DNA from: a virus
DNA length: 33,041 nt
Strand: one strand, 5' to 3'
Virus record (IMG/VR): IMGVR_UViG_3300021185_002402
Location: 1 to 33,041 of that record
Below the pieces are notes generated by a model that was not told the DNA's origin, made no database searches, and worked only from the letters and a program-made list of their open reading frames with translations. Of this stretch, positions 1 to 33,041 are shown piece by piece (position 1 is the first letter of the stretch; every line of letters begins with the position of its first letter). A program made the translations under genes and the position numbers.

Positions 1-10
1 ACTGGTCGAA

Positions 11-26
11 ACCCGCTTCGGCGGGT
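11..26. other. UUCG tetraloop hairpin at left edge
   Basis: ACCCGC-TTCG-GCGGGT is a perfect 6-bp stem closed by a very stable UUCG loop, 35 bases before the first gene. Neither strand has a clear U-tract after it (the minus strand reads only GGGTTTCG), so it may be a weak terminator or an mRNA 5'-end structure rather than a strong intrinsic terminator. Confidence 0.45.
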
Positions 27-60
27 CACGGGAATTCACCCGAACAATCTGGAGATTGAG

Positions 61-258
61 ATGAGCAATGTAATGGACACCATCCACAGCGGATGCAAAG
101 ACTTTTATTTTGGCTGGCTATCTGAGGTCAGAGATCAAGGGTCAATCAATATGTTTGCCGCCCCTTCCATCATGGCAGAAGAGTTTGACCTGACACTAAA
201 GCAGGCGACTCAGATTACCGCCGCGTGGATGGAATCATTTGAGGAGAACCAACAATGA
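61..258 (+). CDS. Hypothetical protein, 65 aa
   Basis: This small acidic soluble protein belongs to no family I recognise. It has no membrane segment. The C-terminal half, with a conserved-looking LKQATQITAAWMESF stretch, looks helical and could be a short helix-turn-helix-like fold, but that is a guess. ATG is preceded by CTGGAGATTGAG, giving a GGAG ribosome-binding site. Its stop overlaps the next start (ATGA), so it is probably the first gene of a coupled cluster of small genes running to about 2200. Confidence 0.75.
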   Translation: MSNVMDTIHSGCKDFYFGWLSEVRDQGSINMFAAPSIMAEEFDLTLKQATQITAAWMESFEENQQ

Positions 259-749
259 AAACTATCGACATGACCCCAACTTGGGAATCGCTTTTGCCAG
301 TGATGCTGGCGGTACTTGAGAACGGATCGTTTGAGAGCAAGCGAGACATTCGATCAGAGCTACAGCGCATGGCTCATGCCGCGGACCTTCAAGTGAAATT
401 GGAAAAAGACCGCAACCTGAGTTGGGCAACAGATAACTATCCACCCAAGTGGATGCGACCCGTCCTGTTGGCGCTGGTCAAAGCCATCCTGAAGCGAGGC
501 CACTCGGTCTCTATCTGGCTAGGAGACGACGAGCTAGTCATCGAGCGCTCAACCGACCTCCCCGAGATCATCAAGAACCTAGCCTCAGAGTTTTGGAACA
601 TGCTGATGATCGACGGCGATCTGGGCTGGTTCAGCCTGATCTACGACAACGGCCCAGAACACGATCCCATGGTGGTCATCAGTGACTACTCCGACAACAA
701 CCTGTGCAACGAAATCATCTCAGACATTGAAGAGGGGCTGGAGTCATGA
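255..749 (+). CDS. Hypothetical protein, 164 aa
   Basis: An acidic soluble protein with no recognised domain. It starts within the stop of the gene before (ATGA overlap) and ends in the same way against the next gene, so it is probably translationally coupled. The middle (about residues 75-110) is the most hydrophobic part but shows no membrane segment. Short frames open on the other frames here are shadows. Function is unknown; the position in a cluster of very small phage genes suggests an early accessory or host-modifying role, which is only inference. Confidence 0.75.
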   Translation: MKTIDMTPTWESLLPVMLAVLENGSFESKRDIRSELQRMAHAADLQVKLEKDRNLSWATDNYPPKWMRPVLLALVKAILKRGHSVSIWLGDDELVIERSTDLPEIIKNLASEFWNMLMIDGDLGWFSLIYDNGPEHDPMVVISDYSDNNLCNEIISDIEEGLES

Positions 750-1060
750 GGCACATCAAAGCAATTCAGTGGCATCAATTCGAGTCAGCAAAAGACGCCG
801 CAAACACGGCTTACCTTGCGCTCGTTCTGGACTCTGCCGAGGCAGATCAGGATCCCAATTATGAGGTTCAGATCTACTCACCGGAGGAGAGTCAGGAGCG
901 TGGCTATACCAGCGGCTGGCATGTGATCTGGGAGTGCGGCCCCGCAGATTGGGGGGTCTCACAGTCAATGGAGGTTATTAGCGGCGGCATGATCCCGCCG
1001 TGGGGCTACTGCGAGACCTATTGGGGATTCGATTTGATCTTTAACGAGGAGGAGGCATGA
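746..1060 (+). CDS. Hypothetical protein, 104 aa
   Basis: An acidic, aromatic-rich soluble protein without a recognised family. The C-terminal half is rich in Trp, Gly and Tyr (GWHVIWECGPADWG, then PPWGYCETYWGF), which suggests a compact beta fold. It overlaps the preceding and following genes by ATGA junctions, so it sits inside the same coupled operon. No catalytic motif is visible. Confidence 0.75.
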   Translation: MRHIKAIQWHQFESAKDAANTAYLALVLDSAEADQDPNYEVQIYSPEESQERGYTSGWHVIWECGPADWGVSQSMEVISGGMIPPWGYCETYWGFDLIFNEEEA

Positions 1061-1272
1061 GCAACGTAATCGATATTGAGTCGGCGCGTGGTGACAGTGA
1101 GCGCGAGGTAATACTGACCGCCGCAGGACAGTTCGAGAAGCTGGGCGACGAGGCAATTTTTTTATTGCAGACCTCTTCAGATCAGAAACAGATCGAGCAA
1201 GCAATCGCGATGATTCGCTACCTTGGTGCCAAGCTAGATGAACTTGAGCATGAAGGGATTGAGATCGAATGA
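1057..1272 (+). CDS. Hypothetical protein, 71 aa
   Basis: A short acidic protein, mostly helical by composition, with Glu/Lys/Leu heptad-like spacing in the last 45 residues that could form a small coiled coil. ATG lies in an ATGA overlap with the upstream stop, after GAGGAGG in the end of the upstream gene, which is a strong ribosome-binding site and supports the start. No family is recognised. Confidence 0.75.
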   Translation: MSNVIDIESARGDSEREVILTAAGQFEKLGDEAIFLLQTSSDQKQIEQAIAMIRYLGAKLDELEHEGIEIE

Positions 1273-1490
1273 AGATGGTAACGGTTGACGAATCAGCAGT
1301 TGAAGAGTCGAAGGTTGGACACCTGATTGCTGACGTTGAAAAAGGATTCGGGTTTCTGTGCTTGGATCCAGACGATGTCTTCATGGAGATGCCCTATTCA
1401 GTTCAAAAGAAAATCATCGAGGACTGGGTCGATCTGCTAGGACAGATCTCCTCTTTTCTTGAAGACGAAAACGGAGGATCGATTCAATGA
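1269..1490 (+). CDS. Hypothetical protein, 73 aa
   Basis: A small acidic protein of unknown function. It is joined to both neighbours by 4-base ATGA overlaps. There is no membrane segment or recognisable motif. The very acidic composition is shared with the other proteins of this cluster. Confidence 0.7.
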   Translation: MKMVTVDESAVEESKVGHLIADVEKGFGFLCLDPDDVFMEMPYSVQKKIIEDWVDLLGQISSFLEDENGGSIQ

Positions 1491-1579
1491 ATATTCCAGA
1501 GCAGTGGGTTGCCCTTGCCGCAACACTCGCACTTTATTTTTCATTTCTATTTTACGAATTAGCAATTGTAGGAGGATGA
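1487..1579 (+). CDS. Single-pass membrane mini-protein, 30 aa
   Basis: This very short frame reads MNIPEQW, then a hydrophobic stretch of about 20 residues ending near Glu24, then a short tail. It begins in an ATGA overlap with the preceding gene, after ACGGAGGATCG, which is a clear ribosome-binding site. The length and composition fit a single transmembrane helix. It fills what would otherwise be a 90-base gap in a tightly packed operon. Function is unknown; small phage membrane proteins of this kind often affect host membrane processes or lysis, but nothing here shows which. Confidence 0.6.
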   Translation: MNIPEQWVALAATLALYFSFLFYELAIVGG

Positions 1580-1583
1580 CATC

Positions 1584-1811
1584 ATGGACGAATTAGAATT
1601 TCAGTTTTTTGATCTGCTGAAAAAGCATGACTTTTGGTACACCTACTCGGACGATCACCGAGCTTACAAGAAGGGGTCTGCTCAGAGGATTATCATCGGC
1701 GATTGGATCAAAGAGCATCCTAACTTGAAGTGGGTATGGGATAGCTTTTGCAGGGCCATGGAGGAACACAAAAATCCCATGAGCTTGGAGGAGATCCGAC
1801 GTGATTACTAA
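1584..1811 (+). CDS. Hypothetical phage protein, 75 aa
   Basis: The protein has a short helical N-terminus and a WYTYSDDHRAYKKGSAQ segment that resembles a small protein seen in many phages; I cannot name the family. ATG follows GTAGGAGGATGACATC, an excellent ribosome-binding site that also contains the stop of the 30-residue membrane protein. Its end overlaps the next gene, which starts with GTG inside its last codons. Confidence 0.75.
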   Translation: MDELEFQFFDLLKKHDFWYTYSDDHRAYKKGSAQRIIIGDWIKEHPNLKWVWDSFCRAMEEHKNPMSLEEIRRDY

Positions 1812-2202
1812 GGTAAGCTCGGAGACGATGGCCCGTGTCGCGGAGGAAAGATCCCGTGGCAGACCTTGGAAGTGCGTGGTTGACGTAACGGAGAACATTC
1901 CAGAACATAGACTAAGAAAATACCTGCGCCTGTACAATAAATTTGGCGCAGATTACTTTCCAAAAGAGGAGCATATGAATAGCTCTGGTCAATACAATAT
2001 TGAACTCAAGCGAATGGTTGAAAAGCATTCCTTGACGCGCAATGAGGTGGCTTTTCTGATCAATGCCCCGCTGGAAACGGTTCGCAACTGGCTCAGAAAC
2101 CCATCGGCCAAAGGCTATCGAGCAATGCCCAGCTACGCGCTGGAGCTACTCAAAATAAAGGTGGATTTGGAACTCGAAGAAATGCGACGGGATACGGATT
2201 AG
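1801..2202 (+). CDS. Helix-turn-helix protein, 133 aa
   Basis: The start is GTG, chosen because GGAGGAG lies seven bases upstream; an ATG at 1828 is the alternative. The C-terminal half (about residues 66-125) reads as a helix-turn-helix: a TRNEVAFLINAPLETVRNWLR stretch typical of XRE-type or phage DNA-binding proteins, followed by a basic segment. The N-terminal half (RVAEERSRGRPWKCVV and onward) may be a second small HTH. The likely role is transcriptional control of the left cluster or of the opposing replication operon. Its last 53 bases overlap the convergent gene on the minus strand. Confidence 0.7.
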   Translation: MITKVSSETMARVAEERSRGRPWKCVVDVTENIPEHRLRKYLRLYNKFGADYFPKEEHMNSSGQYNIELKRMVEKHSLTRNEVAFLINAPLETVRNWLRNPSAKGYRAMPSYALELLKIKVDLELEEMRRDTD

Positions 2203-2395
2203 GTTCATCGACCTCGCCCGATAGACTATCCCCGACCAACTCAAAGAAACCGAACCAGTTACCATCGTCCGACGTTCCCGTCACCAAGTACCAGCCCTCG
2301 ATCTCGGGGGCTGTTTCATCAAAGTAATTCCAGCCTTCGCGGTGAAGAAAGACGACGTTGTCCTTCCGCTCAAGAACTTGTGCGGCTTCAGTCAT
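2150..2395 (-). CDS. Hypothetical protein, 81 aa
   Basis: A small acidic protein, the last gene of the leftward replication/nuclease operon. Its middle (GWYLVTGTSDDGNWFGFFELVG) looks like a compact antiparallel beta domain. It is found nine bases after the end of the upstream gene. Its 3' end runs 53 bases into the HTH gene on the other strand, an unusual convergent coding overlap with no room for a terminator between the two operons. No family is recognised. Confidence 0.65.
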   Translation of the reverse strand: MTEAAQVLERKDNVVFLHREGWNYFDETAPEIEGWYLVTGTSDDGNWFGFFELVGDSLSGEVDEPNPYPVAFLRVPNPPLF

Positions 2396-2404
2396 TAAGA
2401 TCCC

Positions 2405-2689
2405 CTAGTTAAATTTGCGCCGCCGCCAGAGTCTTTGCACCCCGAGTTTTACCTCGTCTCGAATGCCGTCCAGCGCTCCGTCGCAGTCAGGATAAGTATC
2501 TAGAACTCGCCGCCGTTCTTCTAGACTTGACAGATCTGCGATATTTGAACTGACCGCAATTAGGGCTAGACGCATCGCAAGTGTATGAAATTGAGGGCTT
2601 AATTTTTCGTGGATATGAGCCTTAATTTCAGGATACGTTAGGTGCCTTGCCGCTTCCATGTAAACGGCCCTTAATTCAGGGGGACGCAA
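2405..2689 (-). CDS. Hypothetical protein, 94 aa
   Basis: A helical basic protein ending in LWRRRKFN. The TTG start overlaps the upstream nuclease gene by 14 bases and has GAGAGAACC before it. An ATG at 2659, with a weaker AAGG site, would give 84 residues, and I cannot decide between them. No family is recognised. Its place directly behind a Holliday-junction-resolvase-like nuclease suggests a DNA-metabolism role, which is inference. Confidence 0.6.
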   Translation of the reverse strand: MRPPELRAVYMEAARHLTYPEIKAHIHEKLSPQFHTLAMRLALIAVSSNIADLSSLEERRRVLDTYPDCDGALDGIRDEVKLGVQRLWRRRKFN

Positions 2690-3077
2690 GGTTCTCTCGC
2701 ATGACCATTACAAAGTCATTCCAATCCATCGTCGCCCTACTCTCGGTGCTTCGGGGGAGATCTGGGTTGATTGCGTAAAGCGGAACGACACAAAGCGTCT
2801 TGGCCCTGTCGAACCGATACACCAGCGCCGGTATCAAGTCGTTAGCCTTTCCCGCCGCGACCACCTGATCCCACCACGCCCGATGCGGGACGCAACCTTG
2901 GCTGTATCGCTTGCACTCGATAGCAAACGGCCCCACCACTATGTCGGGCAAGCTGTTCTCTCGATACTGATCTAGGATCCGCTTGATCGGCTCATCGACT
3001 ATCGTGCCTAGCTCTTCGCGTAAGGCGTGAACGATCTCACGCTCGTAGTTATGCCCCTTCGTTCGTGAGTTGACCAT
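2676..3077 (-). CDS. Holliday-junction-resolvase-like PD-(D/E)xK nuclease
   Basis: This 133-residue protein fits the small phage resolvase/restriction-like fold. It opens with NSRTKGHNYEREIV, where Glu13 would be the first acidic residue. It has LPD at residues 43-45 and E54-C-K56 in FAIECKRY, forming the PD...ExK catalytic set that binds a metal ion and cleaves phosphodiester bonds. A role in resolving branched replication or recombination intermediates before packaging is likely by family. It overlaps its upstream neighbour by 29 bases. It could instead be a VRR-NUC-like nuclease; the fold call is stronger than the exact substrate. Confidence 0.75.
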   Translation of the reverse strand: MVNSRTKGHNYEREIVHALREELGTIVDEPIKRILDQYRENSLPDIVVGPFAIECKRYSQGCVPHRAWWDQVVAAGKANDLIPALVYRFDRAKTLCVVPLYAINPDLPRSTESRATMDWNDFVMVMRENLASP

Positions 3078-3333
3078 CGTCGCTCCTCCACTTCATTCTC
3101 ATCCACTTAGTGCGCCAGTTGACTAGCTCATAGAGCGCGTGTGTCCTTCCGTAATCACCCGAACTGAGCGCCATCCTCACCCTCCCCGTGCTGACGCCAT
3201 ACTCAATGAGGAGCTTCACATCGACCTTGGAGATGCCCAGCATTGGTCCAGCCTCCTTAGTGGTGAACGTAACGACGTTCATATCCCCCATGCGGTTTAA
3301 GAGACCGTGGAATCGTGATTTGTTTTCTCTCAT
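3049..3333 (-). CDS. Hypothetical protein, possible HTH, 94 aa
   Basis: A basic protein with FTTKEAGPMLGISKVDVKLL near residues 23-42, which has the spacing of a helix-turn-helix recognition unit. The C-terminus is rich in Trp, Arg and Lys, consistent with nucleic-acid binding. The start lies in an ATGA overlap with the DUF3310 gene upstream. I do not recognise a named family. Confidence 0.6.
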   Translation of the reverse strand: MRENKSRFHGLLNRMGDMNVVTFTTKEAGPMLGISKVDVKLLIEYGVSTGRVRMALSSGDYGRTHALYELVNWRTKWMRMKWRSDDGQLTNEGA

Positions 3334-3596
3334 TTTTTCCCGCCGTCATTTTTTTCCAGAGCAACCATCGCGAGCAGGCAGTAATGTGCCATCTTCAAGA
3401 TGTCGTGCTTGGGATCTGCACCCTCTTTCTTTCCGAGGCGAGCGGCGTACTTGATGACACAAGCCATCGCGTGATCCATGCCGTACCCTGCATCGATAAT
3501 CAGATCGATAGCTTGAGTGCCATTCTTCGCGTAATGCTCGCCATAAGTACCCAGTACATAGGACTCGAGATCCTTCAGCGCTTGCTTCTCTTTCAT
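3330..3596 (-). CDS. DUF3310-family (SaV-like) protein
   Basis: The 88-residue protein has the DUF3310 signature in its second half: an acidic/Gly segment, then CVIKYAARLGKKEGADPKHD followed by ILKMAHYCL. This family includes T7 gp1.7, a nucleotide kinase acting on dGMP/dTMP, and staphylococcal phage SaV proteins; most members are uncharacterised. A role in phage nucleotide metabolism is therefore possible but not shown. It is coupled to both neighbours by ATGA overlaps. Confidence 0.75.
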   Translation of the reverse strand: MKEKQALKDLESYVLGTYGEHYAKNGTQAIDLIIDAGYGMDHAMACVIKYAARLGKKEGADPKHDILKMAHYCLLAMVALEKNDGGKK

Positions 3597-4093
3597 TGCA
3601 TAACCTCAATTTCTTTAAATATTCTTTTGAGAGACTCCATGTCGTTTAGGGCGGAGTGCTTCATCTTTCCCCCGTCCCTTTTCTCCACCATCCCTCCGCT
3701 TGTTGTCTGTCCTTTCTTAACTCGCTGACAGTCCTGCCAATAATCTTTCTTCTTTATCCACCCGCCAAAATGCACTGCGTCATCGTGGAGGCTGGCAAAG
3801 ACATAAAGCTGACAACCAAAGTGCATTTGAGTGTCGTTGACGTGGGTATCAAACAGGTTGTGATCGTAAGGAACTGTTCGCTTTTTGGTTTTCACATCGA
3901 CTGTGATGTCGCGATATTTGAGATGCACAATGAAGTCGTAATGATCGACTTCAGAGCCGCAAGAAGTGAACGCGAATCGGTTATACAAAAGCCATTCTTG
4001 AAACGCCTTCTCACCCATGTATCCAGTGTCTTGACCAGACCCATCCTTCAAGATCGTTGTCGTGTTGTAGGCACTGCCAGTTGAATATCCCAC
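3593..4093 (-). CDS. Predicted PD-(D/E)xK-type endonuclease
   Basis: In this 166-residue protein, Glu28 (GYMGEKAFQEWL), Asp53 (DHYDFIV) and D66-V-K68 (ITVDVKTKKR) give the E...D...DxK pattern of the restriction-endonuclease-like fold. The last acidic position is Asp rather than Glu, which is common. The N-terminus contains a Ser/Thr-rich lead. It probably cuts DNA during host takeover or recombination. It ends in an ATGA overlap with the DUF3310 gene and starts three bases after the HNH/Ref-like gene. Confidence 0.65.
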   Translation of the reverse strand: MGYSTGSAYNTTTILKDGSGQDTGYMGEKAFQEWLLYNRFAFTSCGSEVDHYDFIVHLKYRDITVDVKTKKRTVPYDHNLFDTHVNDTQMHFGCQLYVFASLHDDAVHFGGWIKKKDYWQDCQRVKKGQTTSGGMVEKRDGGKMKHSALNDMESLKRIFKEIEVMQ

Positions 4094-4096
4094 TGC

Positions 4097-4405
4097 TTAC
4101 TCTCCTCTCGCCTCGAGAACCAATTGCTCAACCTCAAACATAAGATCCATCTCCGTCCCATAGCGCTCTTCAAAGCGACGTTTGAATGGGTGCCTGCTGA
4201 TGAACAACGGGTTAGAGGAACCTTCTCGGTGATGGAAATAACAAAGCGGGAGGATGTGGTAATGAGCGCCCGTCTTTGTCTTGCCGTCGATGTGATGGAT
4301 CTCGGCAGGAGTCCGCTTCCCCTCTTTCCTGCACACAATGCAACCGAGTGACGCGACATCATTCATCCATCGCTTCTCATCCGCTGTAGGTGTGCGCCCC
4401 TTCAT
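4097..4405 (-). CDS. HNH/Ref-like RecA-dependent nuclease
   Basis: The 102-residue protein has C22-x2-C25, then AEIHHIDG (His37-His38), C55-x2-H58-H59 and a later His72, which matches the zinc-binding beta-beta-alpha HNH layout of P1 Ref. Ref makes RecA-dependent double-strand cuts and stimulates recombination. The length equals the C-terminal globular domain of Ref without its long basic N-terminal arm. A general HNH endonuclease is the alternative. It overlaps the ribbon-helix-helix gene (ATGA), placing it in the replication/recombination operon. Confidence 0.75.
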   Translation of the reverse strand: MKGRTPTADEKRWMNDVASLGCIVCRKEGKRTPAEIHHIDGKTKTGAHYHILPLCYFHHREGSSNPLFISRHPFKRRFEERYGTEMDLMFEVEQLVLEARGE

Positions 4406-4599
4406 TCTTCTGGAGGCCTCCCCATGATTGCTTGGACAGCTACCGGCTTGCGGCCATGGCTCTCCAGAACTGCGTTGACTCCATCGACCAGTAATGCGGT
4501 CACTGATGTCTTTTCCTTTCTCGCCAAAATCTTCAGCGATTGCATGGCCTTCTCGTTCAATCTGAACGGCATGACTACTCTTGCTTCCCGTTTGCTCAT
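4402..4599 (-). CDS. Ribbon-helix-helix DNA-binding protein
   Basis: A 65-residue protein with the Arc/MetJ-type layout: a short beta strand (VVMPFRLN, residues 8-15), helix A (EKAMQSLKILARKEK) and helix B (SVTALLVDGVNAVLESH). Such proteins dimerise through the strand and bind operators. It probably represses a phage or host promoter. It is bound to both neighbours by ATGA overlaps. Confidence 0.75.
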   Translation of the reverse strand: MSKREARVVMPFRLNEKAMQSLKILARKEKTSVTALLVDGVNAVLESHGRKPVAVQAIMGRPPEE

Positions 4600-4931
4600 C
4601 CCTTGTATGCCCTCTGCTCTAGTCGGTTACTTGCTTTGTGCGAGCGCCATTGCTCGAACTCTATTTCGCAGGCTCTAAACTCTGCCTTCGCCGCCGCCAA
4701 CATTCCCTTGGCCACGCCCCTGTTAAGTCGGGAGTTAAAAACATCCCCCTGCTCGTCGGCAGATCTCATCTGCGCGGCGGCAGTCTTGCTCCCATCCACC
4801 TCGGCCTGCACCATCGCCTTGGCATACGTCATCTTTTCCTGCGCCTCGGCCCGAGCGATGGCCTCCTCGGCCTCTCGCATCTGCTCGCCTGCGGCCCTGA
4901 TCTTGATCGCGAACTGCTCCTCTTCAATCAT
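4596..4931 (-). CDS. Coiled-coil protein, 111 aa
   Basis: The start was set at the ATG at 4931, which forms an ATGA overlap with the stop of the helicase gene; a longer frame reaches further upstream but would lie inside the helicase. The protein is almost wholly helical, rich in Ala/Glu/Lys/Gln, with clear heptads over about residues 5-90. It has no catalytic motif. A structural or accessory role beside the helicase (loader, clamp or annealing partner) is possible but unsupported by a family match. Confidence 0.65.
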   Translation of the reverse strand: MIEEEQFAIKIRAAGEQMREAEEAIARAEAQEKMTYAKAMVQAEVDGSKTAAAQMRSADEQGDVFNSRLNRGVAKGMLAAAKAEFRACEIEFEQWRSHKASNRLEQRAYKG

Positions 4932-5884
4932 TGCTCTAACTCCGGTCTGTACTGGCGAGGCTTGCTCCCCTTTGTGTGAAATGCTCTGGCCTCTGTGCGC
5001 CACAGACCGATGTTTGACTCAAAGCCAGACAGGCGTTGCTTCTTTACCATCAGGGTCACGTCAGGCTGGGCTAGTAATTCAAGATCGTCATCGCGGTGAG
5101 GAGAGCCTTGCTCGATCCAAAACTCCCTATCTTTTTTCTTCTTGTTGGCCCAGCAAGCAATCACGTTCATGGCGTTATCAGCAAGCCCACCACTTCCCTT
5201 ACAGTCATCGATGACAGGACGTGGGTTATCGCCATCCGAGTGACCCCCTTTGCGTGAGTGATGAACGAGAATGAGATGAGCGTCGTGGGCGCGTACCAGA
5301 TTGGTTAACTCAACAACAAAGTCCCGCTCAAGGTTGAGGTCATTCAACGGCATGGTGATGCGCTGTAAGCAGTCCAAGACGATTAGCTTGCAACCCTTGC
5401 CGAGCATGTGATTTACCTTGGCAATCGCACTGTGCGGCTTGTCTACCATTTCATTGACCACATAGAGGTATTGATCCATCAGCTTCATGCACTTCGTGAC
5501 AAACTCATCTGGCGTGTTGACGCTGTCGGCAAGCTGATCGGATAGCAGGCTCAAAAGGTAGGGTGTATCCATCTCATAGGAGACGTAACCCACCTTGATC
5601 TTGTGCATCAGGTAATCAGCTACTAGGTAATTTGCGACGGTGGATTTGTAGGATCCACGACTTCCAAACAGGATGGTTACCTCGCGTGGACGCAGTGCAA
5701 ACTTGTCACCGTGGCGATCCCAAAACGGAAAGAACGCATCCTTGTTGACGCCGTGCTTTCTAAACTCCAGCACGTTGTCGGTAAACTCCCCTGCCGAGAA
5801 CACGTTCGCCATGCCCTCTAGCGAAGAGTTAACGTCGAGATCTTCGAGTTGCATGAACTCGCTGTCGGTAGGTTTCCTAGACAT
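4928..5884 (-). CDS. RepA/DnaB-like replicative helicase (RecA-fold ATPase)
   Basis: The 318-residue protein has a RecA-type ATPase core. Walker A is GSRGSYKS at 74-81, Walker B is LIVLD at 167-171, and a conserved strand LILVHHSRKGG lies at 204-214 followed by KGSGGLADNA at 229-238, the DnaB/RepA motif order. The Gly before the Walker Lys is replaced by Tyr, a change also known in RepA/AAA_25-like phage proteins. It probably unwinds DNA at the phage fork. ATG 5884 was chosen because it sits just past the upstream stop with AAAGGACG before it; a longer frame exists but overlaps the initiator gene by more than 100 bases. Confidence 0.8.
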   Translation of the reverse strand: MSRKPTDSEFMQLEDLDVNSSLEGMANVFSAGEFTDNVLEFRKHGVNKDAFFPFWDRHGDKFALRPREVTILFGSRGSYKSTVANYLVADYLMHKIKVGYVSYEMDTPYLLSLLSDQLADSVNTPDEFVTKCMKLMDQYLYVVNEMVDKPHSAIAKVNHMLGKGCKLIVLDCLQRITMPLNDLNLERDFVVELTNLVRAHDAHLILVHHSRKGGHSDGDNPRPVIDDCKGSGGLADNAMNVIACWANKKKKDREFWIEQGSPHRDDDLELLAQPDVTLMVKKQRLSGFESNIGLWRTEARAFHTKGSKPRQYRPELEQ

Positions 5885-6521
5885 AAAGTTCGTCGTCCTT
5901 TTGCTCGGGCGCAGAAACTTCATCAAGCCAGCGCTCGTTGTTGAGGTATGTGGAGGGGTGCAAAATGTATCGAGGGTCGGAAGACCATTCACGCGAGCGG
6001 AGATCTTTCTCGATCAACTTCAACGTGGCCAAATCCATATTGCTCATCTTGGATATGGCCTTGGACTTGGCGATCTTCTTCGGAAACAGAGACCAATTCT
6101 TAGCTATTTGGTCATCCTTTTCTGTCCCGTGACTGTCCCGTGACTGTCCCGTGACTGTCACGTTCTGTTCTTTATTCTTTATTCTTAATTCTTCTTCTTT
6201 AGACAGCTTCTCTTTTGCTCTTTGCCTTCTCTTCCTAGCGGCACCTGTCGCGTCCGAACTTTGCTTGTCTTCCCAGTTGATGATGCCCCAGTCAGAAGTG
6301 ATCAGATCCACGTCCATCAATCGGTCTTTCACCGCGTCCATTTCTACCGCGCTCAGCCCGAGGTGGACGCTGAGCATCTTGTCTCTCAACGTCGCATCCT
6401 GATCCAGCGTCCCGTCCGCCTTCGCGCACATAAGCGAGACGTAGTGCCAGCGATCTTCAAAGGCAAGGATTCTGAGGCGGGGATGCTGGGCTAGTTCGGT
6501 GTACAACTTGAACCACTTCAC
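5877..6521 (-). CDS. Replication initiator / DnaT-like replisome organiser
   Basis: The 214-residue protein starts with KWFKLYTELAQHPRLR and a winged-helix-like N-domain. A charged linker (about residues 95-135) follows, then a C-terminal segment ending in YILHPSTYLNNERWLDE, the signature of phage initiator and helicase-loader proteins. It should bind the origin and recruit the helicase encoded just downstream. The start is GTG in a GTGA overlap with the primase-like gene, with TTGGAG upstream. The linker DNA carries the 11-bp repeats at 6122-6165, so origin and initiator gene are probably one, as in lambda O. Confidence 0.75.
   Translation of the reverse strand: MKWFKLYTELAQHPRLRILAFEDRWHYVSLMCAKADGTLDQDATLRDKMLSVHLGLSAVEMDAVKDRLMDVDLITSDWGIINWEDKQSSDATGAARKRRQRAKEKLSKEEELRIKNKEQNVTVTGQSRDSHGTEKDDQIAKNWSLFPKKIAKSKAISKMSNMDLATLKLIEKDLRSREWSSDPRYILHPSTYLNNERWLDEVSAPEQKDDELYV
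6122..6165. repeat. Iteron-like 11-bp direct repeats, candidate origin
   Basis: The unit CTGTCCCGTGA occurs at 6122-6132, 6133-6143 and 6144-6154, followed by a degraded fourth copy CTGTCACGTTC at 6155-6165. The period of 11 is about one helical turn and is not a multiple of three, so the repeat is not explained by a protein repeat. It is followed at once by the AT-rich tract at 6163-6201. Confidence 0.7.
6163..6201. other. AT-rich, strand-biased tract beside iterons (candidate unwinding element)
   Basis: The plus strand is almost pure pyrimidine with T dominating (several TTCTTTATTCTT-like units), giving A-rich mRNA on the coding strand. It lies directly beside the 11-bp repeats and could be where the duplex opens. 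It encodes part of the Lys/Glu-rich linker of the initiator. Confidence 0.5.
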
Positions 6522-6967
6522 GCTTGGCGGCTCCAAGTGTTTTTGGTGTAGAACTCGATGGCATTGCACTCAAGTCGCTTCGACTCGCGCTTCACTGCGG
6601 CTTGGAATGTCTCCCAATCTTTCTTGCTGAATTTGTCGCGAGGCTGGTCTAAGCCAATCCGAACGACGAACTCATCATCTTCGGGCACCCAATCTTTGTG
6701 CTTCCTAAATCCTCTGACGTGGGTGTGGGGGTCATCAGGGAACATATCTCCCTCACTCAGCCCAACGGCATCCATAATGTCCCGTGGGGCGCACCCTCTG
6801 GTTCGACAGATCATGATGATTCGATCACCGTTCTGACCTATTGCTATATCCAGCTTCGCGCTGTTACTGTCGTGTGCAGGGCATCGCGCTCTATACTTGT
6901 CAGCTCCGGTTTGTCTGACGTAATCTAGACGCGAAACTAATTGCTCTAATTTGTCTCTGATACTCAC
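6518..6967 (-). CDS. Primase-type zinc-finger (CHC2-like) protein
   Basis: In this 149-residue protein, C29-x2-H32 (RARCPAHD) and C54-x4-C59 (ICRTRGCAP) enclose a beta-hairpin, the CHC2 zinc ribbon of DnaG-type primases, which reads template DNA. The segment after it (DIMDAVGLSEGDMFPD) also matches the primase end of that domain. No TOPRIM catalytic domain follows, so it cannot be a primase alone; it may recruit host DnaG or act as a replication accessory. It is the first gene of the leftward operon, reading away from the control region at 6968-7151. Confidence 0.75.
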   Translation of the reverse strand: MSIRDKLEQLVSRLDYVRQTGADKYRARCPAHDSNSAKLDIAIGQNGDRIIMICRTRGCAPRDIMDAVGLSEGDMFPDDPHTHVRGFRKHKDWVPEDDEFVVRIGLDQPRDKFSKKDWETFQAAVKRESKRLECNAIEFYTKNTWSRQA

Positions 6968-6983
6968 GCTTGTTGCCCCCGAT

Positions 6984-7073
6984 AAGCTAACTGTAAAACG
7001 TGTATCGAGATTAACTTGGATTTATTCCAATATCAAGCTTGGTTCCGAGCTAATTGTCACTTATTGCTAACAT
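6984..7073. repeat. GCTAA-box repeats in divergent control region
   Basis: AAGCTAACT (6984-6992), GAGCTAATT (7047-7055) and TGCTAACAT (7065-7073) share a GCTAA core in the same orientation. They flank the candidate leftward promoter and could be repressor operators; the related ATTAGCTT occurs twice downstream of the integrase. Confidence 0.35.
7008..7036 (-). promoter_or_regulatory. Candidate leftward promoter with operator in spacer
   Basis: On the minus strand TTGATA (-35, 7036-7031) and TAATCT (-10, 7013-7008) are separated by 17 bases. That spacer consists mainly of the perfect inverted repeat TTGGA-ataaa-TCCAA (7016-7030). The layout fits a repressor-controlled promoter for the replication operon starting at 6967. 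Confidence 0.45.
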
Positions 7074-7091
7074 TAGTTGGATTAGTGTGTG

Positions 7092-7097
7092 TATACT
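7092..7097 (+). promoter_or_regulatory. Possible -10 element for rightward regulator
   Basis: TATACT lies 55 bases before the regulator's ATG. No good -35 box stands at 16-18 bases, so an activator or a weak promoter would be needed. Confidence 0.25.
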
Positions 7098-7151
7098 TCT
7101 TGCACACAAGCCGTTAATGTCCGTACAAGCGATAACCGAAAAGGGGGAGTT

Positions 7152-7595
7152 ATGAACGTAATGGAAGTACAGCAAGACGATGAAGGAGCCGCTATTCGAC
7201 TGGCTCGTTCTGAGCGATTCATGTCAATTTTAAAGCGTCATCAAATACCCAAGCATGGCGCACAAACAATAATGGCGAAGGAGGTTGGCGTATCCGACGC
7301 GACTATCGCCGCATGGATGAGGGGATCATTACCCAGAGATCCAGTCGTTCTTATTACGTTTTGCGATATTTACGACGTTGATCTTTACTGGTGGGTTAAT
7401 GGCAGTCCGAGACCGATGGACGGGGCATCTTCAGAGAGGCTTGTCCGAGCAAACCAGACAGTACGCAAGTGGACTGATATGCATAGCATAGATCTTGAAG
7501 ATGATAAGCGGATGGTGCTTATTGCAAAAGTTTATAATGACCCAGCACGGGCGCAGGAATATTTAGAGTCAATGCTGGAGATTCTGTCCTACTAA
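7152..7595 (+). CDS. HTH transcriptional regulator (CI/Cro-like position)
   Basis: The 147-residue protein has a helix-turn-helix at about residues 32-62 (QTIMAKEVGVSDATIAAWMRG), the XRE-type pattern. The rest is a helical region that may dimerise; there is no S24 autopeptidase domain, so RecA-driven self-cleavage is unlikely. ATG 7152 was chosen for the strong AAGGGGGAG site; the frame stays open further upstream but lacks one. Its place opposite the replication operon and near the integrase fits a lysogeny or early-lytic regulator. Confidence 0.7.
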   Translation: MNVMEVQQDDEGAAIRLARSERFMSILKRHQIPKHGAQTIMAKEVGVSDATIAAWMRGSLPRDPVVLITFCDIYDVDLYWWVNGSPRPMDGASSERLVRANQTVRKWTDMHSIDLEDDKRMVLIAKVYNDPARAQEYLESMLEILSY

Positions 7596-7633
7596 GACGT
7601 GTCGCACTTCTATACATATCCTTGTTTAAGTGA

Positions 7634-7662
7634 TTGACATCTACATTTAGCTTTGGTTTACT
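7634..7662 (+). promoter_or_regulatory. Candidate sigma70 promoter for recombination operon
   Basis: TTGACA (7634-7639) is a perfect -35 box, 17 bases from TTTACT (7657-7662), four of six matches to the -10 consensus. A start near 7669 would leave a very short leader in front of the AAAGGGGAGAG ribosome-binding site of the gene at 7688. Confidence 0.6.
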
Positions 7663-7687
7663 CCTATCTAAAGGGGAGAGTAGACCA

Positions 7688-8011
7688 ATGCCAGATCGCA
7701 GTTCCGTTTTCAAGAAACTTTCTAACATAGACGTAAAGTCTTACGTCAAATGGTCTGATGCCGAAGATAATGGCAAGCCCATAAAACTCCCCTACCTGCC
7801 GTGGCATAACGCTCACGCGCTCATGATGGAAAACTACCCTGACTACGAGTGGGCCTTCGATAGAAGCCCCGAAGGGCTTGAGGTTTTCTACTTTGCTGAC
7901 ACTACAGCAGAGGTTCGAGTCACGGTATCCGTGGGCAATTCCAGTATTCACGTCTCTAAATCGGTAACTGGATACAATAATAAGCCAGTTCAAAACAGTT
8001 CAAAACCCTAA
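7688..8011 (+). CDS. SSAP (DUF1071/Sak-like), N-terminal fragment
   Basis: The 107 residues match the start of DUF1071-type single-strand annealing recombinases: SSVFKKLSNIDVKSYV, then LPYLPWHNAHALMMENYPDYEW and a beta region. These proteins anneal ssDNA during phage recombination, working with an exonuclease such as the YqaJ-like protein downstream. Within the last codons a 10-bp tandem duplication (7986-8005) shifts the frame, giving a stop at 8009-8011; the rest of the protein continues in another frame. The ATG at 7688 has a strong AAAGGGGAGAG site. Removing one repeat copy would give an intact protein of 227 residues. Confidence 0.7.
   Translation: MPDRSSVFKKLSNIDVKSYVKWSDAEDNGKPIKLPYLPWHNAHALMMENYPDYEWAFDRSPEGLEVFYFADTTAEVRVTVSVGNSSIHVSKSVTGYNNKPVQNSSKP
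7986..8005 (+). repeat. 10-bp tandem duplication that breaks the SSAP gene
   Basis: CAGTTCAAAA is present twice in exact tandem (7986-7995, 7996-8005). Ten bases is not a multiple of three. Joining 7995 to 8006 restores a frame reading PVQNPNADDIHNAKMRCRVR across the junction, the expected family sequence. Confidence 0.85.
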
Positions 8012-8036
8012 TGCTGATGATATCCACAACGCCAAG

Positions 8037-8381
8037 ATGAGATGTCGGGTTCGCGCCTTGGCAGAGTTAGGTCTTGGATGGGATTTATGGCTCAACCACG
8101 ACAATTATCCCTATATTGCCGACTCATCTAGTAAAAAGCCTACCAAGAAGGCGGTATCTCCTAGTAAGGTGGGAGATGATACAAAGTATCAGTCTGAAAA
8201 GTCAGAAGAAGAAGCAAAGCAAGTTTACTTGGAGAAAGTGGCAAAGGTAGTTGTATCAAAAGAGACGGCTAAAAAATATAAACCAAAGGCAGGACGCCAA
8301 TGGGCAAATCGCAAATGGGATGAGGATGAGTTCCATAAGCGCTGGGAAGTTCTACTAAAAAAGAAAGGTTTGAAATTATGA
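8037..8381 (+). CDS. SSAP (DUF1071/Sak-like), C-terminal fragment
   Basis: The first residues, MRCRVRALAELGLGWDLWL, are the conserved helix that follows DIHNAKM in DUF1071 annealing proteins; the codons for DDIHNAK are present in frame just upstream. They are cut off from the N-terminal half by the 10-bp duplication. The rest is a Lys/Ser-rich linker and a basic tail ending in KKKGLKL. The ATG at 8037 has no good ribosome-binding site, so this is probably not made as a separate protein unless the frame is restored. Its stop overlaps the next gene (ATGA). Confidence 0.6.
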   Translation: MRCRVRALAELGLGWDLWLNHDNYPYIADSSSKKPTKKAVSPSKVGDDTKYQSEKSEEEAKQVYLEKVAKVVVSKETAKKYKPKAGRQWANRKWDEDEFHKRWEVLLKKKGLKL

Positions 8382-8632
8382 AAACAAATTTAACGAACAA
8401 CGAGACGGCTTGGCTGTATTGCAACAGCGGCGCAAGCCAAGCAAATGATCGCTGGAGCAGGCTCAACATGGAAAAGGCTGGAGTAACTTGGCAAGGCAAC
8501 CCCGTCCGCGCAAAGCGATCCGGTATTTTGGTTTTGCTGAAGGCCCAGCCCATTCCGAGTCATACCGATAACAATAACTGGACTAGCGAGGCAGATGCAT
8601 TAGGCGAGTGGGGTGTTGTATGGGGGCTGTAG
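8378..8632 (+). CDS. Hypothetical protein, 84 aa
   Basis: A small soluble protein with several Trp residues and no recognised family. It starts in an ATGA overlap with the annealing-protein frame and ends 13 bases into the exonuclease gene, so it is embedded in the recombination operon. The position suggests a recombination accessory role, which is inference. Confidence 0.65.
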   Translation: MKTNLTNNETAWLYCNSGASQANDRWSRLNMEKAGVTWQGNPVRAKRSGILVLLKAQPIPSHTDNNNWTSEADALGEWGVVWGL

Positions 8633-9642
8633 AACAGGGGTCAGCCGAATGGCTTGAACAGCGTAAAGGAAAGATAAGCGGAACGGCTGTTGGCGTTTTA
8701 GAGCAGTGTAATCCGTATCAAAAGCCAGAAGACCTTGTTAGGTCTATGGTCAGAGACTTGGCCGGTGCGCCGTCTGAGTTTAACGGTGGCCCAGCAGTCG
8801 CCCACGGTCAGATGATGGAGTCAGTTGCCAAGGAATGGTACGAGAGAGCCTTCAATACCACCGTAGATGAAACCGACTTCGTCGTGCATCCAATGTATGA
8901 GTTCCTCGGAGCTTCGCCAGACGGCCTTGTCGGACTGGATGGCTCTATCGAGATCAAGTGCCCATACCCTCGATTCACAAAGGCTCCCTACAGCGTTTGG
9001 GACACCAAGAAGAAGATGTACTTGCGCCAGTGCCAATTGGTCATGGAGGTGCTGGATGTCGATTGGTTGGATTTTCTTTGCTACCTATCTCCCCATGCTG
9101 ACGCAGAGCCAGAGTACAACATCGAGCGGATCCATCGCGAAGAGGGCTGGTTGCATGAGCCGCTTCCGAAAGTCCTGCTACCCAAGCCAGTAAAGGGAAC
9201 GATTCCTCGCATCGATCTCTACATCGAATGGCATGAGTACATCCACTCTGAATACGAGAACTTGTCTCGGAGAAAGGTTCACACCGACTCCGCGCAGGAG
9301 ATTTATGAGGTGGTCAAGAGCGATGAAATGGAGACGCTGTCCAAGGCTATGGTGCGCCTCAATGAACTTAGGACGGAACACTCAGCCATTCTTGGAGAGA
9401 TCTTGGGTCTCGAAAACGTGGTGAATGACGTGAAGAAAGTTGTCGCTGACAAATACTCGAACAGGAACGTGACGGATGGTGTCGTCCAATTGCAGTGCAT
9501 CAAGCGCAAAGCATCGTTCGATTTCCGCAAGGGATTTGAAGCCATTGGTGGTGAGGCGGCGTTGCTGTCAAACGGCCTTGAGCTAGAAGACTTTAGATCC
9601 TCATCCAACACACGCCAAATCAAAGTCAAAATGGGAGACTGA
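8620..9642 (+). CDS. YqaJ-type viral recombinase / lambda-exonuclease-like nuclease
   Basis: The 340-residue protein has the lambda-exonuclease/YqaJ fold in its first 200 residues: SAEWLEQRKGKISGTA (8-23), HGQMMES with Glu67, SPDG (99-102, catalytic Asp101) and E111-I-K113. It degrades one strand of dsDNA ends and hands the product to the annealing protein encoded upstream, as in lambda Exo/Beta. The C-terminal third is helical and charged. ATG 8620 was chosen; a GTG at 8608 is also possible. The gene runs three bases ahead of the SSB-like gene. Confidence 0.85.
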   Translation: MGAVEQGSAEWLEQRKGKISGTAVGVLEQCNPYQKPEDLVRSMVRDLAGAPSEFNGGPAVAHGQMMESVAKEWYERAFNTTVDETDFVVHPMYEFLGASPDGLVGLDGSIEIKCPYPRFTKAPYSVWDTKKKMYLRQCQLVMEVLDVDWLDFLCYLSPHADAEPEYNIERIHREEGWLHEPLPKVLLPKPVKGTIPRIDLYIEWHEYIHSEYENLSRRKVHTDSAQEIYEVVKSDEMETLSKAMVRLNELRTEHSAILGEILGLENVVNDVKKVVADKYSNRNVTDGVVQLQCIKRKASFDFRKGFEAIGGEAALLSNGLELEDFRSSSNTRQIKVKMGD

Positions 9643-9644
9643 TC

Positions 9645-10094
9645 ATGAAAAAAATGTACGTTGAAGGTGAGGTGGCGTTCTGCAACCTCAAAGAGTTTGA
9701 CACCTATCAGGGGAAAAGCACAGACAAGTACACCATCACGGTGAAGCTTGATGCGGCGAATGCCGAGGCGCTCACTGAGGCTGGGGTGCATGTCAAAGAT
9801 TACAAGGGAACTCCGCAGAGAAAGTTCTCGACCACCTTTGATGTGCCTATCTGGAATCCCGACATGACTACAAGGGAGAAGGGCGAGATCCCCTTCAACT
9901 CCAAGGTCAAGATCTTTGCGGGAGTTGCAGAAGAGCCTTACAAAGAACACGGTTGCTCGACCTACGTCAATGGGGTTCAAGTCCTAGAAGAAGCTGGCGG
10001 CGGAGTGCCCGAGGGGTTCCAGCCGGTAAGCGGGTCAGCACCTGTTCAGCAGGAGGCCATCGAGGAGTTTGAAGACGACGACATTCCGTTTTGA
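9645..10094 (+). CDS. Single-stranded DNA-binding protein (gp2.5-like)
   Basis: The 149-residue protein has a beta-rich OB-fold-type body and a flexible Gly/Gln/Pro linker. It ends in the acidic tip EEFEDDDIPF, the hallmark of bacterial and phage SSB proteins, which contacts replication and recombination partners. The gene follows the exonuclease by two bases, completing an exonuclease-annealase-SSB recombination set. Two ATGs lie close together (9645 and 9654); the first gives the natural length. Confidence 0.8.
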   Translation: MKKMYVEGEVAFCNLKEFDTYQGKSTDKYTITVKLDAANAEALTEAGVHVKDYKGTPQRKFSTTFDVPIWNPDMTTREKGEIPFNSKVKIFAGVAEEPYKEHGCSTYVNGVQVLEEAGGGVPEGFQPVSGSAPVQQEAIEEFEDDDIPF

Positions 10095-10099
10095 AAAAG

Positions 10100-10187
10100 G
10101 GTCTGAGGCGACTCCTAAGCGTGTCGTCGGCGCACACGACTCATCGTGCCAGACAAGGATGTTTGGTAAATCGCTCTGTCTCAGACC
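10100..10187 (+). ncRNA. Structured intergenic element (candidate RNA)
   Basis: GGTCTGAG (10100-10107) pairs with CTCAGACC (10180-10187), enclosing about 70 bases. Just inside, GCGA can pair with TCGC. Within the loop GTCGT/ACGAC forms a hairpin and CCAGAC-AAGGAT-GTTTGG another. The result is a closed multibranch fold between the SSB stop and the next gene's ribosome-binding site. No T-loop or CCA is present, so it is not a tRNA. It could be an mRNA control structure or a small RNA. Confidence 0.4.
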
Positions 10188-10212
10188 TCGATCATGGTAG
10201 AGGGCGATAACC

Positions 10213-10629
10213 ATGAGAGCCGACCCTCGACTAAAGAACTTTGTGCTGGGCAGAAGCGTTGGTCAGACAGTTTTTTGCGGGACAAATCTCAACCAGAAAG
10301 ACGCACCTAACACCTGTGACTTTAAGGTCACGCTGATGGAAATCATGACTCTAAAAAGAACAACGGTGGCGGTGTTGCATATCTACGAAGATCAGAACGT
10401 GCTGGAGGTGGCGCTGATGGAGAAGCATCCGAATCCAGTTGAGGTACAGGGCGTCCGCATTTATTACGAGGGGACAAAGATGTACTCCAGCGCTGAAACA
10501 GAGTGCGCTAGGTGCGGACAAGCAACATCGGGGGTCGAGCAGAGGAGGACAAATGGACTACTCAGATTTGAAGCGCCTTCGCAGGTCAAGATCTTCCGAG
10601 GAAATCGAATCGCAAAAAACGCCAGATAA
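10213..10629 (+). CDS. Hypothetical protein, 138 aa
   Basis: This protein belongs to no family I can name. It has a beta-rich first half, then a basic C-terminal third with a C-x2-C pair (ECARCGQ, about residues 97-103) that could be half of a zinc knuckle. The start ATG follows AGAGGGCGATAACC. It overlaps the next gene by 77 bases, more than usual for this genome, which lowers confidence in its C-terminal end. Confidence 0.55.
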   Translation: MRADPRLKNFVLGRSVGQTVFCGTNLNQKDAPNTCDFKVTLMEIMTLKRTTVAVLHIYEDQNVLEVALMEKHPNPVEVQGVRIYYEGTKMYSSAETECARCGQATSGVEQRRTNGLLRFEAPSQVKIFRGNRIAKNAR

Positions 10630-10957
10630 GAGGCGTGGTGCCGCGCTCAGAGTAAAGATTCGGCACATCGATGAATTGAATCGGCAGTACCCAGAAAGGC
10701 TATGGGTGACCCTGCTGAGAATGCACTTCCGCCCTGTTGTCCCCGTTAGATTAAACCCCGCCACCACAGAGAATTTGCGTACTCGCAACGGGGAAGGTGA
10801 CGAAGTCTGGCAGGTAGGCCATGAATTCATGACCAAAGATGAAGCTATTTACAAAGCCGAGAAGCTAAGGCGTTCAAAAACGCCGCCCGTTTGGGGTACT
10901 ATCGATAAGCGGTTCGGCGACAGCTTCTTCAGTAATGAGGAGAGCGAATATGAGTGA
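10553..10957 (+). CDS. Hypothetical protein, 134 aa
   Basis: The ATG at 10553 was chosen because AGAGGAGG stands just before it; a longer frame begins at 10439 but lacks such a site and overlaps the previous gene. The N-terminus is very basic (SDLKRLRRSRSSEE) and could bind nucleic acid. The end of the protein overlaps the integrase start by eight bases. It may be an excisionase-like or accessory factor by position only; no excisionase signature is visible. Confidence 0.6.
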   Translation: MDYSDLKRLRRSRSSEEIESQKTPDKRRGAALRVKIRHIDELNRQYPERLWVTLLRMHFRPVVPVRLNPATTENLRTRNGEGDEVWQVGHEFMTKDEAIYKAEKLRRSKTPPVWGTIDKRFGDSFFSNEESEYE

Positions 10958-12020
10958 CCGCGAAATGGTAGCGTTTCGGCAAGTTGCTGAGCGCTACATA
11001 AAGCAACCGAGCAAAAGGCTAGGAAGGCCTAAAAGTCCGGCGGCTAACACCGCTATCGAGGAAGCCATTGAGCGTTACGGCAACCGGCCAATCGATAGCT
11101 TTGGAGTTTGTGACGTGACAGATTACGTCGAAGATCTGCAAGAGAAAGGCTTTAGGAGCGCGACCATCAACTCTCGGTTGCGTTACTTTATTGCTGTACT
11201 CAACTACGCAAAGAACAAGCGTGGGCTGATCGAGTCGAAGCATGTCCCATCATACGAAAACCTGAATGTGTCTGAGGATGCTCGCGAACCTAGAGTCTTA
11301 GATGAGCGAGAAGTTCAACGACTGCTGTTCTGCCTTCCCAGACTGCAATCACAGATGGTGCGCTTTGCACTGGCCACTGGCTTGCGCGTGACGAACGTCA
11401 AGTGCCTGCTGTGGAGTGAGGTGCAGGATGGGATGCTAGATATCAAAGGTTCTAAGATGAAGTCCGGCAAGCGTTTGCTGGTGCCTCTATCGCAGAGTGC
11501 TTTGGCTATCTTGGATCACATGCATGAGGCTCAGCAGGATCGTGGTCAGGACTGTGAGTACGTCTTCACGAAGCGTAATGGCAACCCTATCAGTAGGCGC
11601 ACCAGTGTCACGAACAAGGTGTGGCAACGCGCCTGTGACCGCGCAGAGATAGGGTCAGTGAGGTTTCACGATCTTAGACACACATGGGCAACCCGTCATG
11701 CGGTAGCAGGCACACCGATGCCTCTGCTTCAGAAGTTGGGGGGTTGGAGCAGTATGGCGATGCTGGAGCGTTATATGCATCTTGCCAACATGGACATGCA
11801 GAACTTCGTGAACAACGGTGCTTCGGTGCCGAGTAAATCCTATACGCAGAATGGGCCAGCGAAAGCTGGTATAGATCATTCTGTTATAGATAGACCGTCT
11901 TCCGTAAGTGTTACGGTCAAACGGCCTAGTAGAATGGTGGTGGAGCCAGACGGGATCGAACCGACGACCTCAACACTGCCAGTGTTAGGCTCAGAATCGA
12001 GCTTAACACATGTTGCATAG
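10950..12020 (+). CDS. int: Tyrosine recombinase (phage integrase)
   Basis: The 356-residue protein has a SAM-like core-binding domain (about 30-105) and a catalytic domain with Arg146 (ATGLRVTNV), His240 and Arg243 in HDLRHTWAT, Trp266 (GGW) and Tyr275 (ERYMHLA), the tyrosine nucleophile. It integrates and excises the phage at attP. ATG 10950 was chosen for GAGGAG upstream; an ATG at 10935 lacks a good site. The last 30 or so residues are read through the tRNA-derived att core, giving EPDGIEPTTSTLPVLG, a string seen in many phage proteins read across a tRNA 3' end. After integration the C-terminus may therefore be changed. Confidence 0.92.
   Translation: MSDREMVAFRQVAERYIKQPSKRLGRPKSPAANTAIEEAIERYGNRPIDSFGVCDVTDYVEDLQEKGFRSATINSRLRYFIAVLNYAKNKRGLIESKHVPSYENLNVSEDAREPRVLDEREVQRLLFCLPRLQSQMVRFALATGLRVTNVKCLLWSEVQDGMLDIKGSKMKSGKRLLVPLSQSALAILDHMHEAQQDRGQDCEYVFTKRNGNPISRRTSVTNKVWQRACDRAEIGSVRFHDLRHTWATRHAVAGTPMPLLQKLGGWSSMAMLERYMHLANMDMQNFVNNGASVPSKSYTQNGPAKAGIDHSVIDRPSSVSVTVKRPSRMVVEPDGIEPTTSTLPVLGSESSLTHVA
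11938..11990 (-). other. attP core: 3' part of tRNA-Ala(GGC)
   Basis: Reading the minus strand, the sequence has anticodon loop CTGGCAG (anticodon GGC at 11980-11978), a 5-bp anticodon stem AACA/TGTT plus T-G, a variable loop GAGGTC, the T-loop core GGTTCGATCC, acceptor strand TGGCTCC, discriminator A and CCA. No matching 5' half (D arm and acceptor strand) follows upstream, so this is a tRNA-derived integration core and not a whole tRNA gene. Confidence 0.8.
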
Positions 12021-12101
12021 AACTTAACTGAATAAGGCTTAGATTAGCTTTGTTTTCATTTTAATTAGCTTGGAATCTGTCGCCGGATACTGCACTTAAC
12101 T
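12002..12101 (+). repeat. Candidate integrase arm-type repeats next to attP
   Basis: CTTAAC occurs at 12002, 12023 and 12095 (the last two as CTTAACT). ATTAGCTT occurs at 12043-12050 and 12064-12071, exactly 21 bases apart, two helical turns. The region between the integrase stop and the gene at 12127 is otherwise empty and AT-rich, as expected for the arm side of attP. Confidence 0.4.
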
Positions 12102-12126
12102 ATGAATTTTTAATTTGGAGAAATTA

Positions 12127-12429
12127 ATGAAATATATTTTAGCAGTAGTGAGTTCTGGGGGGCATATGGAGTCCGATGAGCTTTTTGAGACAAAGGATGA
12201 GGTGACGGAACAGATATCTTGCATGGTGGCAGAGCTTGTTGCCGATGGCACTGATTTTGAAGATGCCTTTGATAGCTTGGAACTTTATCAGCAAGTTAAT
12301 TTCGGTAAGGAGTTTAAAAAAACCATACGAAAAGAAGTCGATCTGGAAGTCCCTCTTATTATCAAGAAGCAACGAGATCAGGCATTTGAGGAGGTCGATA
12401 GACTTATGGAGATGACGAGGCTGGCTTAA
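12127..12429 (+). CDS. Hypothetical protein, 100 aa
   Basis: A small acidic helical protein of unknown function. ATG 12127 follows TTTGGAGAAATTA, a clear ribosome-binding site, in an AT-rich leader. It is a single gene, with a terminator-like hairpin just after its stop and leftward genes beyond. Lying between the attachment site and the accessory block, it could be a lysogeny-expressed gene. Confidence 0.65.
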   Translation: MKYILAVVSSGGHMESDELFETKDEVTEQISCMVAELVADGTDFEDAFDSLELYQQVNFGKEFKKTIRKEVDLEVPLIIKKQRDQAFEEVDRLMEMTRLA

Positions 12430-12443
12430 CCAAGAGGCATTAC

Positions 12444-12469
12444 GAGGGCTACTCTTCGGGGTAGTCCTC
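12444..12469 (+). terminator. Terminator-like hairpin
   Basis: GAGGGCTAC and GTAGTCCTC form a 9-bp stem with one G-T pair around an 8-base loop, followed by TTCTTC. It lies 15 bases after the stop at 12429. It also overlaps the last codons of the convergent gene, so both roles share the DNA. Confidence 0.5.
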
Positions 12470-12715
12470 TTCTTCAAATTCGTCGGTCGCCTCAAACAGC
12501 GTATCGAGAACAGACTTAATCTCCATTGACTGCAACGCTCCAAGAACTGCAACCAGTTCTGTCATATCCCAGTCCCCGCCGTACACCACTGCGTCTTCAG
12601 GATCTTCTGCGTCAGTGAACGCATAGAACTTAGTAGCCTCGCCAGACAACAACTGATCTCTCAGTCTATCGAGTTCTTCGATTGCTCCGGCATTCTTGAT
12701 AGGCACTACAGTCAT
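12449..12715 (-). CDS. Hypothetical acidic protein, 88 aa
   Basis: A small protein with a strongly acidic C-terminus (EFEEEDYPEE). It has no cysteines of note and no recognised family. The start overlaps the DUF1289 gene stop (ATGA). The C-terminal acidic codons double as the hairpin at 12444-12469. Confidence 0.65.
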   Translation of the reverse strand: MTVVPIKNAGAIEELDRLRDQLLSGEATKFYAFTDAEDPEDAVVYGGDWDMTELVAVLGALQSMEIKSVLDTLFEATDEFEEEDYPEE

Positions 12716-12948
12716 CCTAGCTTTCTCGGCTTGAGTGAGGTTTCGTAAACGTGGCGGATAGCAAAGTCGCGTTTGGCTAGATCGATAACGACCAGCTTCT
12801 TCTCAACCTCAGTCATACCATTCCACTGAGAGATTTCGTCCTGAGTGCGACCGCATCCTTTGCAGGCTACGTCGCCAAAGATCGTTGCCGAACACCACCC
12901 ATTGCATGGACTGTCGGACAGCGAGGTAACTTCTCCATCAAGGTTCAT
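12712..12948 (-). CDS. DUF1289-family Cys-rich protein
   Basis: The 78-residue protein has C15-x3-C19 and C29-x2-C32 in SPCNGWCS...ACKGCGRTQDEISQW, the DUF1289 signature. The four cysteines probably bind zinc or an iron-sulfur cluster; the family's function is unknown. It is normally a small bacterial protein, so a phage copy may be an acquired gene. ATG follows GGAGAAGG, and TATAAT stands 33 bases upstream. Confidence 0.75.
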   Translation of the reverse strand: MNLDGEVTSLSDSPCNGWCSATIFGDVACKGCGRTQDEISQWNGMTEVEKKLVVIDLAKRDFAIRHVYETSLKPRKLG

Positions 12949-12980
12949 AACCTTCTCCTGAGTCGTTCATCACAGCCTCT

Positions 12981-12986
12981 ATTATA
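12981..12986 (-). promoter_or_regulatory. -10 box TATAAT for DUF1289 operon
   Basis: The minus strand has a perfect TATAAT directly after CTG. The -35 side (GTGTTT or TTTACA at shorter spacing) is poor, so the promoter is probably weak or activated. Confidence 0.4.
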
Positions 12987-13017
12987 CAGCCGAATACCAA
13001 TGTAAACACTTCAAATC

Positions 13018-13057
13018 GTTGTTATAGATTTTTTTTGCGCCCATAAAAATCAACAAC
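13018..13057. other. AT-rich imperfect hairpin
   Basis: GTTGTT-ATA-GATTTTT pairs with AAAAATC-AACAAC around a short GC loop, giving 13 paired bases with a 3-base bulge. It lies in the gene-free control region. Confidence 0.4.
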
Positions 13058-13211
13058 TTACAGGGCGTCAGGGACATAAATAGCCAACTTTATGACCATT
13101 TAAGACTACGAACGTAGGTGTCAACCCCCCTGTTTTTGACGCAGAGGCCTAGTGTTTATGCGGGTTTCAGGCGCATTCCTTTGCGTAAGTGGGATTTGGC
13201 GAATATTGATT

Positions 13212-13220
13212 TGGTAAGAT
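13212..13220 (+). promoter_or_regulatory. Extended -10 promoter candidate
   Basis: TGGTAAGAT matches the TGnTATAAT extended -10 form. It lies about 95 bases upstream of the gene at 13317, with the inverted repeat at 13222-13252 placed on the start site. Confidence 0.35.
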
Positions 13221-13221
13221 G

Positions 13222-13252
13222 TTCACATCACATGCGCTTCAACGTGTGTGAA
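13222..13252. promoter_or_regulatory. Inverted repeat TTCACA...TGTGAA, operator candidate
   Basis: TTCACA (13222-13227) and TGTGAA (13247-13252) are perfect inverses, 19 bases apart, with ACATG/CGTGT also partly pairing inside. It could be an operator over the transcription start or an RNA hairpin in the leader. Confidence 0.4.
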
Positions 13253-13316
13253 AGGTGCCGATGGGGGACTGACCCCCCACCAGCGTGACAGTAGCGACAA
13301 TCTGGAGAAAAACGCT

Positions 13317-13547
13317 ATGCCAAGAACCAATTCTACACATAACCGTATCCGCAAGATACCCACTCATCGCAAGGTTAAGTACCTGATGAACGAGGAAGAG
13401 TGGGCGCGGAAGATACATGACCACTACTTCAAGCAGGCTGACAAGGCAGGCAAGACCGTCTACCTCTCAGACCTGTGGGCATTCAACGCGGTGATCGACA
13501 AGCTCGACATCAACCTTGGTGAGTTTCTGGGGAGGAACTGGAAATGA
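13317..13547 (+). CDS. Hypothetical basic protein, 76 aa
   Basis: A small basic protein with no recognised family. Its first 25 residues are rich in Arg, Lys and His; the rest is helical with an EEEWARKIHDHYF segment. ATG was chosen for CTGGAG upstream; an open frame reaches further up but lies in the control region. Its stop overlaps the SprT-like gene (ATGA), so they are one operon. Confidence 0.65.
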   Translation: MPRTNSTHNRIRKIPTHRKVKYLMNEEEWARKIHDHYFKQADKAGKTVYLSDLWAFNAVIDKLDINLGEFLGRNWK

Positions 13548-14035
13548 GGGGTAAGCAACTATCGCACAGCGACAACGTGACCAAGGCGGAAGCCAAGATG
13601 GTTCGCAAAATGGTAGACCTCTGCCTGCGTGAACTGGCTAGGGCGGAGCATGAGATCCCAGCCACCTACACGCAGATGAAGCGACTGTGTAGCGTCCACG
13701 TTAAGTATCGCGGACAGGCATCATACGGTGGCGCACGGGGAGTCAGCATCGACATCGCTATGCTCCGCACTGGGAAGTCGTTCATGTGGGAGTACGCGCT
13801 GATCGCAAAGGATCCTGTCATAGGGGCGATGGAGTGTGGCGATGCAGAGACCCATCTCTTCGGGCTAGTGGCCCATGAGGTGGCGCACCACGTCCAGCAC
13901 CACTGGGGGCCGCGCACACGGTGGCTGAAGACGAAGTACCGCAAGGCCCATGGGGAAGGATGGAGAGACCTCTATCGCATCCTCAGAAGCCGTCTGGTGA
14001 ACCCTAGAGCTACGGCAATGCAGGAGGCCGCGTGA
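13544..14035 (+). CDS. SprT-like zinc metallopeptidase
   Basis: The 163-residue protein has H111-E112-V-A-H115 in LVAHEVAHHVQHH, then HGEGWRDLYRIL with His136 as the probable third zinc ligand. The HExxH...HGxxW arrangement is that of SprT/Spartan-type proteases. In Spartan these clear DNA-protein crosslinks; for phage members the substrate is unknown. No signal peptide is visible, so it is cytoplasmic. It is coupled to both neighbours. Confidence 0.75.
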   Translation: MRGKQLSHSDNVTKAEAKMVRKMVDLCLRELARAEHEIPATYTQMKRLCSVHVKYRGQASYGGARGVSIDIAMLRTGKSFMWEYALIAKDPVIGAMECGDAETHLFGLVAHEVAHHVQHHWGPRTRWLKTKYRKAHGEGWRDLYRILRSRLVNPRATAMQEAA

Positions 14036-14298
14036 TGACTAAGACAGAGCAACGAAAGCAGGTTAGGCAAATAGCCAAGCAGTTGAGGTGTGCCCACAAG
14101 ACCGAGGTCGCAATCACCTATGCTGAAGGCGGTGATGTTTGGCACTATCCCGTTAGCGAGATGCCGCTGGTAACCGGAGATGAGCATGACTTATACATCT
14201 ACGGTTACCGGCGGGAGGGGTTTGGAGATAGCGCCGAGTTTTGGATTGAGGACAGCATCGACCTCAAGCTAACCGACAGCGGAATCAAGGCCGCGTAA
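14035..14298 (+). CDS. Hypothetical protein, 87 aa
   Basis: An unrecognised small protein with a basic helical N-terminus and a beta-rich, Gly/Tyr-containing second half. ATG 14035 overlaps the SprT-like stop by one base (TGATG), seven bases after AGGAGG; GTG 14032 is the alternative. Its stop lies in the loop of the hairpin at 14288-14305. It is the last rightward gene before the late operon arrives from the right. Confidence 0.65.
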   Translation: MTKTEQRKQVRQIAKQLRCAHKTEVAITYAEGGDVWHYPVSEMPLVTGDEHDLYIYGYRREGFGDSAEFWIEDSIDLKLTDSGIKAA

Positions 14299-14305
14299 GC
14301 GGCCT
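14288..14305. terminator. Bidirectional hairpin between converging operons
   Basis: AGGCCGC-GTAA-GCGGCCT is a perfect 7-bp stem with the rightward stop codon in its loop. It lies between two convergent genes. There is no real U-tract on either side, so it may be a weak or Rho-assisted terminator. Confidence 0.5.
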
Positions 14306-14309
14306 GTCC

Positions 14310-14414
14310 TCAATACTTCTTGGCCCTCTTCTTGGGGGCCGACTTCTTCCCCATGCACTTACCAGCCTTCTTGCACTTCGCCTTTGTCTTACACGTTGAG
14401 CAGTTCTTAAACAT
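14310..14414 (-). CDS. Very small Cys/Lys-rich basic protein, 34 aa
   Basis: The frame reads MFKNCSTCKTKAKC and onward, ending in KKRAKKY, with four cysteines (C5, C8, C14, C19) and about 13 lysines. The cysteine spacing could hold one zinc ion. The start shares a base with the stop of the gene before (TAATG), so it is the last member of a coupled set of three tiny basic proteins at the end of the late operon. A DNA- or RNA-binding role is likely from charge only. Confidence 0.6.
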   Translation of the reverse strand: MFKNCSTCKTKAKCKKAGKCMGKKSAPKKRAKKY

Positions 14415-14680
14415 TACTTAGTCCTTTTAGTTGAGGTCTTTCTGCGCTTCCCTGACGCTGTAACGTCGTGCTTCACCTTGGCTGGCCCAGTCTTCTTCGA
14501 CTTAGACTTGGCCTTCTCCGCCGCAGTCATCTTGTCTGCAACTTTCTTCGGTCGGCAGGATGGGTATGGTCTTTTATTCTTATCCTTGCCCGAACGCCCA
14601 CACTTCTTGCCTGTCTTGAGATCGACCCAGTCTTCCTTGAACCACTTGGTCAGACCGCCCTTCGGCTTCTTGCTAGGCAT
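14414..14680 (-). CDS. DUF5872-like basic protein, 88 aa
   Basis: The protein starts with KPKGGLTKWFKEDWVDLKTG, then KKCGRSG and KRPYPSCRP, the layout I recall for DUF5872 proteins of phages and large DNA viruses. It continues as a long Lys/Ala/Ser/Thr tail, giving a very basic protein. Two cysteines (27 and 42) frame the core. The ATG at 14680, inside the stop region of the 54-residue gene, has AGGGGTGG before it; a GTG at 14689 is less likely. It may condense DNA in the virion or cell; this is not shown. Confidence 0.7.
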   Translation of the reverse strand: MPSKKPKGGLTKWFKEDWVDLKTGKKCGRSGKDKNKRPYPSCRPKKVADKMTAAEKAKSKSKKTGPAKVKHDVTASGKRRKTSTKRTK

Positions 14681-14837
14681 AGGTTCCACCCCTGCGCTTG
14701 TACTCCTTGGTCAGCCAACCAGAGGCATACGCAGAGGGCCACACCTTGAACTTGCGCTTGGCCTCTGACTTGACCCGCGAGTACAGCGCCTTGTTCTTTG
14801 GAGTAGCGCCCTTATTTTTTGGCTTGGCTTTTTTCAT
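14673..14837 (-). CDS. Small basic protein, 54 aa
   Basis: The frame reads MKKAKPKNKGATPKNKALY, then RVKSEAKRKFKVWPSAYASG and WLTKEYKRRGG. The WPSAYASGWLTKEYKRRGG end resembles a small family I have seen next to DUF5872-like genes in phages. It starts in an ATGA overlap with the giant gene's stop, so it is translationally coupled to it. It is highly basic and probably binds nucleic acid or packs with the internal proteins. Confidence 0.65.
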   Translation of the reverse strand: MKKAKPKNKGATPKNKALYSRVKSEAKRKFKVWPSAYASGWLTKEYKRRGGTYA

Positions 14838-17800
14838 TGATTAGCCTCTCGATATTTCTTGTTAAATCGATCAAACAGCAAATCCATTTGGGCCTCTATT
14901 CTTTGAATCTGATCGTAGGCTCTTGCCGGATCCGACTGCATCTTTTCAATAGACTTCTTCTTCTGGCGTAATGCACGAAGCTGTTTTTGAGTCTGCTTGT
15001 ACAGAGGCTCAAGTCTGACCTTGCCCCCGAACTTCTCTAAGAATTGTCTGCGATCATCTCCAGTCGAGGCCTCCGCTTCATTGAATACTTCCTGAAGATC
15101 TCTAATGCCTTCGTAATACTCAACCTTGTCAGAGAACTGAGACGGCTCACCGACAAAATATCTTAGGATTGGAAATTCCCCCAATGACGGATCATCCTTC
15201 TCTATCTCATTGGCCATCAGAATTCCTACATCAGAAGACCTGCTGATGAACCTGCCTAGACCGCCGGTAGCAAACTCGGTTGCGTACTTGATGGCATCCG
15301 GAGACAAGTCCACGCCGCCCTTTCTGAACTCAGAGCCACCAAAAACCTCGTTAAGGAACTGCGCTGTTTCCTTATATACCTTCTCGGTAGATCGCTTTGA
15401 CTTGGATGAGTCGGGGGCCGAATCCATTAGGGAGTTTTGCTCAAGATAAATCGGAGATCCAAAGTGGTTCATGTTGGCCGACAAAGATGCAAATGGCTCA
15501 ATGATGTCTGGGACAAGATCGATCACTGCCCGAGAGGTAAAGTCCATCAAATCATCTTCCGTGCCGACAGCCCCAACAAAACCAAGGGGCGGAGGCAGGA
15601 AGTGATGAACACTTGCCGCAGTGATCTCTGCCGCAAAGTCGTTTTCATCTATTAGCCCGTGAGCTAACTCTGCCGAGAGCCGCCCCATGGTGTGAAACAT
15701 TCCATATCCGTAAGGCATGGGGATCTGAAAGAAGCTCTCCCCGTCTGGCCGCACAATGTTCCATGACATCAGCTTGTCGTATCCGGTCAGATCTTTGTAA
15801 AGGGACTCGCCATCGTCGTCCTCTTCTGCGCCGAGAATGTTATGTTCTGTAATCATGTAAGCGGTCAGGCCGATCCCTACAGCCGCCATCTGCGCTTTGT
15901 TAAGTCCTCCAGATTCTGTCCTTCCGGTCATAGCTTGGGCTATGTTTGCCGTACCCTGAACCGCCGCATTAAAGAAAAGATAGAAAGCATTTAATCCAGC
16001 AGACATCTCTCCTTTGCGGTTAAAGTTCACCGTCATGTTTTTAGCAAGATTAGCGGCCTTCTCTACCTCCACGCCATTGCGCCTTGACGCAACGTAAGCG
16101 GCGAAGCGAACCGTGTTTTCAGAGGCCGTGTTTAAGTCCTGCACAAGGTCACCGACCTTTCTTATGTTAGAGACTAGGTTGCCCTCGGTAATAATATTTT
16201 CTAACCGCTTTTTCTGCTCATCAATTTCTCTTGTCAGCGTCAGTCCAGTCGGTGCGCCAGAAGCCTGATACTCATCAAAGTACTCGTCTAGCTCTGAGTC
16301 TACCCTTCCGCCACGCAGGTTCTTGAAGTAAGCGCGAGCGGCTGGAAAGTATCCGGCGAGGATGTCGCCAGTTATTGCCTCTCCTTCAATCATTCCCCCT
16401 GACTTACTACTTTCTGACATCGTGTACATGATGCCAGTCTGTATATCGCGAAGCGGGTTGATCAGGAACCAGCTTGGGTTGTAGTTGATGAGCGTGTTAC
16501 GTCTCCATATCTGAAACTTCTGAAGAAAGTTCATGTTCTGGCCAAGGAACGTGACAAGGCTGTCAAAGTTTTCAGCGCTTACGTTATGCATTGCGTTGTT
16601 GAGAGCCTGATCTTTGATCTCGATAAAGATCTCTTTGCCGTCCTCTTTGACCGATAGGAATCGTGGCTTGTTATCCTCCTTTCTTACGGCATCCCGCATG
16701 TCAAAAGCATCCATGCGCTTTTCGCGGACTTGGCTACCGGATCTTTCTCTGTCCATGGGAAATGATGCGGGGTCTTCATAAACCGTTAGCTGTTTACTGC
16801 CCTTACCGCTTAGCTCCCTAGCAAGGCCGAGGAATCTTTGTGCCACCTCGTTTCTTCTGGCTCTGACGATTTTGTTTTCAACATCGTTCATCGCATAAAG
16901 TAAGGGGTTGTCTGACTGCGTGGTTCTGCCGAGAGCGGCCAAGACTTCTTTACCTGAGATGCTAAAGCCTCTGGGCAAGCCTTTCGGTGCCACTAGATTA
17001 CTGTCTTCGTCCAAAGACGCCGCAAAACCCTTTAACGGGACATAGAACTTATATTGCTGGTTCCAGCCGTCTACCGTATCGTCGTCAACGAGACCCGACT
17101 CAGTCAGCCTCTTGCGGTTTTCTGCAAGCATCTTGTAGGTAAGGTCAGCCGCCTCATTCATGGCTTTGGCTGTGCCGTCTGATTCAAACGTAGCTATAAC
17201 CCGCTCAGCGTCTGCGTTAGACATGCCGGATCCCGCCTCCTGTATCGCGGGGTTAATGCTTGCGATGTAACTGTTTCTTTCTGGCGCGTGTTTAGCGATT
17301 AGATAGATGCCAAAGTCATCTACGTCGATGCTGTTTTCTCGCAGTATTGTGCCAATCGGCTTTATGTAATTCTGCTCAAGACGGTCGTTGTCGTCCTTGA
17401 CCTTTCCCGAGTGCAGTGTCTCACCGACATAGGTTCGGAATCTTTCTGGTAGCTCCTTCAGCCCTAAGAATTCTGTGGCTTTCTTCTCAAACTTCTTTAG
17501 GGGAAGATACTTGTCTTGAAGTTTCCGAATGACCGCTTCGGTTCGGGTCTCGTCATCCAGATTAAACTCGCTGGTAGACGGCTTCCCATCCATCAGCGTC
17601 CCGTCATCACTAGCGTCTTGGTGTGTTTTGTTTTGACCGGACAGTCTTTTAACGAACAGGGTCTGCTCTGCTGGCTGAATTACAGCATTCTTTGCCAGCA
17701 CCAACGGGCCGACTTGAATTACTTCGTCAGCCGTAGCAATAGATTCGCCAGTGACTCGGTCATAAAACGTAGCGTGACGGCGAGGATCAAATCCAACTTG

Positions 17801-20800
17801 ACGCCATTCAGGGTCATTCAAATACTGCTGGGCAAGCCTGACGTTTTCCTCGGTTGAGCGACCAACGTATGCACCCTTGATCTGAGCGAACGGAGACTTG
17901 TTGACGCCCTCCATTACTTTCTGCGACTTCTCCTGATTAAATTTTCTAAAGTCAGCTTCAGTGATTGCCGCTGTGGCCATGTGAGACTTGGGCTTGCCTT
18001 TAGCATCGTGAATGGTAGGAACCCATGTCCCAAACTTCTCGTATGCATTAATATCGAGGCGCAGACCAACAGGCTCACCGCCTTCGATTGGGGCGTTTAC
18101 TCGATCCTTCTGACGACCAGCAAGAGCTTCAACCATCTCTTCATTGGTCGCTGGGGTAGGCACGGCCTCATACGGACGTATGGTCTCTAAGACCACTTCG
18201 TCGTATTCCTGCCGAGTAATCTGACCTGATTTAAGTGCCGCGTATGCGCGTTTTACAGAAGGCCTTACCTTGGTGTTGGGCTTGCCGACCTTAACAGTGG
18301 CGGCTAACCCTTGCTCTTCATCAGCTTGTTGAGGCTCTGTGCCGCTAGGCGCATCTTCGATTCCGGCATCGCTTCGAGAGTCCTGTTGAACTCCTCCTGC
18401 TCCGGACTGTTGCTCCAGTCCGATGATTCGCGATATTGCCTGTTCACTGACGCCTCTTTCTTTGGCGATTTTTGCGAATTCTGTTTCATAATCTGTTGGC
18501 TCCGATTTCTTGTTCGGGGTTCCCAGCTTGTTATAAAGATCCTTCTCAGGATACCAGATCAAAGCCTGAAATGCCGCTGTGTTTATGTTCTCTCCGGTGG
18601 CCGCATTAAGCTTGTCCACCGCCATTCTAGTTACCTTGCGCATGTACTCTCGCTCACCAGATCCGCGAGGAGTTTCTTGTGCTTTTGTGGCGTTCTTTAG
18701 GTTTCTAGCCGCGTTGTTTGCTGGGGTCTTGTTCTTGTAATTACCGCGAGCAAATTCACTGTTCATTTTTATGGCAAGGTCAGTAGCTACCTCGTCATCT
18801 TTCCTAAAGTCGGACACCTTTATGCCTTCTTTACGGAGTCTGGCTTTCTCGTTTGCCAAAACTTCTTCACGAAACTTTGACAGAGACTCAGGAAGCTTTC
18901 TGTCAGAGTCCGACATGAGGTTTCCGCTAATGCGACCCCAAGTACGCATGTACCAAAGATCCATTGTTAGGGTGTCGTAATTCCCCTGTAGATTTTGATA
19001 GAAACCCTGACCGATCTTAGGTCCAAGTATGGCGCTCCCTCTGACGACCGTATCGACGCCCTCACCGTTTACTTTAAATCCAGCCTCTTTAAGCTCCCGC
19101 ACGGTGAAGTCTGTGGAAAGAAATTCTCTTACGCCGTCCAGCCCCATTTCCTCAATCATTACGTTGAGTAGCTTGAAGCTTCTTTTCATCGACGGGGACT
19201 CTTTCCCGAAGCCAACGATTGGGAACTTGCCGGTCTCTATATATGAACCAAACACTTTATTAATTGTGTTGGCTGAGTTTTCATCTACAGACGAACCGTT
19301 TGAGGTAATCGCAAGAGCGGCCTTAAACATAGCCTGCTGATTGGGGCTGTCTTTAAGGTCTGGAAATATCTCTTCTGCAATCATCATTGCGTTAGCGACT
19401 TTCTGCTGATACCACTCCCCAGCATTGCCGTCTCTAGACAGAGCGTACTCTGCCTCTGCCGCCATAATGTTTGATACTATCTCGGCATTCTCGTCTGTTC
19501 GATCAGCAAGACTTCTGCCGAAGATTTGTAGAGTCCTTGTATCCAACGCCCGAGAAACGTCGGTTACTGTACGCCGATTATTTTTTCCGGTGACCTCTAC
19601 TTGTAGGGACTCTTCTCCAGATAAGAGGGTCGATGCCTCTGCCTGACTTTCTTGATCTGACAGTCCTTTAAGAAGACGCCTAACAAACAGGGTAGGAGGA
19701 TTTGCGGATTCGTCTTGTGTGCCGCCTCTCTCTTCCGCAAGGTTAATATTGACGTTCTTCATGAACGTGAAATCTGGGCTATCTAGCATGGACGCATCGA
19801 GCAAATCATTCGCCGCCGTTAGTGCCGCATCGAGATATGTTGGCTGTACACCAGTATCAGGGCCAAACAGATACTTCTTTACCCAGTCCTTAAATTTAGA
19901 AAGAAGTGTTTTACCTTCGTAATTTAAATCATGGAGCTGTTGCTGAAATTCTGGTTGAGTTAAAGCCCTGACAAAAAACTCGTCTGGCTTTCCATACGCA
20001 ATACGAGTTTCAGGAGGAAGGTTTTTAACATTTGAATTTTGAAGATTTGGGTTGGCCGCTCTTCTAAACTCGCCCCACAAGCTATACCACTGGTCTAAAG
20101 CCTCTCTTGCTTTAGGCTGATCCATGCCCAGTAGCTCATAATTTCTAGATGAGACGGCAGTGCTTAATGATCTATATCTAGCCGCAATTCCGAGGTGCAT
20201 CGCCTCATGAAGCAAGGTTGCGGTCATTCCAGAGTCTTTCGTATCTGGCATTATTGATATGGTCGGCTTGTCTTCCATGCTGACCATGCCTGCGACATTC
20301 CACAACCCGCGCTGTACGTCTGTGTCATACAGATCTTGGCTTGGCAGGGTTGCCTTGATTTTTTCCGCGAGCGCAATTACGTCCTGCGGCGCTCCTTCGA
20401 CCGCTATGTCTATGGCTTTAGGCAGATCTCCAAACGCGAACGCAGATACAGACTCTTCAGGGAGTGAGCGCTGTACGAAGCTAGAGATTGGCTTAGCCTT
20501 GCCGCGAACTAGATCTGGATTTGAGGCGATCTCAGTATAGTAAGACGTTCCTTTTACACCCGATCCAGAGACGACAGCGACTGTAGCCATCTTCTTAATA
20601 AAGTCTCGGCGAGACTGCTCTTGCTTTGAAGGCTTTTTGTTTAAGCGTCTTGCAAACAAGCTCCCCTGTTCTGGGGTTTCGTCTACTCGCTCTTGGAGTA
20701 GAGTAGATCCGTCACCGTCCCCAGCTTCTTGTTGGGTCTCTCCGCCCACTCCCTGATTGGCTTGCCCCGCTTGAGCGCCATCGAGGCCAGCTTCTCCAGA

Positions 20801-23800
20801 TCCTCCGTCCGCTTCCACTTCAGCGCTTCCGCTGACGGTGGATGGCCGAACTTCTCCCTGTACTCCTGTACCTTCGGGCTGTACTCCGACGTTGGTATCT
20901 TGAACTCTCGCATCATTCTCTCCAGTCGCAAGTGTCGGGTTATCCCGAATAGTGCGAATTACATTGTACGCCTCTGGCGCTTGTTCTTTAAGTAACTTTG
21001 GGTTGCTTAGGTATACCGCACCAAGCTGAGCGAAAGACTCCTTGCGAATAAATTCCGCAAGGTCTTCTGCGTTTGTAGCGGGGCCAGCTTGCTGTTCAAT
21101 CTCATTAAACGGGTAGGTAAATCTACGCCCCAACTCAGTCTTCTGTAGGTAGTTTTCGTATAGATCTGCAATTGCATCACCCAAAACAACCTTCGGCCCC
21201 TCGCCGCTGAAGACGACTTCTGCATTGAATGATGGCAACTGGCCGCTAATATCATTAGCGTTGTCGAGAACGTGCCACGCTTCATGCGCTAATACATATC
21301 TCAACTCTCTGTCAGCATTAGCATCTGTAGTAGATTGGGATACTAAACTGGATTCAATAGACATTCTGTCTGAAACCGTGGCACCAAGTCCCTGAGACTG
21401 GGCAGGAGAGTGGGTTGCCAGAGCCTGTATTTGGCTTACAAAATCTACAGGAAGACCAGCTTCGATAAGATCGAATATCGATTGCTGAATCTCGTTTATC
21501 GTGTCGGCATCCCCAAGGCTATCCATTGGTTTTGCTTCGACATTCTGTTGCTTGCCGTCTACTGTTTCGTTGAAAAACGTAGGACGGCGCATAGCATCTG
21601 CAATCTTTTCGGCTATGCCTTCGATTGCCCGTATTGTTATAAGGTCGTCGCTGTTTGCTGGCTTCGTAGGCTGTCCAGCAAGGACATCTATCCTGTCCTG
21701 ACGAGACTCAAGAGTTTCCTGATTAGCGTTGACCACATCCCCCTCAAAAGAGAGCCACTGATCTGCCGCATCAAAGGTTTGTCGAACATCAAATTCAGTC
21801 TGATCAGTTCTACTGAAAAGAGCTTCCGTTTCTTGCTGAAGAGCGGACTGAATTCCGGCTGGAGAGGACGCAATTGCGGCCTGAACTTCTTCAATCGTAA
21901 CTTCATCTATGGTTGTATCCAGACCTTGAGCTTCCCTCTCGTCGAATACAGCCATTTGTAACTTATCGGATAAGTCATCGAACTGCGCCTGCCCAGTGGC
22001 TAAGTCCTGAGTCATAGACTCCTGCTGTATCCTAGCTCGCTCCGCCTCAACGGCCTGAACGGTTCGCTTGCTTCTAAACACACGCGGCTGGCCGTTCATG
22101 GTTTCCGCGTTAATCGCAACGGCCTCACCGTCTTTATTGCGCTGAGTATCTATATAGCGATAAGTCTTTCCGCGAGCCACAAAGGTGTCGTCGTCTGCGT
22201 TGTACTGAGCCTCTGAGTCCGGAGTATTGACCTCAACATCTTTCGGCCTTACACCTAATAAAGTAGCGGCGGTAGATCCGGCGTCAGATTCACCGCTCTC
22301 CACTACAACCTGATCACCCTGCGGCGTCACGACAACGTAGACACCATCCTCACGTCGGGTAAGAGTGCCCTCAATGCCCTGATAATCTACTGAGCTTCGC
22401 TCTAAAGACTCCATGGTTCGATCAGGGCCAAGCTCAATAGTCGGGCCGCTCGGAATAACTGTTAACTTCTCAGCCTCTTTGGCGGCGAGTGCATTCTCTT
22501 CAGGCGTGGCGTCTCCCGTTTCAAAAATTGAAGCAGGAATGATTTCATTAACAACCTTTCTAGCTCTCAAAGATCTGCGAAGAGACTCGTTTAAGTCTGT
22601 TTCGTATCGAGCATTCCGAGCCTCTTCTGGAGACGTTGTTTCTCGATCTACTGCCTGCTCTGGTAGACCTTGCGCCCTACGCGCCGCCGCTCTTTGTCTG
22701 GCCTGCGCTTCACCTACCCGCGCATCAGTCTCAGCATCAACGTCTCTGTCTGTAATGTCAGGCATAGATTGAGGAAAGCCTTGAGCCTTGCGGCGAGCAT
22801 CACGCTGATCTTGTCGAGCGGCCTCAAGTATAGATTGAGTCTCTGGATCCACTTCATTTGCATCAGGAACCGTCTCTGCTCCATCCGGAGCATCCTCTTC
22901 GACAGTGTCGGTAGTGGGTTCTCTATCAACCCTAACGTCATCGACTCTATTCTCTTTGCGGTTCAGCGCACCCGTAAAGCTTCCTGTAGCGGCCCCGCCA
23001 ATAGCTCCAACTGCCGCCGCATTCAGAAGGCGACTAACTAACTGATCATCTGGATTATTGACGTTCTTGATGAACTCATCGAAGTATTCTGCATATCCTC
23101 CCATGGGGTCGTTCCGCATCATCCCCACAGCAGTCGCCTGTATAAGCTCTTGTCCTGCCTCTGTGATGCCCTCGGCTCCAGCAGACAAACCGCCCTGCAA
23201 AAGAACGCGGCGAGTAACGCCTCCATTCTTAACGAGCTTGTCTGCCACCCCATCTTTGAACTTATTAAATACCGTATCCGGCATTATTCTCTTGAGGGCG
23301 ACAAACGGTAAAACAGAATCTAATGCGCCAGCGGCAACCCCCGCCGCAAGTGCTACATCAGGTGCCTCTATTCCTGTCTCTTCGTATATGTCTACGAAGG
23401 TGCCGCCTGTGTTTTGCGCGGCAGAAGCTCCAAAGGTTCCGACCGCCTGTCCAAGCGTTCTATATCCAGCGGTATCCGCGTCAAGCGTCTCTCTAAGAAT
23501 TCGTTTCTTTACGCGCTCAGAAACCTTGTCCTCAACCGCGTCTTTAACCTCTCTTTGTATTCGATCTTTTGTAAATTTCTTCGCTACGCCCTGCGCTACA
23601 GCGCCACCAATGCCGCCTCCAGCAATGCTGGTCGCGATGGAAGGCAGGATGGTGCCAGCCGAATAGGTGGCCCATCGAACAAAGTCGGAAGCCCCGTCTA
23701 TATCCTCGATGTTGGTAACCGTGCCGCTGGATTCGCCTGCCTCTTGAAACTTTCTCTGAGCGTAGTTCAGATACTCAATTGCCTCTTCTTCATCTCCAGT

Positions 23801-23950
23801 TATAGAGTTGAAAAGAGAGCGAACACCACCAAGGCTTCCAAGGGTTGTATCAACCCCAGAGGAAAATCCAGAAGTAAATTCTGAAAGGTAGCTTTTATCC
23901 TGCTCTTCTTGAAAGTTTCTGCTGTCGCCTCTGCGATATTTTACGCGCAC
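14834..23950 (-). CDS. Giant modular polyvalent internal-virion protein, 3038 aa
   Basis: This protein, probably ejected with the DNA, has recognisable modules. Residues 1-340 are Gly/Ala-rich amphipathic segments of the phage internal-protein type. A zincin-like HEAWH lies at 889-893 with a possible third ligand Glu971. A Tat-like signal SRRDFIKK is at 1113-1120, then a second zincin HEAMH at 1248-1252 with possible Glu1324. Residues 1643-1673 (GPKIGQGF...TMDLWYMR) recall a HhH-GPD glycosylase hairpin. AKHAPERN at 2219-2226 and NPSWFLINPLRD at 2491-2502 mark the large-polyvalent-protein (LPD38-like) C-terminal region, with a coiled coil at the end. LF-type motifs at 711, 1098, 1421 and 2098 separate modules. 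The GTG start has AGAGG upstream. Confidence 0.8.
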   Translation of the reverse strand: MRVKYRRGDSRNFQEEQDKSYLSEFTSGFSSGVDTTLGSLGGVRSLFNSITGDEEEAIEYLNYAQRKFQEAGESSGTVTNIEDIDGASDFVRWATYSAGTILPSIATSIAGGGIGGAVAQGVAKKFTKDRIQREVKDAVEDKVSERVKKRILRETLDADTAGYRTLGQAVGTFGASAAQNTGGTFVDIYEETGIEAPDVALAAGVAAGALDSVLPFVALKRIMPDTVFNKFKDGVADKLVKNGGVTRRVLLQGGLSAGAEGITEAGQELIQATAVGMMRNDPMGGYAEYFDEFIKNVNNPDDQLVSRLLNAAAVGAIGGAATGSFTGALNRKENRVDDVRVDREPTTDTVEEDAPDGAETVPDANEVDPETQSILEAARQDQRDARRKAQGFPQSMPDITDRDVDAETDARVGEAQARQRAAARRAQGLPEQAVDRETTSPEEARNARYETDLNESLRRSLRARKVVNEIIPASIFETGDATPEENALAAKEAEKLTVIPSGPTIELGPDRTMESLERSSVDYQGIEGTLTRREDGVYVVVTPQGDQVVVESGESDAGSTAATLLGVRPKDVEVNTPDSEAQYNADDDTFVARGKTYRYIDTQRNKDGEAVAINAETMNGQPRVFRSKRTVQAVEAERARIQQESMTQDLATGQAQFDDLSDKLQMAVFDEREAQGLDTTIDEVTIEEVQAAIASSPAGIQSALQQETEALFSRTDQTEFDVRQTFDAADQWLSFEGDVVNANQETLESRQDRIDVLAGQPTKPANSDDLITIRAIEGIAEKIADAMRRPTFFNETVDGKQQNVEAKPMDSLGDADTINEIQQSIFDLIEAGLPVDFVSQIQALATHSPAQSQGLGATVSDRMSIESSLVSQSTTDANADRELRYVLAHEAWHVLDNANDISGQLPSFNAEVVFSGEGPKVVLGDAIADLYENYLQKTELGRRFTYPFNEIEQQAGPATNAEDLAEFIRKESFAQLGAVYLSNPKLLKEQAPEAYNVIRTIRDNPTLATGENDARVQDTNVGVQPEGTGVQGEVRPSTVSGSAEVEADGGSGEAGLDGAQAGQANQGVGGETQQEAGDGDGSTLLQERVDETPEQGSLFARRLNKKPSKQEQSRRDFIKKMATVAVVSGSGVKGTSYYTEIASNPDLVRGKAKPISSFVQRSLPEESVSAFAFGDLPKAIDIAVEGAPQDVIALAEKIKATLPSQDLYDTDVQRGLWNVAGMVSMEDKPTISIMPDTKDSGMTATLLHEAMHLGIAARYRSLSTAVSSRNYELLGMDQPKAREALDQWYSLWGEFRRAANPNLQNSNVKNLPPETRIAYGKPDEFFVRALTQPEFQQQLHDLNYEGKTLLSKFKDWVKKYLFGPDTGVQPTYLDAALTAANDLLDASMLDSPDFTFMKNVNINLAEERGGTQDESANPPTLFVRRLLKGLSDQESQAEASTLLSGEESLQVEVTGKNNRRTVTDVSRALDTRTLQIFGRSLADRTDENAEIVSNIMAAEAEYALSRDGNAGEWYQQKVANAMMIAEEIFPDLKDSPNQQAMFKAALAITSNGSSVDENSANTINKVFGSYIETGKFPIVGFGKESPSMKRSFKLLNVMIEEMGLDGVREFLSTDFTVRELKEAGFKVNGEGVDTVVRGSAILGPKIGQGFYQNLQGNYDTLTMDLWYMRTWGRISGNLMSDSDRKLPESLSKFREEVLANEKARLRKEGIKVSDFRKDDEVATDLAIKMNSEFARGNYKNKTPANNAARNLKNATKAQETPRGSGEREYMRKVTRMAVDKLNAATGENINTAAFQALIWYPEKDLYNKLGTPNKKSEPTDYETEFAKIAKERGVSEQAISRIIGLEQQSGAGGVQQDSRSDAGIEDAPSGTEPQQADEEQGLAATVKVGKPNTKVRPSVKRAYAALKSGQITRQEYDEVVLETIRPYEAVPTPATNEEMVEALAGRQKDRVNAPIEGGEPVGLRLDINAYEKFGTWVPTIHDAKGKPKSHMATAAITEADFRKFNQEKSQKVMEGVNKSPFAQIKGAYVGRSTEENVRLAQQYLNDPEWRQVGFDPRRHATFYDRVTGESIATADEVIQVGPLVLAKNAVIQPAEQTLFVKRLSGQNKTHQDASDDGTLMDGKPSTSEFNLDDETRTEAVIRKLQDKYLPLKKFEKKATEFLGLKELPERFRTYVGETLHSGKVKDDNDRLEQNYIKPIGTILRENSIDVDDFGIYLIAKHAPERNSYIASINPAIQEAGSGMSNADAERVIATFESDGTAKAMNEAADLTYKMLAENRKRLTESGLVDDDTVDGWNQQYKFYVPLKGFAASLDEDSNLVAPKGLPRGFSISGKEVLAALGRTTQSDNPLLYAMNDVENKIVRARRNEVAQRFLGLARELSGKGSKQLTVYEDPASFPMDRERSGSQVREKRMDAFDMRDAVRKEDNKPRFLSVKEDGKEIFIEIKDQALNNAMHNVSAENFDSLVTFLGQNMNFLQKFQIWRRNTLINYNPSWFLINPLRDIQTGIMYTMSESSKSGGMIEGEAITGDILAGYFPAARAYFKNLRGGRVDSELDEYFDEYQASGAPTGLTLTREIDEQKKRLENIITEGNLVSNIRKVGDLVQDLNTASENTVRFAAYVASRRNGVEVEKAANLAKNMTVNFNRKGEMSAGLNAFYLFFNAAVQGTANIAQAMTGRTESGGLNKAQMAAVGIGLTAYMITEHNILGAEEDDDGESLYKDLTGYDKLMSWNIVRPDGESFFQIPMPYGYGMFHTMGRLSAELAHGLIDENDFAAEITAASVHHFLPPPLGFVGAVGTEDDLMDFTSRAVIDLVPDIIEPFASLSANMNHFGSPIYLEQNSLMDSAPDSSKSKRSTEKVYKETAQFLNEVFGGSEFRKGGVDLSPDAIKYATEFATGGLGRFISRSSDVGILMANEIEKDDPSLGEFPILRYFVGEPSQFSDKVEYYEGIRDLQEVFNEAEASTGDDRRQFLEKFGGKVRLEPLYKQTQKQLRALRQKKKSIEKMQSDPARAYDQIQRIEAQMDLLFDRFNKKYREANQ
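18304..18447 (-). CDS. Nested +1-frame ORF inside giant gene, 47 aa (candidate)
   Basis: The frame begins with GTG, six bases after AAAGAGG, and reads NRQYRESSDWSNSPEQEEF and onward to LNKLMKSKG. It lies in the +1 frame of the giant gene, over a low-complexity linker (giant residues about 1835-1883, rich in Gln, Gly and Asp). The nested product looks more like a natural protein than the linker does. An ATG at 18489 in the same frame would give 61 residues. It may be an overprinted gene or chance. Confidence 0.35.
   Translation of the reverse strand: MNRQYRESSDWSNSPEQEEFNRTLEAMPESKMRLAAQSLNKLMKSKG
20683..20916 (-). CDS. Nested +1-frame ORF inside giant gene, 77 aa (candidate)
   Basis: The frame starts at an ATGATG pair after CTGGAGAG, a well-placed ribosome-binding site. 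It reads EYSPKVQEYREKFGHPPSAE, then ALKWKRTEDLEKLASMALKR and GKPIREWAERPNKKLGTVTD, ending LLYSKSE. It has balanced charge and aromatic content and a look I associate with small phage proteins. The giant frame here is a Gly/Gln/Glu/Ala linker (residues about 1012-1090). Third-base G/C is high (by hand about 47 of 56 codons), but that base is also the giant frame's first base, so this alone proves little. Confidence 0.5.
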   Translation of the reverse strand: MMREFKIPTSEYSPKVQEYREKFGHPPSAEALKWKRTEDLEKLASMALKRGKPIREWAERPNKKLGTVTDLLYSKSE

Positions 23951-23965
23951 TAAATAATCCTCTAC

Positions 23966-25477
23966 TTAGTTAGGGAAGCTGGGAATGTCTGGAGTGTTGC
24001 CGCCCAATCCCCGTCTTATTTCAGCTACCCCATACTTTTTGAGGATCTGTCTCAGTCTTTCTCTTGTGGCTGTGGTTACGTCGCCATCTCCCGCTAAGGT
24101 CGCGCCTAGCTGAAAAAACTCAGCATTAGTCAGACTGGGAGTTTTCGTTGGATTTCCATCGCTATCTTTAACACGGAAGTTTTTTAGAAGCGGCCCCAAG
24201 TCCAACTTGGTTTGCAGAAGCTCTTGCGTTGCATCTGCCCTAAAAGACTCTTGCTTCGTACCAAGACCCAGCACTCGATCTTCAGCCAAACGTCTCAGAT
24301 CTTCAGGGCTGTTAAGAATTTCCTCATTCGTCATATTTGATAGGAATGTGTTAGCAGAGGGCGCGAGAGACAAGGTCTCCGCAAGTTCCGTTTGAACCGC
24401 CGCAATTGATTCTTGGAACTTGGCATCACCCCCCATCTTTTCTATCTTTGCTCGCTTGATGGGTTCGGCCATATTGTTATTTAAGTAATCAATAAAAACC
24501 GCCGTTCCACCCATTCCATCGAATAGGTCGGTAACTGGGATTTGCGTCCTTTGACTGGATCCAGAAACTCGGCCCTCTGTCATTGGAGCTTGGTAATGGC
24601 CGATCTCGCCCTTATCGTTTTCAACAGTTACAAGAACATCCATAGAAGCCATTAACTGAGGTGGGCCTTGCTCGTTCACTTGCCGATTTAGTGACTCTTC
24701 TTCAATGCCTATGTCAGTCGCCTCTCGACGGATAACTTTCCAAGTGCCGTCACGAAACTCTTCTGGAGCATTAACAAAGGTTTCGTCAACGGTCTGCCCA
24801 ATCATTGCGCCATTAGTGGAATTAACAAGAGCATCCGCCCCCATCTCTACGCGGATGTCATCCCCACCAAATTCACCATTATTAAGCTGGGCCGAAAGCG
24901 TGTTTGTCAGATTCGCAATATTGCTTTGGTAGTCTTTACCAAGAGCTATAGTCAGATCGAACTTTGTTCCTTCAGTCCTCTTTAGCAGGTCTTGTATAGT
25001 TGCTAGGTCTGGCTGAACTCCGTTTCGCTGAGCCGTCTTAATGACCTGATCCATTTGATAAATGGCGTTTTGCGCGTCAGCCTCTCTGGCTTCCTTTGCG
25101 CGCAAGTCTATTTGCTCTTGTGAGTCCTGCTCCTTTACCCTTGCGGCAGATAATTGAGCTTCCCTGACTAATGAATTTTTTTCTGTTTCAGACTGCCTAT
25201 ATTCTGCTGTGAGCCTTGCCTCATCCGCCCTAAACTTAGCATTGGCCTTTTCGGAAGCTGTGAGCCTGTTATTTGTTTCATCAAATTGGCGAGCATCCTC
25301 TTCTCTATCTAAGCGATATCTGTCGCTTTCTTGAGTGTCTATACCCCTCTGATACTGAAGCTCTTCCTCCGCGGCATCTAGCTTGCGCTTGTCGTTAATA
25401 GAGTCGTTTATAAGACCAAAGCCGCTTGTGAATCCGTCTGCGAATCCGTCGTTTCTTCCAAGGTAACTACGAGCCAT
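23966..25477 (-). CDS. Coiled-coil internal virion protein, 503 aa
   Basis: The protein begins with MARSYLGRNDGFADGFTSGF, then has a long charged helix (about residues 30-150, Glu/Arg/Gln/Ala heptads) and a mixed C-terminal two thirds ending in RRGLGGNTPDIPSFPN. The N-terminal SGF(G/S)xG-type motif is also found near the start of the giant protein (EFTSGFSSGVD), which may mark a shared assembly signal. It lies between the Gly/Ala-rich proteins and the giant gene, as the gp15-like ejection protein does in T7-type phages. The exact role is inferred from order. Confidence 0.65.
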   Translation of the reverse strand: MARSYLGRNDGFADGFTSGFGLINDSINDKRKLDAAEEELQYQRGIDTQESDRYRLDREEDARQFDETNNRLTASEKANAKFRADEARLTAEYRQSETEKNSLVREAQLSAARVKEQDSQEQIDLRAKEAREADAQNAIYQMDQVIKTAQRNGVQPDLATIQDLLKRTEGTKFDLTIALGKDYQSNIANLTNTLSAQLNNGEFGGDDIRVEMGADALVNSTNGAMIGQTVDETFVNAPEEFRDGTWKVIRREATDIGIEEESLNRQVNEQGPPQLMASMDVLVTVENDKGEIGHYQAPMTEGRVSGSSQRTQIPVTDLFDGMGGTAVFIDYLNNNMAEPIKRAKIEKMGGDAKFQESIAAVQTELAETLSLAPSANTFLSNMTNEEILNSPEDLRRLAEDRVLGLGTKQESFRADATQELLQTKLDLGPLLKNFRVKDSDGNPTKTPSLTNAEFFQLGATLAGDGDVTTATRERLRQILKKYGVAEIRRGLGGNTPDIPSFPN

Positions 25478-25485
25478 GTGACCTC

Positions 25486-26115
25486 CTAGTCAAAAAGTTT
25501 GTTAAGTAAGTAGAAAGCGCCTACGCCTATAGCGAGAGGTGCGGCAATAGATCCGAGGGTTGCTAGAGTTCCGGCAGAACTTGTGGCAGTAGCGGCTCCG
25601 GCATTGGCCGCACCGGTCGCGACACCGCCGCCGGAGGCCAGTGCGCCAGATGTTGTAGCCGTGGCCCCTGCCGTTCCACCAGAAACACCACCAACAGCGC
25701 CACTAACTCCCTGAGTTACAGTTCCAGCCGTACCGAGCGGACTTGATATTGCACCCACGGAAGCGGGGTTAGACGCCATGTTTAAAGCCTGAGTTGCGCT
25801 AGTCCCGACCTCGCTTACAGGAGATGCGTTTACTAATAGCTTTCCGCCAGACAAAACTGCATCACCACCCAACTTAGGAGCGGGAGTACCGAGGATTCCC
25901 AGCTTTTGCCCAAGGGCTGTCACATTTTCTGGGTTGTTAACCGCGTAAGACGCGCCGATGCCAAGGCCAGTTCCTGCAAGCTGAGACCGCTGAGCCGCCT
26001 TCTGCTGAACCATCTGCTGGTACAAAGCCTCGCGCTCTGCCTCTTCGCGAGACATGGCCTGAAGGCCCATAAGAGATTTATTGCGAAGGTTGTCGCCTGT
26101 AGCTATGAGAGTCAT
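25486..26115 (-). CDS. Gly/Ala-rich internal virion protein with C-terminal TM helix, 209 aa
   Basis: The protein has a helical, Gln/Ala/Arg-rich first 60 residues, then a long Gly/Ala/Thr/Val low-complexity middle, and a hydrophobic C-terminus (IAAPLAIGVGAFYLLNKLFD) that looks like a membrane helix. Such proteins form or line the ejection channel in podovirus-type phages. The gene overlaps its upstream neighbour by one base (TAATG). Confidence 0.65.
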   Translation of the reverse strand: MTLIATGDNLRNKSLMGLQAMSREEAEREALYQQMVQQKAAQRSQLAGTGLGIGASYAVNNPENVTALGQKLGILGTPAPKLGGDAVLSGGKLLVNASPVSEVGTSATQALNMASNPASVGAISSPLGTAGTVTQGVSGAVGGVSGGTAGATATTSGALASGGGVATGAANAGAATATSSAGTLATLGSIAAPLAIGVGAFYLLNKLFD

Positions 26116-26690
26116 TAGGTAGCCCCCTGTGATGATCTAATCTTGGGAGCAATCGAGCCAAGCCCCCCTCCGAGAATTGCTATTTTTCTATCGGCATCGC
26201 GATCTCTGGTGTCATTAAGTCCGCCCACCATTGCGCCCACGGTATCCATGCTGTTGTCTAGGACGCCTCCCTGTACTCCGAACCGGCTAAGGTTGCGGCT
26301 GTACTGGCCCTGCGCTGATCTAGCTCCGCCCATAACTGACTCTCTGGTTCGAGCCATGTCGCCTTCTAAGAAGGTCGTACCTGTCGCAGTGATGGTGCTG
26401 GCCAGATAGTCTTCAATCGGAGCGAATCGGTTCAGGTAATCGTCTGTCTGCGCCCTGATGATGTCCGCAAAAAGGCGAGATGCGCCCTCTTTGCTATCTC
26501 CGGAATAAGCGCCTGTGTTAATGTTTGAGTAGTTATTTGACGGCGTATAATCGTAGACAGGACTTGCCGCTGTGCCAGAGTTGGTTACTTGACTGGGGGC
26601 GGAGCCAGTGGTGCCACCAGTGCCGTAGAAGCCAGCTAACTGCTCCTGAACTTCAGGAGGCATGTTGTTAAAGTATGCCCCGTAGTTCAT
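26115..26690 (-). CDS. Internal virion protein, 191 aa
   Basis: The protein has a Gly/Thr/Ser/Asn-rich N-terminal part (about residues 20-70) and a helical C-terminal half (RARTDDYLNRF-type, then ARTRESVMGGARSAQ and onward). It is related in style to the next gene, with a shared AQGQY/RARG-type helical repeat, suggesting duplicated or interacting structural proteins. No catalytic motif is present. It lies in the middle of the ejection-protein block and is coupled to both neighbours. Confidence 0.6.
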   Translation of the reverse strand: MNYGAYFNNMPPEVQEQLAGFYGTGGTTGSAPSQVTNSGTAASPVYDYTPSNNYSNINTGAYSGDSKEGASRLFADIIRAQTDDYLNRFAPIEDYLASTITATGTTFLEGDMARTRESVMGGARSAQGQYSRNLSRFGVQGGVLDNSMDTVGAMVGGLNDTRDRDADRKIAILGGGLGSIAPKIRSSQGAT

Positions 26691-27265
26691 GCGACGTTAC
26701 CTCCGAAATATTTGTAAGCCCCGCCAGCGCCTACTCCAGCGGCAGTGCCAAGTGCATTTAGGCCGCTTTGGTCTTTTGCGAAATCTGTTGCGGCTAATGA
26801 TCTGGCTTTATCTTCACCTACCTGCGCCAATCCGATCTGACCTTGCATGGCCTCACTGGCAATTCCCTGACCCATCTTGACCAAGTTCTGGATGCCGCCA
26901 GCAAACCTATCGGTGTTGTTTATTCCTGCATCTGCGGCGTTTAAGCCGCGAGCAACACCAAGCTTTGAATACATGTCTGCGGTGTTTTCTCTGAATGCAC
27001 CTGAAGAAGGATCGACGCCGCCCCTAGCCAGAAGCGCTTGCTGGGCTTGGCCCATCTTTGGCTCGTACTGGGCCTGTGTGGCCATCGCCGCACCGCTCAT
27101 TGCTTTCTCGTAAGCGGCACCCTCGCCAGCATCAAAAACAGAATTGATGTATTGATTCTCAAGAGGGACAAATACGTCCTTGTATCGATTGAAGTACGTT
27201 GCCGTCTGCTCGGCCAAAGCCCTATACGCTTCTGACTCGTCTGGTGTTTTTCCGCCACCGCCCAT
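26687..27265 (-). CDS. Internal virion protein (gp14-like), 192 aa
   Basis: It starts MGGGGKTPDESEAYRALAEQ, continues as a helical Ala/Gln-rich body and ends in a Gly/Ala hydrophobic tail (ALGTAAGVGAGGAYKYFGG). This is the usual look of gp14-like DNA-ejection proteins of marine podoviruses. A membrane-active role during ejection is inferred from composition and order. Its stop overlaps the next start (ATGA). Confidence 0.65.
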   Translation of the reverse strand: MGGGGKTPDESEAYRALAEQTATYFNRYKDVFVPLENQYINSVFDAGEGAAYEKAMSGAAMATQAQYEPKMGQAQQALLARGGVDPSSGAFRENTADMYSKLGVARGLNAADAGINNTDRFAGGIQNLVKMGQGIASEAMQGQIGLAQVGEDKARSLAATDFAKDQSGLNALGTAAGVGAGGAYKYFGGNVA

Positions 27266-27274
27266 AAGCTTCTC

Positions 27275-27679
27275 CTATAAATCCTTTCGGTAAAGGCTCG
27301 ATACTTTTTTGTACCCATGCCTTCTGGTTAACCTTCCAATCGCGTCTATCGGGGTCACAAATTCAACGCAGTGGTGTCCCGTCTTAATAGCTATGTCCTC
27401 CCACTCCTCAACGTAGTGGTTGGCTGTGCCGTACTGAGGGTCATACACAACCCAAAGTAGAAATTTGCTGATCCGCTCAAACTCACACCATTGAGATTGA
27501 ACTACTGCGAATCCTTTCTCTGTGCGCTCTGGATCCATGTATAGGAACGCGCTCTTGGCCACACAGGCGGCGTATATGTCCTCCGGTATCCAAGGCGGAC
27601 TGGTTGCCGCTTTAACTACCTCAAGCCCTTCTCGGACAATCGGCCATACCTCTCTTATGTCCACCGGATCTAGCGCCAT
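27275..27679 (-). CDS. gp13/GNAT-like virion-assembly protein, 134 aa
   Basis: The start was set at the ATG at 27679 (MALDPVDIREVWPIV), which has GGGAGAGG before it; the upstream open frame runs through the terminator and is not coding. The order of elements (DIREVWPIVREGL, a mid beta region, then a VEFVTPIDAIGRLTRRHGYK end) matches a small protein common before internal-virion genes in podoviruses and resembles a GNAT fold. The HGYKK end is typical of GNAT-type proteins, although an acetyl-CoA site is not clear. It probably helps assemble internal proteins. Confidence 0.7.
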   Translation of the reverse strand: MALDPVDIREVWPIVREGLEVVKAATSPPWIPEDIYAACVAKSAFLYMDPERTEKGFAVVQSQWCEFERISKFLLWVVYDPQYGTANHYVEEWEDIAIKTGHHCVEFVTPIDAIGRLTRRHGYKKVSSLYRKDL

Positions 27680-27698
27680 ACCTCTCCCGAACACGCAG

Positions 27699-27720
27699 AA
27701 AAACCCGCGACAGGGTCGCG
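27699..27720 (-). terminator. Intrinsic terminator inside late operon
   Basis: The minus strand reads CGCGAC-CCT-GTCGCG, then GG and five T residues: a 6-bp GC-rich stem with a U-tract. It lies between the DUF4376 gene and the gp13-like gene, just upstream of the latter's ribosome-binding site. It may reduce, rather than stop, expression of the internal-protein genes. Confidence 0.75.
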
Positions 27721-27817
27721 AGCAATGGATTGATTTGAATAGGGTTTTCCCGATCTGCCCCACGGGCGGGGTATTACTTAACTCATCATAGCGTTTAAGC
27801 GCTAAAACTCAACAACA

Positions 27818-28387
27818 CTACCAACTTATAACGCTAAGCTCTGCCTCGGTTTGAGCCGCATCTATCTGGTCTCTAAGGCCTCTAGCTTTGACATGACAGG
27901 CGTTTACATGCGCCCCTAATGCCTGCCCAATCTGCTGTAATTCTGTAGCGTTGAACGTCTGACTAGAGTTATCTGCCAGAGTCCAATCCATAACGGTACT
28001 GGTATCGAGCGCGGCTAACTGAACTGCGCCCTGTATGCGCCGCTGGGACACTTCGTTGCAGTCAAACGTGTAGTCATTCCAGACGAATGTGCCGAACTCT
28101 GCGCCATCTCTTTCGGCCTTCATAAGTGACCACAAATTATTTTTTGCCAGACCAATGTCCCAAACCCAAGATTTCGTTTGGTAATCAAACAAGTGGCTTT
28201 CTGATGGCTGTGCGCCCTTTTCTCTTGCCTCACCACCATCCACATAATGGGTTTCATTTGAGCAGTGATCCTGAGTAAACAGGCCGCTAAACTCTGAGTT
28301 CTCTATATATTCGAGAAGAGTTTCTTCTGGGCCAAAGATCTCGCACTTAATAGCCCCATCATAATCATATAAAACAGCTTGACTCAT
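27818..28387 (-). CDS. DUF4376 protein (tail-fibre-associated), 189 aa
   Basis: The last 110 residues carry the DUF4376 pattern: a Lys/Arg/Asp helix (SLMKAERDGAEFGTFVWNDY), TFDCNEVSQRRIQGAVQLAA, then WTLADNSSQTF and a Gln/Ala/Leu helix. These proteins are usually found next to tail-fibre genes and may act in fibre assembly. The N-terminal half is a beta-rich domain with no family I know. It begins in an ATGA overlap with the fibre gene. Confidence 0.75.
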   Translation of the reverse strand: MSQAVLYDYDGAIKCEIFGPEETLLEYIENSEFSGLFTQDHCSNETHYVDGGEAREKGAQPSESHLFDYQTKSWVWDIGLAKNNLWSLMKAERDGAEFGTFVWNDYTFDCNEVSQRRIQGAVQLAALDTSTVMDWTLADNSSQTFNATELQQIGQALGAHVNACHVKARGLRDQIDAAQTEAELSVISW

Positions 28388-30345
28388 CTTTTCGCCGCCA
28401 ACACTGAAACGCCATTGCTACCAATCCTAAAGGATCCCCCAGTAATTCGAGCCTCAAGCTTAAAAGTCACACTCGCGTTGTTACTCCACCCGCTTGTATC
28501 AATATGAACGCTTATGGCCGAAAAAGCAGAAGAATTTGCAATAGCTTTACTCACACCTACAGTTTGAGCAATGTAGTTGCTTTGGTTGCTCCTGATTACC
28601 TCTACCCTCAAATATAGGCCAACCTGACCGCCGCCTACCTGAGACAAAAAGTTGCAAATGCCCTGAACAATAAACGCAGATGGTTTTTCAGTGGAACTAG
28701 TCCAGCTAACTGAAGGAGAAGTTATGACATGAGTCCAGTTTGTGGTGCTTGTGGTAATAAGGTTTGCCATGTTGCCGTTTGAAGCGCCCACAGGAACAGT
28801 CACCGCGTTGGGGCCAATCTGGAGCGTACCGATAGTGGCTTGCTTTATTGACGCGCCAGTTACCTCCATTGTTGAGCCGTCAAACTTTAGATAGTTGTTT
28901 GCATCCCCAATATGGAAGTACGGAGTGCCGTTGTTGTTCCCTAGAGCAAACCCTGCTGTTACAGAGCTAAAGTCAGGAACATAAATGTTTTTCTGAAGAA
29001 CTGCGTCGTAGTAGCTAAAGGTTCTCTTGCCTTGAAAGATTGCAATATTATTGCTGTTATCAATACTTATATTGCCAGTAGATATTCTGGTTGCAGACAG
29101 ATTGAATATCTTCGCGCTGGTGATTGTGGCGTTCCCGATTTTCGCATTCGTTATCTGGGCATCGTGGATAAATACATCTTCTATATAGACGCCCACCGGA
29201 ATTGCCGTTCCGTCAGCCGCAAATACGGTGTTTGGCTGAGTAATAACCTTGAACGGATATCGTTGATTTCCTATTACACCGCTGTAATTTGAGTCGTAAG
29301 GAGCGCCGATGGCAAACTTGTCGGCGCTTATGACAAATGCGGATGTGCCATTGAAATTACTAAAGCTCTTCTCGGGTTCATTATTTGCCTGAGAGATAAG
29401 ACCAAATCCAGAGATGAGGCCATTAGTGTCAACCTTTACGGCATACTTCGATTCAACTCCATTTGGCCCAGAGACTGCCGACTGTACCACCGACACAGAC
29501 GCAGAAGCGCCGTTTGCCGTGGCTTGAGCGGTAGTTGCAATAGCGGTAATCGCTGTGTCCGCAGTCGCCCGTGTTGTGGATTCAGCCGACAACTGAGCGC
29601 TTGTGACCGCATTACCAGCAACAGTCTCAACATCCCCCATTCTGGTTATTAGGCTGTCTCCGTTGTACCCTGAGAAGTATCCGGTAAAGTCTGATAGGCC
29701 ATCTATCGCTGTCGTAAGTCCAAGGTTGCTTGCGTCATCACTTAGGATTGTGTCAATCAAGCCCGAGATATAAATATAATCCAGAGCAGTCGTGGCCGGT
29801 GTTCCGCTCAACTGGTTAAATGGGCCAGCAACGCCGTCTTTATTTACAGCGCGAACCCAGTAGTACCACGTCTCTTGACTGCCCACGTTCTGATCAAAGT
29901 AAAAATAAGCATCTCCGTAGTACCTAACGTAAGCACCAGCCGCTTCTGCCGATGAAAGGCTGTTAGATTGAAACCTGAAAATCTCAACGTAGTCATGTCC
30001 GTTATAAGGAGCTAACCCCCAATCTAGTGCTACGACATTAAAGCCACCCGATGCGTTGAGATTAGTGGGCTTTGTAGGCAGTTCAGTCGGCCCATTCGGA
30101 TTAGAGTCTGGGTCGTTTGGATTTGTAACGTCAATACCACCGTCCGACAATATTCCGCCAGCAAGCCTCAACACTCCAGAATCCAGTAGATCCCTAAAGG
30201 TCACGGCCCGATCAATGATGTTTCCCCGACGACCTGACAGGGTATCTAGGTTCTCTGATACGGATTGCGCGTATCGGCGCTCCTGCCCCTTAAAGGCAGT
30301 GGGGATCGCCGCAATACTTTTTCTCTGTGAAGACCTTATCTTCAA
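28384..30345 (-). CDS. Tail fibre / host-specificity protein with J-like C-terminus, 653 aa
   Basis: The TTG start overlaps the previous stop (TTGA) and has GAGAG before it. A fibronectin type III-like domain lies at about residues 88-186 (WYYWVRAVNKDGVAGPF). Helical linkers follow, then about 285-400 a DUF1983-like region of lambda gpJ: ESKYAVKVDTNGLISGFGLI, FVISADKFAIG, then INAKIGNATITSAKI. The rest is a beta-rich tip probably binding the receptor. It lacks the large N-terminal hub core of lambda J, so it is a fibre and not a hub. Confidence 0.8.
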   Translation of the reverse strand: MKIRSSQRKSIAAIPTAFKGQERRYAQSVSENLDTLSGRRGNIIDRAVTFRDLLDSGVLRLAGGILSDGGIDVTNPNDPDSNPNGPTELPTKPTNLNASGGFNVVALDWGLAPYNGHDYVEIFRFQSNSLSSAEAAGAYVRYYGDAYFYFDQNVGSQETWYYWVRAVNKDGVAGPFNQLSGTPATTALDYIYISGLIDTILSDDASNLGLTTAIDGLSDFTGYFSGYNGDSLITRMGDVETVAGNAVTSAQLSAESTTRATADTAITAIATTAQATANGASASVSVVQSAVSGPNGVESKYAVKVDTNGLISGFGLISQANNEPEKSFSNFNGTSAFVISADKFAIGAPYDSNYSGVIGNQRYPFKVITQPNTVFAADGTAIPVGVYIEDVFIHDAQITNAKIGNATITSAKIFNLSATRISTGNISIDNSNNIAIFQGKRTFSYYDAVLQKNIYVPDFSSVTAGFALGNNNGTPYFHIGDANNYLKFDGSTMEVTGASIKQATIGTLQIGPNAVTVPVGASNGNMANLITTSTTNWTHVITSPSVSWTSSTEKPSAFIVQGICNFLSQVGGGQVGLYLRVEVIRSNQSNYIAQTVGVSKAIANSSAFSAISVHIDTSGWSNNASVTFKLEARITGGSFRIGSNGVSVLAAKR

Positions 30346-31988
30346 GTTATTTCTCTCGGTGATTCAGCCATGATTATGTTTGCAACCTCTCTAGAAGAAG
30401 TTACTTGAACCTGAAAAATGCTGTACCTGCTACCACTAGGAAGCCTAAACGTGGCTACAGTCTCTGAAGCAGGAATAGTCTGGGTGTGAATTAACCCTGT
30501 CGGCGACTTTTCTCCGCCATATAGTTTGACTGTAGTTGTCCCGCCGCCGAGATCCTCTCCGAAGGCCACTTGGCAAACCCCAAAGTTTATTGGTCGCTTA
30601 GTGAAGAAGTGCTTTGAGTAAAACTGTGCGCTTGAGTATCCGGTGTCGCCAGTAAAGTTGACCACCGTGCTATTACTGCGCACCAAATAAAGAGCATCAG
30701 TCTCTAGGTCATTAAATCCAGCAACGTAGTTCAAGCTTTGGTTAACTGTGCAAAAAGAATTTTGACCGCCTCTTGGATCTAAAATAAACCCAACTGGATT
30801 GCCGCTCGACCTATCTGAGAATCCAACGTAACGATCCTCCAACCGAAATCCTCTTACAGTACTAGGGGCGTAATCATCCCACTGAGCTTTTGTGAAAATC
30901 TGCTCAGTTAAAACCTTTGACCCAGACTGAGATATTCCCACAAGACCATCAGGCGATGAGTAGATGACCGACCCACCCATATCCACAATAGACTTTTTAG
31001 ACAGGCAGGACTGAGCAATATCTAGCTCGTTCATGACCATACCTGCTGGGTCTGCACCCTGAACGATGTAAGGTTTACCCTCGGTGAGTACAATCAAGCC
31101 AGTATCAGTCGCAGACAAACCAACAATCGGATAAGCCGTAGTAAGCTGATACGCTTCCGGCCATGCATGGGGTAGATACGCCTCAGAGAAGCACAGAGTG
31201 TTATCAAAGAACCCAGCAGTGATTCCATTCGGCATTGCAGTAAGGCCGATCATGGCTTCGTTTGGAGCTATCCAGTCAGTGCTGGGAACCTCTTCTCCAA
31301 GAGATGAATCAGGAGATGTGTCAGTAAATGTTTCTCCGCTAGAAGACTTCTGAACTAGAAAGCGAAATACTCCATCGTCATCTGTTCTGTAAACGCGAAT
31401 GGATGAGTAGGGCCTCCCGCTGGGCGTAGCGCCAACGACAATGGTAACGGTCTGGTCTGTATACACATCAACAATGCCGCTCGTTGTCACCAAGGATGGC
31501 GCACTCTCTTCCCCGAACGTAGTGACGTGTGTAATCAGGTATGCCCTGCTAATCGGAGTCTCGGTAGCAACATTCCCAGATGTTGGAGGGTTAAGTGTCA
31601 CGTTAGGGGCGCTAGGCCTTGGTAGGCCCAGCTTATAGACGTTGTTGAGGGCCAGCGTTGAAGTGATCTGCGGATAACCGAGGTTACCTGTTAGGTACAC
31701 TCGATCATGAATGTCGCCAGCAACGGGGCTTTCTATAACATCCACATCATTATCAAAGGCCAGCCATATTCCGGCCTTCGTTTTAAACAAAGACTCTGTG
31801 TTACTGCCACTTATGGAATTAAAGTTAACGCCCGTATTCAGGGTTACAGATGCATCAGATATGAGGCCTCTCATCGTCCCGTGACTGAAGTCGATGTTCT
31901 CCGCATACTCACTCATGGTGTCAGGAAGAAGTCTCGGTGACAGCTTTTCAGACATGCCGCCAAATGCAGAGATGTTTATAGCGACCAT
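30342..31988 (-). CDS. Podovirus-type tail-hub structural protein, 548 aa
   Basis: The protein starts with SAFGGMSEKLSPRLLPDTMS, then runs as repeated beta blades with DNTLCFSEAYLPHAWPEAY, PIVGLSATDTGLIVLTEGKP and IVDMGGSVIYSSPDGL, sequences seen in many phage tail-tube/head-tail-joining proteins. The repeated GL/D-rich strands suggest a beta-propeller. It probably joins the tail or head hub to the fibre encoded next. The name of the exact homologue (T7 gp12-like or P22 gp10-like) is uncertain. Confidence 0.7.
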   Translation of the reverse strand: MVAINISAFGGMSEKLSPRLLPDTMSEYAENIDFSHGTMRGLISDASVTLNTGVNFNSISGSNTESLFKTKAGIWLAFDNDVDVIESPVAGDIHDRVYLTGNLGYPQITSTLALNNVYKLGLPRPSAPNVTLNPPTSGNVATETPISRAYLITHVTTFGEESAPSLVTTSGIVDVYTDQTVTIVVGATPSGRPYSSIRVYRTDDDGVFRFLVQKSSSGETFTDTSPDSSLGEEVPSTDWIAPNEAMIGLTAMPNGITAGFFDNTLCFSEAYLPHAWPEAYQLTTAYPIVGLSATDTGLIVLTEGKPYIVQGADPAGMVMNELDIAQSCLSKKSIVDMGGSVIYSSPDGLVGISQSGSKVLTEQIFTKAQWDDYAPSTVRGFRLEDRYVGFSDRSSGNPVGFILDPRGGQNSFCTVNQSLNYVAGFNDLETDALYLVRSNSTVVNFTGDTGYSSAQFYSKHFFTKRPINFGVCQVAFGEDLGGGTTTVKLYGGEKSPTGLIHTQTIPASETVATFRLPSGSRYSIFQVQVTSSREVANIIMAESPREIT

Positions 31989-32188
31989 TACTCTTTCCTC
32001 CCGCTACCTAAAAATAATCCAAAAGAACCTGAGAGCATTCCCGTCATGATCGACACCAGCGTGGTTTGCTGAGTTGAAGGATCGGGTAACGCCATGTACC
32101 ACTCAACAACACGATAGGTGCTGATAAGCATCATGATCATTAACAGTCTCGGTATTACCCTCCACTGATCAAACGTCTCAGGATTCAT
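31988..32188 (-). CDS. Small two-helix membrane protein, 66 aa
   Basis: Two hydrophobic segments (VIPRLLMIMMLISTYRVV, about 11-28, and SIMTGMLSGSFGLFLG, about 46-61) suggest two membrane spans. The MNPETFDQWRVIPRLL start is shared with small holin-like proteins in phage lysis regions. It is placed directly after a holin-like gene (ATGA overlap) and before the tail-hub gene. It could be a second holin or antiholin. Confidence 0.65.
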   Translation of the reverse strand: MNPETFDQWRVIPRLLMIMMLISTYRVVEWYMALPDPSTQQTTLVSIMTGMLSGSFGLFLGSGRKE

Positions 32189-32565
32189 TTATTTCTCAGT
32201 TCCATTATTTTGTCCGCTCCGCGAATACCAAAGCTCGCCGTTACTGCGACGAAGAGAAGGTACTGATACCACTCAGGAAGAGAAGCCAAAGCATCAAGCC
32301 CAACATGAACGCGGTCCATGACACTGCTGTCATTAAAAGCAACGCCCCAGATAACAGCAAGAATTGGAGTCGAGAGAAGAATCGTGAACCACTCATCTTT
32401 CCAGCTAGACGCCGTAGCCCCAGCCATAAGCGTTTCCCAATTAGCATCATTCTTAATTACCTCCATCTTTGCCTGATGCTTGGCCTGACTTTCCTCATGC
32501 TTGTTGTTGAGGTAGCCACCAAGAAGGCTGGTAATTGGGCTGATTAACGCGGTTAGAAAGCTCAT
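32185..32565 (-). CDS. Holin (GTA_holin_3TM-like), 126 aa
   Basis: The first part (LTALISPITSLLGGYLNNKHEESQ) is amphipathic, then a charged helix leads to WKDEWFTILLSTPILAVIWG and YQYLLFVAVTASFG, two membrane spans. Together with the first hydrophobic stretch this matches the three-segment holin family of gene-transfer agents and phages. It would permeabilise the inner membrane for an endolysin not found in this window. It begins one base into the previous stop (TAATG). Confidence 0.7.
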   Translation of the reverse strand: MSFLTALISPITSLLGGYLNNKHEESQAKHQAKMEVIKNDANWETLMAGATASSWKDEWFTILLSTPILAVIWGVAFNDSSVMDRVHVGLDALASLPEWYQYLLFVAVTASFGIRGADKIMELRNK

Positions 32566-32807
32566 TAACTATGCCTTCTCACGGTCTCGCAGAATGTTAC
32601 GTCACCCCTCCATGAATCTTTGCAGTGGTCTTCCTGCATCCAGAAGATCCAGTTAAGAGCTTTTCTTAACGCACTCCAAAACCAGTGATCCTGCATTAAG
32701 TGACAGCGAGCGCTGACGGTTAGGTTCGGGTTTCCGCCTATTATCGAGTTACAAAGCTGGCTGATCGCCGCCAGAATATTTATCAGGTAATCCTTTACCC
32801 AGTTCAT
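32565..32807 (-). CDS. Small Trp/His/Cys-rich conserved phage protein, 80 aa
   Basis: It has an N-terminal hydrophobic helix, a GGNPNLTVSARCHLM segment, then WFWSALRKALNWIFW and a DHCKDSW end. The NxTxSAR...HC arrangement is one I recall from short proteins in phage lysis regions, but I cannot name the family or function. It is located directly before the holin-like gene and coupled to it, so a role in lysis is possible. Confidence 0.6.
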   Translation of the reverse strand: MNWVKDYLINILAAISQLCNSIIGGNPNLTVSARCHLMQDHWFWSALRKALNWIFWMQEDHCKDSWRGDVTFCETVRRHS

Positions 32808-33013
32808 GCCGCCTCCTGATCATCTCCTGCTAGAGAGCCAACTAAATTTTTTGTGAACACATCCTGCGCCACAGCTAACTGATCTAAGGAGAATCGCAAT
32901 GATGACGATTTCTTCTGAAGATCTTGGATCTGACTGAGGAGGTATTTTTGCTCATCAGTCAACGAATCGAGGTCGTGTTCAACACCATCAATAGTGATTG
33001 TTTCTTCTGCCAT
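32804..33013 (-). CDS. Small acidic coiled-coil phage protein, 69 aa
   Basis: It begins EETITIDGVEHDLDSLTDEQ, then has a helical heptad region (LLSQIQDLQKKSSSLRFSLDQL). The ITIDG...LTDEQK start is shared with small phage proteins of unknown function (DUF6447-like). ATG follows AAGGAGAGGAAAA. It is the first gene of the late operon seen here; the operon probably continues to the right beyond the window. Confidence 0.6.
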   Translation of the reverse strand: MAEETITIDGVEHDLDSLTDEQKYLLSQIQDLQKKSSSLRFSLDQLAVAQDVFTKNLVGSLAGDDQEAA

Positions 33014-33041
33014 TTTTCCTCTCCTTGGATTTAAACTCTTA

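What the first reader, a model, noticed from the sequence alone, without database searches (positions are those of the whole stretch)
20683..20916. Natural-looking overprinted gene in the +1 frame of the giant protein's linker
The minus-strand frame at 20683-20916 lies wholly inside the giant gene but in another frame. It has its own ATGATG start after CTGGAGAG. It encodes a balanced 77-residue protein with Trp, Tyr, Phe, His and a PIREW...LGTVTDLLY end that resembles small phage proteins. In the giant frame the same DNA is only a low-complexity Gly/Gln/Glu/Ala linker. Either the linker arose by overprinting an inserted gene, or a second gene is hidden here.
Basis: partly seen in the sequence, partly recalled or inferred. 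Interest (0 to 1): 0.82.

Follow-up and report, generated by a model that had tools for sequence, protein, structure and literature searches.

The report
Small gene hidden in phage giant gene
Inside a 9,000-base gene for one giant phage protein, a second small gene is written in another reading frame of the same DNA; dozens of related, mostly unstudied phages keep the same hidden gene at the same spot, so it is very probably real, although what its protein does is unknown.

Summary
The minus-strand +1-frame ORF at 20683-20916 recurs in 59 IMG/VR contigs (45 distinct sequences), at the same place and phase of a giant ORF. Its residues are kept better than those of the giant frame over the same DNA in 66 of 66 and 170 of 171 pairs, far above a giant-only null (0.473 against at most 0.174). 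All 45 have ATG or GTG 20-22 codons before an FGH-type motif; 30 of 34 tested have a Shine-Dalgarno-like site, against 8.4% elsewhere. Two scans with only the neighbouring zincin protease domain gave 26 and 21 loci; all 47 (44 contigs) carry the ORF. The giant is a phage polyvalent protein; in the overlap it is a low-complexity spacer between protease and exchangeable modules. The small protein (76 aa, five predicted helices) matches no known family or fold significantly. Its function is inferred only: a partner of the protease-bearing giant (about 0.4) or an unrelated role (about 0.45). Which frame came first is unresolved. Expression was not tested.

The parts
20683..20913 (-). nested gene: ATG to TAG, 76 aa, about 8.9 kDa, pI about 9.6, +1 frame of the giant gene
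   Evidence: conserved start at the second ATG, 21 codons before FGH
20920..20923 (-). Shine-Dalgarno-like GGAG, 6 nt before the conserved ATG
   Evidence: sequence; 30 of 34 members have GGAG, GAGG or AGGA at 4-11 nt against 8.4% control
14834..23950 (-). giant polyvalent-protein gene (3038 aa) that contains the nested gene
20930..21514 (-). zincin-like metallopeptidase domain of the giant (HEAWH at about 21272-21286), directly upstream of the nested gene; borders are those of the aligned region
   Evidence: HExxH, Asp 3 residues on and Glu of E-FAQ invariant in 19 of 19 aligned members; weak Pfam matches: M90 in 8 of 11, ATLF in 5 of 11, eCIS_core in 1 of 11 members; the window's own domain matches only M90 at 0.025, below the cut-off
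20686..20913 (-). same DNA in the giant frame: low-complexity Gly/Gln/Ala/Glu spacer, about giant residues 1013-1089; downstream modules differ between relatives
15164..15802 (-). LPD38 domain of the giant (residues 2717-2929)
   Evidence: E 4.5e-31

Best explanation
Shown by comparison: 20683-20913(-) is a real protein-coding gene nested in the +1 frame of a giant phage polyvalent-protein gene. Inferred from conserved signals, not shown by experiment: ribosomes start it independently at an internal Shine-Dalgarno site and ATG/GTG on the giant's own mRNA. Over this stretch the giant frame acts mainly as a flexible spacer: it must stay open, but its residues are only weakly constrained. Inferred, about 0.4: the small helical protein is a dedicated partner of the giant protein (chaperone, packaging adaptor or restraint of its zincin protease), because it was found directly behind that protease domain in every locus the protease scans returned, whatever modules follow. 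Which frame is older is not settled; a small gene between a protease module and cargo modules that became fused by read-through in another frame is slightly favoured. The confidence given is for the gene and its internal start, not for the partner role.
For: 59 contigs carry it (names, counted). 109 of 109 loci scanned hold it, after the rows named under Tried and rejected were left out; 45 distinct sequences, 44 inside the giant ORF and one running off a contig end with it. Scans with the protease domain alone: 26 of 26 and 21 of 21 loci carry it, 44 contigs in all, 21 of them new when found. Alt-frame identity exceeds giant-frame identity in the overlap in 66 of 66 pairs and 170 of 171; overlap nucleotide identity exceeds that of the protease domain in 171 of 171. 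Giant-only null: observed 0.473 against a mean of 0.155 and a maximum of 0.174 in 2000 shuffles. The giant frame is open in 17 of 17 against a mean of 5.0 (maximum 12) when only the small protein is kept. Of 407, 230 and 361 windows compared, none outside the overlap region has +1 identity above giant identity. Start codon 45 of 45, ribosome site 30 of 34.
Against: No expression data. No homologue in 50,697 phage records (E 0.2 or worse) or 72,556 plasmids. Sequences are related, so pair counts and shuffles overstate independence. The giant frame's identity in the overlap, 0.319, is above every alt-only shuffle (mean 0.284, maximum 0.314), so its residues are not wholly free, or shared ancestry shows. 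The codon-position signal is moderate: differences are highest at the third alt position in 47 of 66 pairs. The ribosome-site words and spacing were chosen after one search had been seen, and the start was sought at five distances (19-23 codons). No significant fold match at modest model confidence (pLDDT 71). For the partner role: the giant's second HExxH domain has no such gene behind it, and the one weak stand-alone candidate lies where none of ten neighbours scanned matches a zincin. Physical linkage alone could explain co-occurrence.
Confidence: 0.9

Rival explanations
1. Real nested gene whose product works independently of the giant protein, for example as an early host-takeover or regulatory protein or a minor virion protein; its place in the giant gene is historical.
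For: No functional link is shown. A weak stand-alone candidate relative sits near an integrase and RepC in one gammaproteobacterial genome. The protein is more conserved than the neighbouring protease domain (170 of 171 pairs).
Against: In the giants it is found behind this protease clade at a similar distance, which suggests more than history.
Confidence: 0.45
2. The ORF is a chance product of the low-complexity linker and codes for nothing.
For: In one sequence the frame is open in 12-36% of synonymous shuffles.
Confidence: 0.01
3. The +1 frame is reached by programmed frameshifting from the giant frame, giving a protease with a short alternative tail.
For: The frames are in a suitable phase and the open region starts just behind the protease domain.
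Against: The alt frame opens only 1 codon before the start in 9 of 45 sequences and within 5 codons in 20 of 45; an ATG/GTG with a ribosome site is conserved there instead. No search for slippery sequences was made.
Confidence: 0.03
4. The DNA itself is conserved, as a recombination hot spot for swapping downstream modules, not the protein.
For: Downstream modules differ sharply just behind the overlap, and the overlap is better conserved DNA than the protease domain (171 of 171 pairs). The codon-position signal is only moderate (47 of 66 pairs).
Against: The residues persist at a mean nucleotide identity of 0.59, and the alt frame beats the giant frame in 170 of 171 pairs; DNA-level conservation alone would not favour one frame, keep it open or keep a start and ribosome site.
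Confidence: 0.03

Closest known systems
Phage polyvalent proteins with zincin-like metallopeptidase domains (Iyer et al. 2017, PMC5512222; abstract lines and passages read)
   Same: Giant multidomain phage protein with an HExxH zincin domain, Asp three residues downstream, and LPD38; found near virion genes
   Different: The main text holds no occurrence of 'overlapping' or 'out-of-frame' or 'small protein'; here a small gene is nested at the protease/cargo junction
Hepatitis B polymerase / S gene overlap, as described in PMC8227390 (passages read)
   Same: A small gene overlaps part of a large protein's gene; a model with the small gene once standing between two genes that now form one protein was proposed there
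   Different: Unrelated virus and proteins; in the present case the order of origin is not resolved
Overlapping genes of dsDNA phages, e.g. the overlapped ORFs of Pseudomonas phage Fc02 (PMC9936078; abstract read) and Rz/Rz1 spanins (recalled; an annotated overlapping pair is seen in BcepIL02)
   Same: Same-strand alternate-frame small gene in a tailed phage
   Different: Different proteins and places; not in a polyvalent-protein gene

Membership tests
Nested (overprinted) overlapping gene | second same-strand ORF in another frame, wholly inside a larger gene | tested here: met
   (44 of 45; the other is cut by a contig end)
Nested (overprinted) overlapping gene | alternate frame under its own protein-level selection | tested here: met
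Nested (overprinted) overlapping gene | own initiation signals | tested here: met
Nested (overprinted) overlapping gene | known order of origin of the two frames | tested here: inconclusive
   codon usage tie, 10 of 20; every giant of this clade returned has both frames
Nested (overprinted) overlapping gene | protein product detected | not testable with these tools
   no infected host or proteome at hand
Phage polyvalent protein (the giant) | giant multidomain protein with zincin metallopeptidase and LPD domains | tested here: met
   LPD38 E 4.5e-31; HExxH, Asp +3 and Glu invariant in 19 of 19
Phage polyvalent protein (the giant) | encoded among virion genes | tested here: met
   tail and internal virion protein PHROGs upstream
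Phage-type zincin clade with Asp +3 (Iyer et al.) | conserved His at the end of strand 2 | not tested
   no structure of the domain was predicted
Any known small protein family | significant match to PHROGs, Pfam, NCBIfam, PADLOC, PDB or BFVD | tested here: not met
   best values over 33 members: PHROG 0.0078, Pfam DUF3046 0.0078 in 2, NCBIfam 0.08, PADLOC AbiZ 0.0077 in 1, PDB sequence 0.14; folds: PDB 7.8, BFVD 0.52, probability 0.94, a 58-aa uncharacterised protein

The most novel reading that the evidence does not exclude
A protease-bearing injected giant protein and a small protein that restrains or chaperones it are written in two frames of one stretch of DNA, so that a phage cannot exchange the protease module without its partner: a nested effector-and-restraint pair kept through extensive module shuffling.
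Probability: 0.2. Interest if true: 0.85.

Novelty: new variant of a known kind. Interest (0 to 1): 0.72.

Why it matters
Nested genes in tailed phages are known but usually rest on single cases. Here a nested family can be tested across 45 distinct sequences, with independent ascertainment through the neighbouring protease domain. It shows that giant polyvalent genes can hide a second gene which ordinary annotation is likely to miss (inference: the contigs used here carry no annotation), and it gives a defined handle on how these injected polyproteins may be controlled. The linker between protease and cargo, apparently featureless as protein, is better conserved DNA than the protease domain beside it, because of the other frame.

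Tried and rejected
Rows left out before counts. leave out L001 (the window itself), L002 and L020-L025 (named phages whose loci lack the ORF: profile of 11 members, best E 5.6 in L020-L025 and 1.2 in L002), L073 and L074; one search also leaves out L096, L097 and L122-L127. L122 is a 25-residue tblastn match that the profile did not confirm, so 24 of the 25 loci were kept. L074 (Streptomyces, 17 residues inside an 1884-aa frame) was judged chance. L073/L096 (gammaproteobacterial MAG contig) holds the core of the small protein without giant and without start, near a contig end; treated as a fragment.

Judged chance: Alteromonas phage PT11-V19 gene 1 (E 0.5); Mycobacterium, Pseudomonas, Caulobacter, Salmonella, Microbacterium, Edwardsiella and faecal phage hits (E 0.2 or worse); G443 and G461 (E 0.004 and 0.008 in 398 genomes); G416 (E 4.8e-4 to the stand-alone candidate, in a 505-aa frame; not examined, the script failed); single-member family matches at 0.0077 and 0.0078 and DUF3046 in 2 of 33.

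Led nowhere: codon-usage test of which frame is older; fold searches; the LFx[RK] cleavage-site idea, enriched only in the window's closest relatives. The C-terminal third of the giant has relatives in 130 phage records; the third with the protease has none (E limit 0.001), nor has another member's protease domain.

Literature: of seven searches, whose lists were capped at 10-15 rows where more papers held the terms, none listed a title or abstract start on a nested gene in a polyvalent-protein gene. The one paper holding both 'polyvalent protein' and 'overlapping gene' (PMC13299392) was looked at by passages: the first term is in a reference, the second concerns two start variants of a terminase gene.
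Full report
What was checked. The finding names a minus-strand frame at 20683-20916 inside a giant gene. The frame is there: 77 codons and a stop, inside the ORF 14834-23950(-) of 3038 aa, in phase +1. ATGATG follows CTGGAGAG. The window is a 33,041-base virus record. In the giant frame the same DNA gives one of its lowest-complexity stretches: 3 of 594 windows are lower. For one sequence alone an open +1 frame is unremarkable: 12-36% of synonymous shuffles stay open across 12 members. So the question turns on conservation.

Conservation. Scans of IMG/VR with the small protein found four loci, then ten, thirteen and fourteen as the profile grew, then 34 and 25. One of the last, L122, is a 25-residue match that the profile did not confirm and was dropped. 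In all, 59 contigs carry the ORF (listed, counted). After leaving out L122 and the non-IMG/VR loci named under Tried and rejected, 109 of 109 loci hold it, several loci per contig being common; they give 45 distinct nucleotide sequences and 44 distinct proteins; 44 of 45 lie wholly inside a giant ORF, and the other, L087/L120, runs off a contig end together with its giant.

To reduce ascertainment bias I searched with the giant's upstream domain only. A second scan with a more divergent subset confirmed 21 loci; 21 of 21 carry it, one cut by the contig end. The 47 loci are 44 contigs; 13 and 8 of them were new when found. More distant zincins were outside the reach of these scans, and the window giant's own second HExxH domain has no such ORF behind it. 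Giants of the named phages fetched (L020-L025) lack it, and they lack this protease domain by the search.

Selection pattern. In the overlap the +1-frame amino-acid identity exceeds the giant-frame identity in 66 of 66 pairs of 12 members and in 170 of 171 pairs of 19 members. Nucleotide identity in the overlap exceeds that of the protease domain in 171 of 171 pairs, and the small protein is better conserved than the protease domain in 170 of 171. Keeping the giant's residues and shuffling its codons gives a mean +1 identity of 0.155 (maximum 0.174 in 2000 shuffles) against 0.473 observed, for the 117 of 136 pairs of 17 members that differ at more than 30% of bases. The reverse test, keeping the small protein's residues, gives a giant-frame identity of 0.284 (maximum 0.314) against 0.319 observed: the giant's residues are only slightly more alike than the small protein alone would make them, though above every shuffle; its openness is clearly kept (17 of 17 open against a mean of 5.0, maximum 12). 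Differences are highest at the third position of the alt codons in 47 of 66 pairs (totals 1481, 1244 and 1674 for positions 1-3), a moderate signal, as two frames share the DNA. Sliding comparisons of the window with L004, L005 and L006 (407, 230 and 361 windows with at least 30% giant identity) found +1 identity above giant identity in 16, 10 and 4 windows, none outside the overlap region. Sequences are related, so these numbers are not independent trials.

Initiation. All 45 distinct sequences have ATG (41) or GTG (4) 20-22 codons before the FGH-type motif, sought at 19-23 codons. Of 34 tested, 30 have GGAG, GAGG or AGGA 4-11 nt upstream, against 6640 of 78,680 +1-frame positions elsewhere in the same giants (8.4%); ATG or GTG itself occurs at 5.0% of such positions. 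The words and spacing were set after one search had been seen. The conserved start in the window is the second ATG, with GGAG 6 nt before it. In 9 of 45 the frame opens only one codon before the start, which argues against a frameshift product.

The host gene. The giant has LPD38 and a domain whose HExxH, Asp three residues on, and later Glu are invariant in 19 of 19 aligned members; Pfam matches are weak (M90 in 8, ATLF in 5, eCIS_core in 1 of 11 members). Iyer et al. 2017 (PMC5512222; abstract lines and passages read) describe such zincin domains in phage polyvalent proteins, including a widely distributed phage-type one with an Asp three residues behind HExxH, and propose that they process the polyprotein, with a role as effector as an alternative. 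Directly behind the overlap the giants of relatives diverge into different modules, so the small gene sits at the junction of protease and exchangeable cargo. Upstream genes match tail and internal virion protein families, and the C-terminal third has relatives in 130 records of Vibrio, Burkholderia, Escherichia and other phages.

The product. It is 72-92 aa in the 33 complete members aligned, with pI 8 or more in 28 of 33 and a motif near YxxxFGHxPSxEA...A..AL..gkPi..W..Rp..ktGt..D..Y. AlphaFold2 with 20 sequences predicts five short helices (pLDDT 71.3, pTM 0.51). No match to PHROGs, Pfam, NCBIfam, PADLOC or PDB sequences is significant (best 0.0077 in single members), and none by fold (best in BFVD a 58-aa uncharacterised protein, E 0.52, probability 0.94). 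One weak stand-alone candidate of 84 aa, with AGGAGG before its ATG, occurs in 1 of 369 class-level genomes besides the MAG fragment (E 8.5e-6 for one genome; pairwise profile probability 96.7, not corrected for a database), near an integrase, RepC and an AAA protein. It had no relative in the phage or plasmid collections. It may mean that a free-standing family exists, but it is a single case.

How it most likely works. Inferred from conserved signals: the gene is made from an internal ribosome site on the giant's mRNA. Inferred, about 0.4: the product is a partner of the giant, because it accompanies the protease domain and not any particular cargo. The main rival, about 0.45, is a real gene with an unrelated role. 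Chance, frameshifting and pure DNA-level conservation are each at 0.03 or less. Which frame is older is open: the giant frame's low complexity and weak residue constraint point to it as the younger spacer, but codon usage is a tie (10 of 20). The hepatitis B overlap, as told in PMC8227390 (passages), is a precedent for a small gene under part of a fused large one.

Novelty. It is filed as a new variant of a known kind: nested genes are known, but this family, its place in polyvalent-protein genes and its presence behind one protease clade were not seen in the capped lists or in the passages read.

Noticed in passing
window giant gene, residues about 716, 1103, 1426, 2103 and 3030 (open-frame numbering): An LFx[RK](R) motif recurs, three times at apparent module boundaries (5 seen, 1.05 expected, P 0.005); a possible processing site, enriched mainly in the closest relatives.
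   Followed up: partly
window about 20560-20620 (-): Just behind the overlap the giant reads SRRDFIKKMATVAVVSG, a twin-arginine-like stretch inside a phage protein; the NCBIfam TAT match is only E 0.31.
   Followed up: no
window giant, HEAMH motif behind the overlap; L027:7104-7323: A second HExxH motif lies in the module that follows the overlap; part of the protease profile matches there, and no nested ORF of this family was found behind it.
   Followed up: partly
L003 against window giant, residues about 1923-2102: A nearly identical virus lacks about 180-200 residues of the giant, the module with the phrog_586/L5 gp82-like match: recent module gain or loss.
   Followed up: no
window 10935-12020 (+) and 8608-9642 (+): Integrase and RecE-like exonuclease matches suggest a temperate phage.
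   Followed up: no
   Followed up: partly
L073:9974-10183: Core of the small gene without start and without giant, near the end of a MAG contig whose title gives coverage 0.63.
   Followed up: partly
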